From: Richelia sp. CSU_2_1 | Lineage (GTDB): Bacteria; Cyanobacteriota; Cyanobacteriia; Cyanobacteriales; Microcoleaceae | DNA: 64,000 nt | Direction of reading: 5' to 3' | Assembly: GCA_012034575.1 (NCBI GenBank) | Contig: JAAUPF010000013.1 | Span: forward strand, 1 to 64,000 | In this document: piece by piece, positions 1-64,000 of the stretch | Layout: the number at the start of each line of letters is the position of its first letter | Position numbering within the stretch: position 1 is the first letter of the stretch | The notes under the pieces: generated by a model | Database searches by the model: none | What the model saw: the letters and a program-made list of their open reading frames with translations, nothing else | What the model was told of the DNA's origin: nothing | Made by a program: the position numbers and the translations under genes

Positions 1-15
1 CACGGGGCACTACCC

Positions 16-1095
16 CTACAAAATTCTCCTTGGCCTGAGAGTGCCAATATTTTGATATAATCCTAATAATCTGCTGGCGCGATGCTGATTTCTGAGCAGG
101 CGATCGCGAATTGTTTTCAAATGCACTGGTTCATCAAAAGCTTCCCAATTCTCAACAATCTGAGTTCGCACAATCTCCCCAATAAAAAATTGGTTCGTAG
201 TAAGGACTTCAGTCCTTCTCTCATCCGTAGAATCTGGCAAAATAGAACCGGATTCTGGGAAATATTTTGCTCCTTCTTCCTTCTTCCCTCTTCCTTCTTC
301 CTTCTTCCTTCTTCCTTCTTCCTTCGATTGAATTACCAACTTACAAAGCTTTTGAGTCAAAAATGGTTGCCCGCCCGTCCACTCCAAAATTTCTTGTAAA
401 ACCTCTTGAGGATTGTAAAATTTCCCCTCAAAACCCTTGACTAAAGGCAAGCATTCATGTAATTGAAAACCCCTAAGTTCAATAGCCCGACCGATATTAA
501 ACGGAGTGCGAGTTGCATCGCTAATTAAATCCGACGGCGTAGCTACTCCCAGCAAAGCAAATGTCAACCGCTGGTATTCTGATTTATAAGCGCGCTTGTT
601 GTAGCACGATCGAATCAAGGCGAAAAAATCATCTAGCGGTTCTTTGAAACTGAGAACACTATCAATTTCATCGATAAAAATGACAATATTTTGCGAAATC
701 TTGACCAGCAATAATTCTTCAATTAACTCTCCTAAACGTTGGACTGGCGGCATCAATTCTCTCTCCCGCCACCAAGTCATAAATTCCACTGCATCAAACA
801 GATTGAAATTGCACAAAAGTTTGTAAGCGACGCCACCGTACCATTTATCGAGAGAAACTTGCTGATTGCCAATATCTGAAAGGTCGATCGTAGCACAGGC
901 AATGCGATCGATCGAAAGTTTTTGTACAGTTCGCACCAGCAAACTAGATTTGCCCATTTGTCGGGAATTGAGCACGTAACAAAACTCTCCAGCTTTGAGG
1001 GCACCATAAAGTTCCGAGTCAGCTTGTCGCACTACATAAGTGGGCGCATCTTGCGGGAGACTGCCGCCGATTTGATATTGATAATCGACTGTCAT
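16..1095 (-). CDS. AAA_35-like ATPase, repeat-invaded and 3'-truncated
   Basis: This is a 359-residue P-loop ATPase of the cyanobacterial AAA_35 (AAA-like) group. Walker A is SRQMGKSS at about residues 44-51 and Walker B is IVIFIDEID at about 137-145. The start is followed by the usual IGGSLPQDAPTYV entry motif. Between LCKLVIQS and FFIGEIVRTQ there is an in-frame insertion of about 45 residues. It is encoded by a TTCCTTC tandem repeat and a copy of the 'AAGGACTNNAGTCCTT' repeat. The C-terminus departs from the family after LLGLYQNI and stops inside a GTAGGGGTAGTGCCCC-type repeat, so the usual downstream segment is missing. The start lies 20 bp after the pilin-like gene on the same strand, so they are probably co-transcribed. 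Function is unknown; relatives are STAND-like signalling ATPases. It may be a decaying copy of the 5538 gene's ATPase domain. Confidence 0.7.
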   Translation of the reverse strand: MTVDYQYQIGGSLPQDAPTYVVRQADSELYGALKAGEFCYVLNSRQMGKSSLLVRTVQKLSIDRIACATIDLSDIGNQQVSLDKWYGGVAYKLLCNFNLFDAVEFMTWWRERELMPPVQRLGELIEELLLVKISQNIVIFIDEIDSVLSFKEPLDDFFALIRSCYNKRAYKSEYQRLTFALLGVATPSDLISDATRTPFNIGRAIELRGFQLHECLPLVKGFEGKFYNPQEVLQEILEWTGGQPFLTQKLCKLVIQSKEEGRRKKEEGRGKKEEGAKYFPESGSILPDSTDERRTEVLTTNQFFIGEIVRTQIVENWEAFDEPVHLKTIRDRLLRNQHRASRLLGLYQNIGTLRPRRIL

Positions 1096-1114
1096 AAGCT
1101 TGCTTTTAGTTAGA

Positions 1115-1630
1115 TTATTTTGTCAAATCTGTTGTACCTTTACCGCAAGTAACTTTGCCATTTTGATAAATTGGTTTCGCTGGTTCAATTGTAGCGGGAG
1201 AATCAGTTTCGCACAAGATGTAAGTTGTTGTTATTTCATCTTTGGCAGCATTGGGATCGACTTCTTTGGCAGGAACTACAAACACACCGCCGACATAACT
1301 TTTAAGTGTTTTTTGTTTGGAAATTCCGTAATGAAAGGCTGCTTTTTCAGTGGCATAAATTGAATATTTGTAGTTGGTTGTTTCTGGCTTTACGCTAATA
1401 CCCAGAGCGTCAATGGAATTAGTAAAAACACCTTTTTCTAAAAAGTGGGCTTGCTGGCCTTTGCTCATCGAACTAACATACTGTTTCGATTCTGATAGCG
1501 GGCTTCTATTGCCTCTATGCAGAAAACTTGGCAAAACCGCCGCGATAATTATCCCAATAAATATCAAAAGCGCTAAACATCCACAACCGTTATATGCAAT
1601 GCTATTTGACCGCGCATCTTTTGGGTTCAT
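1115..1630 (-). CDS. Type IV pilin-like G/H family protein
   Basis: This is a 171-residue protein of the cyanobacterial pilin-like G/H group. A short polar N-terminus ending in GCGC leads into a hydrophobic helix (about residues 18-34). This is followed by the conserved ESKQYVSSMSKGQQAHF stretch and a C-terminal two-Cys region (ILCETDS ... KVTCGKGTT). I chose the ATG at 1630 because GGAGAA lies 5 bases upstream; 19 more in-frame codons exist upstream but have no ribosome site. A classical prepilin cleavage motif with Glu at +5 is not visible, so it may be a minor pilin-like envelope protein rather than a pilus subunit. It is a close paralogue of the 4772-5353 gene and sits just upstream of the AAA ATPase. 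Confidence 0.8.
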   Translation of the reverse strand: MNPKDARSNSIAYNGCGCLALLIFIGIIIAAVLPSFLHRGNRSPLSESKQYVSSMSKGQQAHFLEKGVFTNSIDALGISVKPETTNYKYSIYATEKAAFHYGISKQKTLKSYVGGVFVVPAKEVDPNAAKDEITTTYILCETDSPATIEPAKPIYQNGKVTCGKGTTDLTK

Positions 1631-1689
1631 AGTATTTCTCCTGTTTATAGTAAGGACTTTAGTCCTTAAAAAGTCTGTTAAATTCACAT

Positions 1690-1745
1690 GAATTACGCAG
1701 GCAATCTATATGTAGGGTGCGCACTGCGCACCTTACGCCTCGCCC
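1690..1745. repeat. Palindromic GGTGCGC..GCGCACC repeat
   Basis: The segment holds a palindrome, GGTGCGCACTGCGCACC. The same unit recurs near 10487, 11020, 25240, 25340, 43432 and 43477, always between genes. It is one of the dispersed intergenic repeat families of this genome; no function can be read from it. Confidence 0.7.
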
Positions 1746-1768
1746 ATTTCACAAAGTATCGATCGATC

Positions 1769-2059
1769 CTATATTTCATCTCGATCGCCCTTTTGCCACA
1801 ATTCTTTTGCTGTCAGGACTATTAAAAACACCAAGCATCCAGAAACATTAATTGCATCTCGATCGCCCTCTGTATCGAATCCTCGATCGGGATTTATTGA
1901 ACCAACATATTGTATTGTTTCTGAGTGCTTAGGCTGAGATGCTTGATTAAGATAAGATGGCAGGGCGATCGCGCCAATTACTCCAACGAACATTAAAAAC
2001 AATAAACACCTGAAACCTTTAGCTAAAGTGTTATTTAGCTGATATTTTTGTTGGCGCAT
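1769..2059 (-). pseudogene. Short pilin-like remnant
   Basis: This 96-residue frame starts like the neighbouring pilin-like proteins: a polar N-terminus, then hydrophobic CLLFLMFVGVIGAIALPSYL, then ETIQYVGS. It loses the family sequence after about residue 55. The rest contains a second hydrophobic stretch (CLVFLIVLT), and the string ATCTCGATCGCCC occurs twice in the DNA (near 1778 and 1856), suggesting a small internal duplication or deletion. Relatives are about 170-190 residues and end in a Cys-containing domain that is absent here. A ribosome site (AAGGAAAC) precedes the ATG, so a short membrane peptide could still be made. Confidence 0.55.
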
Positions 2060-2192
2060 GGTATTGTTTCCTTTTTATTTGCAGTCAGAAGTTTCGTACT
2101 CAGAATGTTAATTTAATTCAGCGAGGCAGAGCCTCTGGATCTGCGTTACCAGGCTCTGCCTGGTAACGAGGAAAACAAGGGAATACTAATCT

Positions 2193-2753
2193 CTAAGCTC
2201 GCAATTTTTGTGCTTCTTTTCGATCGAGGGATGTCGGTTGAATCGCTTTAGTGCCGATCGCAAAATCGCGCAATTCAACTCTCGTAAACTTCACTCCCCA
2301 AGGATCGGTGGTTGTATCCAACTCCTCGACTAAAGCATTATTGAGTTGATTGCGAGCCGTATAAAGCTCCTCTAGGGTTAATTGAGCAATTTGAGTGCGA
2401 ATGGAAAGAATCAGCATATTGAACATGGCTTCTTTGAGATTCTGCACTTTGTAGCAAGCTTTTTCTAAGTCAATTACTCGCCAGTACACAATAAATTCAA
2501 GGGTGACAAAAACCCGATCGCGAGTTGCGCATTGTTGCGGTGGCAGTTTTAACATTTGCTCGCGCAGAGTTTGTTTATAAGCGACTGTTTCGACAAAGGG
2601 AATTAGAAATGTCAAACCAGGTTCGAGTTTTTTGCGATCGTAAATTCCGAAAACTTCTACTAAAGCCTCATCTCCTTGACGGACGACCTTGATACTGCTA
2701 CCTAAAGATACTCCGGCGATCGCAAACAACACCATCAAAAAATACTGATACAT
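2193..2753 (-). CDS. SPFH/band 7 membrane protein, short C-terminus
   Basis: This is a 186-residue member of the SPFH (stomatin/prohibitin/flotillin) family. An N-terminal membrane segment (about residues 3-17) is followed by the band 7 core: GDEALVEVFGIYDRKKLEPG, LIPFVETV and IRTQIAQLTLEEL, with VKFTRVELRDFAI near the end. The ATG at 2753 has TAGGAG upstream; the longer frame to 2879 runs through an ACAGTTG tandem repeat and is unlikely to be translated. Family members usually continue into a long coiled coil, but this one ends after the VELRDF motif (..DRKEAQKLRA), so it is probably truncated. It follows the NfeD-like gene on the same strand, the classical SPFH/NfeD pairing for membrane microdomains. 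Confidence 0.8.
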   Translation of the reverse strand: MYQYFLMVLFAIAGVSLGSSIKVVRQGDEALVEVFGIYDRKKLEPGLTFLIPFVETVAYKQTLREQMLKLPPQQCATRDRVFVTLEFIVYWRVIDLEKACYKVQNLKEAMFNMLILSIRTQIAQLTLEELYTARNQLNNALVEELDTTTDPWGVKFTRVELRDFAIGTKAIQPTSLDRKEAQKLRA

Positions 2754-2762
2754 AGTGAATCT

Positions 2763-2805
2763 CCTAAACAGTTGATAGTTGACAGTTGACAGTTGACAGT
2801 TAATA
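2763..2805. repeat. ACAGTTG tandem repeat
   Basis: Several copies of a 7-base unit (ACAGTTG, with variants) lie between the NfeD-like and SPFH genes. Similar tracts occur near 28680-28735, 45680-45725 and 54318-54357. Confidence 0.8.
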
Positions 2806-2884
2806 GTCGATCGTGATTTCTTAGTCCGCGAAGGCGGACTTTGTTCGACAAGAAGCGATTTCAATCGCCGAGTCATCAAAGAAG

Positions 2885-3427
2885 TTAACCGTTAATGTGA
2901 ATTAATCTGTCAGGTATCACAATCAACGTGTTTCCTTCCCGCTGCAAAACGTAAACTTTTTGTTTGGGTGCAATTCCTTGATAATCTTCATTTCGGGCTT
3001 TCCAAGGAGCACCTTCATACATCACCATTCCAGTTTCTCCAGGTAAAATTTCGGAAATAGTTGTGGCTGTGGTTGCCACGGGAATCACAAACTTTTTGCG
3101 CACGATTAAAAGCGGTCTAATCCAGGTGTTGAGGGCGAGAGAGATTACCATCCAGTAGGATATATGCCAGTCAAAAGCTGCATACATGACATATGCCCAA
3201 TTAAACTGAAATGCGATCGAGCCTATCCACAAAGCGGAAGAGCAAATTAAAGCAGCAACCCCCATCATCAGCAAGTAAAATCTGTATCTTCGCGGCAGAG
3301 TTTTGAGGATTAATAGATCGATCGCACTTAACACAATTCCGGCTGTCAACCAAAATAGCGGCGGTGTGAATGTAAAAAGCGTTCGATCGGTGGCTAATGC
3401 CAGCAGGAAAGTTAAAATAGAATCCAT
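2885..3427 (-). CDS. NfeD-like membrane protein
   Basis: This is a 180-residue protein with three likely membrane helices (about 22-42, 48-70 and 78-102). A C-terminal OB-fold-like part follows, with LPGETGMVMYEGAPWKARN and QKVYVLQREGNTLIVIP, the signature of NfeD partners of SPFH proteins. It starts with ATG at 3427 after AGGTAAAAAC and is the first gene of a minus-strand run: NfeD, SPFH, pilin-like, AAA ATPase. The upstream region (3431-3555) is nearly the same as that of the pilin-like gene at 5353, so both transcription units are probably controlled together. Confidence 0.82.
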   Translation of the reverse strand: MDSILTFLLALATDRTLFTFTPPLFWLTAGIVLSAIDLLILKTLPRRYRFYLLMMGVAALICSSALWIGSIAFQFNWAYVMYAAFDWHISYWMVISLALNTWIRPLLIVRKKFVIPVATTATTISEILPGETGMVMYEGAPWKARNEDYQGIAPKQKVYVLQREGNTLIVIPDRLIHING

Positions 3428-3430
3428 AAT

Positions 3431-3555
3431 GTTTTTACCTCGCTTTGATGCGATTCAACCTTGTTATCTCTTATCTAATCAGGCGGCTATTTGAGTTCGC
3501 GAGTGAGTTATTTGAGAATTCATCGACTTTTCATCGACTTTTTATCGACTTGGGA
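3431..3555 (-). promoter_or_regulatory. Promoter segment with 11-bp iterons (copy 1)
   Basis: ATCGACTT occurs at 3522-3529, 3533-3540 and 3544-3551, an exact 11-bp period. The segment from TTTGATGCGATTCAACC through the iterons is about 85-90% the same as 5364-5490. Direct repeats at one helical turn are typical of tandem binding by a dimeric regulator such as an OmpR/PhoB-type factor. The iterons lie about 95 bp upstream of the NfeD-like start. Confidence 0.6.
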
Positions 3556-3897
3556 CGGTTGGCAGTCAATTTAAGGTCAAATCCGCATTCCGACGGTTCG
3601 TCAGTCCAGCAGTCCGGCAGGGGTTTAAACCCCTGCCTCATAGCGAAAGTCGGTTGAAACCGACTATAGATTTAAGATTTAAGATTTTGGATTTTAGATT
3701 GGAATTATTAGTTTGAGATTGAATATCGGAGATTGAAAATTGAGGATTAAGAAGTTAATTTAATTGGCTCTTCAGTCGTCTTCAGACGACTTTCACTATG
3801 AGACAGGGAATTAATTCCCTGTCGGACGATCGGACTTACAAACAATATCGGTACAGCATTTGATGTTAAATTAATTTGGGATTGGAAACTAAGGCTG
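3556..3897. repeat. Intergenic repeats between gene units
   Basis: No gene is visible. The segment holds a hairpin around GGGTTTAAACCC (near 3620), AGTCGGTTGAAACCGACT (3649-3666) and GTCGTCTTCAGACGAC, plus A/T-rich GATTTAAGATTT tracts. These could act as processing or termination structures. Confidence 0.55.
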
Positions 3898-4721
3898 TTA
3901 TCTCGATCGCTTCCTATTTACTTTGGTTTTAGTTGAATTAATCAACAGCTCTCTTGATGCTAGGTTTGTTTTTCGGAAAAGTTTAATGTTCAGATATTTT
4001 GCCTGATAGAAACAAGTGTTTTCTAATAGAGAATACCTGAAATCTGTATTCCCCAAAGTTGCTTGAGAAAAATCTGCTTTTCGCAATGTAGCTCCTTTAA
4101 AAGTAGTAGCTCCCCAGAGCCATGTTCCTTGATATGGTAAACTTTCAACAATATAATGTACCGTGGTAGAAACCAAGATAATTAGTGGCCACAGCATCAT
4201 AAAATTAAAAACAAAGCCCCATATTAATGTCGTTTTTTTGGTAAAATAGTAGATAATTATATTTACCACAAAAATGCTAGTAAAGTAGCACCAAAAAATT
4301 GCAATCCAGTTTTCGTAGATCCATGTTGATGAAAAAAAAGAAATATTAATAACAGTATTCCATAAACAAAAAACTTAAGGAATAAAAGTCCAGTTCCCTG
4401 TTCAAATTCTGCGTTGAATAACTCAGCCAAAGTATTAGAATAATCAATGCAGTAATAAATAGATAGACCCATTGTTAAACAAGCAACGCTCAACTGATAA
4501 ATGGTTGTGACAAATGATTCTTCAAACCTTGCTCCAGATTTAGCATAAGTAAAATCCGCTCCTGTTAAATTAGTATTAACAAAGCTAGCACCTCGAATAT
4601 CAGCATGGCTCAAATTAATATCAGACAGTTCCTGACCATCGAAATTCTCACCTCTGAGGTTTTCTTTGCTAAAGTTTCTTCTACCTTGTTGATAGAGTTT
4701 AATTAATTCTGAGGCTTTCAT
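3898..4721 (-). pseudogene. Pentapeptide-repeat membrane protein, frameshifted
   Basis: Two overlapping frames together make one protein. The upstream part (4721 to 4263) starts MKASELIKLYQQGRRNFSKENLRG. It has pentapeptide repeats of the A(D/N)LXX type (LSHADIRGASFVNTNLTGADF) and then membrane helices. The downstream part (to 3898) begins with another membrane segment and has a second pentapeptide block (GATLRKADFSQATLGNTDF) ending YQAKYLN. This repeat-membrane-repeat layout matches a known cyanobacterial family. The frames join if one A is added to the A-run at 4270-4274, giving LLAFFVVNII. The C-terminus is also shorter than usual. It follows the pilin-like gene (4772-5353) by 50 bp, probably in one operon. 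Confidence 0.75.
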
Positions 4722-4771
4722 TTTGATTTTCTCCTATTTGTGCGAAATATTCTGGGATTTGTTTAGTTAGA

Positions 4772-5353
4772 TTATCTGGTCAATTCCGTTGTGCCTTTAC
4801 CGCAAATAACCTCACCATTTTGATAGATTGGTTCCGCTGGTTCATCTGTTGGTTTAAATCTAATTAAAGGGCGATCTTCATTGGTTTCGCAAAGTATAGA
4901 TACAGTCGTCATTGCATTTCGATCTAATTCTTGAGCAGGAACTAGAAAAACACCCCCAAAATAACTTTTAAGCGCCTGGTTTTTGTTAGGTAATGAATAA
5001 CTAAATGCTGCTCTTTGAGTAACGCGAATTGAATATTTGTAGTTATTTGTTTCTGTTTTTATTCCAAGTCCTAAATCAGAAATAGAATTGCCAAACGTAC
5101 TGTTTTCTGCAAAATAAGCTTGCTGACCTTTATTCATTGAAGCAACATACTGTTTCGCTTCCGACTGCCTAGCCTTATTTGCCATACTCAAAAATGATGG
5201 CACAAATATCTCAACTTGCTTATCCTTAATTCCAAAGGTCAAAAATAATCCTGGGAATAGCATAATTGCGCCAATTACTCCAATGAATATCAGCAATGAG
5301 CATCCGCAACCTTTAGGTAAAATGCTATTTGACTTAGACTTTTGTTGACTCAT
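4772..5353 (-). CDS. Type IV pilin-like G/H family protein
   Basis: This 193-residue paralogue of the 1115-1630 protein shares the GCGC-hydrophobic N-terminus, the ARQSEAKQYVASMNKGQQAYF stretch, GGVFLVPAQE and the C-terminal VICGKGTTELTR. A segment of about 20 residues (MLFPGLFLTFGIKDKQVEIF) is inserted between the first half of the hydrophobic helix and the usual VPSFL motif, lengthening or breaking the helix. The ATG at 5353 follows GAGGAAAAA. The upstream region carries the 11-bp iterons shared with the NfeD-like gene, and the HTH/AAA gene is divergent. Confidence 0.82.
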   Translation of the reverse strand: MSQQKSKSNSILPKGCGCSLLIFIGVIGAIMLFPGLFLTFGIKDKQVEIFVPSFLSMANKARQSEAKQYVASMNKGQQAYFAENSTFGNSISDLGLGIKTETNNYKYSIRVTQRAAFSYSLPNKNQALKSYFGGVFLVPAQELDRNAMTTVSILCETNEDRPLIRFKPTDEPAEPIYQNGEVICGKGTTELTR

Positions 5354-5363
5354 GGTATTTTTT

Positions 5364-5490
5364 CCTCGCTTTTACCTTGTTTTGATGCGATTCAACCTTG
5401 TTATTCCCATCTAATCAGGTGGCTGTTCGAGTTGGCGACTGACTTATTTGAGAATTCATCGACTTTTCATCGACTTGCCATCGACTTGAG
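5364..5490 (-). promoter_or_regulatory. Promoter segment with 11-bp iterons (copy 2)
   Basis: ATCGACTT at 5458-5465, 5469-5476 and 5480-5487 repeats the exact 11-bp period seen at 3522-3551, within a longer near-identical block. The nearest iteron is about 105 bp upstream of the pilin-like start at 5353. On the other side it lies about 50 bp upstream of the divergent gene at 5538, which encodes a DNA-binding-like domain. Confidence 0.6.
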
Positions 5491-5537
5491 GGACACTTGC
5501 ATTTATTATGGTTTTAGTGTCTCAATTGCGATAAACA

Positions 5538-7298
5538 ATGCCTCGATCGCTCAGGCTGCGTCTCCAGTACATTCCCGCAGTTAAATCCTCTCTCCTCCGC
5601 AACGGCTTTCCCAGTCAGAAAATCCTGGCTGAGGATTTAGGAATCGCCCAATCTACAGTCAGTCATTTCCTGAATGGCAAACCTGTGGATTATGCCAATT
5701 TCATCGAAATTTGTCGCGGATTGAATCAAGAATGGCGCGATATAGCCGATTTTGAATCCCAATCCCCGCCCGATGAGGTATTGCCAAAATCTGTAAAAAT
5801 TGCGATCGCCCAATCCACTCAACACAACACTCTGGTTCAACAATTTCACCAAGCTTTTACTGCCGCCAGTCACGAAGTTTTTTTAGTTAACAAAAATAGC
5901 AAAGATTACTCGTATTTAAAAAATTGCGATTATTTACTGCTGCCGATCGACTCAGAATCTGCTGCTAGCGAAATGATAGTAGAACAAGTGCAGCTAGCCA
6001 AAGAATTGCACTCTTTAAATTATCATAAACCAGCTATTTTACCAATTTGTATTGAATTAAATACACCAATTTCTTTCGATTTATTACACTATTTAGCAGA
6101 AATCCCGATTTGGCATTGGCGAGGTACGGGCGATCCATCAAATTTAATTTCCGAAGTTTTCACTGTAATTCAAGAAGGTCGCACATCCTTAAATCCCGAC
6201 TGTGAATTAGCAGTCAATTTAACGAATATTACTAACACAAAACAGTCAATAATTCAACCCCTACCAGCAGCAGCACCAGAAGTGCCGGGAGGACAAGTAG
6301 ATTTAGCTTCTGCTTTGTATATCGATCGCCCTCCGATCGAATCCCGCTGTTACGAAACCATCGGTCAACCTGGGGCCCTGATTCGGATTAAAGCCCCCAG
6401 ACAAATGGGTAAAACATCTTTAATGGCGAGGATTTTGCACCATGCAGAACAGCAAGGTTCCCGCACGGTCGCACTAAGTTTTCAGCTCGCAAATAAGAGA
6501 GTTTTCGCTAATTCCGATACATTTTTGCAGTGGTTTTGTGCTAGCATAGGTCAAGAATTGGGAATGCTAGAACAGTTGCCGAAGTGTTGGGAATTAGCAG
6601 ATTTAATTGGCAGCAATCAGTGCTGCAAGGCTTACATCGAACAGTATTTGCTGTCGGAATCTTCACCGCCTTTAACTTTGGGTTTGGATGAGTGCGATCG
6701 CCTGTTTGAATCGCCGGAAATTGCCGATGATTTTTTTGGATTGTTGCGGGCTTTGCATGAAGAAGCCAAGCGGCGAGATATCTGGAAAAAGTTTCACTTG
6801 ATTGTAGTGCATTCGACAGAAGTTTATATCCCGCTCGATGTAAATAAATCGCCATTTAATGTAGGATTGCCGATCGAACTACCGGAGTTTAATTTGCAGC
6901 AAGTACAAGATTTAGCAAAACGCCACGGATTGAATTGGAACTCGCGGGAAGTTGCAGAATTGATGGGTTTAGTGGGTGGAAATCCTTATTTAGTGCGGCT
7001 GGGAATGTATCATATTTGCCGTCAAGATTTGACTTTAGATCGGTTAGTGCAAGAATCGGCAACTGAAGCGGGAATTTATAGCGATCATTTGCGGCGGCAT
7101 TTGTGGAATTTAGAGAAATATGCGGAATTAATGGAGGCGATGGGAGAGGTAGCAAACGCATCCCAACCAGTACGATTGAAGTCTGAATTAGGATTTAAAT
7201 TAAATAGTATGGGGTTGGTGAAACTTCAAGGAAATAGTTGCAGTCCGCGATGTAAATTGTATGCAGAATATTTTCGCGATCGACTCTCGCAGCCTTAA
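5538..7298 (+). CDS. HTH / TIR-like / AAA_35 ATPase fusion
   Basis: This 586-residue protein has three parts. Residues 1-75 are a Cro/XRE-like HTH of the type that opens many cyanobacterial STAND proteins (LAEDLGIAQSTVSHFLNGKP). Residues 85-215 resemble a TIR-like fold (KIAIAQSTQHNTLVQQFHQAF, DYLLLPID, AILPICIEL, WRGTGDP). Residues 240-580 are an AAA_35 P-loop ATPase with Walker A APRQMGKTS at 286-294 and Walker B LTLGLDECD at about 379-387. The fold names are my reading of patterns, and the TIR-like call is the weakest. It is divergent from the pilin-like operon across the iteron region, so it could regulate that operon. It could also be a conflict-type signalling ATPase whose effector is the TIR-like domain. 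Confidence 0.75.
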   Translation: MPRSLRLRLQYIPAVKSSLLRNGFPSQKILAEDLGIAQSTVSHFLNGKPVDYANFIEICRGLNQEWRDIADFESQSPPDEVLPKSVKIAIAQSTQHNTLVQQFHQAFTAASHEVFLVNKNSKDYSYLKNCDYLLLPIDSESAASEMIVEQVQLAKELHSLNYHKPAILPICIELNTPISFDLLHYLAEIPIWHWRGTGDPSNLISEVFTVIQEGRTSLNPDCELAVNLTNITNTKQSIIQPLPAAAPEVPGGQVDLASALYIDRPPIESRCYETIGQPGALIRIKAPRQMGKTSLMARILHHAEQQGSRTVALSFQLANKRVFANSDTFLQWFCASIGQELGMLEQLPKCWELADLIGSNQCCKAYIEQYLLSESSPPLTLGLDECDRLFESPEIADDFFGLLRALHEEAKRRDIWKKFHLIVVHSTEVYIPLDVNKSPFNVGLPIELPEFNLQQVQDLAKRHGLNWNSREVAELMGLVGGNPYLVRLGMYHICRQDLTLDRLVQESATEAGIYSDHLRRHLWNLEKYAELMEAMGEVANASQPVRLKSELGFKLNSMGLVKLQGNSCSPRCKLYAEYFRDRLSQP

Positions 7299-7408
7299 TT
7301 TGATTTTTTTGATAAATTTTATGAATTTTAACCGAAAAATTGTTGTGGTAATCGATCGGACATGATATAAGTTGTAAACCACTTTTTGACAAGATTAAGG
7401 AGAAATAT

Positions 7409-8836
7409 ATGCACCGCACTACTTGGCAGAACATTAACGCGATCGGCGCAACTTTAATTATCTCTATAATGCCGTCTCTGATGCCTTTTACCTCTGGCAT
7501 AGAAGTTCTGGCCGTGCAGGCAAAAAGTCCTCAAAAATTAGCGATAGAGGCGGAAAGATGGCAGCAATTCGCTTCCGATCGGGGTGGATTTAGTGTTTTA
7601 ATGCCGGGAAAACCCACGGAAACAATAGAACCTCCAAAACCTCAGAGTAGAGCAGGGGAAACTAGGTATTTTTTTGTGGAAACTGAAGGTGGAAAAGTTT
7701 CCTACTATGTTAGCTATATAGAATTTCCCGGCCTGCCCAGTCAGTTAAGTGTTAGTGAAGTTAATACTCTGTTGAATGCCGCACGAGATGGTGCAGTTAA
7801 TAATAGTACACTCCTCAAAGAAAGTAGTATCATACTCAATGACAACCTCGGTCGAGAAATCGAGATAAAAACTGCTGATGGTTTTCGCACTAAAGCCAGA
7901 ATATACTGGGTGCATCCGCGCTTGTATGTACTAATGACGCGGACAAGCGGACAAACGTTTCCGCCAGCAAGCGACAGGTTTTTAACTTCTTTCAAATTGC
8001 TCAAAACTCAAGCTCAAAAAAGCAATATAAATTCCCCACAGGCACCAAGAAACATCGCCCAAAAAGATGAGGCAACCGAGCTTTACAAAGAGGGTTCAGA
8101 GTTGTACGATCGAGGTCGATTTCAAGAAGCGCTAGTCAAATTGCAAAAAGCTTTAGAAATAGTCAGAAAAAACGGAGATCGTGAGGGCGAAATGGTCGTG
8201 CTTTCGCGGTTGGGAAGAACTCTCGATAATTTGAAACAGTACGACAGAGCCCTGGAAGTTTATCAGCAAGCTTTAGCGATTGCCCGACAAACAAGCAACC
8301 GCCAAGGTGAAGGAATAATTCTCGATTACACCGGCAGACTTTATCAGAATACGGGAGATTTGGCAAAAGCGCTGAATTTTCAACAGCAAGCATTGGAGAT
8401 TTTTCGACAAATTAACAACAGCGAGAGCAGTGCAATAGTGCTGGGCAATATCGGGAAAATTTATCACTATCAGAAACAGTACGATCGAGCCCTGGAAGCT
8501 TACCAGCAAACTTTAGTTATTTTTCGCCAACTAAACAATCGCCAGGGAGAAGGCGTAATGCTTGACTACATTGGCACTATTTATAACTCTCAGGGGCAGT
8601 ATCAAAAAGCGATGGATTTTCACGAGCAAGCATTGACTATTTTCAAACAAATTGGCAACCGGCGCAGTCAAGCAATAGTGATGTCAAATATAGGGGAAGT
8701 TTTTGCCAACCTCGATCGGAGAGAAAAAGCGGTGGAATCCCTAGAACAAGCTTTAGCGCTATTTCAAGAAGTCGGCGATCGAGAAAACGCCAGCATTACC
8801 ATTAATATAATTCAGAGGGTGCGACAAAAGCGGTAA
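7409..8836 (+). CDS. Secreted TPR-repeat protein
   Basis: This is a 475-residue protein with an N-terminal signal-like hydrophobic segment (about 12-32). A globular domain at about 45-200 begins WQQFASDRGGFSVLMPGKP. From about 225 to 470 there are at least six tetratricopeptide units of the YDRALEVYQQALAIARQ type. TPR arrays mediate protein-protein contacts; the GFSVLMPGKP domain is common in cyanobacterial secreted proteins of unknown role. The ATG follows TAAGGAGAAATAT, a strong ribosome site. No operon partner is visible. Confidence 0.85.
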   Translation: MHRTTWQNINAIGATLIISIMPSLMPFTSGIEVLAVQAKSPQKLAIEAERWQQFASDRGGFSVLMPGKPTETIEPPKPQSRAGETRYFFVETEGGKVSYYVSYIEFPGLPSQLSVSEVNTLLNAARDGAVNNSTLLKESSIILNDNLGREIEIKTADGFRTKARIYWVHPRLYVLMTRTSGQTFPPASDRFLTSFKLLKTQAQKSNINSPQAPRNIAQKDEATELYKEGSELYDRGRFQEALVKLQKALEIVRKNGDREGEMVVLSRLGRTLDNLKQYDRALEVYQQALAIARQTSNRQGEGIILDYTGRLYQNTGDLAKALNFQQQALEIFRQINNSESSAIVLGNIGKIYHYQKQYDRALEAYQQTLVIFRQLNNRQGEGVMLDYIGTIYNSQGQYQKAMDFHEQALTIFKQIGNRRSQAIVMSNIGEVFANLDRREKAVESLEQALALFQEVGDRENASITINIIQRVRQKR

Positions 8837-8861
8837 AGCGAGAAAAGGACGAGAGGAAATT

Positions 8862-8995
<134 letters not shown>

Positions 8996-9047
8996 TGTAG
9001 TAGATTTTAAGTTGGGTTTCGTGCCCCAACCCAACTCAGAAGCTTAA

Positions 9048-9179
9048 TTTATTTGGGTTGAGCATAACGATTTGCGCAACTACAATAACGAGCGATCGCA
9101 GCAATTGCTCGAATTTTCCGATCGCATCGACTGGGCAGAGTCAAAGATCTATCAAGAGAAAGGTGCAAACTGGAAATAG
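9048..9179 (+). pseudogene. Possible gene remnant (C-terminal fragment)
   Basis: The frame reads WVEHNDLRNYNNERSQQLLE... and ends GANWK-stop at 9179, with no start codon. The DNA around 9066-9100 resembles that at 9585-9620 inside the next gene (NDLRNYNNERS against DDLQRYNNERS). It could be a leftover of a related gene or a chance match. Confidence 0.3.
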
Positions 9180-9180
9180 A

Positions 9181-9285
9181 TTAGCTACCTTCAAGATCGG
9201 CAGCCAAAAAATCACTAGCAATCTGCCAAGATTGGCTGTTTTGGTGAAGAGCAAACTCATCTAAATCGGCATAATTAGATTTCAT
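9181..9285 (-). CDS. Possible 34-residue small protein
   Basis: A short minus-strand frame reads MKSNYADLDEFALHQ ... SWQIASDFLAADLEGS. Its composition looks protein-like (acidic, aromatic), but there is no clear ribosome site. Its ATG overlaps the start of the divergent 9284 gene. Recorded only as a possibility. Confidence 0.2.
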   Translation of the reverse strand: MKSNYADLDEFALHQNSQSWQIASDFLAADLEGS

Positions 9286-10384
9286 GCACAGCACTATAGA
9301 TATATCCTCAAAAACTGCCTCGCCGAGCCGGCAAAAGCCACAATTAACAACTACAAACTACGAAGCAGCAGAACAGCAATTTGTCAACTTGCTAGCTGCA
9401 GACGATCTAGACAAAACCGTAGCGGCAACACCGTTACTTGTCAGCGACTTGGAAAGCGCGATCGCAGTGGCCCTTCGATCGGCCTATCAAGAATCCTCAA
9501 ACGATGATGCCGCGCACCGCTTTTTGCAGCGCGTGCTGTACCGCATCAACCGCCTCAACTTGTTTTGGTACGATGATTTGCAGCGCTACAACAACGAGCG
9601 ATCGCACTATTTGCGTTCCGTGCGCGATCGCATCGAAGAACCCTGGCAGCAATGGGAACTCTCGCAAATCGACGTTGCAGCCCTGCAAAACCTCCCAGAT
9701 GTCAAGCAAGCCCTGCGCGATCGTGCTGCCGCCGATGTCGATCCGCCGTTGAACGAGGGCGATCGCTATTTGCGGGAACAGATGACAGCAGGCGGATACA
9801 AGCATTTGCTGGCGATCGCATCTTTTGACGGTTTGATCGAAGCCAGTCGCCTGTCGCGCATCCTCGGCGGTGCCGGCAACGAAATTCAATGCACTCTGAC
9901 GCGCGTATTGATTGAGGAATACGGCGGCGGCCGCCTTCCCCGCAAGCATTCCACCTATTTTGCTCAAATGCTGGCAGAGTTCGGGATGAGTACGGAACCG
10001 GAAGCCTACTTCGATTTAGTGCCCTGGCAAGTTCTCGCAGGAATCAACCAAAACTTCCTGCTGACGGAACGCAAGCGCTATTTTCTGCAATACAACGGCG
10101 GACTGACTTATTTTGAAGTAGCTGGACCCGTTGCTTACCGCAATTATTTAGCTGCAGCGCAGCGCCTGGGCCTGTCGCAAGCTGCTATGGGTTATTGGGA
10201 ACTTCACATCCGAGAAGACGAACGTCACGGGCGCTGGATGCTGGATGAGGTGGCGCTGCCGCTAGCTGAAAGATACCTGCAGGATGCGTGGGAATTGGTG
10301 TTAGGGTACGATCGAGAAAAATCGATCGGCGATCGGGCTGCGGCTGCGGTAGCGCGATCGATCGAAACCGCCGAACAAAATTAA
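9284..10384 (+). CDS. Iron-containing redox enzyme, haem-oxygenase-like fold
   Basis: This 366-residue protein matches the haem-oxygenase-like/iron-containing redox enzyme family (HDO superfamily). Likely metal ligands are VLIEEYGGG, RKHSTYF and the late WELHIREDERHGRWM motif, which carries Glu and His residues in a helix as in di-iron relatives. The N-terminal 40 residues are variable and probably flexible. Family members oxidise small substrates, but the substrate here cannot be inferred. The start at 9284 has no strong ribosome site. A CCCCG/CGGGG hairpin follows the stop. Confidence 0.75.
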   Translation: MHSTIDISSKTASPSRQKPQLTTTNYEAAEQQFVNLLAADDLDKTVAATPLLVSDLESAIAVALRSAYQESSNDDAAHRFLQRVLYRINRLNLFWYDDLQRYNNERSHYLRSVRDRIEEPWQQWELSQIDVAALQNLPDVKQALRDRAAADVDPPLNEGDRYLREQMTAGGYKHLLAIASFDGLIEASRLSRILGGAGNEIQCTLTRVLIEEYGGGRLPRKHSTYFAQMLAEFGMSTEPEAYFDLVPWQVLAGINQNFLLTERKRYFLQYNGGLTYFEVAGPVAYRNYLAAAQRLGLSQAAMGYWELHIREDERHGRWMLDEVALPLAERYLQDAWELVLGYDREKSIGDRAAAAVARSIETAEQN

Positions 10385-10397
10385 CGGTTGGCATACT

Positions 10398-10418
10398 CCC
10401 CGCTCTGAAAAGACGGGG
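10398..10418. terminator. Small CCCCG/CGGGG hairpin
   Basis: CCCCG (10398-10402) and CGGGG (10414-10418) flank an 11-base loop just after the redox enzyme gene. There is no run of T, so it may be a processing stem or a leftover palindrome of an IS200/IS605-type end rather than a true terminator. Confidence 0.4.
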
Positions 10419-10561
10419 ATTCTCAGCTTAAAATATCTATAGGATTTACGACGCAAAAAGAGATTTAAAACATTATTTATAGTGGTAAGGTGCGCACTGC
10501 GCACCCCACAAATAGATTCGGTGCGTCAGTCCAGAGCTTGACCGATCGTGAATAATCAGTG

Positions 10562-10993
10562 ATGAACATAGAGCTGCGTCTTGTTAAAAACCAGCAAGAA
10601 TTAGAAGATATGTTTTACCAGCGGTGGCTGGTATTGCGATCGACCTTAGGAATGGAGCTCGGCAGCGAAAGAGACACTCACGAAGATAGTGCTATTCATG
10701 TCATAGCAACGCTCGATCGAAAAATTATTGGTTCCGGCCGGCTTCGAGAACTATCTCCTGAATTGGGCAGCATCGCTTATCTTGCCGTGCTTCCTGAATT
10801 TCAAAATCGAGGAGTCGGTACTAAACTAATTGAAAAATTAATCTATCAAGCTCGGGAAAAAAATCTCAAAACTGTGAGAGTTATGTCTCGAACTAATGCC
10901 GTTAAATTTTACCAGAATTTGGGATTTTCACCCGAAGATAAATCATCTGAATACCTGGGGATTTCGCACCTATTCATGCAGTTAAAAATTTGA
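10562..10993 (+). CDS. GNAT family N-acetyltransferase
   Basis: This 143-residue protein has the GNAT core. IHVIATLDRKIIGSGRL is beta strands 2-3 and IAYLAVLPEFQNRGVGTKLI is the acetyl-CoA-binding motif A (R/Q-X-X-G-X-G/A in the form QNRGVG). ARTNAVKFYQNLGF-type motif B follows (here SRTNAVKFYQNLGF). The substrate is unknown. I prefer ATG 10562 over GTG 10559. It stands alone between repeats. Confidence 0.85.
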   Translation: MNIELRLVKNQQELEDMFYQRWLVLRSTLGMELGSERDTHEDSAIHVIATLDRKIIGSGRLRELSPELGSIAYLAVLPEFQNRGVGTKLIEKLIYQAREKNLKTVRVMSRTNAVKFYQNLGFSPEDKSSEYLGISHLFMQLKI

Positions 10994-11016
10994 TTTATTT
11001 GCATTCAAATACTATA

Positions 11017-11295
11017 AGGTGCGCAGTGCGCACCCTACATTATTAGTCCTAAATTTCTGCTCCTTTATCTCTTAGTCCGCGGAGGCGGACTTTATGTGTA
11101 TAGACGCGGTTTCAACCGCCGAGTCTTAAATTTCTGCTCCTTTATCTCTTAGTCCGCGGAGGCGGACTTTGTGTGTATAGACGCGGTTTCAACCGCCGAG
11201 TCCTAAATTTATGCGACGAATTAAACGCGGTTTTCAACCGCCGAGTCCTAAATTTTTACGACAAATGAAACGCAGCGGTTTCAACCGCCGCGTAA
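11017..11295. repeat. Tandem 'GTCCGCGGAGGCGGAC' repeat cluster
   Basis: A GCGCAGTGCGC palindrome is followed by two near-perfect copies (about 76 bp each) of a unit with GTCCGCGGAGGCGGAC and GCGGTTTCAACCGCCG, then two shorter degenerate copies. Each unit can form two stems. Related single copies lie near 42890-42970. No gene is visible here. Confidence 0.8.
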
Positions 11296-11302
11296 GGGAT
11301 AT

Positions 11303-11668
11303 CTAACTACCAGGAGTACCCATTTCAATTGCTTTTTGTACCAAATCGTCGGTAACTTCACCCGGTACAGATTCCGACTTAATTTCCTTAGCCATCGACA
11401 GAAAATCATCGGGATTTCCTGTAGACTGTGCGGGCAAATTTGTCTCTTGAGGAGTCGGCATCTCAAATTTAGGTGCTGTTGCAGCCGCAGCAGCTTCGGC
11501 CCCGGCTTCAGTGCGATCGATTTCGCTAACGCTGAATTCTTTTGAAGCTTCGTAATCAGCCGATACGTCAACCTGAGGCAATTTTTGTTCTCCTGCTTCC
11601 ACGTTTTCAGCTATCTGTTGCGCGTCAAATGTTTGAGAGTTAGGTAATTGGGAACTTACTTCAGACAT
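11303..11668 (-). CDS. Conserved hypothetical acidic protein
   Basis: This is a 121-residue acidic, Ala/Glu/Pro-rich protein with no membrane segment and little predicted order. It has a C-terminal helix-like stretch (DDFLSMAKEIKSES ... DDLVQKAIEMGTPGS). An ATG at 11668 is preceded by AAGGAG. I do not recognise a family. It is divergent from the helical carotenoid protein gene across 324 bp, so the two may share regulation. Confidence 0.55.
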   Translation of the reverse strand: MSEVSSQLPNSQTFDAQQIAENVEAGEQKLPQVDVSADYEASKEFSVSEIDRTEAGAEAAAAATAPKFEMPTPQETNLPAQSTGNPDDFLSMAKEIKSESVPGEVTDDLVQKAIEMGTPGS

Positions 11669-11992
11669 CTCGTACTCCTTGCTATTTATACTGTTCTTTT
11701 CTTTGTATCGATCGTGACGGAAATTTCTTGAATTTTCATCTACCGGCAGATGTATCGATCGCTTCTATCTGAAGGATGATTTATTTGGGAATATTTGCAG
11801 GCGATCGCAATAATTCCCAAACATACTCCAACGGCGATCGAACTCCCAACTCAACTCTGGCAAGCCATTCCCCATCTCAAATCTTCAATCTAAAATCTCA
11901 AATCGCATTACCTCTTGGGGATGGTGACTGATACCTAAAAATCTTGCTATTCATAGGCTAGAAACATTTGTCATGAAATTAGGAAATTATTT
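11669..11992. promoter_or_regulatory. Divergent intergenic region
   Basis: This is the space between the minus-strand acidic protein and the plus-strand carotenoid protein. It contains a HIP1 site (GCGATCGC) and several CGATCG words. I could not assign a promoter with confidence. Confidence 0.35.
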
Positions 11993-12520
11993 ATGAACGC
12001 CAGCACTGTTCCCAACTCACACTCTCTTTCTAACGACACTCAAAATGCAGTTCAAGCAATAGATAAATTGAGTACGGATGAAAAATTGGCGCTGCTTTAC
12101 TTTATTTATGAAAAAATGGGAGATTCAGTTACTCCCGCTGCTCCCACAGCCGCCGAACCCGAACTCGCTCCTTTGCTGTTAGGTGATTTTTACCAGTTGT
12201 CGCCTGACCAACAATTGAATGTAATGCGAGCTATTGTTAACGGAGACGATACCGATTATTCTCGCGCTTACGGAGCTTTAACTGCTAACAATCAGTTGGT
12301 AGTTTGGTATGCTTGGGCTGTCGGTATGGGCGATACAATAGTAGATATCCCGGAAGGATATCAAGTAACTGAGGCTACTAATAACGTGCTGGGTCAAATT
12401 GAAAATCTAGATTTTGAACAGCAAATTTCAGTGCTGCGCGATGTAGCGAATAAGATGGGATATTCTGATGTGAAGCCAATTCAAACTCAGGCTGAAGTTG
12501 GCAAAACTTCAAGTTTTTGA
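11993..12520 (+). CDS. Helical carotenoid protein (OCP N-domain homologue)
   Basis: This 175-residue protein matches the all-helical N-terminal domain of the orange carotenoid protein without the NTF2-like C-domain. Visible signatures are DKLSTDEKLALLYFIYEKMG and QLVVWYAWAVGMGDT, then the QQISVLRDVANKMGY end. Tyr39 and Trp105 fall at the positions of OCP Tyr44 and Trp110, which hold the carotenoid. Such proteins quench singlet oxygen or, in some clades, phycobilisome excitation. I cannot place the clade (HCP1-9). A Pro/Ala-rich linker (about 46-62) is in the usual loop position. No CTD homologue or carotenoid gene is in the window. Confidence 0.85.
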   Translation: MNASTVPNSHSLSNDTQNAVQAIDKLSTDEKLALLYFIYEKMGDSVTPAAPTAAEPELAPLLLGDFYQLSPDQQLNVMRAIVNGDDTDYSRAYGALTANNQLVVWYAWAVGMGDTIVDIPEGYQVTEATNNVLGQIENLDFEQQISVLRDVANKMGYSDVKPIQTQAEVGKTSSF

Positions 12521-12544
12521 AGCTGTTGGCATACTCTGATTAAA

Positions 12545-12790
12545 GCTGAAACATTCCGAGTTCTCTCGTGTTTGTCCGAGTCTCGATCCCCCTAAATCCC
12601 CCTTCTTAAGGGGGACTTTGACTGCTTCCTGTTCTCTCGTGTTTGTCCGAGTCTCGATCCCCCTAAATCCCCCTTAAAAAGGGGGACTTTGACTGCATCG
12701 CTCCCCCTAAATCCCCCTTAAAAAGGGGGACTTTGACTGCTTCCGGTCCCCCCTTATTAAGAGGGGCTAGGGGGGATCGAAAGCCCATGC
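12545..12790. repeat. 'CCCCCTAAATCCCCCTT' repeat array
   Basis: Three copies of TCCCCCTAAATCCCCCTT followed by AAGGGGGACTTTGACTGC, then an inverted half copy (TTAAGAGGGGCTAGGGGGGATC). The first two copies share a longer unit beginning TTCTCTCGTGTTTG. The array overlaps the 3' end of the histidine kinase frame on the minus strand. Confidence 0.85.
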
Positions 12791-14669
12791 TACGATCGAA
12801 AATCTCCAATCGAAAATCCAAAATCCAAAATCTAAAATAGCTAGATTTTCTGGGCAGTTCGATCGTAAATTTAGAACCTTTTCCGACTTGACTTGTTACA
12901 GAAATTGTGCCGTTCATCATCTTGACTAACGAGGCAGTAATCGCCAGTCCCACACCTGTTCCGGGATACTGGCGGGTTGTAGTTCGATCGACTTGGTGGA
13001 ACTTGTCAAAAATTCGCTGTTGTTCGGTTTCGCAGATGCCAATTCCCGTATCTCCAACCGCGATCGCCAGTCGATCGCCACTCAATTCCCGCACTTGAAC
13101 GCAAATGCTTCCCTGGTGCGTAAATTTAATCGCATTAGAAATTAAATTAGCCAAAACTTGCCGCAGCCGCGACTTGTCATTGACTATATATTGATTCTGC
13201 AAACAAGCACTGACTGACATTGCCAAATTCTTTTGGGTCACTCGTTCTCCAAATTCCAAAGCGACAGAGATGACTAAATTTGCCAGATCGAATTCCTCGA
13301 TTTTTAGTTCTGTGCGGCCGGTTTCGATGTTGGATAAATCGAGGATATCGTTAATCAGAACGAGCAAGTTTTTGCCGTTATGAAAAATGCGCGATACCAT
13401 GTCTGTTTGTTGTTGCGTCAGCAGTTGTTTGTGCTGGCGCAGCAGCAGTTGGGAAAAGCCGACGATCGCATTCATCGGAGTGCGCAACTCGTGAGACACG
13501 GTATTTAAAAACTGCGATTTTAGCTGCGCTGCTTCTAGCAGTCGCAAGTGTTGCAGGTGAATTTGCTGGCGCTGCTTTTCTATTTCCTGCCGCTGGCGCG
13601 CTAAAAGCTGGTTTTGCAAGTCTAAAAGCTGTTCCTGCTGCTGTAAAGTTGCGATCGCCCGCACCCGATCGATCGCGATCGCAGCTTGTTTTGCAATCAC
13701 CGATAGCAGCCGTTGGGTACTCCCGTCAAAAGCTTTGCTATTTTCCCAGCTACCAATTGCCAAAACGCCCAAACGTCCGGTATTAGCAGATTCGACCGGC
13801 ACGGCGCAAGCCGCCGACACGGGGCATCCGGTTTCTGCTTCCGACTCGCGCCGCAGCAATTGACATTCGCCTGTAACAAACGCCCCCGACAGCAGCTTGT
13901 CCTGTACGTGCAAGAATTTGTCCGGGGCGAAGTTTTCCGCACCGCTGGGGGCGCTGAATTTCAAGTGAGTGCGATCGCCCTCGGGTACGGACGCGACCGC
14001 CAAGTCAGCCCCTGCGATCGCACCGACGGCATCATCTGCGATCGCCTGCAACAGGTCGTCCAAATTCGCCCATTCCCGGTCAAAAATGCCCGCAAACCTC
14101 TCCATAGCTTGCAAATTCTGGCTATCTCCGGTGGAACTTTGGTTGGCTGGCGATCGCACTAACTGCAGGAGGGCGTCCCGTTCGCTGGCGATTTGCGCTT
14201 GAGTTTCTTTGAGTTGGTGAATGTCTGCCGCCATTCCCACCCACTGGCAAACTCCCTCACTGCCTGCGGTAGAGGTTGCTGCCCGGACGAGCACCCAGCG
14301 GTAAGCGCCCGAGGGCGACTGCAGGCGAAATTCGATTTCGCAGCTTTTGCCATCCTCGATAGCACCTTGCTGCGCGTGTGCCAGGAGGCGAGCTCGGTCT
14401 TCTGGATGGACGCATTCGAGATAGCCAAAACCCAAAGCGGAAGAGGCTGCCGTACCCGTGTATTCCTCCCAGCGGTGGCTGAAATAAGTCGCGCAGCCGT
14501 CAGCATTTGCTTTCCAAATTACTTGAGGAATCGCATCCAACAGGCGATCGTACTTAGTTTCGCAGTCGCAAATTTGCGGTCGATCGGACGAAATATCTGT
14601 TGCATTCTGTACTATTTCGCTCTCCGGCAAGCAGGAGTTAGAATTTTTGTTGCTGTTGGAGTAACTCAT
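12663..14669 (-). CDS. PAS-GAF sensor histidine kinase
   Basis: This is a 668-residue soluble hybrid-free kinase. It has a PAS domain (about 38-160), a GAF domain (about 190-345) and a coiled linker. The HisKA H-box VSHELRTPMNAIVGF has the phospho-accepting His at 393. The HATPase_c domain carries an N-box (LANLISNAIKFTH), GDTGIGI and GTGVGLAI. The catalytic part ends near GSKFTIELP. The last 60 or so residues (..LDFRLEIFDRS..PLAPLNKGG..) are encoded by intergenic repeats, so the natural stop seems lost. No membrane segment is seen. A LuxR-type response regulator (15060) is divergent 390 bp away and is a plausible partner. Confidence 0.88.
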   Translation of the reverse strand: MSYSNSNKNSNSCLPESEIVQNATDISSDRPQICDCETKYDRLLDAIPQVIWKANADGCATYFSHRWEEYTGTAASSALGFGYLECVHPEDRARLLAHAQQGAIEDGKSCEIEFRLQSPSGAYRWVLVRAATSTAGSEGVCQWVGMAADIHQLKETQAQIASERDALLQLVRSPANQSSTGDSQNLQAMERFAGIFDREWANLDDLLQAIADDAVGAIAGADLAVASVPEGDRTHLKFSAPSGAENFAPDKFLHVQDKLLSGAFVTGECQLLRRESEAETGCPVSAACAVPVESANTGRLGVLAIGSWENSKAFDGSTQRLLSVIAKQAAIAIDRVRAIATLQQQEQLLDLQNQLLARQRQEIEKQRQQIHLQHLRLLEAAQLKSQFLNTVSHELRTPMNAIVGFSQLLLRQHKQLLTQQQTDMVSRIFHNGKNLLVLINDILDLSNIETGRTELKIEEFDLANLVISVALEFGERVTQKNLAMSVSACLQNQYIVNDKSRLRQVLANLISNAIKFTHQGSICVQVRELSGDRLAIAVGDTGIGICETEQQRIFDKFHQVDRTTTRQYPGTGVGLAITASLVKMMNGTISVTSQVGKGSKFTIELPRKSSYFRFWILDFRLEIFDRSMGFRSPLAPLNKGGPEAVKVPLFKGDLGGAMQSKSPFLRGI

Positions 14670-15059
14670 AACTATTTTTCATACTTTTATAAATCAACCT
14701 TCCGTGCCAGGGCGGTGCTTGGTCGGTCAGTTCGGATTTCTCAACTGCATCAAAAGTTTTTATAGTTTCAATTTATCGAGCTAGCGGACTTTTTCCCTCT
14801 ATCAAGGGGCGGACAATAGGACAAAAATTCAGTTAGACTGTAAAAACATTCAGAGCCTACCTCTAGAGAAGGAGAAAGCAGGCGATTGCAGTAAGATAAC
14901 TTGACAATAATTTAGTTGCAATAACCCAACTGCATGAGTATGCTTGAAAAAGATGTGCAACTTGCCACACCCTAGAGCGAGACACATTCTCAAATCTACT
15001 CAGCTTCCCTGAGTTGGTTGGCGGTATTTTAAAATTTTCAGCGGGCTACTTGAAGAAAG
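14670..15059. promoter_or_regulatory. Divergent region between kinase and regulator
   Basis: No gene is visible. The 390-bp gap lies between divergently transcribed two-component genes. TTGACAAT near 14899 could be a -35-like element for the regulator, but no matching -10 is certain. Confidence 0.35.
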
Positions 15060-15782
15060 ATGAATAAAATTCGCGTTGCTTTGGTAGAAGACCACGACCT
15101 AACTAGAGTCGGCATCCGTACAGCTTTACAACAGCGTGACGCTATTGAAGTTGTCGGCGATGCAGCTAACGCTACAGAGGGATTAAAACTGCTTCAGTCT
15201 GCCAAACCCGATGTAGCAATTGTAGATATTGGTTTGCCGGATTTTGACGGCATTGAATTGACTCAACGGTTTAAAAAATCTATCGTCCCGGATGCCGATC
15301 CTGACACCAAAGTCTTGATCCTAACTTTTCAGGACAATGAAGAAGAAGTCCTCGCCGCTTTTGCCGCCGGTGCTGACTCTTACTGCATGAAAGATATCAG
15401 CTTCGATCAGTTGTTGGATGTGGTGAAAGTTACCCACGAAGGCAATGCTTGGATCGACCCCGCGATCGCCAGAATCGTCCTGAAAAAGTCTCGCACTAAG
15501 GAGTCTGCGCCGGAAGAAGCGAAAACTCAGGAAAAGAAAGTGACAATTAAAGCGGCCGAACCAGAGTTCAGTCACATCATTGAAACTTACCCTTTGACGG
15601 AACGGGAATTAGAGGTTTTAGAGCTCATAGTGCAGGGGTACAGCAATGCTGCAATTGCCGAAAAACTGTACATTACTGTCGGTACTGTCAAGACTCACGT
15701 TCGCAATATTTTAAACAAATTGTGCGCGGACGATCGCACTCAAGCTGCTGTTTTAGCCCTGCGTTCCGGTCTGGTTGGATAA
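15060..15782 (+). CDS. NarL/LuxR-type response regulator
   Basis: This is a 240-residue protein. The receiver domain (1-125) has acidic pair ED11-12-type residues (VEDHD), phospho-acceptor Asp56 (VAIVDIGLP) and a conserved Lys (CMKD). A Lys/Glu-rich linker (145-180) leads to a LuxR/GerE HTH (about 180-238, LTERELEVLELIVQGYSNA). It should bind DNA when phosphorylated. The ATG follows GAAGAAAG. The nearest kinase is the divergent PAS-GAF protein; pairing is an inference from position. Confidence 0.9.
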   Translation: MNKIRVALVEDHDLTRVGIRTALQQRDAIEVVGDAANATEGLKLLQSAKPDVAIVDIGLPDFDGIELTQRFKKSIVPDADPDTKVLILTFQDNEEEVLAAFAAGADSYCMKDISFDQLLDVVKVTHEGNAWIDPAIARIVLKKSRTKESAPEEAKTQEKKVTIKAAEPEFSHIIETYPLTERELEVLELIVQGYSNAAIAEKLYITVGTVKTHVRNILNKLCADDRTQAAVLALRSGLVG

Positions 15783-16284
15783 AGAGTCATTAGCTTTCGG
15801 TGAGTCCCCGCTCGCTTTCGGTGAGCCATCAGTCATTAGTTATTAGTCCTTGGTGGCTGACTCTTGGATGGTTGATAACTAATGGCTGAGTATGCTAAAA
15901 CAACCGCCGCTTATATACCATTTTCTTGAGGAAAATATCGAGCGGAAAAATGCTGAGATATTTGTTTGTAAAATTGCGCATCTATCTTAGTGAGTAGAGT
16001 TAAAATGTTATAAAATATCCTAAATATGTCTGAAGATAGATGGCAAAAATATTGATTTCCTACACCATCGATCGGCAGTAATAGCAAGCGAGATAAATTA
16101 AGACCGAAATGCCAATTTTGCATCAAGCAAATTCAGAAGTAGCTGCAAAAAAGGCAAAATAACAATACTTGCAGGAATAGTTCAGCGGTCAGAAAGATTA
16201 TACCTCCAGAGCGAGCCTGAGGTCGCTTAAATTTGAGAGATTAAGAGTATCAATCGCTACTTACATTTCTTACAAAGAGGTAAT
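15783..16284. other. Intergenic region, no clear gene
   Basis: About 500 bp. It begins with a doubled GCTTTCGGTGAG unit and GTCATTAGTTATTAG-type repeats. The rest shows a 71-residue minus-strand frame that I consider chance. The last 30 bp hold the AGAGGTAATATG start context of the next gene. Confidence 0.4.
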
Positions 16285-17937
16285 ATGGCCGCTCCAATTG
16301 AATTCAATTTATTTGCTCCTTACAACGAAGGAGCAGCTTTAATCGGGTCTTTTTCTAACTGGGAAGAAATTCCCATGCAGAAAGGCAAAGACGGTTATTT
16401 CCGCACCAAAGTAGAGTTGGAAGACGGCGTTTATCAATACAAATTTAAAGTGCGATCGAAAAGCTGGTTTCTCGAACCGGATGCTTGGGTAGAAATCGTC
16501 GATCCCTACGCCACAGACATCGACGATCCCACGCAAAACGGTGTAATTCGGATCAAAGACGGCGATCGCATTGTCGATACCTACGTGTGGCAACATGACG
16601 ACAAACCGCTACCGGCCGATCGGGAATTAGTAATTTACGAAATGCACGTTGCCGACTTTTCCGGCGGCGAAGCCGATCCCCTCGCCCGCGGCAAATACGA
16701 GCACGTCGTCGAAAAACTCGATTATCTAGTCGAGCTCGGCGTCAACGCGATCGAACTCATGCCCCTCAAAGAATATCCCGGCGACTACAGTTGGGGCTAC
16801 AACCCCCGCTACTTCTTCGCTGCAGAATCCAGCTACGGCACCACCGAAGGCCTGAAAAAGCTGATTGACGAATGTCACGCCCGCGGCATCCGCATCATCA
16901 TCGACGGGATTTACAACCACTCAGAAGCATCGAGCCCCCTAACTCAAATCGATCACGATTACTGGTACCACCACGCCCCCCGCGATCCCGACAACAATTG
17001 GGGCCCGGAATTCAACTACGAACTTTACGACGAAAAGTTAGGAACTTACCCGGCACGCAAATTTATCGGCGATACAGTTAGATACTGGGTTCAAGAATTC
17101 CATATCGACGGCATTCGTTTCGATGCAGCGCGACAAATTGCCAACTACGATTTCATGCACTGGATCGTTCAAGAAGCCAAAAATGCTGCCGGCCCGAAAC
17201 CGTTTTATACTGTTGCCGAACACATTCCCGAAACACCCAGCATCACCAATCTCGAAGGGCCGATGGACGGCTGCTGGCACGACAGTTTCTATCACTCCAT
17301 TGTCGAACATATCTGCGGCGATACGTTCGATATAGAGCGGCTTAAAGAAGTCATCGACTGCAAGCGACAAGGCTTTTTGGGAGCGACAAATGTCGTGAAT
17401 TATGTCAGCAATCACGACCACGATCGGGTCATGACAGAATTGGGAAATCGCGGGATTTTGGATGAAGCAGCTTTCAAGCGGGCGAAGTTAGGGGCAGTGC
17501 TGTTAATGACAGCAGTTGGCGTGCCGTTGATTTGGATGGGTGAAGAATTTGGGGAATACAAAGGCAAGACGATCGAGCAAGCAAAAATTGACTGGACGGT
17601 ACTGGCAAATGACTCGAATAAAAACTTGTGGGAATACTACAAAGGCTTGATCCACCTGCGCAAAAACAACCAGGCACTTTACACGGAAAACATCGACTTT
17701 TTTCACGAAGATCCGGACTCGCAAGTTTTTGCTTACACTCGCTGGAACGATGAAGGTTCGAGAGTAGTTGTGGTAGCAAATTTGTCGGAAAATTATCTAG
17801 CTGGCTACAGCGTGCCGCACTTCCCGGCAAATGGAACTTGGCACGAATGGACGGGCGATTACGATGTTGAATCGGGGGATGACAATATCATGATAGATTT
17901 GCCGGAATACGAAGCCAAAGTGTTTGTTTGGCAGTAA
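16285..17937 (+). CDS. GH13 alpha-amylase family enzyme with CBM48-like domain
   Basis: This is a 550-residue glycoside hydrolase. An N-terminal CBM48-like domain (about 1-100, GSFSNWEEIPMQ) precedes the TIM barrel. Region I is IIIDGIYNHS. Region II is GIRFDAARQI with nucleophile Asp280. Region III is TVAEHI with acid/base Glu312. Region IV is VSNHDHDRV with Asp378. All catalytic residues are present. The layout resembles branching or debranching enzymes and maltooligosyl-trehalose-type hydrolases, but the length is nearer to a compact alpha-amylase, so glycogen-related alpha-glucan turnover is the safe call. There is no signal peptide, so it is cytoplasmic. AAGAGGTAAT precedes the ATG. Confidence 0.88.
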   Translation: MAAPIEFNLFAPYNEGAALIGSFSNWEEIPMQKGKDGYFRTKVELEDGVYQYKFKVRSKSWFLEPDAWVEIVDPYATDIDDPTQNGVIRIKDGDRIVDTYVWQHDDKPLPADRELVIYEMHVADFSGGEADPLARGKYEHVVEKLDYLVELGVNAIELMPLKEYPGDYSWGYNPRYFFAAESSYGTTEGLKKLIDECHARGIRIIIDGIYNHSEASSPLTQIDHDYWYHHAPRDPDNNWGPEFNYELYDEKLGTYPARKFIGDTVRYWVQEFHIDGIRFDAARQIANYDFMHWIVQEAKNAAGPKPFYTVAEHIPETPSITNLEGPMDGCWHDSFYHSIVEHICGDTFDIERLKEVIDCKRQGFLGATNVVNYVSNHDHDRVMTELGNRGILDEAAFKRAKLGAVLLMTAVGVPLIWMGEEFGEYKGKTIEQAKIDWTVLANDSNKNLWEYYKGLIHLRKNNQALYTENIDFFHEDPDSQVFAYTRWNDEGSRVVVVANLSENYLAGYSVPHFPANGTWHEWTGDYDVESGDDNIMIDLPEYEAKVFVWQ

Positions 17938-18002
17938 TTACATAGGGATTGCAGTGATGACTGAAGTCCGCAGATTCTGTTAAATGTCCCTTTCTAAGCC
18001 TA

Positions 18003-18189
18003 GGGCGTGTTTTCTTGCGTCTTCGATCCCCCCCAGCAGGGCAACCACGGGGGGATTGCCCCTACAAAGGGGGGAGAAAGAGTCTTCAAGCCCCCCTTGT
18101 GAAGGGGGGAGCAAGAGTCTTAAAGTCCCCCCTTTTGAAGGGGGATTTAGGGGGATCTAGATCTAGTAGAGTAGTTTGAAAACACGCCC
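18003..18189. mobile_element. MITE-like element, complete copy
   Basis: This is a 187-bp non-coding element with 12-bp terminal inverted repeats, GGGCGTGTTTTC (18003-18014) and GAAAACACGCCC (18178-18189). Inside are runs that pair into long stems (GGGGGGATTGCCCC, CCCCCCTTTTGAAGGGGG). An inverted, partly truncated copy lies at 21901-22054. No transposase is encoded. TA precedes the left end. Confidence 0.7.
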
Positions 18190-18231
18190 GATCCTGTACA
18201 CTGAAGATAACAGAATATACAGGAAAGATTT

Positions 18232-18456
18232 ATGCCCTCCCAAAACCAAGACTTGCCAAAAACTGCCACCTCCAAAACTCAAAATTTGCCTGTTTCTTCA
18301 GATATTTTGTTGAGCTTGGCCGCCTTGCCCTTGCTGGGCGGGTTGCTGGCGGCCAAAGCTGCTGCTGAGTTCGTCGGCGCGATCGGCGTTGAAAGTGAAG
18401 AAGTGTTTCGGGGCTCCCGCCTTCCGGTTCTCAACTTCCCTCACGGAGAGCGGTAG
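18232..18456 (+). CDS. Small conserved hypothetical protein
   Basis: This is a 74-residue protein. A Ser/Thr/Pro-rich N-terminus is followed by a hydrophobic Ala/Leu-rich helix (about 25-50, LLSLAALPLLGGLLAAKAAAE). The tail is EEVFRGSRLPVLNFP. ACAGGAAAGATTT precedes the ATG. The pattern looks like a conserved cyanobacterial small membrane-associated protein, but I do not know its role. It shares the segment between the two MITE copies with ppc. Confidence 0.65.
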   Translation: MPSQNQDLPKTATSKTQNLPVSSDILLSLAALPLLGGLLAAKAAAEFVGAIGVESEEVFRGSRLPVLNFPHGER

Positions 18457-18781
18457 AAAGCATCGCAGGCAAAAGCTATAGAAATTATGCGAAAAACCCA
18501 GTTTCTCGGATCGATCGCCGATCGATCCGAGATATTGATGCAGAAACCGGGTTTTTGTGTCTCCAGCGAGTTAGTCCTGCAGCCAAAAACCTTGGAATTG
18601 TACTTGACAAGCAGAAAATTTTGTGAATTCAAGTTTTGCTGGACTCGTGCCTTGCGCGTTCTGCCTTTTACCTTCTGCTTGTGACAAGTTGTTTCATATT
18701 TGACTGTAAAAGAAAGAGTTTTAGGGCAAACTAAACCCTACAATTTTGTTAGAAACCCGCAGCTATTGAGGAACAGCCCCG
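18457..18781. repeat. Cruciform-forming intergenic region
   Basis: CTCGGATCGATCG (18505-18517) and CGATCGATCCGAG (18519-18531) form a perfect 13-bp stem with a one-base loop. Flanking CCCAGTTT and AAACCGGGTTTTT can extend it. The same ACCCGGTTT/AAACCGGGT theme recurs at 34616-34679. It separates the small gene from ppc and could end the first transcript. Confidence 0.65.
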
Positions 18782-21700
18782 ATGAGTTCAGTCCTCCAGT
18801 CTTCAGAACAGGCAATAAATACTCCAACAACATCGATCGCGCATTCTCCGCCCTTCTCAACATCAGACCTGTTTTTGCGAAATCGCCTCAAAATAGTAGA
18901 GGACTTGTGGGAATCAGTGCTGCGCCAAGAGTGCGGGCAGGAATTAGTGGATTTGCTCCAGCAAATGCAATCGGTCAACTCCGCAGAGGGACAAGCGGCT
19001 CATTTTCTGGAATCCAACGTCTGGCAGCTCATTGAAAAGCTCGACCTCAACGCAGCTATTCGCGCCGCTCGGGCTTTTGCACTGTATTTCCAGTTAATCA
19101 ATATTGTCGAGCAACACTACGAACAGCGAGACCAACAGCTAGCTTACGCGGGCGGTGGCACTGCTGGGGGGTCAATGTTTTCTAAATCGATCGAAGGTAG
19201 GGATGGGCTCGATCGACCCCGCCACCCGGAAGGCCCGGCACCAGCCCAAATTGTCGCCGGCAAACCAGACAGCAACGACGCCATCGTCCGGGATGCGGGA
19301 ACTTTTTACCAACTGTTCCCGATGCTGCTGCGCCTGAACGTTCCCAGCCAGCAAATCCAACGCTTGATCGATCAGTTGGACATCCGCTTGGTATTTACCG
19401 CTCACCCGACGGAAATTGTCCGCCACACGATCCGCACCAAGCAGCGCCGGATGGCGAAAATCCTGCAACAGCTAGACCAAGTTGATGAGAAATTTCAAGT
19501 GGGGGCGGACTCTCAAAGTCCTTTCCCGGTATCCTGCTGGGAAGCCGTCGCCCTGCAAGAGCAACTGATGGAAGAAATTCGCCTCTGGTGGCGTACTGAC
19601 GAACTGCACCAGTTCAAGCCTACGGTTCTCGATGAGGTGGAGTACACCCTCCACTATTTCGAGGAAGTGCTGTTTGATGCGATTCCCGAACTTTACCACC
19701 GCTTCAAGCAAGCGCTGCACGCTTCTTATCCTTACCTGAAACCGCCGAGTTACAATTTTTGCAAGTTCGGTTCTTGGGTGGGTTCTGACAGGGACGGCAA
19801 TCCTTCCGTGACTCCAAAAGTTACTTGGCAAACTGCTTGCTACCAGCGCCATTTAGTGCTAGAGAAGTACATCAGCGCGGTGAAGCGGCTCAGCGAATTG
19901 TTGAGTTTGTCGCTGCACTGGAGCGACGTGCTGCCGGAACTGCTAGAATCGCTCGATCGCGACAAGTCGGAATTCCCGGAAGTATACGAACAGTGGGCGA
20001 TCCGCTACCGCCAGGAACCTTACCGCCTGAAACTCGCCTACGTCCTCCAACGGTTGGAAAATACGCGCGATCGCAATTGGCGGCTGTACAAAGGAGATGA
20101 ATTGCAGCGGGAACGCGAAGTTTTATCGGAAAATTCAGGCACGATCGGATTGTATCGATCGGGCGCTGAATTTTTGGCAGAATTGCAGTCGATCGAACGC
20201 AATTTGGTAGAAACAGGTTTGAGCTGTCGGGACTTGGAAAATCTGCTGTGTCAAGTAGAAATTTACGGGTTTAATTTGGCTTATTTAGACATCCGCCAAG
20301 AGTCAACGGTACACTCCGACGCTCTCAACGAAATTGCTGAATACTTGCAAATTTTGCCCAAGCCTTACGATTTAATGGTGGAATCCGAGCGCGCTTTGTG
20401 GCTGGCAACAGAATTGCAAACCCGCCGCCCTTTAATTCCCTCAGAATTACCCTTTTCTCCCAAAACTTGCGAGACGATCGAAACTTTCCGAGTCTGGCGG
20501 CAAATGCAGCAGGAATTTGGCGAAGAAATTTGCCAAACTTACATCATCAGCATGAGCCATGATGCCAGCGATATGCTGGAAGTTTTACTGTTAGCAAAAG
20601 AGGCAGGACTTTACGACCCCGCTACGGGTATTGGCAGCATTCACGTAGTTCCTTTGTTTGAAACAGTAGAAGATTTGAAAAAAGCGCCGTCGGTGATGCA
20701 GCAAATATTTGGACTGCCACTTTACCGCGCTTTGCTACTAGGAGGTTACGCTGCCGAAGCAAATAATAAACAGTCCGATCGCGCTCCGGCCCCAGCTTTG
20801 CAAGAAGTGATGCTGGGCTATTCCGACAGCAACAAAGATTCCGGTTTCTTGAGCAGCAACTGGGAAATTCACAAAGCTCAAAAAGCCCTGCAAGCAGTTG
20901 CTGAAAGTTTCAATGTAGAACTGCGAATTTTTCACGGCCGGGGCGGCTCTGTAGGGCGGGGCGGCGGACCTGCTTACAAGGCAATTTTAGCTCAGCCCGG
21001 AAAGAGTATTAACGGACGAATTAAGATTACCGAACAAGGCGAAGTTTTAGCTTCTAAATATTCCATGCACGAACTGGCGCTTTACAATCTAGAAACTGTA
21101 ACGGCGGCGGTAATTCAAGCTAGCTTGCTGCACGCGGGTTTTGACGGCATCGACCCTTGGAACGAAATTATGGAAGAATTGGCGGTTAAGTCGCGATCGC
21201 ACTACCGCCATTTAATTTACGAACAGCCGGATTTGGTCGATTTCTTCCACCAAGTTACCCCGATTCAAGAAATCAGCCAGTTGCAAATTAGTTCTCGTCC
21301 GGCCCGTCGCGGCGGCGGCAAAAAAGATATCAGCGGTTTGCGGGCAATTCCCTGGGTGTTTAGCTGGACTCAAACCCGCTTTTTGCTGCCTTCTTGGTAC
21401 GGTGTCGGTACAGCTTTGCAAGAATTTTTGCAAGAAGAACCGGAAGAAAACTTGAAACTTTTGCAATATTTTTACCTGAAATGGCCGTTTTTTAGAATGG
21501 TGATTTCTAAGGTAGAAATGACTTTATCTAAGGTCGATTTGCAAATTGCCGGACATTACGTGCGGGAATTGGCTCCTGCTGCTGACAGAGAGCGTTTTAA
21601 CGCTTTGTTCGAGCAAATTTCTGCGGAATATCACTTGATTCGAGATTTGGTGTTAACTATTACCGGACACCAGCATTTATTGGATGGAGATCCGTCTTTG

Positions 21701-21898
21701 CAGCGATCGGTGCAGTTGCGAAATGCCACAATTGTACCTTTGGGCTTGTTGCAGGTTTCGCTGCTCAAACGCTTGCGACAGCACGGAGTTGCAGGTATTC
21801 CGGGCGTGATTCATTCGCGTTACAGCAAGGGCGAACTGTTGCGAGGAGCTCTGCTAACGATTAATGGGATTGCTGCGGGAATGCGGAATACGGGCTAG
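18782..21898 (+). CDS. ppc: Phosphoenolpyruvate carboxylase
   Basis: This is a 1038-residue protein, full length for cyanobacterial PEP carboxylase, which makes oxaloacetate from PEP and bicarbonate. The first catalytic motif [13 protein letters not shown] has the essential His at 208. [12 protein letters not shown] and the glycine-rich [13 protein letters not shown] loop follow. The C-terminus is GMRNTG with the invariant final Gly. An insertion near residues 120-165 ([12 protein letters not shown]..) is variable in the family. GAGGAACAGCCCCG precedes the ATG. The stop abuts the inverted MITE copy directly. Confidence 0.97.
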
Positions 21899-21900
21899 CT

Positions 21901-22054
21901 AGATCCCCCTAAATCCCCCTTAAAAAGGGGGACTTGAAGACTCTTTCTTCCCTTAGAAAGGGGCACTTGAAGACTCTTGCTCCCCCCTTTGTAGGGGCAA
22001 TCCCCCCGTGGTTGCCCTGCTGGGGGGGATCGAAAAGTTTGAAAACACGCCCTA
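21901..22054. mobile_element. MITE-like element, inverted truncated copy
   Basis: Reverse-complement relative of 18003-18189. It ends in GAAAACACGCCC (22041-22052) followed by TA and shares the GTTGCCCTGC, GGGGCAATCCCCCC and GACTCTTGCTCCCC parts. The opposite terminal repeat is missing, and the element starts three bases after the ppc stop. Confidence 0.65.
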
Positions 22055-22592
22055 GTTTATTTAATATAATGTCCGGTCGATCGCCCGCGATCTTAAATGT
22101 TCGTAGTAAGGACTTTAGTCCTTCTTCTGTCAAGGACTAAAGTTTGCACTACCAACCATTTTTATGATGGTTGTGCAACCGGACACGATCTGACTCCGGC
22201 TATAAAATCTCAATCTCGAATCTAAAAAAAATCTCAAATCTCAAATCTCAAACTTAAAATTCCAATTTTTCCGGATCGATCGAGGAGTCTGATGAAGTAT
22301 CGATCTATGCTTGAATGCAACCCGCGAAGCACCAGCACTGCGGCAGCATTCGGCTGTGGTGGATCTACAAAATCTTTATGGATAAAGCAACCGCCAAAAC
22401 GGTTAGGACATTTTAGATCGCCCCAAGCGTTACTATGAGTCCCTCTTCCTTCTTCCTTCTTCCTTCTTCCTTCTTCCTTCTTCCTTCGCCTATAATTGGC
22501 TCGATTTTGAGTCATGTCGCAAAAATTCAGGTGCAAGTGCGATCGTAATTGCATCTCCCCAATAAAATACCGCCAGACTCTCAAGTTAAACT
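22055..22592. repeat. Intergenic repeats
   Basis: No gene is visible. There is a TAGTAAGGACTTTAGTCCTT unit (22102-22121), AATCTCAAATCTAAA tracts, a GGTTAGGACATT element near 22400 that recurs near 34720, and a TTCCTTC tandem tract (22443-22486). Confidence 0.65.
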
Positions 22593-23342
22593 ATGCTAAA
22601 AACGACATCATTAGCTAATTTTTTCAATGCTATAAAACAGCCAACGAAAGAAGCGACACAGCAGCCACCGAAAAAGGAACACAGCTCGAAGTGGCCTGCA
22701 TTGCTCCTCATGCTAGCAGTAGGGATTGGCGGCTGGCAACTGGGATTGCCCAAAATAGCATCATTTTTTAACGATCGGGGCTTTGAGAACCACAAAGCAA
22801 ATCGATTAGCCGAGACTCATAAATCTTACCAGTTAGCGCTTTCGATAGACCCAGACAACCGAACTGCCCTATACAATTTGGCATGGCTTTGCGAAGAAGT
22901 GCAAGATTTGCAATGCGCCCGAGGAAAATACCTGCAAGCTGCCAAACTCGGTCTGCCTGCTGCTTACAGCAACCTGGCTAGATTGTATATCATTGAAAAT
23001 AAAAACTATTCCGCGGCAGTACACTTGCTGTTGCAAGGTTTGAAATTGGCCAAGGACGATCGAGTAAAATATTCTTTGCGCAAAAATTTAGGTTGGGCCC
23101 GTTTGGAACAAGGCCGGTATTCCGAAGCACTGCAACACCTGAATGCAGCAATTAAACTTGATAGCGAAAGAGTAGCGGGTTACTGTTTAAAAGCGCAAGT
23201 TTTGGACGGGATGAAAAAGACAAAGGAAGCCCAAGCACAGTGGAAAATTTGTCTAAAGTATGCGGATTCTCAAGATTTCGATGAGGATATATGGATAGGA
23301 ATGGGACGCCAACGCTTACAACAGGAGAAAACTAAAAAATGA
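22593..23342 (+). CDS. Membrane-anchored TPR protein
   Basis: This is a 249-residue protein. A polar N-terminus of about 33 residues precedes one membrane helix (about 34-52, PALLLMLAVGIGGWQLG). TPR/Sel1-like units follow at about 65-240 (YQLALSIDPDNRTALYNLAWL, RYSEALQHLNAAIKLDSERVAG). It is probably a scaffold facing the periplasm or cytoplasm. Its stop overlaps the ATG of the next gene (ATGA), so the two are translationally coupled. Confidence 0.78.
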   Translation: MLKTTSLANFFNAIKQPTKEATQQPPKKEHSSKWPALLLMLAVGIGGWQLGLPKIASFFNDRGFENHKANRLAETHKSYQLALSIDPDNRTALYNLAWLCEEVQDLQCARGKYLQAAKLGLPAAYSNLARLYIIENKNYSAAVHLLLQGLKLAKDDRVKYSLRKNLGWARLEQGRYSEALQHLNAAIKLDSERVAGYCLKAQVLDGMKKTKEAQAQWKICLKYADSQDFDEDIWIGMGRQRLQQEKTKK

Positions 23343-23596
23343 AACGTACAATTTTGATTTCATCAACAATACTAGCGACAGTAACGGTACTGGGGCTGAG
23401 TCAAGCCTCAAAATCGCTGGCAACTCCTGCGGATTTTCAACCAACAGTCGATCGTCAAGTGGAAGATCCTTTTGCATCGAATTTTTCGATGCGGCAGTGC
23501 AGGGACACCAATGGCGGGCGCTATGCGTGTCCGAGATTCGTCCTCCCTCAAGGCAATCCCGATTCGGACAGTGCCATAACCGATCCTAAATCTTAA
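23339..23596 (+). CDS. Small secreted protein, coupled to TPR gene
   Basis: This is an 85-residue protein with a signal peptide (ISSTILATVTVLGLSQASKSLA, likely cut near residue 29). The mature part has two Cys (MRQCRDTNGGRYACPRF) that could form a disulphide. Its ATG overlaps the TPR gene's stop by 4 bases. I do not recognise a family; a partner or substrate of the TPR scaffold is a guess from coupling. Confidence 0.65.
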   Translation: MKRTILISSTILATVTVLGLSQASKSLATPADFQPTVDRQVEDPFASNFSMRQCRDTNGGRYACPRFVLPQGNPDSDSAITDPKS

Positions 23597-24106
23597 CAGG
23601 CAAAGGTTTTAGCCAATTAAATGCTAAAAAAACTCCCATATTGACAATAAACTACTCGATTTAATAGCTGTTAGGGCAATTTTTGGATGTTTTTTTAGGT
23701 TTGCAGTTGGGCTGTGGCTCAACTGCAAACTTAGCTGCGTGAGGGAGTTTTGAGTTTTGAATTGAACTAAACTGAAAAATTTCAGCAGTTTTCACAGTGT
23801 TTATGCTTTTTCTAGGCCGCCCCAACCTTTAAACTCTGAAGAAATGCACGAAATTTTAATAGAACTTTCTTCGCCGCCGACAGGTTACTTAGGACGAATT
23901 TAATCTGCACAGTAAGGTTTTAGCTATAAATGCTCGATCGGCTTGCCAGAAGATAGCAGTCTCAGGTAAAATCGCGATACTCTCTTAAATTTTAGACTGG
24001 AGATTTTACAATCGCAAATTGCAAATCGCAAATCTAAAATCTCAAATCTAAAATCGCTCGATCGACCGTTAAACTCGCTCCTAACAAGTACACCATCCGA
24101 GTTATT
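23597..24106. other. Intergenic region without visible gene
   Basis: About 510 bp, A/T-rich. TTTTGAGTTTTGAATTG near 23750 and a run of AAATCTAAAAT/CGCAAAT repeats (24010-24055) are the only patterns. The caxA promoter must lie here but I cannot place it. Confidence 0.4.
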
Positions 24107-25207
24107 ATGTCAATCAAAAAAATTCTTTCCATAGTCTTGTTAATTTTTGTCCCCATTTCCATTGCGGCGGAAAACTTGCATTGGGGTCCGTTAACAGTCT
24201 TCATCACATCAGCTTTAGGGATTGTACCTCTGGCGATTTGGTTGAGTACAGCTACCGAAGAAGTGGCGATCGTTACAGGCCCTTCGATCGGCGGCTTGTT
24301 AAATGCTATTTTCGGAAATGCTACGGAATTAATTATTGCCATAGTCGCCCTCAACGCCGGATTGATTGACATCGTGAAAGCCAGCATTACGGGCACGATT
24401 ATCAGCAACTTGCTGTTAGTAATGGGACTTTCCATGCTGTTAGGAGGAATCCGCTACAAAGAACAGGAATTTAAGCCGATTATCGCGCGGGTAAACGGTT
24501 CCACCATGACTCTAGCAGTGATTGCAATCCTGCTGCCGACAATGGTAATTTACACCTCAAATGGAGTCGAACCGGCAGCTATTGAAAATCTTTCTCTGAT
24601 TGCGGCGATCGTCCTAATTGCAGTTTACGCTCTCACGCTGTTATTTTCCCTCAAAACACACAGCTATCTTTATGATGTCGGCTTGGTAGAATTAGAGTCA
24701 GAAAATCCTCAAAATACCACAGGGGAATCTACCGCACACAAACCGAATTTGTGGTTGTGGTTGGGTGTCTTAGTTGTATCGACAGTTGCTGTTGCTTTTG
24801 AATCAGAGATTTTTGTAGGAGTTGTCGAAGAAACTACAAAAGGATTGGGATTGACGCCGTTATTTACTGGGGTAATTCTGTTGCCGATCGTAGGCGGGGC
24901 CGCAGAATACGTAACGGCGGTAGGAGTTGCGATGAAAAACAATATGGATTTGTCGGTTTCTGTGGCGATGGGTTCCAGCTTGCTAGTAGCTTTGTTAGTT
25001 GCTCCCGTGTTGGTAATTATCGGATTGGTAATTCACCAGCCGATGGATTTGAACTTCAATCCTTTTGAAGTAATTGCGGTGGCGATCGCGGTAACAATTG
25101 CCAATTTAATTAGTTTAGACGGACGATCGAACTGGCTCGAAGGAGTGCTGCTTTTAGCCACGTATGTAGTGTTGGGAGCCGCATTTTACTTTCATCCAAT
25201 TACTTAA
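24107..25207 (+). CDS. caxA: Calcium/proton exchanger, CaxA type
   Basis: This is a 366-residue integral membrane protein with about 11 helices in two halves. The first alpha-repeat GNATELIIAIVALNAG and the second GGAAEYVTAVGVAMKNNMD are the ion-binding c-repeats of the CAX/CaCA family, followed by VAMGSSLLVAL. In many relatives the second repeat reads GN-A-A-E-H; here it is GGAAEY, a mild variation. An acidic loop (ELESENPQ) separates the halves. It should expel Ca2+ in exchange for protons across the plasma membrane. Confidence 0.9.
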   Translation: MSIKKILSIVLLIFVPISIAAENLHWGPLTVFITSALGIVPLAIWLSTATEEVAIVTGPSIGGLLNAIFGNATELIIAIVALNAGLIDIVKASITGTIISNLLLVMGLSMLLGGIRYKEQEFKPIIARVNGSTMTLAVIAILLPTMVIYTSNGVEPAAIENLSLIAAIVLIAVYALTLLFSLKTHSYLYDVGLVELESENPQNTTGESTAHKPNLWLWLGVLVVSTVAVAFESEIFVGVVEETTKGLGLTPLFTGVILLPIVGGAAEYVTAVGVAMKNNMDLSVSVAMGSSLLVALLVAPVLVIIGLVIHQPMDLNFNPFEVIAVAIAVTIANLISLDGRSNWLEGVLLLATYVVLGAAFYFHPIT

Positions 25208-25515
25208 AGCAAAACTCACAAGCTCTCTTTATTTGTAGGGTGCGCAGTGCGCACCTTACAGCTATTTTATACTTCTTACTTTAAAAAAAATTCACAGGCT
25301 AGCTCTATTTGCAGCTCTGTTTGTAGTAGCTATATTTGTAGGGTGCGCAGTGCGCACCTTACTGCTTGCAGGAATTATCGCCCGAATGCTTCGCCCCTAC
25401 AAAAAATATACAAATGGGATATTACCCCTAACTTAAAACTCTCTCCTTCTCTTACTCTGCGTCCTCTGCGTCCTCTGCGGTAAATAAAATCAGATATTTT
25501 ACACGCAATAACTAA
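25208..25515. repeat. GGTGCGCAGTGCGCACC repeats
   Basis: Two copies of the palindrome (near 25240 and 25340) in similar context (TATTTGTAGGGTGCGCAG), then a CTCTGCGTCCTCTGCG motif that recurs near 26300. No gene is visible. Confidence 0.65.
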
Positions 25516-26160
25516 CTACGGACAGCTACAATTTCTAATAGGAAAGCACGATTGCGGGCAAGTTATTTTCTTGCCCTTGCGATCGTAACAGCCGGAAGGA
25601 GTATTGCATTGTAATTTCTCTTGACAAACTTGTCCTCGCGGGAAAGTACCCAAATTTTGGATAGAAACTTCTGCTGTCAGCGTACCTTCTTCGATCGCTC
25701 GATCGCCCTCTTTAATTTCGTAGGTAAACTTATTTACACCCTCCAAAACAGAAAAAGTTTTTCCTCTGTGTTTGTTAGCCAATTTAAACGCAAAATCTTC
25801 GGAAAACTCGCCTTTATTGTAACTGCGATCGGTGTAAGGATAGGGATCTGATTCCATTCCCTCAGTCACATTTTTAATTGTCACCCTGCGGTTTGGGCCT
25901 GGAGGCGTTTTTAGGGAAACAAATCGAGCACTTTGTGAATCGGGAGAATACCCAGTACCCGGACATTGGCCGACATATTCAGTGCGCTTGAATTGAATTA
26001 AATTAATGTTAAAACTGTTTTCATTTCTAACTCGAAATTGTGCGGTTTCAGTTGGTTGGGCACCGATCTTAAAAGCTGCTAGAATCGCAAACGTTGCAGC
26101 TAGCAAGATTGTGATGAACTTGATGTATCGAATTTTGGTAAATTGTTGTGGTAGTTTCAT
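25516..26160 (-). CDS. Secreted Cys-rich hypothetical protein
   Basis: This is a 214-residue protein with an N-terminal membrane or signal segment (about 15-33, FITILLAATFAILAAFKIG). An immunoglobulin-like middle part begins AQFRVRNENSFNINLIQFKRTEY. The C-terminal 45 residues hold eight or more Cys (VCQEKLQCNTPSGCYDRKG...). I chose ATG 26160, since the longer frame adds residues before the hydrophobic segment. The Cys-rich tail suggests an extracytoplasmic disulphide-stabilised knob. Family unknown. Confidence 0.6.
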   Translation of the reverse strand: MKLPQQFTKIRYIKFITILLAATFAILAAFKIGAQPTETAQFRVRNENSFNINLIQFKRTEYVGQCPGTGYSPDSQSARFVSLKTPPGPNRRVTIKNVTEGMESDPYPYTDRSYNKGEFSEDFAFKLANKHRGKTFSVLEGVNKFTYEIKEGDRAIEEGTLTAEVSIQNLGTFPRGQVCQEKLQCNTPSGCYDRKGKKITCPQSCFPIRNCSCP

Positions 26161-26400
26161 TTTACAATATCTCGGTTGAACTGTTGGAACTCCATTCAAA
26201 TTTTCATTGATTAATTATATTATAGTAGCTGGCGCACCATACCTAAAATATTACTCAACTTCTCTCTCCTCCTAAGCTGCAAACTCTCTCCTTCTCTTCC
26301 TCTGCGCTCTCTGCGTCCTCTGCGGTTCATAAAATTCGGATACTTTGAGACACCACAAAACTTACAAATTTGCGGACTGAAGTCCTCACTACGAACCGTA

Positions 26401-28098
26401 TTAAAAAGTTACTCGATCGCGCCACTTATCTAATAACTTATCCCCCACTCCCTGCACCCGGTTGACATCCTCCAACGAAGCAAAAGGCTGCTGTTTTCGC
26501 GCTGCTATTATTTGCTCAGCTAACTTCGCTCCAACTCCCGGTAACGCCTCCAACTCTTCCTGCGTTGCTGAATTTAAATTAATTAACTTTTTCCCAGCAA
26601 TTTGAGGTTTATTCACCGTATTATTTCCTGGCGCTATCGGAGATTTTGAAGCTGTTGGCAATGAATTGCACTCTTGTTTGCGAGCATCAATTTTCTGCTT
26701 GATTCGGGCGGGAATTCCCAAAATAGCACCTTCGTACAGTCGATCGAACTCGCGCTGAAAGTGTGCCGCAACTGTCGGACTTTCAATTACCAAAAGTGTT
26801 TCATCATTGTTGCGATTTGCCGCTTCGCTCCAGTTGTGCGAACCTGTAATTACCGTGTTTGTATCGACAACTCCGAATTTGTGGTGCAGTCGATCGCCCT
26901 TCGGTAATTGAGGCGTTCCCACCGAAGTCAGCGGCTGTTTCCAAGGGCGATTTTCTGCTTCTAACTGACAGTTTTCAATGGCACTTACCCCCATCATATC
27001 CAATCCTTCGCTGTACGATCGATAAATAAAATTCGAGTCAATTAAAGCCCGCACCCCAACTCCTTGTCGGGATCCTTTTTCTAAAGTATTTGCTAGCTGC
27101 TGGTCGGAAAATACAAACAAAGCTAAATCTACAGACTTTTTCGCCATAGCCAAACTTTTATTTATCGAACCGTTTGGGCTGTTTTCCCAAGCTACAGTTT
27201 GAGAAACAGGAGAAAATTGCAGGGCAACTGTTGCATCGCCTACTTTTACTTTCTCCACTTGACGAAAGGGCTTTTTGATGCCAAACTTACTATCAGGTTT
27301 ACCTCCGGGCCCGTCGCCCCACATGATGTTAAATTCTTGAGTAAATAGTTGCGCTAATCGAGCATTTTCTATTTGCAGCAAGTTGTTAGCATTGCCGCGA
27401 CTCTCCGACTCTTTGAAATCTCCGTGGATGTCGCTGGTAGTAAAATTAGCGGAAGTTACAATTACTGTTTTGCCGTCAATTACTGCAAATTTATGGTGCA
27501 TCAAACCGCTGCCTTTAGAACCGTCGGCGGTATCGTCAATTACCGGAATTCCGGCATTTTTGACAATTACCAAAGCATCGTTTTGCTCGATTTCTTCCGG
27601 ACTCAATTTGCCATCTCGATCGACATCGGCCAGCTTGACAAATTCACTATAGCGATCGCGCTCTCTTTCCGGCAACTTTGCCAACTCCTCAGCTTTAAAA
27701 TCGCTCCACGGTCGGCTGTATATATGTTCTATAATGAGTCTCACTTTGACGCCCGATCGCGCCCGATCGGCTAAAGCCCGCGCGATACCGGGCAACCGAA
27801 ACTCCTGAACCGCTACATCCACGGTCGATCGAGCGTTTGCGATGGCAAGGGCGATCGACTTTTCGAGGTCGTCTCCAGGTCGGGTTTGCTGGCGGTAAGG
27901 CTCTGTATAACTTGAAGTGAGGGAATGGTTGAAGTATACTTGCAGCAGCGGGTCTTGAGGCAGCGGCGGCAGGCCCGGAGGCAAATTTTGCTCGTTTTGC
28001 TGCTTTTTTCCACAAGCGGCCAAGCTGATTGCCAGCAGCAGCACCCAACACCAACGGATTAATTTATAATAAAGTTGCGATCGCAAAAATTTAAACAT
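26401..28098 (-). CDS. PLD-like lipoprotein nuclease with EF-hand and HhH
   Basis: This is a 565-residue protein. A lipoprotein signal (LLLAISLAAC) anchors it outside the cytoplasm. Two phospholipase D domains carry HKD motifs: HHKFAVIDGKTVIVTSANF in the first half and HHKFGVVDTNTVITGSHNW in the second. A canonical 12-residue EF-hand loop (DVDRDGKLSPEE) is inserted in the first PLD domain. The C-terminus is a ComEA-like helix-hairpin-helix DNA-binding pair (INLNSATQEELEALPGVG). The domain set fits a surface nuclease that binds DNA and may need calcium. I chose the ATG at 28098; the frame extends upstream only with a TTG and without a signal. Confidence 0.85.
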   Translation of the reverse strand: MFKFLRSQLYYKLIRWCWVLLLAISLAACGKKQQNEQNLPPGLPPLPQDPLLQVYFNHSLTSSYTEPYRQQTRPGDDLEKSIALAIANARSTVDVAVQEFRLPGIARALADRARSGVKVRLIIEHIYSRPWSDFKAEELAKLPERERDRYSEFVKLADVDRDGKLSPEEIEQNDALVIVKNAGIPVIDDTADGSKGSGLMHHKFAVIDGKTVIVTSANFTTSDIHGDFKESESRGNANNLLQIENARLAQLFTQEFNIMWGDGPGGKPDSKFGIKKPFRQVEKVKVGDATVALQFSPVSQTVAWENSPNGSINKSLAMAKKSVDLALFVFSDQQLANTLEKGSRQGVGVRALIDSNFIYRSYSEGLDMMGVSAIENCQLEAENRPWKQPLTSVGTPQLPKGDRLHHKFGVVDTNTVITGSHNWSEAANRNNDETLLVIESPTVAAHFQREFDRLYEGAILGIPARIKQKIDARKQECNSLPTASKSPIAPGNNTVNKPQIAGKKLINLNSATQEELEALPGVGAKLAEQIIAARKQQPFASLEDVNRVQGVGDKLLDKWRDRVTF

Positions 28099-28275
28099 TA
28101 CTTGGAGATTGTAGCCGTCCGACAGTTCAAACCTATCCGATAATAAAGTCAAGAACTACTCACTTTAAAGAAGGGGATAGATTTTGCGTCTTGTAAGACT
28201 GCCTCGGGGCCGGGAAGCATCGCGGGTGGGGTAGCAGCATTGAGGGGCGTGGGTCAGACCCGATATAGCTGCTTT

Positions 28276-28677
28276 ATGGCTAAAAGAAAAACACTTTTTC
28301 CGTGCGGTCACAAGGGATATGGTAAAGCGTGCCATCGCTGCACGCAAGAGTTGGCAGCGCAACAGCAATACGTTCAAGTGATGGCGGAAAAAAAATCGAA
28401 GAAACAGGAGAAGGAAGCATCATTTGACAGAGATATCATCAATCTTAGAGGTCTGCCCGACCATGTAGTTGTCAAAGCTCGCGCTATTATAGCAGCTTTG
28501 GGCGAAAACAAAAATTACAGGGATTTCGGCGGCAAACGCTTGCGCCACAACCGTTTTATTGTGAGTATTCCTATCGGGCGCAACTACAGAATGCTGTGCG
28601 AAGATTGCGGTACTTTCTTAATTCCCCAAAAAGTTTTGTCGCATGAAGACTACAACGTCTGCAAGCCAGGAAGTTAG
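28276..28677 (+). CDS. Small zinc-binding protein (DUF7682-like)
   Basis: This is a 133-residue protein starting MAKRKTLFPCGHKG, with a CGHKGYGKACHRC zinc knuckle at about 10-22. RGLPDHVVVKARAII and GGKRLRHNRFIVSIPIGRNYRML follow, then a second Cys pair CEDCG. The conserved cyanobacterial family was named DUF7682 as far as I recall; the function is unknown. The basic GKRLRHNRF segment could contact nucleic acid. I use ATG 28276 because the family motif starts there. Confidence 0.75.
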   Translation: MAKRKTLFPCGHKGYGKACHRCTQELAAQQQYVQVMAEKKSKKQEKEASFDRDIINLRGLPDHVVVKARAIIAALGENKNYRDFGGKRLRHNRFIVSIPIGRNYRMLCEDCGTFLIPQKVLSHEDYNVCKPGS

Positions 28678-28911
28678 TCAGTTGATAGTTGACAGTTGAT
28701 AGTTGACAGTTGATAGTTGATAGTTGACAGTTGTAGTGCGAGCGTCCTCGCTCGCGATCGTCAGTCATTAGTCATTAGTTATTAGTTATTAGTTATTGGG
28801 AATGACAAATTAAAAACTTTTTTCTCTTTCTTCTTCCTTCTTCCTTCTTTCTTCTTCCTTCTGCCTTCTGCCTTCTGCCTTCTGCCTTCTTCCTTCATTA
28901 CTTATAAATCA
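28678..28911. repeat. AGTTGACAGTTGATAG and TTCTGCC tandem tracts
   Basis: Two low-complexity tracts: GTTGATAGTTGACA units (28680-28735), ATTAGTTATTAGTT units (28765-28798), and TTCTTCC/TTCTGCC units (28826-28897) just before the cysteine desulfurase start. Confidence 0.8.
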
Positions 28912-30108
28912 ATGCAAATTTACCTCGACTACAGCGCTACGACGCCCGCACGCCCAGAAGCAATTCAAGCAATGCAAACAGCGATGATTCAAGAATGGGG
29001 AAATCCTTCCAGCTTGCACGAATGGGGGCAAAGGGCTGCAACAACTTTAGAATTGGCAAGAATGCAGGTGGCTAGCCTGATTAACGCGCAGCCGGAATCG
29101 CTGATTTTTACTTCCGGCGGTACTGAAGCTAACAATTTGGCAATTATGGGAATTGCCCGACTTTATCGGCAGCCGCAGCATATTATTATTTCCAGCGTAG
29201 AACATTCTGCGATCGCCGAACCAGTGAACCAACTAGAAAATTGGGGTTGGAAAGTAACGCGATTGCCCGTTGACAGATTCGGGCGAGTTAATCCCGTGGA
29301 TTTGCAGGCGTCGCTGCGATCGAATACTGTTTTAATATCGGTAATTTACGGTCAAAGTGAAGTAGGAACTCTGCAACCGATCGAAACATTAGGAAACATC
29401 GCGCGCGATCGCAATATTATTTTTCACGTCGATGCAGTTCAAGTTGCCGGCAGACTGCCCGTAGACGTACAAAAACTGCCCGTAGATTTGCTTTCCCTTT
29501 CGAGTCACAAGCTTTACGGGCCGCAAGGTGCGGGGGCGCTTTACGTCCGCAATGGCATAGAATTAATGCCGATTTTAGGCGGTGGCGGGCAAGAATTGAA
29601 ACTGCGATCCGGCACGCAAGCGGTGCCGGTAATTGCAGGTTTTGGGGCGGCGGCGGAACTGGCTTTGCAGGAAATTCCTGTAGAAATGCCGAGATTAATT
29701 GCCCTGCGCGATCGACTTTTCGATCGATTGTCTGATGTGCCCTGTTTGGTGCCCACGGGCGATCGAATTCACCGCTTGCCACACCACGTTAGTTTTTGTG
29801 TTATCTCGGGAAAGGTAACGGGTAAAACTTTGGTGCGACAGCTAAATTTAGCTGGAATTGGTATTAGTTCAGGTTCGGCTTGCAACAGCGGCAAACTCAC
29901 TGCCAGTCCCGTATTGTTAGCGATGGGATATACTGAAACTGCTGCTGTGGGCGGCATTCGCTTGACTTTAGGACGGCAGACAACAGAAGCTGATATTGAT
30001 TGGACGGCGATCGTCCTCAAGCAGATTTTGGAAAGATTATCGGCTTGTAGTGGGGATTTTAGTCCTCCGAATTGGATGCGGGCTAAAGTCCTGACTGCGA
30101 ACAGTTAA
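28912..30108 (+). CDS. Cysteine desulfurase (NifS/IscS family)
   Basis: This is a 398-residue PLP enzyme that takes sulfur from cysteine for Fe-S clusters and thiolated tRNA. The PLP Lys is K200 in SLSSHKLYGPQG, and the persulphide Cys is C324 in SSGSACNSGK. The N-terminal YLDYSATTPARPEA and TSGGTEANNLAI are standard. The fold is complete by about residue 380. The last 20 residues (ACSGDFSPPNWMRAKVLTANS) come from a GGACT(A)AAGTCCT-type repeat that recurs just downstream, so the original stop seems to have been replaced. Confidence 0.92.
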   Translation: MQIYLDYSATTPARPEAIQAMQTAMIQEWGNPSSLHEWGQRAATTLELARMQVASLINAQPESLIFTSGGTEANNLAIMGIARLYRQPQHIIISSVEHSAIAEPVNQLENWGWKVTRLPVDRFGRVNPVDLQASLRSNTVLISVIYGQSEVGTLQPIETLGNIARDRNIIFHVDAVQVAGRLPVDVQKLPVDLLSLSSHKLYGPQGAGALYVRNGIELMPILGGGGQELKLRSGTQAVPVIAGFGAAAELALQEIPVEMPRLIALRDRLFDRLSDVPCLVPTGDRIHRLPHHVSFCVISGKVTGKTLVRQLNLAGIGISSGSACNSGKLTASPVLLAMGYTETAAVGGIRLTLGRQTTEADIDWTAIVLKQILERLSACSGDFSPPNWMRAKVLTANS

Positions 30109-30245
30109 TCGGTTTGTAGTTAGGACTGAAGTCCTCCGAATGGATGCGGACTAAAGTCCTGACTGCGAACAATTAGTAATTAGTTTATTGTCTTAAATTG
30201 TTTTCACGCAAGTCCTGGTAAATTCCCTCACCGCAAAGCTTAATT

Positions 30246-31562
30246 ATGACAATCGCAGTCGAATCGCAGCAGACATCATATTTCACGATCGCAGGTGATA
30301 TTCCCTTAGATATAGCTGAAGGTACTTTAATTTCGGTTACGAGAAATCAACCATTAAAAATTTACTCCCTTGGGTTTCAACCAGCCAAATCAATTCCAGA
30401 GATTCCTCGCTGGTTTTTACAAAAATATCTTAAATCTTCATCTAATATACTTGAACCATTTGCTGGATCTGGTACTTCTATAATAGAAGCTTTAAAACAT
30501 CAAATAGAAGTAGATTGGCTGGATTATCACCCTCTAAGTCGTTTAATTTGTAGCGTCAAAACTACTTATTTCTCGGCTGCGGAAGTTTTAGAACAAGCTG
30601 AGAAAATTATTGAGAGTTCGGCTTTTTATAAACAAGCACCCGAAACAGTCAATTTTGCTAATAAAGATTTTTGGTTTCAAAAACCCGTACAAGAAGGTTT
30701 AGAAATTTTGAAAGAGCTAATTTTAGCATCTTCTCTAACAACACAACCAGTTTTATGGTTGGCATTTGCATCGACCGTAAGAAAGACTTCTAATATGAAT
30801 GATGGAATGCTGCTTGCTGCTAGACGTTCTCATATTAAAGAGATACCGCAATTTTCCCGCGAGGATGTATTTAATTATTTTAAATTCTACGCTGAAAAAG
30901 CAGCAGATGCTATTAGTGAATGGTATAATTTAGTGGGCGACCTGAGGATTAACGCTCGAAAGTTACCTTGGCAAAATGCACTAGATATAACTGGAGATTG
31001 CCTCTACGATGCTATTGTCACTTCTCCGCCTTACATCAACGCAATTGATTATGTTTGGGCTACAAAATTCGAGCTTCATTGGTTGAATATGGTTGAGAGC
31101 GATCGAGATAGACTGAACTTATACGCGAATGAAATCGGTACAGAGAGAATACCGAAAGTAGAGTGTAAAGAACTTGGCAAAACTAATTTGAAATATCTCG
31201 ATCGCTTAATAGAAGATATCTATACGGGCAAAAAATATCAAGCATCTAAAGGTCAAAATCAATTAAGATCGAGAGTTGCGTACAAGTATTTTATGGATAT
31301 GAAGAAACATTTTATTAGGAGTTTTGAGTGTTTGCGATCGGGTGGATATTATTGCTTTACAATAGGTGATACGAGTCGAATTTGCGGGGTTGACATTCCC
31401 GTCGCTTCCCTTCTCGCTGAAATCGCCTGTGAGGTGGGTTTCCGCAAACAATTTCATTTTCACTTGCTGTTAAAGAATCGCAAATTGAACCTACCAAGAA
31501 ATGTAGATTGGGCGGGAACAATCAAACATGATACAATAATAGTTTTGGAGAAAGCTGTTTGA
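30246..31562 (+). CDS. DNA methyltransferase (SPPY type)
   Basis: This is a 438-residue amino-methyltransferase. Motif I LEPFAGSGTSI at 70-80 binds AdoMet, and catalytic motif IV TSPPY at 259-263 points to N4-cytosine or N6-adenine methylation (SPPY favours m4C). Motif I precedes motif IV. No intact restriction gene is adjacent; its TGA overlaps the ATG of a short, frameshifted ORF (31562). A + T content is higher than in neighbours, which fits acquired DNA. It may be an orphan methylase or the remains of a restriction-modification pair. Confidence 0.88.
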   Translation: MTIAVESQQTSYFTIAGDIPLDIAEGTLISVTRNQPLKIYSLGFQPAKSIPEIPRWFLQKYLKSSSNILEPFAGSGTSIIEALKHQIEVDWLDYHPLSRLICSVKTTYFSAAEVLEQAEKIIESSAFYKQAPETVNFANKDFWFQKPVQEGLEILKELILASSLTTQPVLWLAFASTVRKTSNMNDGMLLAARRSHIKEIPQFSREDVFNYFKFYAEKAADAISEWYNLVGDLRINARKLPWQNALDITGDCLYDAIVTSPPYINAIDYVWATKFELHWLNMVESDRDRLNLYANEIGTERIPKVECKELGKTNLKYLDRLIEDIYTGKKYQASKGQNQLRSRVAYKYFMDMKKHFIRSFECLRSGGYYCFTIGDTSRICGVDIPVASLLAEIACEVGFRKQFHFHLLLKNRKLNLPRNVDWAGTIKHDTIIVLEKAV

Positions 31563-31707
31563 TGAAGATTGACGATCTTAACAATTCGTTGGACAGTATA
31601 TTAATGCAGTAAATTATTGTATTGTAGGTGGTTGGAGAGTTATCTCCGGTAGCGATACTTACGATTACATTTATCAAATTACCGAATTCGATTTGCAAAC
31701 ATGGTAA
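31562..31707 (+). pseudogene. Frameshifted ORF coupled to methyltransferase
   Basis: The ATG overlaps the methyltransferase stop (TGATG). The first frame gives MKIDDLNNSLDSILMQ-stop. One extra A near 31580 would instead give a single 48-residue protein: MKIDDLKQFVGQYINAV, then a part containing IVGGWRVISGSDTYDY and ending EFDLQTW. The second half has strongly protein-like composition. It could be a small accessory protein or the N-terminus of a lost restriction gene. Confidence 0.45.
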
Positions 31708-31745
31708 CAAGCCCGAAGAAATTTATATGGGGTCATACCTTAAAC

Positions 31746-32810
31746 ATGAATTCCCAAGATATTCTCAATTGTACGGAAACTTACTTGCAAAAGTTCGTCG
31801 CACCTCAAGCCGAAATTATCGACACCAACTCTGAAGCGCTAGCAACAGCAATTGACGGATTGGAAGCTCGATCGCTCTTAGCTTTGCGAGTTCCCCAATA
31901 CTGGGGCGGACTCGATATCGATCCGGAAACTTTCGATCGACATCAAGAATCGATCGCCCGTTATTCCGGTGCTTTATGGTTTTTGCAAGCCCAACACCAC
32001 AGCGCTACTTCCATGCTAGCAGCCAGCGATAACGAAATGCTGAAAAACAAAGATTTGCCCGCGATCGCGCGAGGAGAATTGCGATTGGGTGTGGGGTTTT
32101 CTCACTTACGGCGATCGGGCAATCCTGTTGTTACCGCCACTCCCGCAAAAGACGGCTATTTACTATCGGGAACTATTCCTTGGGTAACGGGTTTGGGATT
32201 ATTTCACAAGTTTATTTTAGCTGCAACTCTCCCGGACGATCGGGCTGTTTTCGGTATGGTTCCTTTTGCCAATTTTGCAGGCGAATGCGGTACGATAACT
32301 TGCAGCGAACCGATGGAATTAATATCCATGAGTTCCACCAAAACTGTTACCGCAACTCTCGATAATTACTTGCTGCACGAATCGCAAATAATTTCCTTGA
32401 AACCCGCAGGCTGGATTGCCGAAAGCGATCGCAAAAATGTGCTAAAATCTATCCCAGCTACTTTAGGCTGCATTCGCGCTGGATTGGATGCAATTAACTC
32501 AGTAGCAAGCAGTAAAAATTCACCTGCAATCTCAGCCGCCAGCCACAAATTAGAGGAAAAGTTCGATCGATTAAAAACTAATTTTAACCAAGCTGAAAAT
32601 TGCTCGTTTGCCGAAGAATTAGCACTGCGCGCAGAGGCGATAGATTTAGCGATGCGTTGCGGGCAAGCAGCAGTTACAGTTTCTGCCGGTGCGGCTAACA
32701 GCATCACGCACGCGGCCGGCAGAATTTACCGCGAAGCTTTAGTTTATACTGTGACAGGCCAAACAAAAGATGTCATGGCAGCAACGCTCGATCGAATCTT
32801 AAATAGTTGA
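31746..32810 (+). CDS. Acyl-CoA dehydrogenase-like flavoprotein
   Basis: This is a 354-residue protein of the acyl-CoA dehydrogenase superfamily. The helical N-domain, FHKFILAAT/ITCSEPMEL middle beta domain and helical C-domain (AGAANSITHAAGRIYREALVYTVTG) are present. The C-domain's final motif resembles the region that holds the flavin and end of the active site. The catalytic base cannot be placed. ATG 31746 is chosen over TTG/ATG codons in the preceding satellite ORF. The substrate is unknown; many such cyanobacterial proteins act in unusual monooxygenase or desulfurisation-like reactions. Confidence 0.75.
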   Translation: MNSQDILNCTETYLQKFVAPQAEIIDTNSEALATAIDGLEARSLLALRVPQYWGGLDIDPETFDRHQESIARYSGALWFLQAQHHSATSMLAASDNEMLKNKDLPAIARGELRLGVGFSHLRRSGNPVVTATPAKDGYLLSGTIPWVTGLGLFHKFILAATLPDDRAVFGMVPFANFAGECGTITCSEPMELISMSSTKTVTATLDNYLLHESQIISLKPAGWIAESDRKNVLKSIPATLGCIRAGLDAINSVASSKNSPAISAASHKLEEKFDRLKTNFNQAENCSFAEELALRAEAIDLAMRCGQAAVTVSAGAANSITHAAGRIYREALVYTVTGQTKDVMAATLDRILNS

Positions 32811-32811
32811 T

Positions 32812-32938
32812 AGTTGGTAATTGGTAATTGGTAATTGGTAATTGGTAATTGGTAATTGGTAATTCTCCCAATCTCTCGATCGAACAACCTAAAACCTAAA
32901 ACCTAAAACCTAAAACCTAAAACCTAAAACCTAAAACT
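32812..32938. repeat. GGTAATT and CCTAAAA tandem repeats
   Basis: About seven units of GGTAATT (32815-32864) and seven of CCTAAAA (32888-32936), directly before the cyclase start. The GGTAATT array recurs at 53359-53392. Too short-period for CRISPR. Confidence 0.9.
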
Positions 32939-33679
32939 ATGACTGACTTAAATTCACCTAACCTCAAGACGATCGCCTATACTAAGATTATAGATTTAAC
33001 CCAGACAATTCATCCAAATATTCCCATTTGGCCCGGCGATCCGCCCGTACAATTTGAAACAGTATCTCAGATCGAAACCGAAGGCTATTACCTGCGCAAA
33101 TTTTCAATGGGCGAACATAGCGGCACTCACATTAACGCACCCAACAGCTTTGATTCTACAGGAATGGGAATTGATAATTATTCGCCGCAGTCGCTAGTTT
33201 CTCCGGCAATTGTTATCGATATTCGCGATCGCACTTTTGCCAATCCCGATCCCAATCCCGATTATACTTTAACAATCGATGATGTGTTGAATTGGGAACA
33301 GCAGCACGGCAGGATTGAAGCGAGCAATCTAGTTTTATTATATACTGGATGGCAAGCAAAATGGCACGACGATCGAGCATTTTTCAATCGGGACAATCGC
33401 GGAATTTGCCACTTTCCCGGATTTAGTGAAGCAACTGCTCGATTTTTGCTAGAAGAAAGATCGATCGCGGGTATTGGCACCGATACTCACGGAGTAGATC
33501 CGGGACGGGATACAAGTTTTGTGGTTAACAAAATGGTATTGCAGCAACAGCGAATCGTCTTGGAAAATTTAGGAAATCTCGATCGATTGCCTCCCAAAGG
33601 GATAACATTAGTTATCGGCATTTTGCGCCTAGTCGGAGGTTCTGGTTCGCCCGTATCGGCAATCGCTTTTGTGACTTGA
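32939..33679 (+). CDS. Cyclase/kynurenine formamidase-like hydrolase
   Basis: This is a 246-residue member of the cyclase (KynB-like) family of metal-dependent hydrolases. The signature HSGTHINAP (usually HXGTHXDXP) is present near residue 60. It lacks the usual following His (here NSFDS), so one metal ligand may be changed. IDLTQTIHPNIPIWPGDPP opens the domain, and DTHGVDPG is the second conserved patch. The substrate is uncertain; kynurenine formamidase is only one possibility. Confidence 0.8.
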   Translation: MTDLNSPNLKTIAYTKIIDLTQTIHPNIPIWPGDPPVQFETVSQIETEGYYLRKFSMGEHSGTHINAPNSFDSTGMGIDNYSPQSLVSPAIVIDIRDRTFANPDPNPDYTLTIDDVLNWEQQHGRIEASNLVLLYTGWQAKWHDDRAFFNRDNRGICHFPGFSEATARFLLEERSIAGIGTDTHGVDPGRDTSFVVNKMVLQQQRIVLENLGNLDRLPPKGITLVIGILRLVGGSGSPVSAIAFVT

Positions 33680-33834
33680 CTTCATGTCAAATTTGTTCGG
33701 AGTGAGGACTTCAGTCTTCAGCTTCAGAGGATTAAAATCCTCACTACAAACAACAGTTGAATAAACGATTGCTTCAATGCGATCGCCATGACATATAATA
33801 ATCTAAAAGCACGATCGAAAACAATTTAAAATTA
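33680..33834. repeat. AGGACTTCAGTCTTC repeat
   Basis: Contains one GTGAGGACTTCAGTC unit and an inverted GATTAAAATCCTCACTAC unit that can pair with it, the same dispersed family as at 210, 22102, 26380 and 30110. Confidence 0.6.
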
Positions 33835-34581
33835 ATGACACAACTGCCCACCGATCTCAACGAGGCGATCGCCCAATCCAGACAAGCAACTGCTGCAGCA
33901 CTTGCCGATGGCAAAACCTTACTGCAAGTTGAATTAGTATTCCCAGAAATCGCACTGCAAGCACAGTCAATTACCCTCCAATTCCTCCCAGAATTTGAAT
34001 CAATTTACTCCGGAGTCAAAGTCTTTTTTCCCGACACCGGTGCAGCAGCCCTCGCCCGCCGCGACTGGGGAAAAACAGAGTTTAAAGTTACAGATTTAGG
34101 CAGCAGCCGATCGCCCGTTCAAGATAAAATAGCGCCGGAAGACGAACTGTTTTTGATAATCAATCCCGCAGCCGTAGAAGTAGCCCAAGTCGAACAACTG
34201 TCAATCGCCGCGGGCGATCGTCCGGTAATCCTGCTCAACCCGCGCCTCGAAGATGTTGCTACCATAGGCATAGGCTATGCCGGCCGCCAACTGCGCGATC
34301 GCTTCCTCAACAAAATTGAATCCTGCTACTACATCCGGCCTTTAGAAAATGCAGCCATTTTCCGCTGCTATCCCCAATCGTGGCAAGTTTGGCTAGAAGT
34401 CAATGACGAATACCAACTAATTTCCGAAACTGCCCAAAAGCCGATCGGCGAAGATTTAGATCGGATTATTGCCAAAGCCCTCGGTACCGACAGTCCCGAC
34501 TCGCCTCAACCAGCAAAACCGTTAAAAAAGAAAGGTTTTTTGGCAGAACTTCAGACGATGTTCAAAACCTTGACCCGCTAA
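33835..34581 (+). CDS. DUF1995 family protein
   Basis: This is a 248-residue soluble protein with the DUF1995 hallmarks VELVFPEIALQAQSI, VFFPDTGAAALARRDWG and LRDRFLNKIESCYYIRPLENAA. Plant homologues (LPA3-type) help photosystem II assembly; the cyanobacterial role is less clear. The C-terminal 35 residues (PAKPLKKKGFLAELQ) are basic and likely flexible. A hairpin ending in T residues follows the gene (34616-34680). Confidence 0.85.
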   Translation: MTQLPTDLNEAIAQSRQATAAALADGKTLLQVELVFPEIALQAQSITLQFLPEFESIYSGVKVFFPDTGAAALARRDWGKTEFKVTDLGSSRSPVQDKIAPEDELFLIINPAAVEVAQVEQLSIAAGDRPVILLNPRLEDVATIGIGYAGRQLRDRFLNKIESCYYIRPLENAAIFRCYPQSWQVWLEVNDEYQLISETAQKPIGEDLDRIIAKALGTDSPDSPQPAKPLKKKGFLAELQTMFKTLTR

Positions 34582-34615
34582 ACGCCGTTCGATCGAACAA
34601 ATATTAACGTCAGTA

Positions 34616-34680
34616 AACCCGGTTTCTCCACAAAATCCTTGGTTCGGACGATCGAGATCGAAATACAAACCGGGTTTTTG
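34616..34680 (+). terminator. Hairpin after DUF1995 gene
   Basis: AAACCCGGTTT (34616-34626) and AAACCGGGTTTTT (34667-34679) are inverted arms with a T run. The loop of about 40 bases is long, so it may be a repeat rather than a classical terminator, but the position fits transcript end. Confidence 0.5.
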
Positions 34681-35230
34681 ACCCCGCCCGCACCAACCCT
34701 CAAATATAGCAATCGCCCAGACAGTTAGGACATTCTAGATCGTCCAAACCGTTACTATTATTCCCTCGGACTTCTGCCTTCTGCCTTCTGCCTTCTGCTA
34801 TAACAGCTTGCCAGTCCGATCGTGAGTAGCAATTCAAAGAGAAACTGGCGAACTTCACTCAATCTTCATAACAAGCCGTATAATAGATAACACCTTCTTA
34901 GGTTGGCAAAAAATCAGAGAAAAAATCAAAGGAACATTAAATGCCCGCGAAGGCCTTTGATTGCGGCGCTGGAAACAGGGGAAATAATTTACGTAAGTTA
35001 ACCGCTACAGGCACTTGTTAAAAGTGTCCGGAGTCTGGGATCGAAGTAAAGAAAAAAACAGATCGTTAGAGTGCAAAACTGCCAGAATCGTTGTGAATGC
35101 ACGAAGGATAGGAATGTAGCTAGCGATCGGGTAAGAAAAATTAGAACCCGCACTGGAAATTGCGATCGGCGTGGGGGATGTATCGCTAACTACTAATTTG
35201 TGTTTAAAACCAGGAAGCCAGATAAGCACA
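34681..35230. other. Intergenic region
   Basis: No convincing gene. It holds a GGACATTCTAGATCG element also seen near 22405, a short TTCTGCC tract (34767-34798) and a GCCCGCGAAGGCCTTTG patch. The minus-strand 74-residue frame is not convincing. Confidence 0.4.
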
Positions 35231-36109
35231 ATGGAGTACCGACGGATTATTATTGGGGACGTACACGGACATTACGACGGCTTAATGCTGTTGCTAGAGG
35301 CGCTTGCTCCCGGAAAGGAAGATCGAGTATATTTTTTGGGAGATTTGATCGATCGCGGGCCAAAAAGCGCTCAAGTATTGGAATTTGTCAGAACCAGCCC
35401 CTACCAAACTTTGTTGGGAAATCACGAAAAACTGATGTTAGATGCCTTGCCCAACGGACCGATCGACTTGCGGGCGTGGCAAGCTTGGCTTTTCAGCGGC
35501 GGTGACGCCACGGTAGCCAGTTACAAAGAGACGGGAATGATGCCCTACAAACACCTGGAATGGATGCGCGAGCTCCCGACGCATCTCGACTTGGGCGATA
35601 TTTGGCTGGTCCATGCCGGCGTGCATCCCAAAATGCCGATCGAACAACAGTCTAGCGAACAACTGTGCTGGATTCGCAAGGAATTTCACAACATATCCAA
35701 ACCATTTTTTCCCGATAAATTAATTATTACCGGTCACACGATCACCTTTACCTTTGATGGTATCGAGCCAGGGGAATTAGTCAGGGGACAAGGTTGGTTG
35801 GATATCGATACAGGTGCTTACCATCCCAAAAGTGGCTGGCTGACAGGATTTGACCTGAGTTACCGCAGGGTTTATCAAGTAAATGTATTTAACAAGCAAG
35901 TCCGAATTTTACCTTTTGACGAGGTTGTGAGGTACATTAAACCTCCATCTCAGCCCCTAGCCTTGGCAAAAAAGCGATCGCGGGCATTTTTCAAAAGCAA
36001 GCTTGAGGCCGTTAGGTGCGTCGGCCGAAATTCGATCTGTTTGAGTCTTCGATCGAGCGATCGGAAATATCCCGTTTTCCAGGTTGACAGTATTGCCTCG
36101 AAGTTATAA
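35231..36109 (+). CDS. PPP-type metallophosphatase
   Basis: This is a 292-residue serine/threonine phosphatase-like protein. It has the PPP signature GDVHGHYDG (residue 9 on), GDLIDRGP, GNHE, HAGVHP and GHT, which together bind two metals. The catalytic domain ends near residue 220. The C-terminal 60 residues (..KKRSRAFFKSKLEAVR..) are basic and unlike the core. Most bacterial relatives act on small substrates such as diadenosine polyphosphates or on phosphoproteins; I cannot choose. The ATG at 35231 precedes the motif by 8 residues. Confidence 0.85.
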   Translation: MEYRRIIIGDVHGHYDGLMLLLEALAPGKEDRVYFLGDLIDRGPKSAQVLEFVRTSPYQTLLGNHEKLMLDALPNGPIDLRAWQAWLFSGGDATVASYKETGMMPYKHLEWMRELPTHLDLGDIWLVHAGVHPKMPIEQQSSEQLCWIRKEFHNISKPFFPDKLIITGHTITFTFDGIEPGELVRGQGWLDIDTGAYHPKSGWLTGFDLSYRRVYQVNVFNKQVRILPFDEVVRYIKPPSQPLALAKKRSRAFFKSKLEAVRCVGRNSICLSLRSSDRKYPVFQVDSIASKL

Positions 36110-36119
36110 CGGGGGTATT

Positions 36120-36487
36120 TAACCCGGATTTGGTATTACTTTTACCCGAGTCTAGATCCCCCTAAATCCCCCTTAAGAAGGGGGGACTTTAAGAGCGCTT
36201 CCAGTCCAGATGGCGAAACTGTAGTTTGTTCTTTTAGAAAACCCTTAAGAAGCGGGACTTTAAGAGCGCTTCCGGTCCCCCCCTTCTTAAGGGGGGCTAG
36301 GGGGGATCTAGATCTAATAATTAAACAGCAATCTGCAACTACCTTTGACTAAACCGACCCTCTAAGGAACCCAAAAACTCATTTCTGCGTCAATTTATAG
36401 AATATCCAGCGGCAATTTTTCCCAGAAACCTGCTTGGTTTCCTCAATTTTGTTAGGGTTAATTTACCGGAAATGACATTAAAAAGTT
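36120..36487. repeat. 'CCCCCTAAATCCCCC' repeat region
   Basis: An inverted pair of CCCCCTAAATCCCCC-type copies (about 36155-36210 and 36270-36310) joined by TTTAAGAGCGCTTCC units. The remaining 170 bp before the Mo-oxidoreductase gene show no clear promoter. Confidence 0.7.
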
Positions 36488-39079
36488 ATGACATCAAAAG
36501 GTAAAAAACAGAAATCGCGCCGAGAATTTTTGAAAAAAACCGCCCTCACCGCAGCAGCAGCCGGTGCCGCTAACTTAGCTGTCAGTTGTCAGGGAAAACA
36601 ACCGGAAACCTCAACTCAATCTAAAAATTCAGGCGCGCCGGAAACCGAAAATTTGCCCGATTCTGCCAACAACTCAGCCGCAATTCCCCAACCAGAAAAT
36701 GAGGTTTCCCAAGCAATCGGTAACGACTTTACCAAACAATCGGCAGCATTGAGTCCCGACAAAATTGTTGATAGCGCGTGTCAGTTTTGCAACTCGCTTT
36801 GCCGCCTGAAAGTTCACCTCAAAAACGGGCGAATTATTGAAATTTTAGGAGAACCTGACGATCCGGTTCAAGCCGGAGGTTTGTGCGTCAAGGGGCCGAT
36901 GATGGCGCAGTTAGTTTACAACAGATTCCGCTTGAAACAACCGATGAAGCGCGTCTCGGGAAACAAAGGAGATGCTAATGCAAAATTTGCACCGATTTCC
37001 TGGGATGAAGCTTTAGCAACTATTGCTAAAAAATTCTTAGCCCTCCGCGATGCCAAACAAGCGCGCGGTATTGCTAGCAAAACTTCCGGGAGAATGCCGC
37101 GGGGAACTGATGCTTTAATCTCGCGCTATTTCTCATTACTCGGCAGTCCCAACGATACAGATGTCGGCCCTGTTTGCAATGATGCGGGCGGCAATGCTTT
37201 AGCAAAAACGCTGGGTTTGGCACAGTTTACTAACGGTTACGGACTCGACGGTGCGATCGGAAAAGAGGATTTGGGTTCGGCAAAATACCTGTTATTTCTA
37301 GGTACAAATCAGGCAGAAACTCATCCGGTTACTTTTGCTTATTTGCTGAGACAGCGCTTGCAAACCGCAGCAAAATTAGTTGTTATCGACCCTCGATTGA
37401 CGCCTACCGGCGCGCAAGCTGATGATTGGATCGCACCGAAACCGCATACAGATATGGCTTTGATTTTGGGAATGCTGCATCATATTATCGATCGCAATTT
37501 GTTCGATCGCGAGTTTGTAGAAAAATGGGTTGTCGGTTTTGAAGAACTGAAAAAACACTTAAACGACAAAAAATACACGCCGGAATGGGCGGCAAAAATA
37601 ACCGGACTTACTGCCGAAAGAATCAGACAAACCGCTGAAGAATACGCTACAACCAAACCTGCTGCTATCTTCTGCAATGCCGGAATTTCCCATCAATTAA
37701 ATGCTTTCGACACCTACAGATTGCTGGCATTTCTCGCAGCAATAACAGGCAACATCGGCATCAGCGGCGGCGGCTGCAATTTCATGCACAATACTTGGCC
37801 CGGCGCTTTAAATTTGCCTCAAATCAAGGGCAATCTCCCGCAGAAAGAAGCTGCTTTGCCTGTCGGACCTGATTATTTTGCTGAATCGATTTTAACCAGC
37901 AAACCATATCAGTTAAAAGCTGTAGTGACGGCAGGAAATCCGATTCTCGCTAGTGCCAATACGAAGAAGGTACAAGAGGCATTTAGCAAGTTGGAATTCT
38001 ACGTTTATACTGGCTTGTTTATGGAGGAAGCAGCCTATTATGCCGATATCATTTTACCAGTTACCAGCGGTTTGGAAATGTCAACAGTATATATGCGCCG
38101 GGACGATCGCGCGATTCGCTGGCAGCAACAAGTTGTACCTCCCGTGGGAGAGTCAAAACCCGATTGGGAAATCTGGATCGATTTAGCGCACGCTACTGCT
38201 AAATTAGACACGAAAAATCCCCCTAATTACTGGACGGATAACTTTCCTTTAGAATGGAAAGATTATCGCAAATTATGGGCTGAATTTGTGGCAAATACGC
38301 CGGGAATGGGGGGCATGACGGTCGATCGCATGGAGAAGAGATTGGAACCTTTGCGCTGGCCTTGTCCTACTTTAGATCATCCGGGTGTCAGCACTCTTTA
38401 TTTAGACGATCCGTCGTGGTATCAAGCAGCAGAATCTCTGAATTCACTACATAAAGGCAAGCGATTTTTGACTCCCAGCGGCAAAGTAGAAATTTACACT
38501 CCCGATTTGGAACAACTGTTAACAACTGCCGGACATTCTGCCCTACCAATTTTTTACACTCACCCGGAAGTAACGGGGAAACATCCGACAATTAATTACG
38601 AAACTCAGTTCGTTAAAAATCCCGTAAACCCGCAAGCTGTAACGCCGAAAGTTACTTTAGGTGCGGTATCTTCTGGCGAAATTCATAAGGAATACCCGCT
38701 GATGGGAATTATCGGCAGGCCTAGCGTTGTTCATTTTGCAGGGATAACGCAGTGGACTTATACGGGCAAGCAAATGAACGGGATTCGTTTGATTCAAATT
38801 CATCCCCAAGTTGCCAAAAGTTTGAATGTAAATAATGGGGATAAAATTGTAGTGGAAAGTCCGAGGGGTGCGGTGTCGGGAACTGCGTTAATTTGGGAAG
38901 GGATTCGGGAAGATACGATTTTTGTTCCCAACAGTTTCGGGCCGCTGCAAAAAATGTCTGAAGACTTGGGAACTCCTTTGTACGAATCGGCTAATTTGTT
39001 GGTGGATGACAGGTATTACGACAATCTTTCGGGGCAGCAAGCATACAAGTGTTTTGCTTGTCGGGTAAGGAAAGCTTGA
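36488..39079 (+). CDS. Tat-exported molybdopterin oxidoreductase
   Basis: This is an 863-residue DMSO-reductase-family enzyme. A twin-arginine signal (SRREFLKK) leads to AVSC at about 34, a lipobox-like Cys. The [4Fe-4S] motif is C98-X2-C101-X3-C105-X27-C133, the spacing of the arsenate reductase/ArxA and polysulphide-type branches. Cys230 in GPVCNDAGG is in the place of a Mo-coordinating Cys. LFLGTNQAETHP, DPRLTPTG and the C-terminal molydopterin dinucleotide-binding domain are present. No FeS or membrane subunit is adjacent. The ars genes downstream make arsenic the leading substrate, but thiosulphate, selenate or another oxyanion is possible. Confidence 0.85.
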   Translation: MTSKGKKQKSRREFLKKTALTAAAAGAANLAVSCQGKQPETSTQSKNSGAPETENLPDSANNSAAIPQPENEVSQAIGNDFTKQSAALSPDKIVDSACQFCNSLCRLKVHLKNGRIIEILGEPDDPVQAGGLCVKGPMMAQLVYNRFRLKQPMKRVSGNKGDANAKFAPISWDEALATIAKKFLALRDAKQARGIASKTSGRMPRGTDALISRYFSLLGSPNDTDVGPVCNDAGGNALAKTLGLAQFTNGYGLDGAIGKEDLGSAKYLLFLGTNQAETHPVTFAYLLRQRLQTAAKLVVIDPRLTPTGAQADDWIAPKPHTDMALILGMLHHIIDRNLFDREFVEKWVVGFEELKKHLNDKKYTPEWAAKITGLTAERIRQTAEEYATTKPAAIFCNAGISHQLNAFDTYRLLAFLAAITGNIGISGGGCNFMHNTWPGALNLPQIKGNLPQKEAALPVGPDYFAESILTSKPYQLKAVVTAGNPILASANTKKVQEAFSKLEFYVYTGLFMEEAAYYADIILPVTSGLEMSTVYMRRDDRAIRWQQQVVPPVGESKPDWEIWIDLAHATAKLDTKNPPNYWTDNFPLEWKDYRKLWAEFVANTPGMGGMTVDRMEKRLEPLRWPCPTLDHPGVSTLYLDDPSWYQAAESLNSLHKGKRFLTPSGKVEIYTPDLEQLLTTAGHSALPIFYTHPEVTGKHPTINYETQFVKNPVNPQAVTPKVTLGAVSSGEIHKEYPLMGIIGRPSVVHFAGITQWTYTGKQMNGIRLIQIHPQVAKSLNVNNGDKIVVESPRGAVSGTALIWEGIREDTIFVPNSFGPLQKMSEDLGTPLYESANLLVDDRYYDNLSGQQAYKCFACRVRKA

Positions 39080-39403
39080 GATGATTTTAAATTTTGGATT
39101 TTGGATTTTAGATTTTTTGAGATTGATAATCTAAATCCTGTAAGGGCGGGTTCGCGACTAACTATAACGAAAACGAGAAATTTCCTAAACCCGCCCCCGC
39201 GAGACATTAAGGGCGATATTCCAACGTTCCACAGCCATAAATTTTTTTCCTTACCTTGACTTTTACAGTTAGGATAAATTATTATCGAGCATTATTCCTT
39301 AAGAGGACGCTGAGATATACGTTTGATGCGCTGGGTCCATACATATTTGCACAAACAATGTAAAATATGTATAATTATATTTGATATCGCTCGATATTTC
39401 AGT
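39080..39403. other. Intergenic region with inverted GGCGGGTT
   Basis: GGCGGGTT (39145-39152) and AACCCGCC (39190-39197) bracket about 37 bases and could form a stem after the oxidoreductase gene. Otherwise A/T-rich, without a gene. Confidence 0.4.
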
Positions 39404-39556
39404 ATGGATAGCAATACTCAAAAAGAAGAATTTAGTTATGCTTATATATATGCTGTTGCTGCTACAGCAGGTTATGCTATCCAACGAGCTAATACACCTT
39501 TAGACCAAATCGGAATAGATTTAACGATCGCAGCAGTGGGACAGCAAGGATTATGA
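39404..39556 (+). pseudogene. DUF4365-like N-terminal fragment
   Basis: This 50-residue frame (MDSNTQKEEFSYAYIYAVAATAGYAI..) matches the start of DUF4365 nuclease-like proteins, which are usually well over 100 residues. It stops after AAVGQQGL. The next ORF overlaps by ATGA, so the pair keeps its operon layout despite the truncation. Confidence 0.5.
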
Positions 39557-39858
39557 AGGTCATTATCAATGATTTAGAGGCTCTTAAATCTATCGAACCC
39601 GAACAAGCGATCGGTTAATTGAAAACTCACGGCTGGCAAAAACAAAAGGAGCTCGGCGATCTAGCAGAGATCTGGAGTTATCAAAACTCTAGCGATATTC
39701 AAGCAAACATTATCCTGCCTCATTATACTGATATTCCTGGCTATCCTATGTCTATGAGTATTATGCTGGCTACTTTAGAATCTGTGCTGCAAATTCCACA
39801 ACTAGAGATTTTAAACTCTATTTTAAAATTTTCCAAAGATACAAACATTGATGCTTAA
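39553..39858 (+). pseudogene. ORF with internal stop, DUF4365 partner
   Basis: From ATG 39553 the frame reads MKVIINDLEALKSIEPEQAIG, then TAA (39616-39618), then continues in frame LKTHGWQKQKELGDLAEIW.. to TAA at 39858 (102 codons). The stop sits where a Tyr codon would suit. It overlaps the first codons of arsR. I do not recognise its family. Confidence 0.45.
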
Positions 39859-40189
39859 AAATTCGCCCATCGCCCCTGGTATTGATAAATCGATCGCTGC
39901 TGGTTTTCAGGCCCTTTCCGATCCGCTGCGGCTGCAAATTTTGGAGTTGCTGCGGGAACAAGAATTGTGCGTTTGCGATTTGTGCGATCGACTTTCCGTA
40001 CCTCAGCCCAAACTCTCTTTCCACCTCAAAACCTTGAAGGAAGCAGCTTTAGTTACCAGCCGCCAAGAAAGTCGCTGGATTTACTACAGCCTCAATTTGA
40101 CCCAATTTCTCGCCCTCGAACAATACCTCGCCGAATACCGCCGCTTCAGCCAGATTCTGCCCGCCCGCCCCTGTCGGGACGCAGGTTAA
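39851..40189 (+). CDS. arsR: ArsR family arsenic-responsive repressor
   Basis: This is a 112-residue winged-helix repressor. The metalloid site ELCVCDLC has Cys40, Cys42 and Cys45, the E. coli ArsR As(III)-binding pattern. LSVPQPKLSFHLKTLKEAALV is the recognition helix region. It should leave DNA when arsenite or antimonite binds. I use ATG 39851. Its presumed operator is the palindrome at 40244-40265, in the promoter of the downstream genes. Confidence 0.9.
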   Translation: MLKNSPIAPGIDKSIAAGFQALSDPLRLQILELLREQELCVCDLCDRLSVPQPKLSFHLKTLKEAALVTSRQESRWIYYSLNLTQFLALEQYLAEYRRFSQILPARPCRDAG

Positions 40190-40239
40190 CTAATCAATAT
40201 TTCTTAATATAGTTGTTGCTTATGTGTTTTCCTCAATAC

Positions 40240-40267
40240 TTGACATATCAAATTTTATTGATATGAT
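40240..40267 (+). promoter_or_regulatory. ars promoter with ArsR-type operator
   Basis: TTGACA (40240-40245) and TATGAT (40262-40267) are separated by 16 bp, close to a sigma70 promoter. CATATCAA (40244-40251) and TTGATATG (40258-40265) form a perfect 8-bp-arm palindrome with a 6-bp centre, overlapping both boxes. Such ATATCAA/TTGATAT sites are typical of ArsR/SmtB repressors, so ArsR binding would block the polymerase. Confidence 0.7.
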
Positions 40268-40304
40268 TCTACTGTACCCTTAGTTATGGTGTTGGGTAAA
40301 GCCC

Positions 40305-41333
40305 ATGAATCCCGCAAGCAAGCCCAAAGTTTCCGCACTAAGTATAATTGCTTTGGCAATCGGCGCGATCGCCATGCTTAACTCTTGCACTCAAGCCCAG
40401 TCGCAAGAGTCGCAAAGCATCAAAATTGACGGTTCCAGTACCGTGTATCCGATTACAGATGCAGTAGCCAAAGCATATCAAAAGACAAATGCCAAAGCAG
40501 CACAAATTACAGTTGAATTTTCCGGTACCAGTGCAGGATTTAAAAAGTTTTGTGCTGGCGAAACAGACATCAGCAACGCCTCCAGACCGATTACAAAAGA
40601 GGAGATGGAAGCTTGCAACAAAGCAGGGATTCGCTATTACGAATTACCCGTTGCTTTTGATGCCCTAACAGTCGCAGTCAATCCCAAAAATGACTGGGCA
40701 AAAGACATTACTGTTGATGAATTAAAAAAGCTTTGGGAACCCGGAGCCCAAGACAAAATTAAAACTTGGAATCAGATTCGATCCAATTGGCCGAACAGAC
40801 CGATAACCCTCTACGGTGCGGGTAAAGATTCGGGTACCTTTGACTACTTTACAGAAGCCGTAGTTGGTACTGCTAAATCCAGCCGTACCGACTATACTGC
40901 TAGTGAAGACGACACGGTTTTAGTGCAAGGAATTATTAAGGACGAAAATGCTTTGGGTTACTTTGGATTTTCCTATTACGAAGACAACCAAAGTCAATTA
41001 AAAGCAGTAGCGATTGACAGGGGCAAAGGACCTGTGCTGCCATCGAAAGAAGCGGTAAAAAAAGCTCAATACAACCCCCTGGCGCGACCTCTATTTATCT
41101 ACGTCAGCTATGACGCCGCTCGAAATAAATCAGAAGTACGCAACTTTGTAGAATTCTACATGAAACAAGCTCCGACTTTAGTTGGTTCTGTAGGTTATAT
41201 TCCCTTACCGCAGGAAGGCTACCAACTGATTTACAACAATTTCTACAATGGCAAAGTTGGCACCGTATTCGACGGACAAGCTCAATTTGACTTAACCATT
41301 GCGGAATTATTAAAAAAAGAGGGAAGTTTTTGA
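40305..41333 (+). CDS. PstS-like phosphate/arsenate-binding lipoprotein
   Basis: This is a 342-residue periplasmic binding protein of the PstS family. A signal with lipobox MLNSC is followed by KIDGSSTVYPIT, FSGTSAGFKKFCAGETDISNASRP and AGKDSGTFDYFTEA, the anion-binding loops. It is the first gene after the ArsR-type promoter, and no pstCAB permease genes follow. It may sequester arsenate, separate phosphate from arsenate, or serve a distant Pst transporter. Specificity cannot be seen. Confidence 0.85.
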   Translation: MNPASKPKVSALSIIALAIGAIAMLNSCTQAQSQESQSIKIDGSSTVYPITDAVAKAYQKTNAKAAQITVEFSGTSAGFKKFCAGETDISNASRPITKEEMEACNKAGIRYYELPVAFDALTVAVNPKNDWAKDITVDELKKLWEPGAQDKIKTWNQIRSNWPNRPITLYGAGKDSGTFDYFTEAVVGTAKSSRTDYTASEDDTVLVQGIIKDENALGYFGFSYYEDNQSQLKAVAIDRGKGPVLPSKEAVKKAQYNPLARPLFIYVSYDAARNKSEVRNFVEFYMKQAPTLVGSVGYIPLPQEGYQLIYNNFYNGKVGTVFDGQAQFDLTIAELLKKEGSF

Positions 41334-41372
41334 TTTTTTCAGTTTTAACTCGCGAGTCAATTCAACTACTCA

Positions 41373-42082
41373 ATGTTCAAATTAGTTTCTCAAACAGCGA
41401 TCGACTTATTTTCATCCCAGTGCAAGAGAGAGGCGATCGCTGAATTTCTGGGTACATTTATCCTGGTTTTGCCGGCACCGGTGCCGTAATGGTCAACCAA
41501 ATCAGTCAGGGTGCAATCACTCATATCGGAATTAGTTTTGTGTTCGGGGCAGTTGTAGCAGCAATGATTTACGCCACCGGACATATCAGCAGCGCTCACC
41601 TCAATCCGGCTGTAACTTTAGCATTTTGGGCGAGCGGGTTTTTTCCGAAAAAGCGCGTTGTGCCTTATATTTTAGCGCAGTGTTTGGGGGCGATCGTTGC
41701 CTCAAAAATACTTTTAATTACTTTAGGAAAAGTTGGCAATCTCGGTGCTACTTTACCCCTCCAAGGTAACTGGTTGCAATCTTTAATCTTAGAAACAATA
41801 TTGACTTTTATCTTGATGTTTGTTATCTTAGGTTCGGGATTAGACAGACGCGCTCCGATCGGTTTTGCTGGCATCGCGATCGGGTTAACTGTAGGGTTAG
41901 AAGCTGCATTTATGGGACCGATTACCGGAGCAAGTATGAATCCGGCACGATCGCTCGGCCCGGCGTTAGTTGGCGGCATTTGGGAACACCATTGGGTTTA
42001 TTGGATCGCTCCGATTTGGGGAGCGCAATTAGCAGTAGCAGTTTACCGGGAACTGTCGAACGGATTTCGGGATTTTAATTGA
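41373..42082 (+). pseudogene. Aquaglyceroporin (MIP), frameshifted
   Basis: The N-terminus starts at ATG 41373 (MFKLVSQTAIDLFSSQCKREAIAEFLGTFILV). The rest (from about 41471) follows in another frame: AGTGAVMVNQ, then HLNPAVTLAFW and SMNPARSLGPA, the two NPA boxes. One added T in the run 41467-41470 joins them as ILVFAGTGAV. In Sinorhizobium the related AqpS conducts arsenite out of the cell beside arsR, arsC and arsH. Here the same partners are present. If the frameshift is real, only the 197-residue second part could be made. Confidence 0.8.
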
Positions 42083-42088
42083 AGCATC

Positions 42089-42748
42089 ATGACAAGTTTT
42101 ACTCACAAACCGAGAATTCTGTTTTTATATGGTTCCTTGAGAGAGCGATCGTACAGCCGTTTATTGGCGGAAGAATCTGCTAGAATTATCGAGGAATTCG
42201 GCGCAGAAGTGCGGTTTTTCAATCCCCGCGAATTGCCGATTTACGGTAGCGTTCCCGATACCCATCCCAAAGTGCAAGAATTGCGGGAATTGAGTTTGTG
42301 GTCTGAGGGTCAAGTGTGGTCGAGTCCAGAAATGCACGGCAATATTACGGGAATTATGAAAAACCAAATTGACTGGATTCCTTTGAATATTGGGGCTGTC
42401 AGACCGACTCAAGGTAGAACTTTAGCAGTGATGCAAGTTAGCGGGGGTTCGCAGTCTTTTAATGCTGTGAATACTTTGAGAGTTTTGGGTCGCTGGATGC
42501 GGATGTTTACGATTCCGAATCAATCTTCGGTTGCTAAGGCTTATCAGGAATTTCATGAAGATGGAACGATGAAAGATTCGCCTTACCGCGATCGCGCGAT
42601 CGACGTGATGGAGGAACTTTATAAGTTTACTATGCTGTTGCGAGAGCAAGTGGATTATTTGACCGATCGGCACAGCGAACGGAAAGAAAAAGCGGCTAAA
42701 GAGGCGATCGAACTGGCAAATCGCGCCCTTGAAATATCGGGTAATTGA
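42089..42748 (+). CDS. arsH: ArsH, NADPH-dependent FMN oxidoreductase
   Basis: This is a 219-residue flavodoxin-like protein. [17 protein letters not shown] binds FMN phosphate, and [21 protein letters not shown] and [20 protein letters not shown] are ArsH signatures. The enzyme oxidises trivalent organoarsenicals such as methylarsenite to less toxic pentavalent forms. It follows the aquaporin gene by 6 bp, so they are co-transcribed. Confidence 0.93.
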
Positions 42749-42769
42749 ATCACAATCTCCCGGCGATTT

Positions 42770-43000
42770 AAATCGCGGCTACACGCACAAAACCCGCCTG
42801 CGCGGGTTAATATTACCCGGCGATTTAAATCGCGGCTACACGCACAAAACCCGCCTGCGCGGGTTACATAATTCTTGATTTTTCTTCAGTCCGCGAAGGC
42901 GGACTTTGATTTTGTAGCCGCGGTTTCTAACCGCCGGACTTTGATTTTGTAGCCGCGGTTTCTAACCGCCGGGCCTCCAACAACAACCAACAATCAAAAA
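42770..43000. repeat. Two doubled stem-forming repeats
   Basis: CCCGGCGATTTAAATCGCGG..CCCGCCTGCGCGGGTT occurs twice (about 42758-42865), followed by two copies of a GCGGACTTTGATTTTG / GCCGCGGTTTCTAACCGCC unit (42897-42975). They separate arsH from arsC. Confidence 0.8.
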
Positions 43001-43011
43001 TCAAAAATCCC

Positions 43012-43407
43012 ATGAAAAAAGTAATGTTTGTGTGCAAAAGAAACTCCTGCCGATCGCAAATGGCAGAAGGATTTGCCAGGACGATCGGAGAAGGCAAAAT
43101 TGTCGTTACCAGTTCCGGTTTAGAATCGAGCAAAGTTCATCCGACAGCCGTTCAAGTAATGTCTGAAATTGGCATCGATATCACAGATCAAACCTCTAAA
43201 CCCTTAAGCGATTTCCAAGCAGAAGATTACGATGCAGTAATTTCTTTGTGCGGCTGCGGCGTGAATTTACCCGAAGCGTGGGTGTTGCGAGAAGTGTTTC
43301 AAGATTGGCAACTCGACGATCCAGACGGAGAGCCGATCGAAACTTTTCACCGCGTTAGAGATGAAATCAAAGAACGAGTAGAAAAATTAGTTAGTTCGCT
43401 CGAATAA
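43012..43407 (+). CDS. arsC: Arsenate reductase, Synechocystis-type ArsC
   Basis: This is a 131-residue low-molecular-weight phosphatase-fold arsenate reductase. The P-loop C8-KRNSC-R14 carries the nucleophile Cys8. Cys80 and Cys82 in SLCGCG are at exactly the positions of the glutaredoxin-dependent Synechocystis enzyme. It reduces arsenate to arsenite in the cytoplasm using glutathione/glutaredoxin. It lies 264 bp after arsH. Confidence 0.92.
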   Translation: MKKVMFVCKRNSCRSQMAEGFARTIGEGKIVVTSSGLESSKVHPTAVQVMSEIGIDITDQTSKPLSDFQAEDYDAVISLCGCGVNLPEAWVLREVFQDWQLDDPDGEPIETFHRVRDEIKERVEKLVSSLE

Positions 43408-43956
43408 GATTACCATCGGCTCTATATGTAGGGGTGCGCAGTGCGCACCTTACCAATACTAATAATATGTAATGTAGGGTGCGCACTGCGCACCGCAACC
43501 GCTACTAAGAGAAAGCTTATTTGACTTTTTTTAACTAATTTTTTTTCGTTCGATCGTCCATTATTATGAGCAACATTCTTGAGAGCGACGCTCGCTCGAT
43601 CGTTACTAATTATTAATTATAGCTGCTCTCATCAAGCATGAAGTACAATCTCAAGCAATTACCAATTCCCAATTCCCAATTGCCCATTCCCAATACACGA
43701 GTTAAACGCTGCGCAAATATACTCAATGGCATTCTTGCTGCTTTCGGGAAAGATTAAATGTAACTTGGCATACAATCTTCACAACTCAAACTTACCGACC
43801 CCCTGCTAAGTCCTTTCCTAGCCCTACCACCCACCCAAAAAATCTCCCTAAAATCCACCTGAATTTAAGTTGTCAATTCCCCTCAAATCAAGCAAAATTA
43901 AAATAAGAAATAAAATGTAATATTATCTAAATTCTCACAGAAGAATTAATACCTCA
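43408..43956. repeat. Intergenic region with GCGCAGTGCGC palindromes
   Basis: Two GGTGCGCAGTGCGCACC-type palindromes (near 43435 and 43480), CGAGAGCGACGCTCG-like stem near 43585, and CAATTCCCAATTCCC units (43660-43690). No gene is visible. Confidence 0.6.
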
Positions 43957-45540
43957 ATGAAAGCTACCCCGCCTGTGGAGCTGCTGCCGCCGGGCCCAGC
44001 CGCCAAAACTCCCCATGCTTCCCGCCTCACCCCAGTCCTCAACCACCTGCACCCCAGCCCAGAAACCTTACTGCTCCTAGTTTCCCTGATCGTAGGGGGA
44101 GTCACCGGTGCAGGCGTCATCACCTTTCACTACCTGATCCACTTCATCCACACCCTCATGCTCGAAGACTTCATGGGGGCAATCTCTAATGCAGGCTCTT
44201 GGACGCTAGCCTGCATCCCCACCATCGGCGGAATCGTTATCGGCTTAATGCGCTGGCGGTTTCAGGACTTCGGCCCGAATATGTCTTCATTAATCGCAGC
44301 CACCCGCGGGCTGCAAGAACTTTCCCCCCTCAAGCCCATCACTAAGATGATGGCCGCCTCCGTATCCCTCGGCACCGGTGCTTCCCTCGGTCCGGAAGCC
44401 CCCAGCGTTGAAATTGGTGCCAACTTCGGAATGCTGCTGGCGCAAGTCTTGCAGCTTTCCCCGGAACGGCAGCGCTTGCTTTTGGGAGCCGGATCTGCTG
44501 CGGGTTTAGCCGCTGGATTTAACGCTCCCATCGCCGGAGTATTTTTTGCTTTAGAAGTTGTTCTCGGCAGCACCTTCGCCACCTCGTCAATCAGCGTAGT
44601 TTTGCTTGCTGCCGTGGTTTCCGCACTGCTGGCTCAAATTTGTTTGGGCGCTCAGCCCGCCTTTGCCCTGCCCGTCTACGACGCGCGCAGCCCCTTAGAA
44701 CTCCCGCTGTACATGGGATTGGGGCTGTTGGCTAGTGGGGTATCCATCGCCTATACCGAGGCTATTCAAGTGGCGGAACGCTGTTTTCACGGCAAAGTCC
44801 GGGGATTTGGCTTGCTCGAACGAATGCCGAGGCCGTTTCATCCAGTAATCGGCGGTGCTTGCGTCGGTTTGGTAGCTTTGTTGATGCCTCAAGTTTTGGG
44901 CGTCGGCTACGAAACAGTCGAAGCCATGCTGCAAAATGTCGAGTTTTCCCTGTCGCTGCTGCTGCTGTTGCTAGTGGTGAAACTAGGGGTGACAGCAATC
45001 AGCCTCGGCAGCGGTTTAGTAGGCGGAATTTTTGCTCCGGCAATGTTTTTGGGAGCTTCGTTGGGTTCAGCTTACGGTATCTTTTTGGCAATGGTGCCGG
45101 TTTTGGCCGATCGCGTTGCTGGCCCTCCCGCCTATGCAATGGTAGGAATGGCCGCCGTGCTTGCCGGCAGTGCTAGAGCACCGCTGACAGCTATTTTATT
45201 GTTGTTTGAATTGACTAGAGATTACCGAATTGTTTTGCCTTTGATGGCGGCGGTGGGATTGAGCGTTTGGCTGGTGGAATGTGCCAATCGTCGATCGACA
45301 GCTCACAGCCTCAACCTCCACCAAATGGGTGTAGATGTAGCTGTCAATACCCCGATTCAAGCTATAGAACCTTTGCAAGATTGGGAAGATGCTTTGGGCG
45401 ATCGAATTGTTGCGGAACTGATTTCTTGCCCCATGCCGGCTGAGGGCGATCGCACCGACGAAGAGCCCGTTTTAGCAATGGCTAACGCACATTTATCAGA
45501 AGATGTCAAGCCTTTACCTGAAACAAAATCAGCAGTTTGA
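43957..45540 (+). CDS. ClC family chloride channel/transporter
   Basis: This is a 527-residue protein with about 12 membrane helices of the ClC fold. GTGASLGPEAPSVEIGA corresponds to the anion-pore and gating-Glu region (GSSLGREGP in classic members). GLAAGFNAPIAGVFFALEVVLG and GSGLVGGIFAPAMFLGASLG are further pore signatures. The C-terminal 90 residues are cytoplasmic but too short for a CBS pair. It could balance charge or handle fluoride or chloride. It lies downstream of the ars genes but probably has its own promoter. Confidence 0.9.
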   Translation: MKATPPVELLPPGPAAKTPHASRLTPVLNHLHPSPETLLLLVSLIVGGVTGAGVITFHYLIHFIHTLMLEDFMGAISNAGSWTLACIPTIGGIVIGLMRWRFQDFGPNMSSLIAATRGLQELSPLKPITKMMAASVSLGTGASLGPEAPSVEIGANFGMLLAQVLQLSPERQRLLLGAGSAAGLAAGFNAPIAGVFFALEVVLGSTFATSSISVVLLAAVVSALLAQICLGAQPAFALPVYDARSPLELPLYMGLGLLASGVSIAYTEAIQVAERCFHGKVRGFGLLERMPRPFHPVIGGACVGLVALLMPQVLGVGYETVEAMLQNVEFSLSLLLLLLVVKLGVTAISLGSGLVGGIFAPAMFLGASLGSAYGIFLAMVPVLADRVAGPPAYAMVGMAAVLAGSARAPLTAILLLFELTRDYRIVLPLMAAVGLSVWLVECANRRSTAHSLNLHQMGVDVAVNTPIQAIEPLQDWEDALGDRIVAELISCPMPAEGDRTDEEPVLAMANAHLSEDVKPLPETKSAV

Positions 45541-45882
45541 GGGCGATCGACTTCCATTTCTTCGCCGTCAAACTAACTTTCTCGCAGCTAAATCTTACAA
45601 ACAAATAAGTTGCCAGCCCCGTGCATTGATGCCGGGGTCCAAAACCGTGACGCAACCTTTAGCCTGCTAAAATAGCTATAGCAGTTGACAGTTGGCAGTT
45701 GACAGTTGACAGTTAACAGTTGACTGTTACGAGCCGCGAATCAAACCGTCGATCCGTCGCCGAGATAAGGGCTTGATTCATGAGTTCCTGAATGTCCTAG
45801 CGCCTTGGCAATTACTATATGTGTTGCTCAGTAAGAATAGTCGCTACCATCCCCGTTGATTCAGTCCCCAGAAGTCAAAGCT
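45541..45882. repeat. Hairpin, ACAGTTG tract and inverted-repeat copy A
   Basis: CCCCGTGCATTGATGCCGGGG (about 45619-45638) makes a stem after the ClC gene. An ACAGTTG tract follows (45681-45725). 45733-45806 is one copy of a repeat whose inverted partner lies at 53453-53530. Confidence 0.7.
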
Positions 45883-46752
45883 ATGATATTTATCAACCCC
45901 AAAACCGATTACGCCTTCAAAAAAATCTTCGGTTCCTCAAAAAGCAAAGACATTCTCATCAGCTTTCTCAACGCCCTAGTTTATGAAGGCAATCCGACTA
46001 TTGCAGATTTAGAAATCATCAATCCCAACCTACCGCCCCAAGTTGAAGGATTAAAAGATTCTTATCTCGATGTCAAAGCCAAACTGAATGACGGCACTTT
46101 AGTCATCATTGAAATGCAAGTAATTAACGTTCAGTCTTTTGGCAAGCGAGTTTTTTACAACGCAGCTAAGACTTACGCTTTGCAATTGCCAGCAGCAGCC
46201 GGCTATCGAATGTTGAAGCCAGTAATTGCTTTAACAATCACTGATTTTGAGATGTTTCCGAATCGCGCTGAATTCATTTCGAGATTTGTGTACAAAGAAG
46301 TCAAGAGCAACTTTACTTATCCCGAAAACGACATGGATTTAGTATTTGTAGAGTTGCCGAAATTCACCAAAGAAATAGAGCAACTGTCAACCCTGGCAGA
46401 TAAATGGACTTATTTCATGAAAAATGCCAGAAACCTGACAGCCGTACCCGAAACAATGGATAGAGTACCGGAAATACATCAAGCATTTGAGATTGCGAAT
46501 CAAGCCCAACTCAGCTCGGAAGAATTAGCAGCATTGGAACGCAGAGAACAGTTTATTTACGACCAACAGGGAGCGATTATCAAAGCTGTTCAAGACGGAA
46601 TAGAACAAGGAATAGAACAAGGAATAGAAGAAGGAAAACGACAAGAAAAACTGGCGATCGCCCGACAATTGCTTTCAGTATTAGATGATGAAACTATCAG
46701 TCAAACTACAGGACTCAGTGTTGAAGAAATTGCTAATTTGCGAACAGAATGA
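45883..46752 (+). CDS. Rpn family PD-(D/E)XK nuclease-like protein
   Basis: This is a 289-residue protein that opens INPKTDYAFKKIFGSSKSKDILISF. The PD-(D/E)XK active-site pattern is YLDVKAKLNDG..VIIEMQV (Asp, then Glu-X-Gln). The C-terminus is a repeated GIEQ coil (EQGIEQGIEEGKR) and a helical end. Often labelled as transposase, this Rpn family promotes RecA-independent recombination in vitro. Start ATG 45883 is closest to the family motif. Inverted-repeat copy A lies about 75 bp upstream. Confidence 0.88.
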   Translation: MIFINPKTDYAFKKIFGSSKSKDILISFLNALVYEGNPTIADLEIINPNLPPQVEGLKDSYLDVKAKLNDGTLVIIEMQVINVQSFGKRVFYNAAKTYALQLPAAAGYRMLKPVIALTITDFEMFPNRAEFISRFVYKEVKSNFTYPENDMDLVFVELPKFTKEIEQLSTLADKWTYFMKNARNLTAVPETMDRVPEIHQAFEIANQAQLSSEELAALERREQFIYDQQGAIIKAVQDGIEQGIEQGIEEGKRQEKLAIARQLLSVLDDETISQTTGLSVEEIANLRTE

Positions 46753-46854
46753 GTAGGCAATCGATCGGCCGGGAAAAAACTCATACCTGCGAGCAATTGA
46801 AAAATTTATGAAAACAATTGATTCTCGATGAGTCGATATAAAATGTTTGCAGGC

Positions 46855-46975
46855 CGCAAAAAACTCAGCGGTTGAAACCGCTTTGGGGGTGCAAAATCGA
46901 ATGACAGGCGAAGCTACATTCGATTTTCACCCCCAACTACACGAACAAAATCGGCCTGCGCCGATTAAAGAATAA
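46855..46975. repeat. Paired stem repeat around GGTTGAAACC
   Basis: AGCGGTTGAAACCGCT and TCGGCCTGCGCCGA are stems, and GGGGGTGCAAAATCGAAT pairs roughly with ATTCGATTTTCACCCCC. This resembles the dispersed repeats near 11070 and 42890. Confidence 0.6.
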
Positions 46976-47073
46976 CGGAATTCTAAACCCAGATGTGGTA
47001 AATAATCTCGATCGTAGCTGCAAATAATCCTCGTTTGTTTCGATCGAGATTGCTGTTTTGTACGATCGGACAT

Positions 47074-47105
47074 AAAAAACACCCTGACTTTGAAAATAGC
47101 CAGGG
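47074..47105 (-). terminator. Minus-strand terminator after small CRISPR array
   Basis: On the minus strand CCCTG pairs with CAGGG across an 14-base loop (47082-47105), then TGTTTTTT follows. It lies just past the last CRISPR repeat in the direction I infer for that array. Confidence 0.55.
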
Positions 47106-47112
47106 CAGATGA

Positions 47113-47299
47113 TTTTTGATTCAATTAGTTTCCCCAACGAGTGGGGACCTATCAGGGAAGAGAGCGCTTATCTGTGGTTTGTAGCGTTTCCATTCAATTA
47201 GTTTCCCCAACGAGTGGGGACGTGAAAGAAAGCCCTCTCAACTCAATCTTAGACGGCAATTTGGTTTCCATTCAATTAGTTTCCCCAACGAGTGGGGAC
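47113..47299 (-). CRISPR. Small CRISPR array, 3 repeats and 2 spacers
   Basis: 36-bp repeats lie at 47113-47148 (degenerate), 47186-47221 and 47264-47299, with spacers of 37 and 42 bp. Each repeat contains TTTCCCCAACGAGTGGGGAC, so the minus-strand transcript has a CCCCACTCGTTGGGG stem and ends in GGAAAC, a usual crRNA handle. The first repeat on the map is degenerate at its GTTTCC end, as expected for the leader-distal terminal repeat of a minus-strand array. No cas genes are in the window. Confidence 0.8.
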
Positions 47300-47548
47300 C
47301 CCTCCATTATACACCCTTTACAGCGCAAGCTTTCCAGAAGCCATTTGCGAGGGTTAGATCTTTTTCTTTGATTTCACGCCTGAGAACGCTTCAAAAAAAC
47401 GCCTGAAACCCTTACCCAGTAATGCTGCGAGGGCTGCGACGCAAAAACGTCATTTCAGCCATTTTACCGCCACCCTCGCAACAACAGACCGATCGCCCGA
47501 ATCCCTCGCGCTGCTTCCCAGACTGCCAGCCTGGGAAGCAACCAACAC
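47300..47548. other. Possible CRISPR leader
   Basis: This 250-bp region lies upstream of the small array if it is read on the minus strand. ACGCCTGA occurs twice (near 47376 and 47399). A GACTGCCAGCCTGGGAAGC patch forms a weak stem. No promoter could be assigned. Confidence 0.35.
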
Positions 47549-48007
47549 CTAAGCTTTGCGCTTCCGACGGCGGATGAGCACGCTCATCGCTTGTTTCGGA
47601 TCGGCCGCCCTCTGTACGGGACTCCAATCGCCAACTTCCGCAAATCCCAGGCGGTACAAAGTCAGCAGGGTTTCCCTGACGCCTTCAGGCGAACCCGTCA
47701 CGGTGATGCACACGATATCCTGTTCCGATGCTGCTGGCGATTTGCCTTCGGGGCTGTTTTCTTTGGGGGCTGCTGCAGGTGCGTTTTTCTCGGGCAAGTC
47801 TGCCGGCGCGCCTGTTGCTGCCGTTGCCTCATTGGATGGAACTTCTTCGAGGCTGGCGGATGCGTTTTCGTCGGGCAAGGATTCCGGCGCATCTGTTTCT
47901 GTCGGAGGCAAGGCATCCTGTTGGTAGGATTCCATCTCGGATGCTGCGGTTGATTCGGAATTCGGGCAAGCGAATTCGCTGTCTTCAGGCAAGTTTTGCT
48001 GTGACAT
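47549..48007 (-). CDS. Conserved hypothetical, Pro/Ala/Glu-rich
   Basis: This is a 152-residue protein. Residues 1-95 are acidic and rich in Pro, Ala and Glu, and likely disordered. The C-terminal 55 residues form a compact domain: DIVCITVTGSPEGVRETLLT, RLGFAEVGDWSPVQ, KQAMSVLIRRRKRKA. This tail looks conserved and basic at its end. ATG 48007 follows GAGAGAAC. Function unknown. Confidence 0.65.
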   Translation of the reverse strand: MSQQNLPEDSEFACPNSESTAASEMESYQQDALPPTETDAPESLPDENASASLEEVPSNEATAATGAPADLPEKNAPAAAPKENSPEGKSPAASEQDIVCITVTGSPEGVRETLLTLYRLGFAEVGDWSPVQRAADPKQAMSVLIRRRKRKA

Positions 48008-48898
48008 AATTGTTCTCTCGATTTTGGGTTTGCTAAAGCAACCCAAAAACCCAGCCGCCCCGCTGTTCAATGCAAAGCAGGGCGGCTTCAGAGAATGTTA
48101 ATATACTCTGTTAGCCACCAGACTGCCAGTTACAGTTTGGGGGTCATGCTGTCCTTAGCTGTTAGCGCAGCTACGGGCGGAACGAAGTGGAGGGAGTGCA
48201 ACTAGATTTTTAGGTGAGGCGGGTTGACTCTGTGACAAGTAAAGCAACCTCTGATGTTCAAGCGTATACATATTTGGGGGCCGGTGTCAATCCATTTTAG
48301 ATTTTTAGGTTTTAGATTTTCGATTTTAGATTTTCGATCGAGCTTATTTGCTACTCGTTAACCCTGCGGCAGAAATAGGGTTTCTAGTAAAAACTTTGCA
48401 AAAAATCTAACATTTTTCGTCAGAAACTCGGTCGATCGTATTGACTATTGTTTCAGTATATAGAAATCCTAAATGAATCATAAATCTTTAACCCCACCCC
48501 AGCCCTCCCCTTACTAAGGGGAGGGAGTAAGAAGAAGTTTAGAATTGATTTACGATCGCTAGATGTTGATGATGGCTTCTCAAAAAAAACTATTAATTCT
48601 CGACTGAGGTATGCAGAAAATATCCGCAGTGTCGAAAAAAGATGCTGGCGAGCTCGGCTGAGCCGATCGAACTGCGATCCAAATTGGCAATTTTAAGGGC
48701 GATACTGATGGGTAAACCTGTTGTAACAGTTTAATAACTTTGCCACTCAAAAAGAGAATTTAATGCTAAGATTTCCGGCTGAGAACGGCTTTGGTTGCTG
48801 TTGTTTGACGGTGGAAAAAATGGAACGATTTCCGGATTTCAAGCGTCGGCTACGGGAAAGGAAGTCTGATAACTTTGACGTGAGATAATACAAAAATT
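48008..48898. other. Long intergenic region
   Basis: No gene is visible in about 890 bp. It has TTTTAGATTTTCGATTTTAG units (48300-48345). A perfect 11-bp-arm stem CCCTCCCCTTA/TAAGGGGAGGG lies at 48503-48525. The CHASE2/FecR promoter may lie near its end. Confidence 0.4.
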
Positions 48899-49995
48899 AT
48901 GAATAAAATTTTTACCTGCCCGAGAGCGGTTAAAATTGCCCTAGCGAGCTTGTCACTGGCTGCTGTGAGTTTTTTCTCCTCCAGCGATCGGGCGATCGCG
49001 AATCCGGTGCCTGCTTCCCCCAATCAGCCGTCAAACAACACTAAAATATTCGTTAGCGAAGCCCTCGAAGAGGATCGCACTGCCGCAAGACCGATCGAGC
49101 CAACGGCGAATTTGATGGCGCGGGAAAGTAGAAAAGCTCAGGGGCCGGCAGCAGGACGATCGCTAGAAGTTCAAGAAATTCGGGGTACGGTAATATTTAA
49201 GGGTCGTCAGGCCCAAACGGGCGATCGGCTGGTTGCTCCGGGAGACGAAATTGTCACCGGCCCCGGCTCGACAGTCCGTCTAGCTATAGATAACAATATT
49301 GGGATCGTGGAAGTTGCCGAAAAAACAGCAGTCAGAATTTCCAGCTTGTCTGGTAGCGGAGACGAATCGGACACATCTATTTTTGTCAGCAGGGGACAAG
49401 TCAGGTTGTCAGTCGGCAAAACAGTGGCCGCAACTCAAACAGCCAAAGTCTCGGCCATCATCCCGCCGCAGCAAATTGCCTCGCTCAATACCTTCGCCGG
49501 CCTGGGCCAATCCCCTCAAATCGCCCAACAAAGAAGAGCCGCCAAACGAGCCCCAGTCAGAGTTGAAACCCCAGAAGGTGTTGCCGGAGTTCGCGGCACT
49601 TCCTTTGGCGTCAGCGTCGGACCCGACGGCAAAACCGGAGTCGAGACGATTGAAGGTGCAGTCGAAGTATCGAGTCGCGCGGGTGCGGAGGAAGTAGTTG
49701 TCACCCGCGGCAACTGGACTGCTGTTTTCCTCAAACTGCGCCTGTAGCGCCGGTTGCAACTCCCCGACTGGCATCGCTGAGAGTCCGCAGTTTGTCGAGA
49801 GTCAGTGGCAATATTTATCGCTTCAGCGCTCAAATCGCTCCGATGGATCTAGTTTACGTGAACGATCGAGAGATTAAAGTCGATCGATCGGGCAGATTTA
49901 ACATCCAAGGAGTTTTACCTCCCAGCCGCCGCCTCAAAATCACCGTGCGCGGCCCGTCAGTCAGAGAAAAGCATTACGAACTTGCTGTTCCCTAA
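48899..49995 (+). pseudogene. FecR-domain protein, frameshifted near 3' end
   Basis: The main frame (48899-49747) has a signal peptide and a FecR domain (LEVQEIRGTVIFKGRQAQTGDRLV.. to ETIEGAVEVSSR). It stops at TAG right after GNWTAVF. One extra T in the run 49725-49728 gives TAVFPQTAPVAPVATP and continues to the TAA at 49995. That continuation is a small beta domain (VSGNIYRFSAQIAPMDLVYV..). FecR proteins in cyanobacteria often sit beside CHASE2 cyclases, as here. They are thought to be periplasmic sensors or scaffolds rather than iron regulators. Confidence 0.8.
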
Positions 49996-50269
49996 CTCTT
50001 GAAATTTGAGCCAGAGAAATTTTGCGTCAATGCTTTACCCTTTTCGATTTCAATGATGGTGTTATGTCGCGTTCGATAGAGTAAAGTTTGTTCGTAGTGT
50101 GGAATGCAAGTCCGCTCTGGTTGCGGAAGAGAGTTCGCACTACAAAAAACTTCGATCGATGGTAATCTACCGGACACGATCTTAAATCCGATCGGGGATT
50201 GCGCAAACAATAGTTCGACTCCTAGTTTTTGAACTCAATTTGTGTCAAATATTGTGTCAAGATAATTGC

Positions 50270-52081
50270 ATGAAATTCAAAGAATGGATCGAGCATCTAC
50301 AGCAAAATCACCTGCCAAACCTGCGGCAATATATCACCACAAATCCTCCTTGGATGACAGGTGCCGCAGCCTCTATTTTATCTGTAGTGATGCTGCAAGT
50401 TGGAATGTGGCAGCCGCTAGAATATGTGGGATATAGAACGCTATTTCAAATTAGAGAATCGGGACTTTTGCCGAATCCGGGATGGGATTCAAGAATAGCA
50501 GTAATCGCGATCGAACCTCGAAGTTTGCAGGCCTACGGTCAATTTCCCTGGTCTCGCAACCGCTACGCCGAACTTTTGAAAGCGCTGAAAAAATCTTCCC
50601 CCACAGCAATCGGTTTCGATATTCTGTTCCTCGATCCGAGTCCTAAAGATGATATTTTAGCTCGGGCGATCGCAGATTCGGGCAATGTCGTACTCGCTAG
50701 AACGAGCAAAGAAGCACCGGTACCATCTTTGCAAGCGGCGGCGGCCGGTGTCGGTCACATCGTTCACAAACCCGATAGCGACGGGATGAGTCGCGAGTCA
50801 AAAATCTTTCTGCATTCGATGCCTAACTTCGGTTTAGTCATGACTCAGAGGTACAATGCCGCTAACCCGCAAAACCCTGTCCCGCTTCCGCAGCCGACAG
50901 ATTGGCCACCGCAAAATGCTTGGATCAACTGGCCGGGGGAAACCGAACTTTTGCCGACTTATGCTTTTGTTGATGTGGTAGAAGGTAGAATTCCTCCCGA
51001 GGATTTGAAAGATAAATTAGTGTTGGTCGGTTTAGTTGCGACGGGTTTCGATCGAATTTCTTCCCCCCTCGATCGAACTACGGCGGGAGTTTATTTGTAT
51101 GCAGCTTTGGTTGACAATTTGCTCAATCAACGCTTGATGAAACGGCTGCCAAAACTGCTAGAAATTATCCTGCTTTTGGGCATCGGGCCTCTAGTCAGTT
51201 TGCTGCTGTGCGATCGGGGCGTGAAAAGCAGAATTGGCATCGCTCTGGGTTTGCCTCTTGTTTGGATTGCCAGCGCTGCTGTGTTATTTGGCTTTCATTT
51301 TTGGTGGCTGCCAATTGCTGCGCCGATCGGCACTTTAATCTTATCAGGAACGGCTTTGCAATTGCGAGAACAATACGAAAAACAGCAGTTAATGAGGCTA
51401 TTTGAAAAACACGTCGCCCCCGAAACAGCCCAACTTATTTGGGAACGCAAAGCTGAAATATTTGAACAGGGGGAACTCGAACCTCAAGAACTGACAGCAA
51501 CTGTTTTATTTATGGATATTCGCAGTTTCACTTCGATTTCCGAAAAAATGCGACCGCGGGATTTGCTGGATTGGCTGAACACTTATTTAGAAGCAATGAC
51601 CGAGTGCATTATGGATCGCGGCGGCGTGGTAGATAAATATATTGGCGATGCAATTATGGCAGTTTTTGGCGTACCTTTTTGCCACACAGAATATCAAGAA
51701 ATTCAACAAGATGCTTTGAATGCTGTCGAAGCTTGCATCGCCATGCACGAAAGATTGCACAAACTCAACGAACAGCTTAGAATCGAACGCAAACCTTTAA
51801 TTAAATTTGGCATCGGTTTGCATACGGGGCAGTTAGTTGCCGGTAGCGTTGGCGGTTCGCGGCGTTTGAATTATTCTGTAATTGGCGATGCTGTTAATGT
51901 TGCTGCGAGATTGGAGGCGATGAATAAAGAAATTGTTTCTGACAGTCCGTTTAATTTGTTGGTAACGGGCAGAACTTTTGCTTACGTGCGCGATCGCTAC
52001 GAAGGTCAAAAAGTTGGAGCAATTCAATTGCGAGGCAAAAAAGAAGAAACTGTAGTTTATGCTATTTTAGGGGAGAAGTAA
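50270..52081 (+). CDS. CHASE2-domain adenylate/guanylate cyclase
   Basis: This is a 603-residue membrane cyclase. An N-terminal helix (about 30-48) is followed by an extracellular CHASE2 sensor (about 60-295, DSRIAVIAIEPRSLQAYGQFPW). Three membrane helices (about 300-370) follow, then a class III catalytic domain. Metal Asp416 is in LFMDIRSFTSISE, and YIGDAIMAVFG and GLHTGQLVAGSVG carry the second metal site and base-recognition region. It should make cAMP (or cGMP) in response to a periplasmic cue. ATG 50270 is chosen over a TTG. It lies about 275 bp after the FecR protein, its probable partner. Confidence 0.9.
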   Translation: MKFKEWIEHLQQNHLPNLRQYITTNPPWMTGAAASILSVVMLQVGMWQPLEYVGYRTLFQIRESGLLPNPGWDSRIAVIAIEPRSLQAYGQFPWSRNRYAELLKALKKSSPTAIGFDILFLDPSPKDDILARAIADSGNVVLARTSKEAPVPSLQAAAAGVGHIVHKPDSDGMSRESKIFLHSMPNFGLVMTQRYNAANPQNPVPLPQPTDWPPQNAWINWPGETELLPTYAFVDVVEGRIPPEDLKDKLVLVGLVATGFDRISSPLDRTTAGVYLYAALVDNLLNQRLMKRLPKLLEIILLLGIGPLVSLLLCDRGVKSRIGIALGLPLVWIASAAVLFGFHFWWLPIAAPIGTLILSGTALQLREQYEKQQLMRLFEKHVAPETAQLIWERKAEIFEQGELEPQELTATVLFMDIRSFTSISEKMRPRDLLDWLNTYLEAMTECIMDRGGVVDKYIGDAIMAVFGVPFCHTEYQEIQQDALNAVEACIAMHERLHKLNEQLRIERKPLIKFGIGLHTGQLVAGSVGGSRRLNYSVIGDAVNVAARLEAMNKEIVSDSPFNLLVTGRTFAYVRDRYEGQKVGAIQLRGKKEETVVYAILGEK

Positions 52082-52289
52082 TAACTTGAGAGTTTCTCGG
52101 GAGTTTGGAGTTTTGAGTTTTGAATTGATGAAATTTATCTGCGTTTATCTGCGTTTATCTGCCTTGCATCTGCGGTTGCAAGTTGGCAGTTGTCATTAGT
52201 CATCAATTATTTTATAGTAAAGTTGTCTAAATTACCAGAATTAAGTTAAGCTTAAAAATTGAAGTAGCGATCGCCCTAGGAGACACCCC
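52082..52289. repeat. GCGTTTATCT repeat (inverted pair, copy A)
   Basis: 52127-52184 contains three GCGTTTATCT-type units and GCCTTGCATCTGCGGTTGC. Its reverse complement lies at 54258-54314. Confidence 0.75.
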
Positions 52290-53339
52290 ATGTCAAACTT
52301 AGTTCAACGCTTAGCAATTACGGCTCACCCGCAATTAGAAAAATCCCTCGGCTATCGCGGTGACAAGCGGTGGGTGGCTTGGCGGTGGGAATCGGAAATC
52401 GACCAACTCATTTGCAGCGACGGCAAAATAGTAGGTACGGGCAATAATATGCCTTGGCTGGTGTTTTTGCAGCACGATTTAATCCATCCTGCACTACAAA
52501 AATACAACCTCAGCGAGAGCGATCGCCACTGGCTGCTGTTAGATAGAGAAACTCGCAATCTCTACGTTGGCGAAGGAAAAGCCGTGCAAAACCTGCTGGA
52601 ACAGCCGGAAAGTTTGGTATTATTAGCCTGTCTCGACGGCAGCAGCAAGGGCGATCGAACTGCGGGTGAAAATTTGCACCAAAAACTATCTAAAGTAACG
52701 GGAAGCGACGCTTTTCGCTGGCTGACAGGATTAATTCCGATCGGTATTGCAGCCACTTTAATCGGTGCTTTGGGAGTGGTAACTGGATTGCAGATCGGAC
52801 CGACGGTACAGCAGAAAATGGCCGATCGAGCAACGGCTAATATTTCTCCAATTAGTCCTTTAGCTAGCTGCGGGATTGGCGGTTCTGGTGATTTTTCTGC
52901 CTATGTCGGTACGTCGAAGGGCGATCGAGAACTGCATTTAATTGGCGTTTACGAAGCTAGTTCAGCACACGGAAATGGAGTGCAAACTACAGGTACGGTG
53001 GAAGTAAAAGTAGAACGCCAAAATAAGCCGATAATTCTCGCACTTTCAGCCTACGAACCGATTAACTGGAACCTGAATGTAGCGCCTGGGGCAGTTATCG
53101 AAAAAATTGTTGTTAACGGCTACCACAACCAAAATGTTGCGGGAGTTTCTGGCATTCCCATTGAAAAACGCACCTACGAATCGAACGGAGAGTATTTCGG
53201 CAATTTTATCTACAAGTGGGGGTCAACTACTGAAAGTACGAATACTCCTTCTCTCGTGACTAAGTTGGAACAGATAAATCATACGAATTTGACTTCTTTT
53301 CAAGGATGCTATCGGGGGACGAGTTTTACAATTAAGTAA
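52290..53339 (+). CDS. Hypothetical protein with one membrane helix
   Basis: This is a 349-residue protein. Residues 1-140 are soluble and Trp-rich (WVAWRWESEIDQLIC, MPWLVFLQHDLIH). One membrane helix lies at about 150-172 (IPIGIAATLIGALGVVTGL). Residues 190-349 form a beta-rich extracytoplasmic part (SAYVGTSKGDRELHLIGVYEASSAHGNG). CTAGGAGACACCCC precedes the ATG. No family is recognised; the outside domain's pattern recalls secreted ligand-binding modules. Confidence 0.65.
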   Translation: MSNLVQRLAITAHPQLEKSLGYRGDKRWVAWRWESEIDQLICSDGKIVGTGNNMPWLVFLQHDLIHPALQKYNLSESDRHWLLLDRETRNLYVGEGKAVQNLLEQPESLVLLACLDGSSKGDRTAGENLHQKLSKVTGSDAFRWLTGLIPIGIAATLIGALGVVTGLQIGPTVQQKMADRATANISPISPLASCGIGGSGDFSAYVGTSKGDRELHLIGVYEASSAHGNGVQTTGTVEVKVERQNKPIILALSAYEPINWNLNVAPGAVIEKIVVNGYHNQNVAGVSGIPIEKRTYESNGEYFGNFIYKWGSTTESTNTPSLVTKLEQINHTNLTSFQGCYRGTSFTIK

Positions 53340-53627
53340 GACTTTGAGGTACGCTATTTGGTAATTGGTAATTGGTAATTGGTAATTGGTAATTACTAAA
53401 GTGTACTTCATCGATCGTCCCCAAAGACTAGAGAAACTTTATTTGATAGCAACGCCTTGGCGCTCTTGACATTCAGGAACTCATGAATAAAGTCCTTATC
53501 TCGGCGACGGATCGACGGTTTGATTCGCGGAGCGCAACTGTCAACTGAGGGCGGGCACGGGGGCACCGCCCCTACCACAGGTCAACTATCAACTATCAAC
53601 TATATTTGTTTTAGTGAGGCGATCGCC
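53340..53627. repeat. GGTAATT tract and inverted-repeat copy B
   Basis: A five-unit GGTAATT tract (53359-53392). 53453-53530 is the reverse complement of the 45733-45806 repeat (GTCGCCGAGATAAGG shared). Then CAACTATCAACTAT units before the Uma2 gene. Confidence 0.75.
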
Positions 53628-54215
53628 ATGACAACTACTTTAATTTTATCAGAAACCTCTGAAAAAGTACCAGGAAATTTTGAAACAATACAACAACAAA
53701 ATGTTATATCTTTAGAAGATTTTCTGGCAAAACCGTCGGAGAGAATGGAGTGGGTTGACGGCAAGTTAGTGGAGAAAACAGGTATGGCATTTAAACACGG
53801 TTTGGCTCAATCTAAATTAAGCCGTTACTGGGGAAATTACAAAGACTCTAGCGGACAGGGAGGAGAAGTTATTACCGAAACACTTTGCCGAACTGCTAAA
53901 CAGGGTCGCCGTCCCGATGTCGCCTACATCACTCCTGAATTGCTGCCACAATCTGGCAATTTTACAGCATTTTCTCAAAGTTTTCCCTTGATAGCAGAAG
54001 TTGCTTCGCCGGAAGATAGCGGCGAAGAGTTATTTGCAAAAGCTCAAGAATATTTGGAATCGGGATGTTTGGAAGTTTGGCTGCTGTTTCCTGAAGCGAG
54101 ATTGATATTTATAAATTCAGGGGAACGCTGGCAGTTGTTTAATGCAGATGAAGTTGTTAGCACTCAAAGGGTGCTTGCAGGTTTTAGCGTGGCAGTGAGT
54201 GAATTGTTGATTTGA
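53628..54215 (+). CDS. Uma2 family endonuclease-like protein
   Basis: This is a 195-residue protein of the cyanobacterium-expanded Uma2 (DUF820) family, with a PD-(D/E)XK restriction-like fold. RMEWVDGKLVEKTGM, GRRPDVAYI, PLIAEVASPED and GCLEVWLLFPE show the Asp, Glu-X-Ala/Lys pattern. ATG 53628 lies in a GATCGCC context, while the upstream frame is repeat-derived. Biological targets of the family are not known. Confidence 0.88.
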   Translation: MTTTLILSETSEKVPGNFETIQQQNVISLEDFLAKPSERMEWVDGKLVEKTGMAFKHGLAQSKLSRYWGNYKDSSGQGGEVITETLCRTAKQGRRPDVAYITPELLPQSGNFTAFSQSFPLIAEVASPEDSGEELFAKAQEYLESGCLEVWLLFPEARLIFINSGERWQLFNADEVVSTQRVLAGFSVAVSELLI

Positions 54216-54334
54216 GGAAAAGGTTAAAGTAATTTATAGGAAAATTGGTAATTGGTAAACTTGCAACCGCAGATGCAAGGCGGATTAACGCAGATAAACG
54301 CAGATAAATTTCATCATGTGTCAACTGTCAACTA
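54216..54334. repeat. Inverted copy of GCGTTTATCT repeat and ACAGTTG tract
   Basis: 54258-54314 is the reverse complement of 52127-52184. An ACAGTTGACAGTTGATAG tract follows (54318-54357) and supplies the last codons and stop of the sensor kinase on the minus strand. Confidence 0.75.
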
Positions 54335-57300
54335 TCAACTGTCAACTGTCAACTGCTTAACAACAGTAACTAACTCAATACTATCTACAGGTTTGGCTAA
54401 ATATTTTTGATATCCAGCTTGCAAAATTTGGCGTTCGTTGGTTTCTCCAGCATAAGCTGTCAGGGCGATCGCGGGCAGATTTTGCCGATCGTCCGTCAAT
54501 TCAGTGCGGATTTTTTTAATTAACATATAGCCGTCCATACGGGGCATTCCAATATCGCTCACTAGCAAATCGAAACGCTCTCGATCGAGCATTTCACAAG
54601 CTGCGATCGCGCTGGAAACAGCTTGCACATCAGCTCCTGCTTCCTGAAGTATGAAAGCAATAAAGTCGCGGGAATCAGCCTCGTCATCCACTACTAAAAT
54701 CCTCAATCCTGTTAAAGAAAGTGAGTTTGATTCCGCCGCCGCAGCAGTTTCGATCGCAGATTTTGGAAAAGCAATACTTTTTGGCAAACCAGGAAGTTCT
54801 ACCGTAAAAGTAGCTCCCAAACCTTCCCCCGGACTCTCGGCATTAATAGTGCCGCCGTGCAATTCAACCAATTGTTTGACGATCGCCAGTCCCAATCCCA
54901 AACCGCCAAATTTGCGAGTTGTCGTGCTATCTTCTTGGCGGAAATGCTCGAAAACGTAGGGCAAAAACTCCCGATCGATGCCTTTGCCGCTATCAATAAC
55001 TTGAATGCAAACGCGACTCTCAACCTGCTTTAAAAGAACTTCAATTCGACCGCCTGCCGGGGTAAATTTAACCGAGTTTGAGAGCAGATTCCACACAATT
55101 TGCTGCAAGCGCGCCGGATCGCCGGAAACCTGCCCCACATCCGAGTCAAAGATTGTTTGAATTTGAATCTTTTTCGCTGTTGCCGCTAGTTGAACTGTTT
55201 CAGCAGCAGCCTCGATCGGGGTTTTTAAATTCACCGGAATTACGTTCAGCGAGAGTTTGCCTTGCAAAATCCGAGACACGTCGAGCAAGTCTTCAATTAA
55301 TTGAGACTGCAGTTGGGCGTTGCGCTCGATCGCCCGCAACGCATCAACAGTTTTAGCAGGGCCGATTTTACCCGTTAACAGCAGTTTCGACCAGCCTAAA
55401 ATCGGATTTAAGGGAGTTCGCAATTCGTGAGACAGCACTGCCAGAAACTCATCTTTGATGCGGTTGGCTTTTTCTGCTGCTTCCCGCGCGGCCTGTTCTT
55501 GCTGCAAAATCCGTTCGCGATCGCGCTCCAACTGAACTCTAGCAGTGATATCGTTCGAGATGCCGACCAGGCCGACGATTTCTCCAGCTTCATTGCGGTA
55601 TGGAGTTTTCATGCCCAAAAACGTCCGAATGCCGTCGGGAGATTCTTCCACCACTTCTGTTTCTCCAGATTCCATAATCCGGAGGTCGTTTTGAGTTACA
55701 GTTTCTCCCAGTTCCGACTGCGGGTAAATTTCGCGATCGCGGTAGTTGATGACCTCAGCTTCAGTCTTGCCCAATACCTGAAGCGTGGCGGGATTGGCGT
55801 AAATAATTCGCCCTTCCCGATCCTTGACAAAAATTGGCGTGGGGATCGAGTCGTTGATGGCTTTTAAAATAGCGTTTTTTTGCAGCAATTCCGCTTCCAC
55901 TCGCTGGCGATCCGTAATATCCAGGGAAATCCCGACGGCGCGGATCGGCTTGCCGCTGCTGTCGCAAAGGGTGTTACCGAGGGCTGCAAACCACCGCAAT
56001 CCGTGTTGCGGGTGATGGATTTGAAACTCGGTGTTAATGGGGGTGCGGTTTTCGATCGCGAGGCGAATTTCTCGATCGATCCGTGCCCTGTCAGTTTGGG
56101 CAATTTGTGCCAACCAATTTTCATAGGATGGTAGCACCGACGGATCGAGGCCGCACAGCGTGCGGTATTCCTGGGACCACCAGATTTTGTCCGCCACCAG
56201 ATCCCAGTCCCACAAACCAGCGCCGGCAAATTGCTGGGCGATTTTGATGCGTTCCTGGCTTTGGCGCAAACTAGCTTCGATGCGCTGGCGTTCGGTAATC
56301 TCTTGGGCTGCTATATTGATGCCGGTAATTTGTCCCGCAGCATCTTTCAGCGGATACCAATTCTCCCTCCAAGTGCGGCGGACTCCCGGCTGGGAGGCTG
56401 TTTCACCGCTAATTTCCAGGTCGAATATCGGTTCGCCGGTGTCGATAACTCGGCGCAGCAGCGGCTCAACTTCCCCTGCTAAGTCGGGTACGAGCTCGCG
56501 CACGGTGCGCCCGAGGTGTTCTTCTACGGAAAAACCGTTGATTTCTGCTAGCTGCCGGTTGATCCGCACGAAGCGCAAATCTCGATCGAGAACGCCCAAA
56601 CCGACGGGGGCCGTTTCGTAGATCGAATCAAGTTCTGCTAGCTGCTGGCGGGCTGTTTCCCGGCTGGCTTCCAGGGCGACTTCGGTGCGCTGGCGATCGG
56701 TGATATCCCGCGAAATGCCGATGACGCCTAAAATATTGCCTTCAGCGTCCCGCCACGGATATTTTGCCGACAATAGCGATCGCATCTGGCCTTGTTTGGG
56801 AAGTTCTTCTTCAAAAATCGTTGACTCGCCGGTTTCCAGGACTTGGCGGTCTGTTTTCCGGATCTGTTGTGCCTGTTCGGGTGGAAACAGCGCCGCGTCA
56901 TCGCGCCCCAGCATTGCTTCTGCATTTGTTGCCAACCACTCTGCTGCTGCCGAATTAGCCACGATGTAGCGCCCCTGCAAGTCTTTGACGAAAATCACGT
57001 CTGAGGTGCCGTCGATGACTGCGCGCAAAATGGTGTTAGCCGTCTTTAAGTCTGTTGCTGCTGGTGGGGCTTGGGTAATTCTCGGCACTGCGTCATTTCC
57101 GTTTAGCTGCAGCGCGATCGAATTTGTCAGGGCTGCTTTCTGTTGGGTGACATCCTGAAAATAAACGGCGATTCCCGATGGTGTCGGATAGGCGCGCGCT
57201 GCGTACCACCTGTTGTGGGGCGGATAAAATGCTTCGGCGCTAGCGGTGACACCCGAGGCGGCGAGGCGGTAAGCCCGATCGAAGGCGCTGCCGATAGCTT

Positions 57301-57940
57301 CGGGAAATTCTTCCCAAATGCTGTTGCCAATTTTCGGATCGGCAGCAGATACGCTTAACAACTGCCGCGCTGGAGGATTGAGGTAGGTAAACCGCCAATT
57401 GCGATCGAGCGCAAAGACAGGATCGGAAATGTTTTCGAGAATCTCTGGCGGTTGTTGTACGGTTGTTTTTTCGGTCGATCGATCTGGTTGGCTGCTAGCG
57501 ACGCCCGGATCGGCAATGGGGGTAAATGTGGTGAGGACGGCATAGGGAATCGGTTCGTTCGATCGAAATAAGGGTACAGAATTGAGATTCAACCAAATTA
57601 ATTCTCCGTTGGGTCGATAAAATCCCATTACTGCATTCGAGCAGGGTTTTCCGGTTTGCAGCGCCACCATTGGCGGGTGCGTCTCGCCGGGAAAATCCGA
57701 TCCATCTGCACGGACGGTTTGCCACGGGCAGTTGATGGAACTATTGCCGTGCAGTTGTTCTGCCGTCAGTCCCAATAGTTCTGCCGCGCGGGGATTGCAA
57801 GCTTCTATCCTGCCGCCGGCCAATTGCAAAACCATCCCGGCGTCTGCTGGCATTGCTGGCGTGCAGTTCGAGGGCGATCCAGTCGCGATCGCAGGGGGTT
57901 CGTCTTTCCATTCCGATTTGGTCTTGTTTGGGTTCTGCAT
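54335..57940 (-). CDS. Multi-PAS hybrid sensor kinase with receiver
   Basis: This is a 1201-residue soluble hybrid kinase. About six PAS/PAC units cover residues 25-805 (recurring DITDRQR / EITERQR ends). Then comes HisKA with His838 (VLSHELRTPLNPILGWS), HATPase_c (LLSNSVKFTPAGG, DSGKGID, GLGLGLAI), and a C-terminal receiver domain with Asp1129 (LLVSDIGMPRMDG). The last residues (QLTVDS) come from the ACAGTTG repeat. Repeated PAS units suggest integration of several cues such as light, redox or small ligands. No partner regulator lies nearby, so the receiver may hand on through an Hpt protein elsewhere. Confidence 0.9.
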   Translation of the reverse strand: MQNPNKTKSEWKDEPPAIATGSPSNCTPAMPADAGMVLQLAGGRIEACNPRAAELLGLTAEQLHGNSSINCPWQTVRADGSDFPGETHPPMVALQTGKPCSNAVMGFYRPNGELIWLNLNSVPLFRSNEPIPYAVLTTFTPIADPGVASSQPDRSTEKTTVQQPPEILENISDPVFALDRNWRFTYLNPPARQLLSVSAADPKIGNSIWEEFPEAIGSAFDRAYRLAASGVTASAEAFYPPHNRWYAARAYPTPSGIAVYFQDVTQQKAALTNSIALQLNGNDAVPRITQAPPAATDLKTANTILRAVIDGTSDVIFVKDLQGRYIVANSAAAEWLATNAEAMLGRDDAALFPPEQAQQIRKTDRQVLETGESTIFEEELPKQGQMRSLLSAKYPWRDAEGNILGVIGISRDITDRQRTEVALEASRETARQQLAELDSIYETAPVGLGVLDRDLRFVRINRQLAEINGFSVEEHLGRTVRELVPDLAGEVEPLLRRVIDTGEPIFDLEISGETASQPGVRRTWRENWYPLKDAAGQITGINIAAQEITERQRIEASLRQSQERIKIAQQFAGAGLWDWDLVADKIWWSQEYRTLCGLDPSVLPSYENWLAQIAQTDRARIDREIRLAIENRTPINTEFQIHHPQHGLRWFAALGNTLCDSSGKPIRAVGISLDITDRQRVEAELLQKNAILKAINDSIPTPIFVKDREGRIIYANPATLQVLGKTEAEVINYRDREIYPQSELGETVTQNDLRIMESGETEVVEESPDGIRTFLGMKTPYRNEAGEIVGLVGISNDITARVQLERDRERILQQEQAAREAAEKANRIKDEFLAVLSHELRTPLNPILGWSKLLLTGKIGPAKTVDALRAIERNAQLQSQLIEDLLDVSRILQGKLSLNVIPVNLKTPIEAAAETVQLAATAKKIQIQTIFDSDVGQVSGDPARLQQIVWNLLSNSVKFTPAGGRIEVLLKQVESRVCIQVIDSGKGIDREFLPYVFEHFRQEDSTTTRKFGGLGLGLAIVKQLVELHGGTINAESPGEGLGATFTVELPGLPKSIAFPKSAIETAAAAESNSLSLTGLRILVVDDEADSRDFIAFILQEAGADVQAVSSAIAACEMLDRERFDLLVSDIGMPRMDGYMLIKKIRTELTDDRQNLPAIALTAYAGETNERQILQAGYQKYLAKPVDSIELVTVVKQLTVDS

Positions 57941-58360
57941 TGATTCCTATCAACGATCGAAGCACTGCTAATCGCTAACTTATTGAATAAAAACGGTTGA
58001 GTCGATCGCCCGCGCGCACCGCTTGCAATTCTCACCCCACCGGGATGTTAAACATTTCGTATAAGTTTAAATTCTGGTTGTTCTATCTTAAGATATAGAG
58101 CCGCCTCATCGCTGCTTTTGCTCGGAAGCTGGGCTGCTTCCTAATTGCGACAAAGAGTGCGGGCAAAAGTGCCACAAGGGTTTTTAGAAGCGCTGCGCTG
58201 CGATGATGTTTTAATAAAATCTTTCTTAAGTATCGCGATCCCCACACTTGCAGGCAATAGGGAGCTGTTAATGCTGCTCTTTTAAAGCTGCGATCGCTTG
58301 TTTTGTGAAAATGCTTCCTGCTGTTGGTATAGTAGGGAGCGGTGCAAATTAGTGTACGTT
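57941..58360. other. Intergenic region
   Basis: About 420 bp between the divergent kinase and thymidylate synthase genes. It holds GATCGCCCGCGCGC, a GCTCGGAAGCTGGGCTGCTTCC stem near 58120, and a HIP1 site. No gene is visible. Confidence 0.35.
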
Positions 58361-59914
58361 ATGAATGCAACAAATATTGCCAGTAGATTTGAGTACAAGC
58401 CCCTATACAAACCGAATCAATTAATTTGCGGAACCGGGCAAACAGCAATTGTCAGCGGCTGGACGGTAAAAAGCGCGATCGCCAAACATTTGCAGCCTCA
58501 TGAATTTGCGGCGATCGGACAACTTTACTCTCCGACTCGCGGCATCAATTTCTTAATTAGAAATTTGCTGTACAATCCCCACGTCTGCTTTTTAGTAGTT
58601 CTCAACGCTACTAAAGAAGACCGCAATTCTGGTGCTTGTCAGTGCCTGATCGATTTTTTTCGCAACGGCTTTGCTGCGGGAAAAAGCGATACCGATCGGG
58701 ATTGCTGGGTAATTAAATCTGATATTTTCGGCTGCATCGATCTCGAAATAGAAGCGCCCGCATTGGAGAAATTGCGCGGTTCGATCGAACTCCAAGTAGC
58801 TACAAACATAGCAGAAGCAGTGAGTTTTGTCAAGGCTTTTTCCCAAAAAGAAGCTGTCGCACCTTGGGGAGAACCGACAACTTTTGAGTTAGTTGAAACT
58901 GTCCCGATCGTACTTCCCGGACAGAAATACGGGCACCGAATTGAAGGCAAAACGATCGCGGAAACTTGGGTGAAAATCATCCATCGCATTAAGACCACCG
59001 GCACACTGCGGCCGACAGGTTACGACGGACAGTGGCAAGAATTAATCGACTTGATGGCAGTAATTACTGACGAGCCTGAAGAGTTCTATTTTCCCGAACC
59101 GAATTACCTGCCGATCGACCGCAATTTCCTCGAACAATACAAACCGCAAATGCTGGAAGATGCGCCGTATAACGAAGGAATTAAATATACCTACGCCCAG
59201 CGGATGCGATCGTGGTTCGGACGGGATCAAATCGAAGAAGTTATCGCCAAACTAATTAAAGAAATTGACGCCGCGAGTGCAGTAATTAGCTTGTGGGATG
59301 CGGGCGGAAATATTAACAGAAGGCCCGACGGTTCCTCGGACCACCAACACAGCGGCAGCCCTTGTTTGAATCACATTTGGGTGCGAGTTGTAGATGGCGA
59401 ACTATCGCTAACCGCAACTCTTCGCAGCAACGATATGTTTGCAGCTTGGCCGGCAAATGCAATGGGTTTGCGGGCATTGCAGCAGCACATTCGCGATGAA
59501 ATAGCCGATCGTTCCGAATATAATTTAACCTTGGGGCCACTGGTAACGCTGAGTCAATCGGCTCACTTGTACGACGACACCTTTGAAAATGCCGAACAAT
59601 TAATTCAAACCCAATATGCTAAAATCTGCCAAGAGCGAGATTTTTTCGATCCGGCGGGCAATTTTTTAGTTGAAATAACGGGCGATTCCCTACGGGATAG
59701 CTCCGCTTCACGGATAATTGTAACGCAAACCACTCCCGGTAGCGGCGAAGCTGTCACCTGTTATTCTGGAAAAAATCCTCTCAAGTTAGTGCGAGAAATT
59801 TGTGCGGCTTCCCCGGCCATCCAACCGGAACACATCGGTTATTTAGGAATAGAATTGCAGAAAGCGGCAGAGTGTTTGAAAACGGGCAAGGAATACATTC
59901 AGGATGCAAGATGA
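58361..59914 (+). CDS. Thymidylate synthase fused to MtrA-like domain
   Basis: This is a 517-residue protein in two parts. The first (about 1-190) has the pattern of archaeal MtrA-type or DUF4346 domains: FAAIGQLYSPTRGINFLIRNLLYNPHVCFLVV. The second (about 210-517) is thymidylate-synthase-like: catalytic Cys335 in SGSPCLNHIWVRVVDG, then RSNDMFAAWPANAMGL matching the substrate loop (usual RS-D--LG-PFN). The layout resembles the methanogen-type thymidylate synthase. It should methylate dUMP to dTMP, though C1-carrier specificity may differ from bacterial ThyA. It overlaps the dCMP deaminase gene by ATGA, so the two supply dTMP together. ATG 58361 is chosen over upstream TTG. Confidence 0.78.
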   Translation: MNATNIASRFEYKPLYKPNQLICGTGQTAIVSGWTVKSAIAKHLQPHEFAAIGQLYSPTRGINFLIRNLLYNPHVCFLVVLNATKEDRNSGACQCLIDFFRNGFAAGKSDTDRDCWVIKSDIFGCIDLEIEAPALEKLRGSIELQVATNIAEAVSFVKAFSQKEAVAPWGEPTTFELVETVPIVLPGQKYGHRIEGKTIAETWVKIIHRIKTTGTLRPTGYDGQWQELIDLMAVITDEPEEFYFPEPNYLPIDRNFLEQYKPQMLEDAPYNEGIKYTYAQRMRSWFGRDQIEEVIAKLIKEIDAASAVISLWDAGGNINRRPDGSSDHQHSGSPCLNHIWVRVVDGELSLTATLRSNDMFAAWPANAMGLRALQQHIRDEIADRSEYNLTLGPLVTLSQSAHLYDDTFENAEQLIQTQYAKICQERDFFDPAGNFLVEITGDSLRDSSASRIIVTQTTPGSGEAVTCYSGKNPLKLVREICAASPAIQPEHIGYLGIELQKAAECLKTGKEYIQDAR

Positions 59915-60465
59915 ATTTAGAAGAAAACAGACCGACTTGGGACGAATACTTTTTAATGATGGCCAAATTGGCTGCAACTCGATCGACTTGTTTAGCTTTT
60001 CCCGTAGGTGCGGTAATCGTAAAAGACAGGCAAATTTTGGCTACGGGTTACAACGGTTCGCCGTCGGGTTCGGTACACTGCACGGCCCAAGGTTTTTGCT
60101 ATCCCGGTTTAAGCAGTTGCGACGCTAGCAAAACCTTGCCGTCAAGGGCAGTTCACGCCGAAGCAAATGCGATCGCCCAAGCCGCCAAACACGGGATTTC
60201 TACGGGCGGGGCGAGCATTTACGTTACTTTAGAACCCTGCATTTATTGTTTGAAATTAGTGATTTCTGCGGGGATTCGCGAAGTGTTTTACGAAACAGTA
60301 TTTAACAGCGGAGAAAAGGCAGAATTGAGAGATTCTTTTGTCAGCGAAGGTTTGGTGGAGTTCAAACAAATTCAGCTATCTGAAACTATGGCAAAAAGAG
60401 CGGCTTTGTTGTTGATGAATCCTACTTCTGTGCCGAAAGATGCTTTAACAGAGAGTTTTCGTTGA
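59911..60465 (+). CDS. dCMP/CMP deaminase
   Basis: This is a 184-residue zinc deaminase. Zn ligands His82 (VHAEANAI, with catalytic Glu84), Cys110 and Cys113 (LEPCIYC) are all present, with the ComEB/dCMP-deaminase GYNGSPSG substrate loop. It converts dCMP to dUMP, the substrate of the gene upstream, whose stop it overlaps by 4 bases. The last 20 residues extend past the core. Confidence 0.92.
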   Translation: MNLEENRPTWDEYFLMMAKLAATRSTCLAFPVGAVIVKDRQILATGYNGSPSGSVHCTAQGFCYPGLSSCDASKTLPSRAVHAEANAIAQAAKHGISTGGASIYVTLEPCIYCLKLVISAGIREVFYETVFNSGEKAELRDSFVSEGLVEFKQIQLSETMAKRAALLLMNPTSVPKDALTESFR

Positions 60466-60555
60466 TGCGTGTCGATCCTTTCCCTACCCGCGAGATTGTA
60501 GGGAAACGGCACTGCCGTCTCCTAAATATGTTTTGACAATGGTGGTTCACTAGAT
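60466..60555. other. Flank between dCMP deaminase and CRISPR array
   Basis: 90 bp. TTGACA at 60533-60538 could be a -35 box reading into the array, but no -10 is clear. AAACGGCACTGCCGTCTC forms a small stem. Could be a leader if the array is read on the plus strand. Confidence 0.35.
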
Positions 60556-61313
60556 GTTTCAATCCCTGAAAGGGTTTTAGTTTAATTGCAATTCAAGGTC
60601 GATCGATCCTTCAATCCAAGTTCGGCGTTTCAATCCCTGAAAGGGTTTTAGTTTAATTGCAATGTACGCAGGAATAATCAACAAAAAAGAGGTGCCAAGT
60701 TTCAATCCCTGAAAGGGTTTTAGTTTAATTGCAATTTCATAAATTAAAGTTCCCCAGCGCAAGCCATTGGTTTCAATCCCTGAAAGGGTTTTAGTTTAAT
60801 TGCAATCCAAGTGGCACTATAACCCTACCCATCCTACGATTCGTTTCAATCCCTGAAAGGGTTTTAGTTTAATTGCAATAGCCCTACGGTGAGTCTAGAC
60901 TTGCGTACAACTTGTTTCAATCCCTGAAAGGGTTTTAGTTTAATTGCAATCTTCAAATATACCGGAATTGCTGATTATGATTGAGTTTCAATCCCTGAAA
61001 GGGTTTTAGTTTAATTGCAATTCCCTTAGACGCCGTAGTTGGCGCAAATGGGGACGTGTTTCAATCCCTGAAAGGGTTTTAGTTTAATTGCAATGTTCTG
61101 GTGTTATTTTGCTTGGCGTCCTGCAATTTTGTTTCAATCCCTGAAAGGGTTTTAGTTTAATTGCAATTCTCGGCAACTGGCACTCCGAGGGGATGGGGTT
61201 GGGTTTCAATCCCTGAAAGGGTTTTAGTTTAATTGCAATGGATTGGCTGCGGCTTGGTTCCGGCCGCGGCCATTATGTTTCAATCCCTGAAAGGGTTTTA
61301 GTTTAATTGCAAT
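60556..61313 (-). CRISPR. CRISPR array, 11 repeats and 10 spacers
   Basis: Eleven identical 37-bp repeats start at 60556, 60627, 60699, 60770, 60843, 60914, 60985, 61058, 61131, 61203 and 61277. Spacers are 34-37 bp and all different. The repeat starts GTTTCAATCCCTGAAAGGG and ends AATTGCAAT. On the minus strand it ends in GGGATTGAAAC, whose last eight bases match the usual cyanobacterial crRNA 5' handle ATTGAAAC, so minus-strand transcription is likely. No terminal repeat is degenerate. No cas genes lie in the window; the array is 52 bp from the KfrA-like stop. Confidence 0.97.
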
Positions 61314-61365
61314 TCAAGTTGAAGAAATCAAGTTGCTGTTTCTACAAAAACGTTATTTTTACTCG

Positions 61366-62433
61366 TTACTGCTTTTGGTTTTTAGCTCTTTCAGCAACTG
61401 GTAAAGCCACCTCAATCTCAGCAAGTTTAGCTTTGAGCTGCTCAATTTCTATCAGAGATTCATTCAAATCACCGTGCAGGGTTTCGTTTTCCAGCATGAT
61501 ATTTGTTACGTCAACATCAACTTCTAAAAAACTAGGAGATTTTTGTTGGGTTTGCAAACGGGTAATGGTGGCTGAAGCTTCTTTCAATTGCGATCGAACC
61601 TGTTCTAACTGAGCCTCAAGCACTTGTTTTTCGCCTGCAGCAGCCTGCAAGTTTTGAATCTGAGAATGCAGCGATGAAATCTCGCGCTCTCTTGCTTCCA
61701 ACTGCCCGCTGAGTCGAGAAATTTCATTGATTCGATCGCGTGCAGCAGAATCATTGGCGGCAGTTTCTAACAATCGTTTCTCAGCAATTGCTAATTTTGC
61801 TTCCAGTTCGTTGCGATCGGTTTGCAACAAATTGAACTGCTGGTGGAATTCTTCCGAATCTGCTAACTGCTGTTTGTTGAGGTTCATATGAGCTTCTTTG
61901 AGCTCTGACCGTTGTCGATCGTACTCAGATTTGTAAAAGGCAATCTCTATCTGCAACTGCGGAAAATCTTTGAGCTGTTGGCGCATGATTTCATTCTCGG
62001 CAGTCAACGATTTCATCCGATCGCCACTCACACTCGTATCTGCTTTTTGGTAAGCCAATCGATAGCCGGCAATTGCCATTTGCCGGGAAACTGCTAAATA
62101 TTCTTCAGGAATTTCGCTTTCTTCCAGCAATCCATCATCAGCAATTTCAATTAGTGCTGATGCTAAGTCCTTTTCCGAGCGCCCTTTTACCGATGCTAAG
62201 TTGTCCGCTCGCCACTCTTTCAGCAGCTTGCACACCACATCCGTACTTCCCCCTACTCCATAAATTTCCTTGAGTGCTGCATTGACCGATCGCACCGCAA
62301 TCCCGATTCGATTTTTCTGGAGCACCGCACAGGCAAAGTCCACCATCTCTCGGCTGATGCCTGCGTACTGTTGGGTGCGATCGAACTCAAACCCCCGCAA
62401 ATCCAAGGTTTTAAATGTTGTTGGTAATTTCAT
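61366..62433 (-). CDS. KfrA-like DNA-binding coiled-coil protein
   Basis: This is a 355-residue protein. The N-terminus (about 25-80) resembles the KfrA N-terminal DNA-binding domain: MVDFACAVLQKNRIGIAVRS, then GSTDVVCKLLKEWRAD. Residues 140-345 are an almost continuous coiled coil rich in Glu, Gln and Leu. KfrA proteins bind plasmid DNA and form filaments for segregation or regulation. Its start lies inside the XRE gene (23-base overlap), so they are one operon. The strand would carry read-through into the CRISPR array 52 bp downstream. Confidence 0.75.
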   Translation of the reverse strand: MKLPTTFKTLDLRGFEFDRTQQYAGISREMVDFACAVLQKNRIGIAVRSVNAALKEIYGVGGSTDVVCKLLKEWRADNLASVKGRSEKDLASALIEIADDGLLEESEIPEEYLAVSRQMAIAGYRLAYQKADTSVSGDRMKSLTAENEIMRQQLKDFPQLQIEIAFYKSEYDRQRSELKEAHMNLNKQQLADSEEFHQQFNLLQTDRNELEAKLAIAEKRLLETAANDSAARDRINEISRLSGQLEAREREISSLHSQIQNLQAAAGEKQVLEAQLEQVRSQLKEASATITRLQTQQKSPSFLEVDVDVTNIMLENETLHGDLNESLIEIEQLKAKLAEIEVALPVAERAKNQKQ

Positions 62434-62755
62434 TTATTTCCTCCAAACGTTTGGCAATTGCTTTGAGCACAATTGCCAGTTCAATGTCCGACATGATTTG
62501 AATTTGCTGAATTACTCTCTGTATTTGATCTGGTTTGCAATTCCCCCCAAGAAAAGCTTCAAATTCCTCAAGAGTTTCCCCCCGCAAACTTGCAATTTTT
62601 CTCAGACTTTCAGTATCTGGAATGCCTTTGAGGTTTTCCCAAGCCCCAACTGTGGGATGAGATATCCCGATTTTTCTTGCAAATTCCCGATAGCCTTGTG
62701 AGCCTCTCAGCTCCCGAACTACCTGTGCAAATTTTTTTCTTACTTCAAGCTGCAT
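62411..62755 (-). CDS. XRE family regulator, KfrA operon
   Basis: This is a 114-residue protein with an HTH_XRE domain at about 10-65 (FARKIGISHPTVGAWENLKGIP). A C-terminal helical part follows (QIMSDIELAIVLKAIAKRLEEI) that could dimerise. I use ATG 62755; a GTG at 62785 is also open. It overlaps the KfrA-like gene. The upstream TGTAAG/CTTACA palindrome suggests self-control. Confidence 0.75.
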   Translation of the reverse strand: MQLEVRKKFAQVVRELRGSQGYREFARKIGISHPTVGAWENLKGIPDTESLRKIASLRGETLEEFEAFLGGNCKPDQIQRVIQQIQIMSDIELAIVLKAIAKRLEEINEITNNI

Positions 62756-62773
62756 CAACGACTCAACCCATAC

Positions 62774-62825
62774 TGTAAGCTTCACCTTACATTTATGATG
62801 TATTATGACAGGTACACCTTACATA
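62774..62825 (-). promoter_or_regulatory. Operator-like repeats before XRE/KfrA operon
   Basis: TGTAAG (62774-62779) and CTTACA (62786-62791) form an inverted pair with a 6-bp centre. CACCTTACAT occurs at 62783-62792 and again at 62815-62824. The same CCTTACA core reappears upstream of the next XRE gene. Confidence 0.55.
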
Positions 62826-62837
62826 GTCAACCCCTCC

Positions 62838-63098
62838 CTAAGAATTTTTTTGAAGTTGCTCTGCTGGCGAAAAAGCGATCGCCAGTTCGGTCAGGGTACA
62901 GGACAAAATTTCTACCAGCACTAGAGTTTCGGCAGGTGAAAGCTTGGGGATGGCTCGACCGTTAATCCAAGCTGAGACTGCTTGCCGGGACAGCTTTCTA
63001 CCAGAGATCGAACCCCAGGCTAGCTCTACTGTTTCAGCAAACTGCTCTTGAGTCAGCCCTTTTCTTTTCAGTAAGTCCATAAAAGTTTGTCTTTTCAT
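62838..63098 (-). CDS. XRE family regulator, small
   Basis: This is an 86-residue protein with an HTH_XRE domain filling most of it: LTQEQFAETVELAWGSISGRKLSRQAVSAWINGRAIPKLSP. The inserted WGSISGRKL loop is longer than usual. Leu/Glu-rich helix at the end. It is a candidate repressor of its own gene through the palindromes at 63101-63158. It precedes the XRE/KfrA pair on the same strand. Confidence 0.78.
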   Translation of the reverse strand: MKRQTFMDLLKRKGLTQEQFAETVELAWGSISGRKLSRQAVSAWINGRAIPKLSPAETLVLVEILSCTLTELAIAFSPAEQLQKNS

Positions 63099-63100
63099 AT

Positions 63101-63158
63101 CTTACGCTTGACAGCGTAAGGTTAGCCTGTCATTATTTTAATGTAAGACTAACCTTAC
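63101..63158. promoter_or_regulatory. Nested palindromic operators
   Basis: CTTACGC (63101-63107) and GCGTAAG (63114-63120) enclose TTGACA, a -35 box. GTAAGGTTAG (63116-63125) and CTAACCTTAC (63149-63158) form a perfect 10-bp inverted pair 23 bp apart. This is the layout of a phage- or plasmid-like control region shared by divergent genes. Confidence 0.65.
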
Positions 63159-63329
63159 AGCAAATATTGGTGGTTAACTGTTTTCCACTACCAATAAAGC
63201 AAAATTTGAAGGAAATAGAGGCTATAGCAACAGGATTGTGTTTGGAAAGTTTGCTGTTGATATCTCAGATGTTACTTCCCTCTTCAGCAAACAATTGTTT
63301 TGAACCTGACACAGAATCATGAAGAATTT

Positions 63330-64000
63330 ATGAACCAAAAACCCAAGAGCGAGAACAAATCAATCAGCTTTGAAGGCTGGTGCAAAACTAACTATCACGC
63401 CGATGGCAAGCGGAGGTTTGGAATGCTAATTGACGGATTGTGCGGTGAATGTTTGGGGTCGCTAACCGTTGGCGGTTTGTGCCTCGAATGCGATGAAATG
63501 ACCGAGGCTGAAAGATTGATTCAAAAGCTAGAAAAAGCCAAGAAAGAGCGCGATCGAATCAACAACAAAATCAAAAAAATTGCGCTTGAAAATCAAAAAA
63601 TTGCAAGCCAACTAAAGGGAAAAATGAAAACACTAATAGTTGACACGGAAACAACTGGACTGGGGGAAAATTCAGAAGCGATCGAACTTGCCGCGACCTT
63701 GTATCAGGTAAGCGAGGATCGGAGGCACACAGGAGCAATTTCATCAGCATCAACATTGATGCCAGCCCTAAAGAATGATGCCTTTGAAATCAACAAAATA
63801 TATCGGGAGTTAGCAGCAGATTCCTACGCAATCTACCCTCATGCAATATCAGCCATTTGCGAATTAGCAAAAGCAAGTGATTTTGTAATTGCTTTCAATG
63901 CCGAATTCGATCGCCAGTATTGGGAGGGATTGATTGGAGAAAAACATTGGATTTGTGCCATGAGAGATTTCGATTGGGGGCATCCCAAAGAGCATTTCAC
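63330..64000 (+). CDS. Zinc-ribbon/DEDD exonuclease, cut by window end
   Basis: One open frame starts at ATG 63330 and runs to the window end (over 220 residues). Residues 1-60 contain a Cys pair set CGEC and CLEC, like a small zinc ribbon. A charged helix (LIQKLEKAKKERDRINNKIKK) follows. From about residue 96 the frame has DEDD exonuclease motifs: VDTETTGLG (exo I), VIAFNAEFDRQYW (exo II), and MRDFDWGHP near the end. It would digest DNA or RNA 3' to 5'. It is divergent from the XRE genes across the shared operators. An internal ATG (MKTLIVDTETTG) could start the exonuclease alone. Confidence 0.72.
   Translation, partial: MNQKPKSENKSISFEGWCKTNYHADGKRRFGMLIDGLCGECLGSLTVGGLCLECDEMTEAERLIQKLEKAKKERDRINNKIKKIALENQKIASQLKGKMKTLIVDTETTGLGENSEAIELAATLYQVSEDRRHTGAISSASTLMPALKNDAFEINKIYRELAADSYAIYPHAISAICELAKASDFVIAFNAEFDRQYWEGLIGEKHWICAMRDFDWGHPKEHF

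What the first reader, a model, noticed from the sequence alone, without database searches (positions are those of the whole stretch)
3431..5490. Two promoters share about 120 bp with 11-bp-spaced ATCGACTT iterons
The regions before the NfeD-like operon (3522, 3533, 3544) and the pilin-like operon (5458, 5469, 5480) each carry three ATCGACTT units at exactly 11 bp, inside a longer near-identical block. The block sits about 100 bp from each start. This looks like a dedicated regulator site tying membrane-microdomain and pilin-like genes into one regulon. The divergent HTH protein at 5538 is an obvious candidate.
Basis: partly seen in the sequence, partly recalled or inferred. Interest (0 to 1): 0.72.

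Follow-up and report, generated by a model that had tools for sequence, protein, structure and literature searches.

The report
NLR-like regulator's operator arrays, cyanobacteria
Two near-identical stretches of repeated DNA words in a filamentous cyanobacterium are most likely landing strips for the neighbouring DNA-binding protein, an immune-receptor-like switch that appears to control pilus-like and cell-surface genes, and related switches in other cyanobacteria often carry their own versions of such strips.

Summary
ATCGACTT stands three times at 11-bp spacing at 3522 and at 5458, in blocks identical at 113 of 128 columns; the exact triple occurs nowhere else in the assembly. The 5538 protein is HTH + TIR fold + STAND NTPase. 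In 61 family genomes the exact pair is in 20 of 21 with its orthologue and 2 of 40 without. Homologues lacking the HTH have none (0 of 8). Paralogous HTH-STAND genes often carry their own 11-bp arrays: in a test fixed beforehand 22 of 49 sense, 0 of 49 antisense. Helix residue 42 covaries with one site base (no phylogenetic power). The promoter module also precedes unlinked surface-protein genes. The two blocks look like a local duplication. The closest characterised relative found, XssQ of Synechocystis, is an HTH-STAND activator with published binding to AAGTTNNAC: hence a new variant of a known kind. Binding and regulation here are inferred.

The parts
3433..3561 (-). Block 1: array-bearing promoter of the NfeD-SPFH-pilin operon (target reads on -)
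   Evidence: 88% identical to 5370-5499; promoter model R1 matches it (R1 was trained on it too)
3490..3518 (+). Block 1 degenerate units TTTGAGTT (3490-3497), AGTGAGTT (3502-3509), TTTGAGAA (3511-3518)
   Evidence: read; same 12-9-11 phase as block 2; similar composite arrays at some other HTH genes
3522..3551 (+). Block 1 perfect iterons ATCGACTT x3 at 11 bp
5370..5499 (.). Block 2: divergent promoter region between the pilin-like operon (-) and the HTH gene (+)
5426..5454 (+). Block 2 degenerate units TTCGAGTT (5426-5433), ACTGACTT (5438-5445), TTTGAGAA (5447-5454)
5458..5487 (+). Block 2 perfect iterons ATCGACTT x3 at 11 bp
5481..5509 (+). Candidate promoter of the HTH gene, TCGACT-17-TATTAT; its -35 lies inside the last iteron
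   Evidence: consensus match; 0.5 expected by shuffling; 20 of 46 family members have a -10-like hexamer 20-24 bp after the last unit, 5.0 expected
5538..7298 (+). Proposed regulator: XRE-type HTH (1-75), TIR-fold domain (about 84-216), STAND NTPase AAA_35 (250-580)
   Evidence: Pfam; AlphaFold model; Foldseek/VIA
4772..5353 (-). Pilin_GH-like protein, proposed target of block 2
   Evidence: Pfam PF16734
4263..4721 (-). Pentapeptide-repeat protein, next gene in the same direction
2885..3427 (-). NfeD-like protein, first proposed target of block 1
   Evidence: Pfam PF01957
2193..2753 (-). SPFH/Band_7 protein, same direction
   Evidence: Pfam PF01145
1769..2059 (-). Small pilin-like protein, no Pfam hit
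   Evidence: 83% identical relative in L066
1115..1630 (-). Second Pilin_GH-like protein
16..1095 (-). Second AAA_35 protein without HTH, last gene in the same direction; frequent neighbour of the regulator
   Evidence: synteny in relatives, and in L084 and L085 the nearest divergent hit to the HTH gene

Best explanation
The iterons are the operator array of the divergent 5538 protein, a one-component regulator built from an XRE-type HTH, a TIR-fold domain and a STAND (NLR-like) NTPase. Each 11-bp unit (8 read bases plus 3 free bases) would take one HTH in one major groove. Five or six in-phase units would place several subunits of a head-to-tail STAND oligomer on one face of the DNA. Bound beside the -35 of its own promoter and of the divergent operon, it would autoregulate its gene and, by analogy with XssQ, activate the pilin_GH, NfeD-SPFH and unlinked surface-protein genes that carry the module. 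Supported here by computation: array, phase, conservation, co-occurrence, cognate arrays at many paralogues, HTH-base covariation, the promoter module at unlinked genes, domain folds. Inferred: actual binding, oligomerisation, the direction of regulation, and the signal, which is unknown. The two window blocks arose by local duplication of the HTH/operon promoter.
For: 1) Array near the HTH gene: in 24 of 28 HTH-bearing loci within 400 bp of the start, against 0 of 8 homologues with AAA_35 but no such HTH; orthologues in other families of the order 12 of 15 and 7 of 9. 2) 61 family genomes: exact pair in 20 of 21 with the orthologue and 2 of 40 without, Fisher 7e-13; promoter model R1 in 21 of 21 and 3 of 40, 2e-13. 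3) Paralogues: sense GA[CG]TT pair at 10-12 bp upstream in 21 of 58, against 0 of 138 other ORFs (this set shaped the motif); test fixed beforehand on genomes not used before: 22 of 49, antisense 0 of 49, 19 genes at exactly 11 bp, 0 at 6-9 bp and 1 at 13-20 bp. 4) K/R at helix residue 42 goes with G at site position -3 in 7 of 8 HTH clusters against 0 of 26 (p 1.5e-6); residue 42 is the strongest of 56 columns scanned, z 10.2, next 3.8. 5) Last unit at the -35 position: -10-like hexamer 20-24 bp after it in 20 of 46, 5.0 expected. 6) XssQ of Synechocystis: HTH-STAND activator with gel-shift binding to single or tandem AAGTTNNAC (passages of PMC8205485); its HTH is 38% identical to 5538's, E 1e-13, and two such sites lie 12 bp apart before a sulfotransferase gene that I take for xssE, in the same orientation as here.
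Against: No binding or expression data exist for this protein. Presence/absence follows phylogeny, so the Fisher values overstate independence. On a poorly resolved HTH tree the covarying traits have only 5 (K/R) and 4 (G) changes, and the independent-pairs test had 1 supported pair and no power. L331 has Leu at residue 38 but keeps one ATCGACTT, against a Q38-AT code. 27 of 49 held-out and 37 of 58 first-set paralogues have no exact pair. L077, L086 and L087 have the HTH but no array within 400 bp; L320, L331 and L253 likewise. G028 has a promoter copy and no HTH hit at E 1e-6, and G019, 84% complete, a copy without orthologue. The held-out control ORFs were few (0 of 14, p 0.001). The 5481-5509 promoter match alone is not beyond chance. 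The full-length model has low overall confidence (pTM 0.34).
Confidence: 0.82

Rival explanations
1. The array is the site of another regulator, for example an OmpR/PhoB-type response regulator (Pho-box-like 11-bp direct repeats); the HTH gene is only another target.
For: OmpR-type regulators also read direct repeats near 11 bp (general knowledge), and a PBP_like_2 (PstS-like) gene carries the module in C98. In the Xss system a response regulator acts upstream of the HTH-STAND protein.
Against: The array follows the HTH and not the ATPase. Many paralogous HTH genes have variant arrays, whose base -3 covaries with HTH residue 42. The purified homologue XssQ itself binds such sites. No response regulator was tested directly.
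Confidence: 0.1
2. The two blocks are only a recent duplication (or a spreading promoter cassette) without regulatory meaning.
For: 88% identity over 128 columns including non-array bases. Relatives show duplicated NfeD-array units and NfeD start fragments (L066, L067, L068, L079). Module copies before different genes share about 90 bp and then diverge abruptly.
Against: Duplication is likely true for the origin, but the array persists about 50-70 bp from the HTH start at 64-71% protein identity (L073, L076, L078, L083) and 96-230 bp away at 56-58% (L084, L085), and in other families. The copies examined face gene starts.
Confidence: 0.06
3. The regulator is mainly a repressor: it occludes the -35 at both divergent promoters and is released by the signal.
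For: The last iteron overlaps the candidate -35 of the 5538 promoter; XRE-type HTHs are often repressors (general knowledge).
Against: XssQ is an activator, and no consensus promoter was found on the target side of either block, as expected if targets need activation.
Confidence: 0.25

Closest known systems
XssQ of Synechocystis sp. PCC 6803 (HTH-STAND activator of synechan genes; PMC8205485, passages read)
   Same: N-terminal HTH of the same family (38% identity, E 1e-13), STAND-type NTPase, direct-repeat sites near gene starts, a site in the divergent region beside its own gene, surface-related targets, AAGT[T/C] orientation towards targets
   Different: NACHT-type NTPase instead of AAA_35, no TIR match in Pfam, core AAGTT instead of AAGTC/AACTC, 1-2 sites (12 or 23 bp apart where two) instead of 5-6 in phase, linked to the two-component pair XssR/XssS
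AfsR of Streptomyces (SARP-NOD-TPR; PMC10936776, passages read)
   Same: STAND-type regulator whose DNA-binding domain reads two 11-bp direct repeats, 8 bases contacted and 3 free, overlapping the -35
   Different: SARP DNA-binding domain, two repeats, phosphorylated, actinobacterial; homology not tested here
MalT (recalled, not looked up)
   Same: STAND activator with several sites per promoter
   Different: C-terminal LuxR-type HTH, maltose regulon
Plant TIR-NLRs such as RPP1, and TIR-APAZ of SPARTA
   Same: TIR fold next to a STAND NTPase in one chain (RPP1 is the best Foldseek hit; TIR Z 13.9 to SPARTA)
   Different: HTH in front, no LRR part in 586 residues; NAD cleavage untested; a shared fold shows no function

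Membership tests
HTH-STAND regulators (XssQ type) | N-terminal HTH homologous to XssQ's | tested here: met
   BLASTP 27/71 identical, E 1e-13 for a single comparison; a consensus of the family finds the pSYSM gene at E 1e-6
HTH-STAND regulators (XssQ type) | STAND-type NTPase after the HTH | tested here: met
   AAA_35, E 1.3e-141; NLR/Orc-like fold by Foldseek at low model confidence
HTH-STAND regulators (XssQ type) | Direct-repeat sites with an AAGT[T/C]-like core upstream of targets | tested here: met
   for this system; for xss genes
HTH-STAND regulators (XssQ type) | Binding to the sites and activation of targets | not testable with these tools
   shown for XssQ only (PMC8205485)
TIR domain proteins | TIR fold | tested here: met
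   residues 86-216 of the model, Z 13.9, rmsd 2.8 over 126 to SPARTA TIR; Pfam TIR_2 only E 0.046, below cut-off
TIR domain proteins | NADase activity | not tested
   catalytic Glu not settled; residues about 100-218 are absent from orthologues L080-L082
Response-regulator (Pho-box) sites | Bound by an OmpR/PhoB winged helix | not tested
   correlations point to the XRE-type HTH instead
Known anti-phage defence proteins (PADLOC) | match to a PADLOC model | tested here: not met
   0 families at E 0.01 for 5538 and for the 16-1095 protein

The most novel reading that the evidence does not exclude
Cyanobacteria carry a phylum-wide family of NLR-like, signal-gated transcription factors (HTH in front of AAA_35, NB-ARC or NACHT STAND modules, here with a TIR-fold domain). 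Each paralogue marks its own promoter and regulon with a private 11-bp iteron array, read by a simple residue-to-base code, and assembles head-to-tail along the helix. NLR-type sensing is thereby wired directly to transcription of pili, adhesin-like and other surface proteins in multicellular filaments.
Probability: 0.45. Interest if true: 0.78.

Novelty: new variant of a known kind. Interest (0 to 1): 0.62.

Why it matters
It turns an anonymous repeat into a testable regulator-operator pair and shows that the pairing recurs in a large, little studied family of cyanobacterial STAND proteins. It gives those proteins a likely job (transcription control) and gives experimenters ready binding sites, target genes and a predicted recognition position (helix residue 42 to base -3) for many paralogues. 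The contrast between immune-receptor-like domain make-up and surface-gene targets is a direct question for filament biology.

Tried and rejected
Rfam on 1-12000: no match at gathering scores. The first control set was faulty, because its HTH filter read only 20 residues and left HTH genes in; it was replaced. PADLOC: no match for the two window proteins; NCBIfam: no name for 5538. PDB sequence search with the full profile found nothing below E 0.34; the HTH profile found a designed protein at E 0.015 and HipB-type XRE proteins at E 0.08 to 0.14. The tree-based independent-pairs test had no power. The Q38-AT code (5 of 5 against 1 of 29 clusters) is confounded with the orthologue clade, column 38 is not the top column, and L331 is a counterexample, so it is not used as evidence. 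Literature: ten searches of the PMC library. The XssQ paper came up in the last; in these listings I saw no paper on this array, this gene or a family-wide array. Only listings were seen, except for passages of PMC7159879 (nothing on such arrays in those passages), PMC10936776 and PMC8205485.

Choices that bear on counts. Redundant upstreams were dropped (77 to 58; 60 to 49). L129 and L155 were re-oriented in the script. The held-out set was 60 of 64 new paralogues listed down to E 6e-30; I left out four by oversight (two of G450, one each of G469 and G510), fetched none listed below that, and the list itself was capped. R1 was trained on loci of the genomes it was then run on. The covariation used all 65 members with arrays, first and held-out sets and orthologues together. 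Pfam was run on 2 of the 10 DUF4347-type targets.

Full report
What was checked. ATCGACTT stands at 3522, 3533, 3544 and at 5458, 5469, 5480 on the + strand. The exact triple at 11 bp occurs only at these two places in the assembly of 7,272,175 bases, with none in the control pattern. The blocks around them match at 113 of 128 aligned columns, 3433-3561 and 5370-5499. Reading the sequence, each block also holds three weaker units upstream, so that GA cores lie 12, 9, 11, 11 and 11 bp apart in both. Similar composite arrays precede some other HTH genes. Two more exact pairs lie on other contigs, C98 and C283.

The neighbours. The minus-strand genes are an NfeD-like protein, an SPFH protein, a small pilin-like protein, a Pilin_GH protein and an AAA_35 protein behind block 1, and a Pilin_GH protein and a pentapeptide protein behind block 2. 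The plus-strand gene at 5538 starts 51 bp after the last base of the last iteron of block 2 and encodes HTH (1-75), a middle domain and AAA_35. AlphaFold gave mean pLDDT 70.5 and pTM 0.34, with the HTH and middle domain better than much of the NTPase. The middle domain is a TIR fold (Z 13.9 over 126 residues to SPARTA TIR); Foldseek's best whole-chain hit is the plant TIR-NLR RPP1 (E 1e-7). Sequence alone reaches TIR_2 only at E 0.046.

Conservation at the locus. A scan of named genomes gave 38 loci, all from cyanobacteria, many of them Microcoleus and relatives. Of 28 loci with the HTH part and its start, 24 have a tandem pair (at most one mismatch per unit) within 400 bp of the start; the misses are L074 (108 bp of upstream sequence only), L077, L086 and L087. 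Of 8 homologues with AAA_35 but without this HTH, none has it. By my reading, the nearest divergent hit across the array is NfeD in 16 of the 28 and a Pilin_GH gene with a NfeD start fragment in 3 more (L067, L068, L079). In 9 of the 28 a further array lies behind the HTH gene, facing a Pilin_GH hit in 8 of these. In L084 and L085 the nearest divergent hit is the second AAA_35 gene. L066 has two NfeD-SPFH units, each with an array. I read block 1 and block 2 of the window as a local duplication of this kind.

Co-occurrence. Of 61 genomes of the family, 21 have the orthologue (profile A2, E below 1e-44) and 22 have an exact tandem pair; 20 have both (Fisher 7e-13). The orthologue without an exact pair is G006, whose array has one changed base. 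The pairs without orthologue are G019 (84% complete) and G035, whose contig L053 begins inside the orthologue. A sequence model of the promoter module (R1) finds it in 24 of 61 genomes: all 21 plus G019, G035 and G028. The G028 copy has a changed first unit. R1 was trained on such loci, so the exact-pattern count is the cleaner test. Orthologues in other families of the order have the pair in 12 of 15 and 7 of 9; L328 and L250 among the misses have only about 100 bp of upstream sequence, and some of these genomes seem to be the same organisms as.

The wider family. The HTH profile finds relatives in 65 of 292 phylum genomes at E 1e-6 and in 169 of 388 order genomes at E 1e-18. Ten members run against Pfam have AAA_35 (5), NB-ARC (3) or AAA_16 and AAA_22 matches below the curated cut-off (2). 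In a first set of 77 genes, 58 non-redundant, sense GA[CG]TT pairs peak at 11 bp (13 genes), 12 bp (7), 22 bp (10), 33 bp (6) and 32 bp (5), with 4 at 10 bp and 0 to 3 at the other distances from 6 to 40, and at most 1 on the other strand. At 10-12 bp: 21 of 58, against 0 of 138 other ORFs on the sense strand; 7 of the 138 have an antisense pair, mostly genes divergent from an array. The motif had been shaped on this set, so a test was fixed in the notebook before fetching and run on genomes not used before: 22 of 49 sense, 0 of 49 antisense, 19 genes at 11 bp, 0 at 6-9, 1 at 13-20 and 3 at 24-31 bp; control ORFs 0 of 14. So about four in ten members show an exact pair. The others may have weaker units or none.

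Who reads the site. The three bases before GA[CG]TT differ among paralogues. Grouped into 34 HTH clusters, K or R at helix residue 42 goes with G at -3 in 7 of 8, against 0 of 26 for other residues, and residue 42 is the top column of 56 scanned (z 10.2 against 3.8 for the next). This is what contact between that residue and that base would give. The tree of this short domain is too weak for a phylogenetic test (5 and 4 changes, 1 supported independent pair), so I treat it as strong but not conclusive.

Promoter geometry. In 46 family members with a suitably placed array, the best -10-like hexamer starts 20-24 bp after the G of the last unit in 20 (5.0 expected from shuffles), and at 22 bp in 9 (1.0 expected). 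In the window this is TCGACT-17-TATTAT, a match that alone is not beyond chance. Towards the targets no consensus promoter was found in either block, though a stretch related to CTCAAATAGCCACCTGATTTAATA follows the array in the 26 modules aligned, with the largest differences in a few such as L078, L083 and L090. That fits an activator-dependent promoter; this step is inference.

Targets away from the locus. The module precedes DUF4347-type large proteins in ten copies in nine genomes (eight of the ten judged by their similar N-termini). Pfam on two of the ten gives DUF4347 with FG-GAP and Calx-beta repeats, one also RTX repeats. It also precedes a PBP_like_2 protein in G000 and G031 and a serpin in G031. 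The copy on C283 lies beside a C-terminal remnant of an HTH-AAA_35 gene and a Pilin_GH operon.

Closest knowledge. XssQ of Synechocystis is described as a STAND protein with an N-terminal HTH, a transcriptional activator, with gel-shift evidence for single or tandem AAGTTXXAC sites (PMC8205485, passages). On plasmid pSYSM the gene beside the two response-regulator genes (NACHT type) has an HTH 38% identical to that of 5538. Two sites lie 12 bp apart before the gene I take for xssE, two lie 23 bp apart before the one I take for xssL, and the region between xssQ and its divergent neighbour has one site 48 bp from xssQ (I assigned gene letters from the annotation). AfsR, a STAND regulator with another DNA-binding domain, reads two 11-bp direct repeats with 8 contacted and 3 free bases over the -35 (PMC10936776, passages). 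Both make the proposed mechanism plausible and limit its novelty.

Verdict. The best account is an HTH-TIR-STAND regulator with a self-marked regulon of surface-related genes, a new variant of the XssQ kind. Binding, direction of regulation, oligomer and signal remain to be shown.

Noticed in passing
window 16-1095 (-): A second AAA_35 protein without HTH ends the run of genes behind block 1; in L084 and L085 it is the nearest divergent hit to the HTH gene, so the two AAA_35 proteins may be partners.
   Followed up: partly
L033:4311-4565 (contig C283): C-terminal remnant of an HTH-AAA_35 gene (78% identical to 5538's end) next to a module copy and a Pilin_GH operon: the window genome seems to have split an ancestral locus.
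   Followed up: partly
L080, L081, L082 (Oscillatoriales PH2015_01U, Microcoleus LEGE 07076, Tychonema): Orthologues lack residues about 100-218, the TIR-fold domain, while keeping HTH, AAA_35 and array.
   Followed up: no
L032, L203, L204 array regions: About 90 bp of promoter module are shared between unrelated target genes and then end abruptly, as if the promoter moved as a cassette.
   Followed up: partly
L241:2424-2491 (G028): Module copy before a DUF4347 gene in a genome without an HTH hit, its first unit changed; possibly a decaying orphan target.
   Followed up: no
L161, L162, L139, L145, L175: Short open frames (about 85-106 aa) that hold little more than this HTH, with their own arrays; they could be separate regulators or broken STAND genes.
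   Followed up: no
window about 271-326: CTTCCTT-type repeats inside the reading frame of the AAA_35 protein 16-1095.
   Followed up: no
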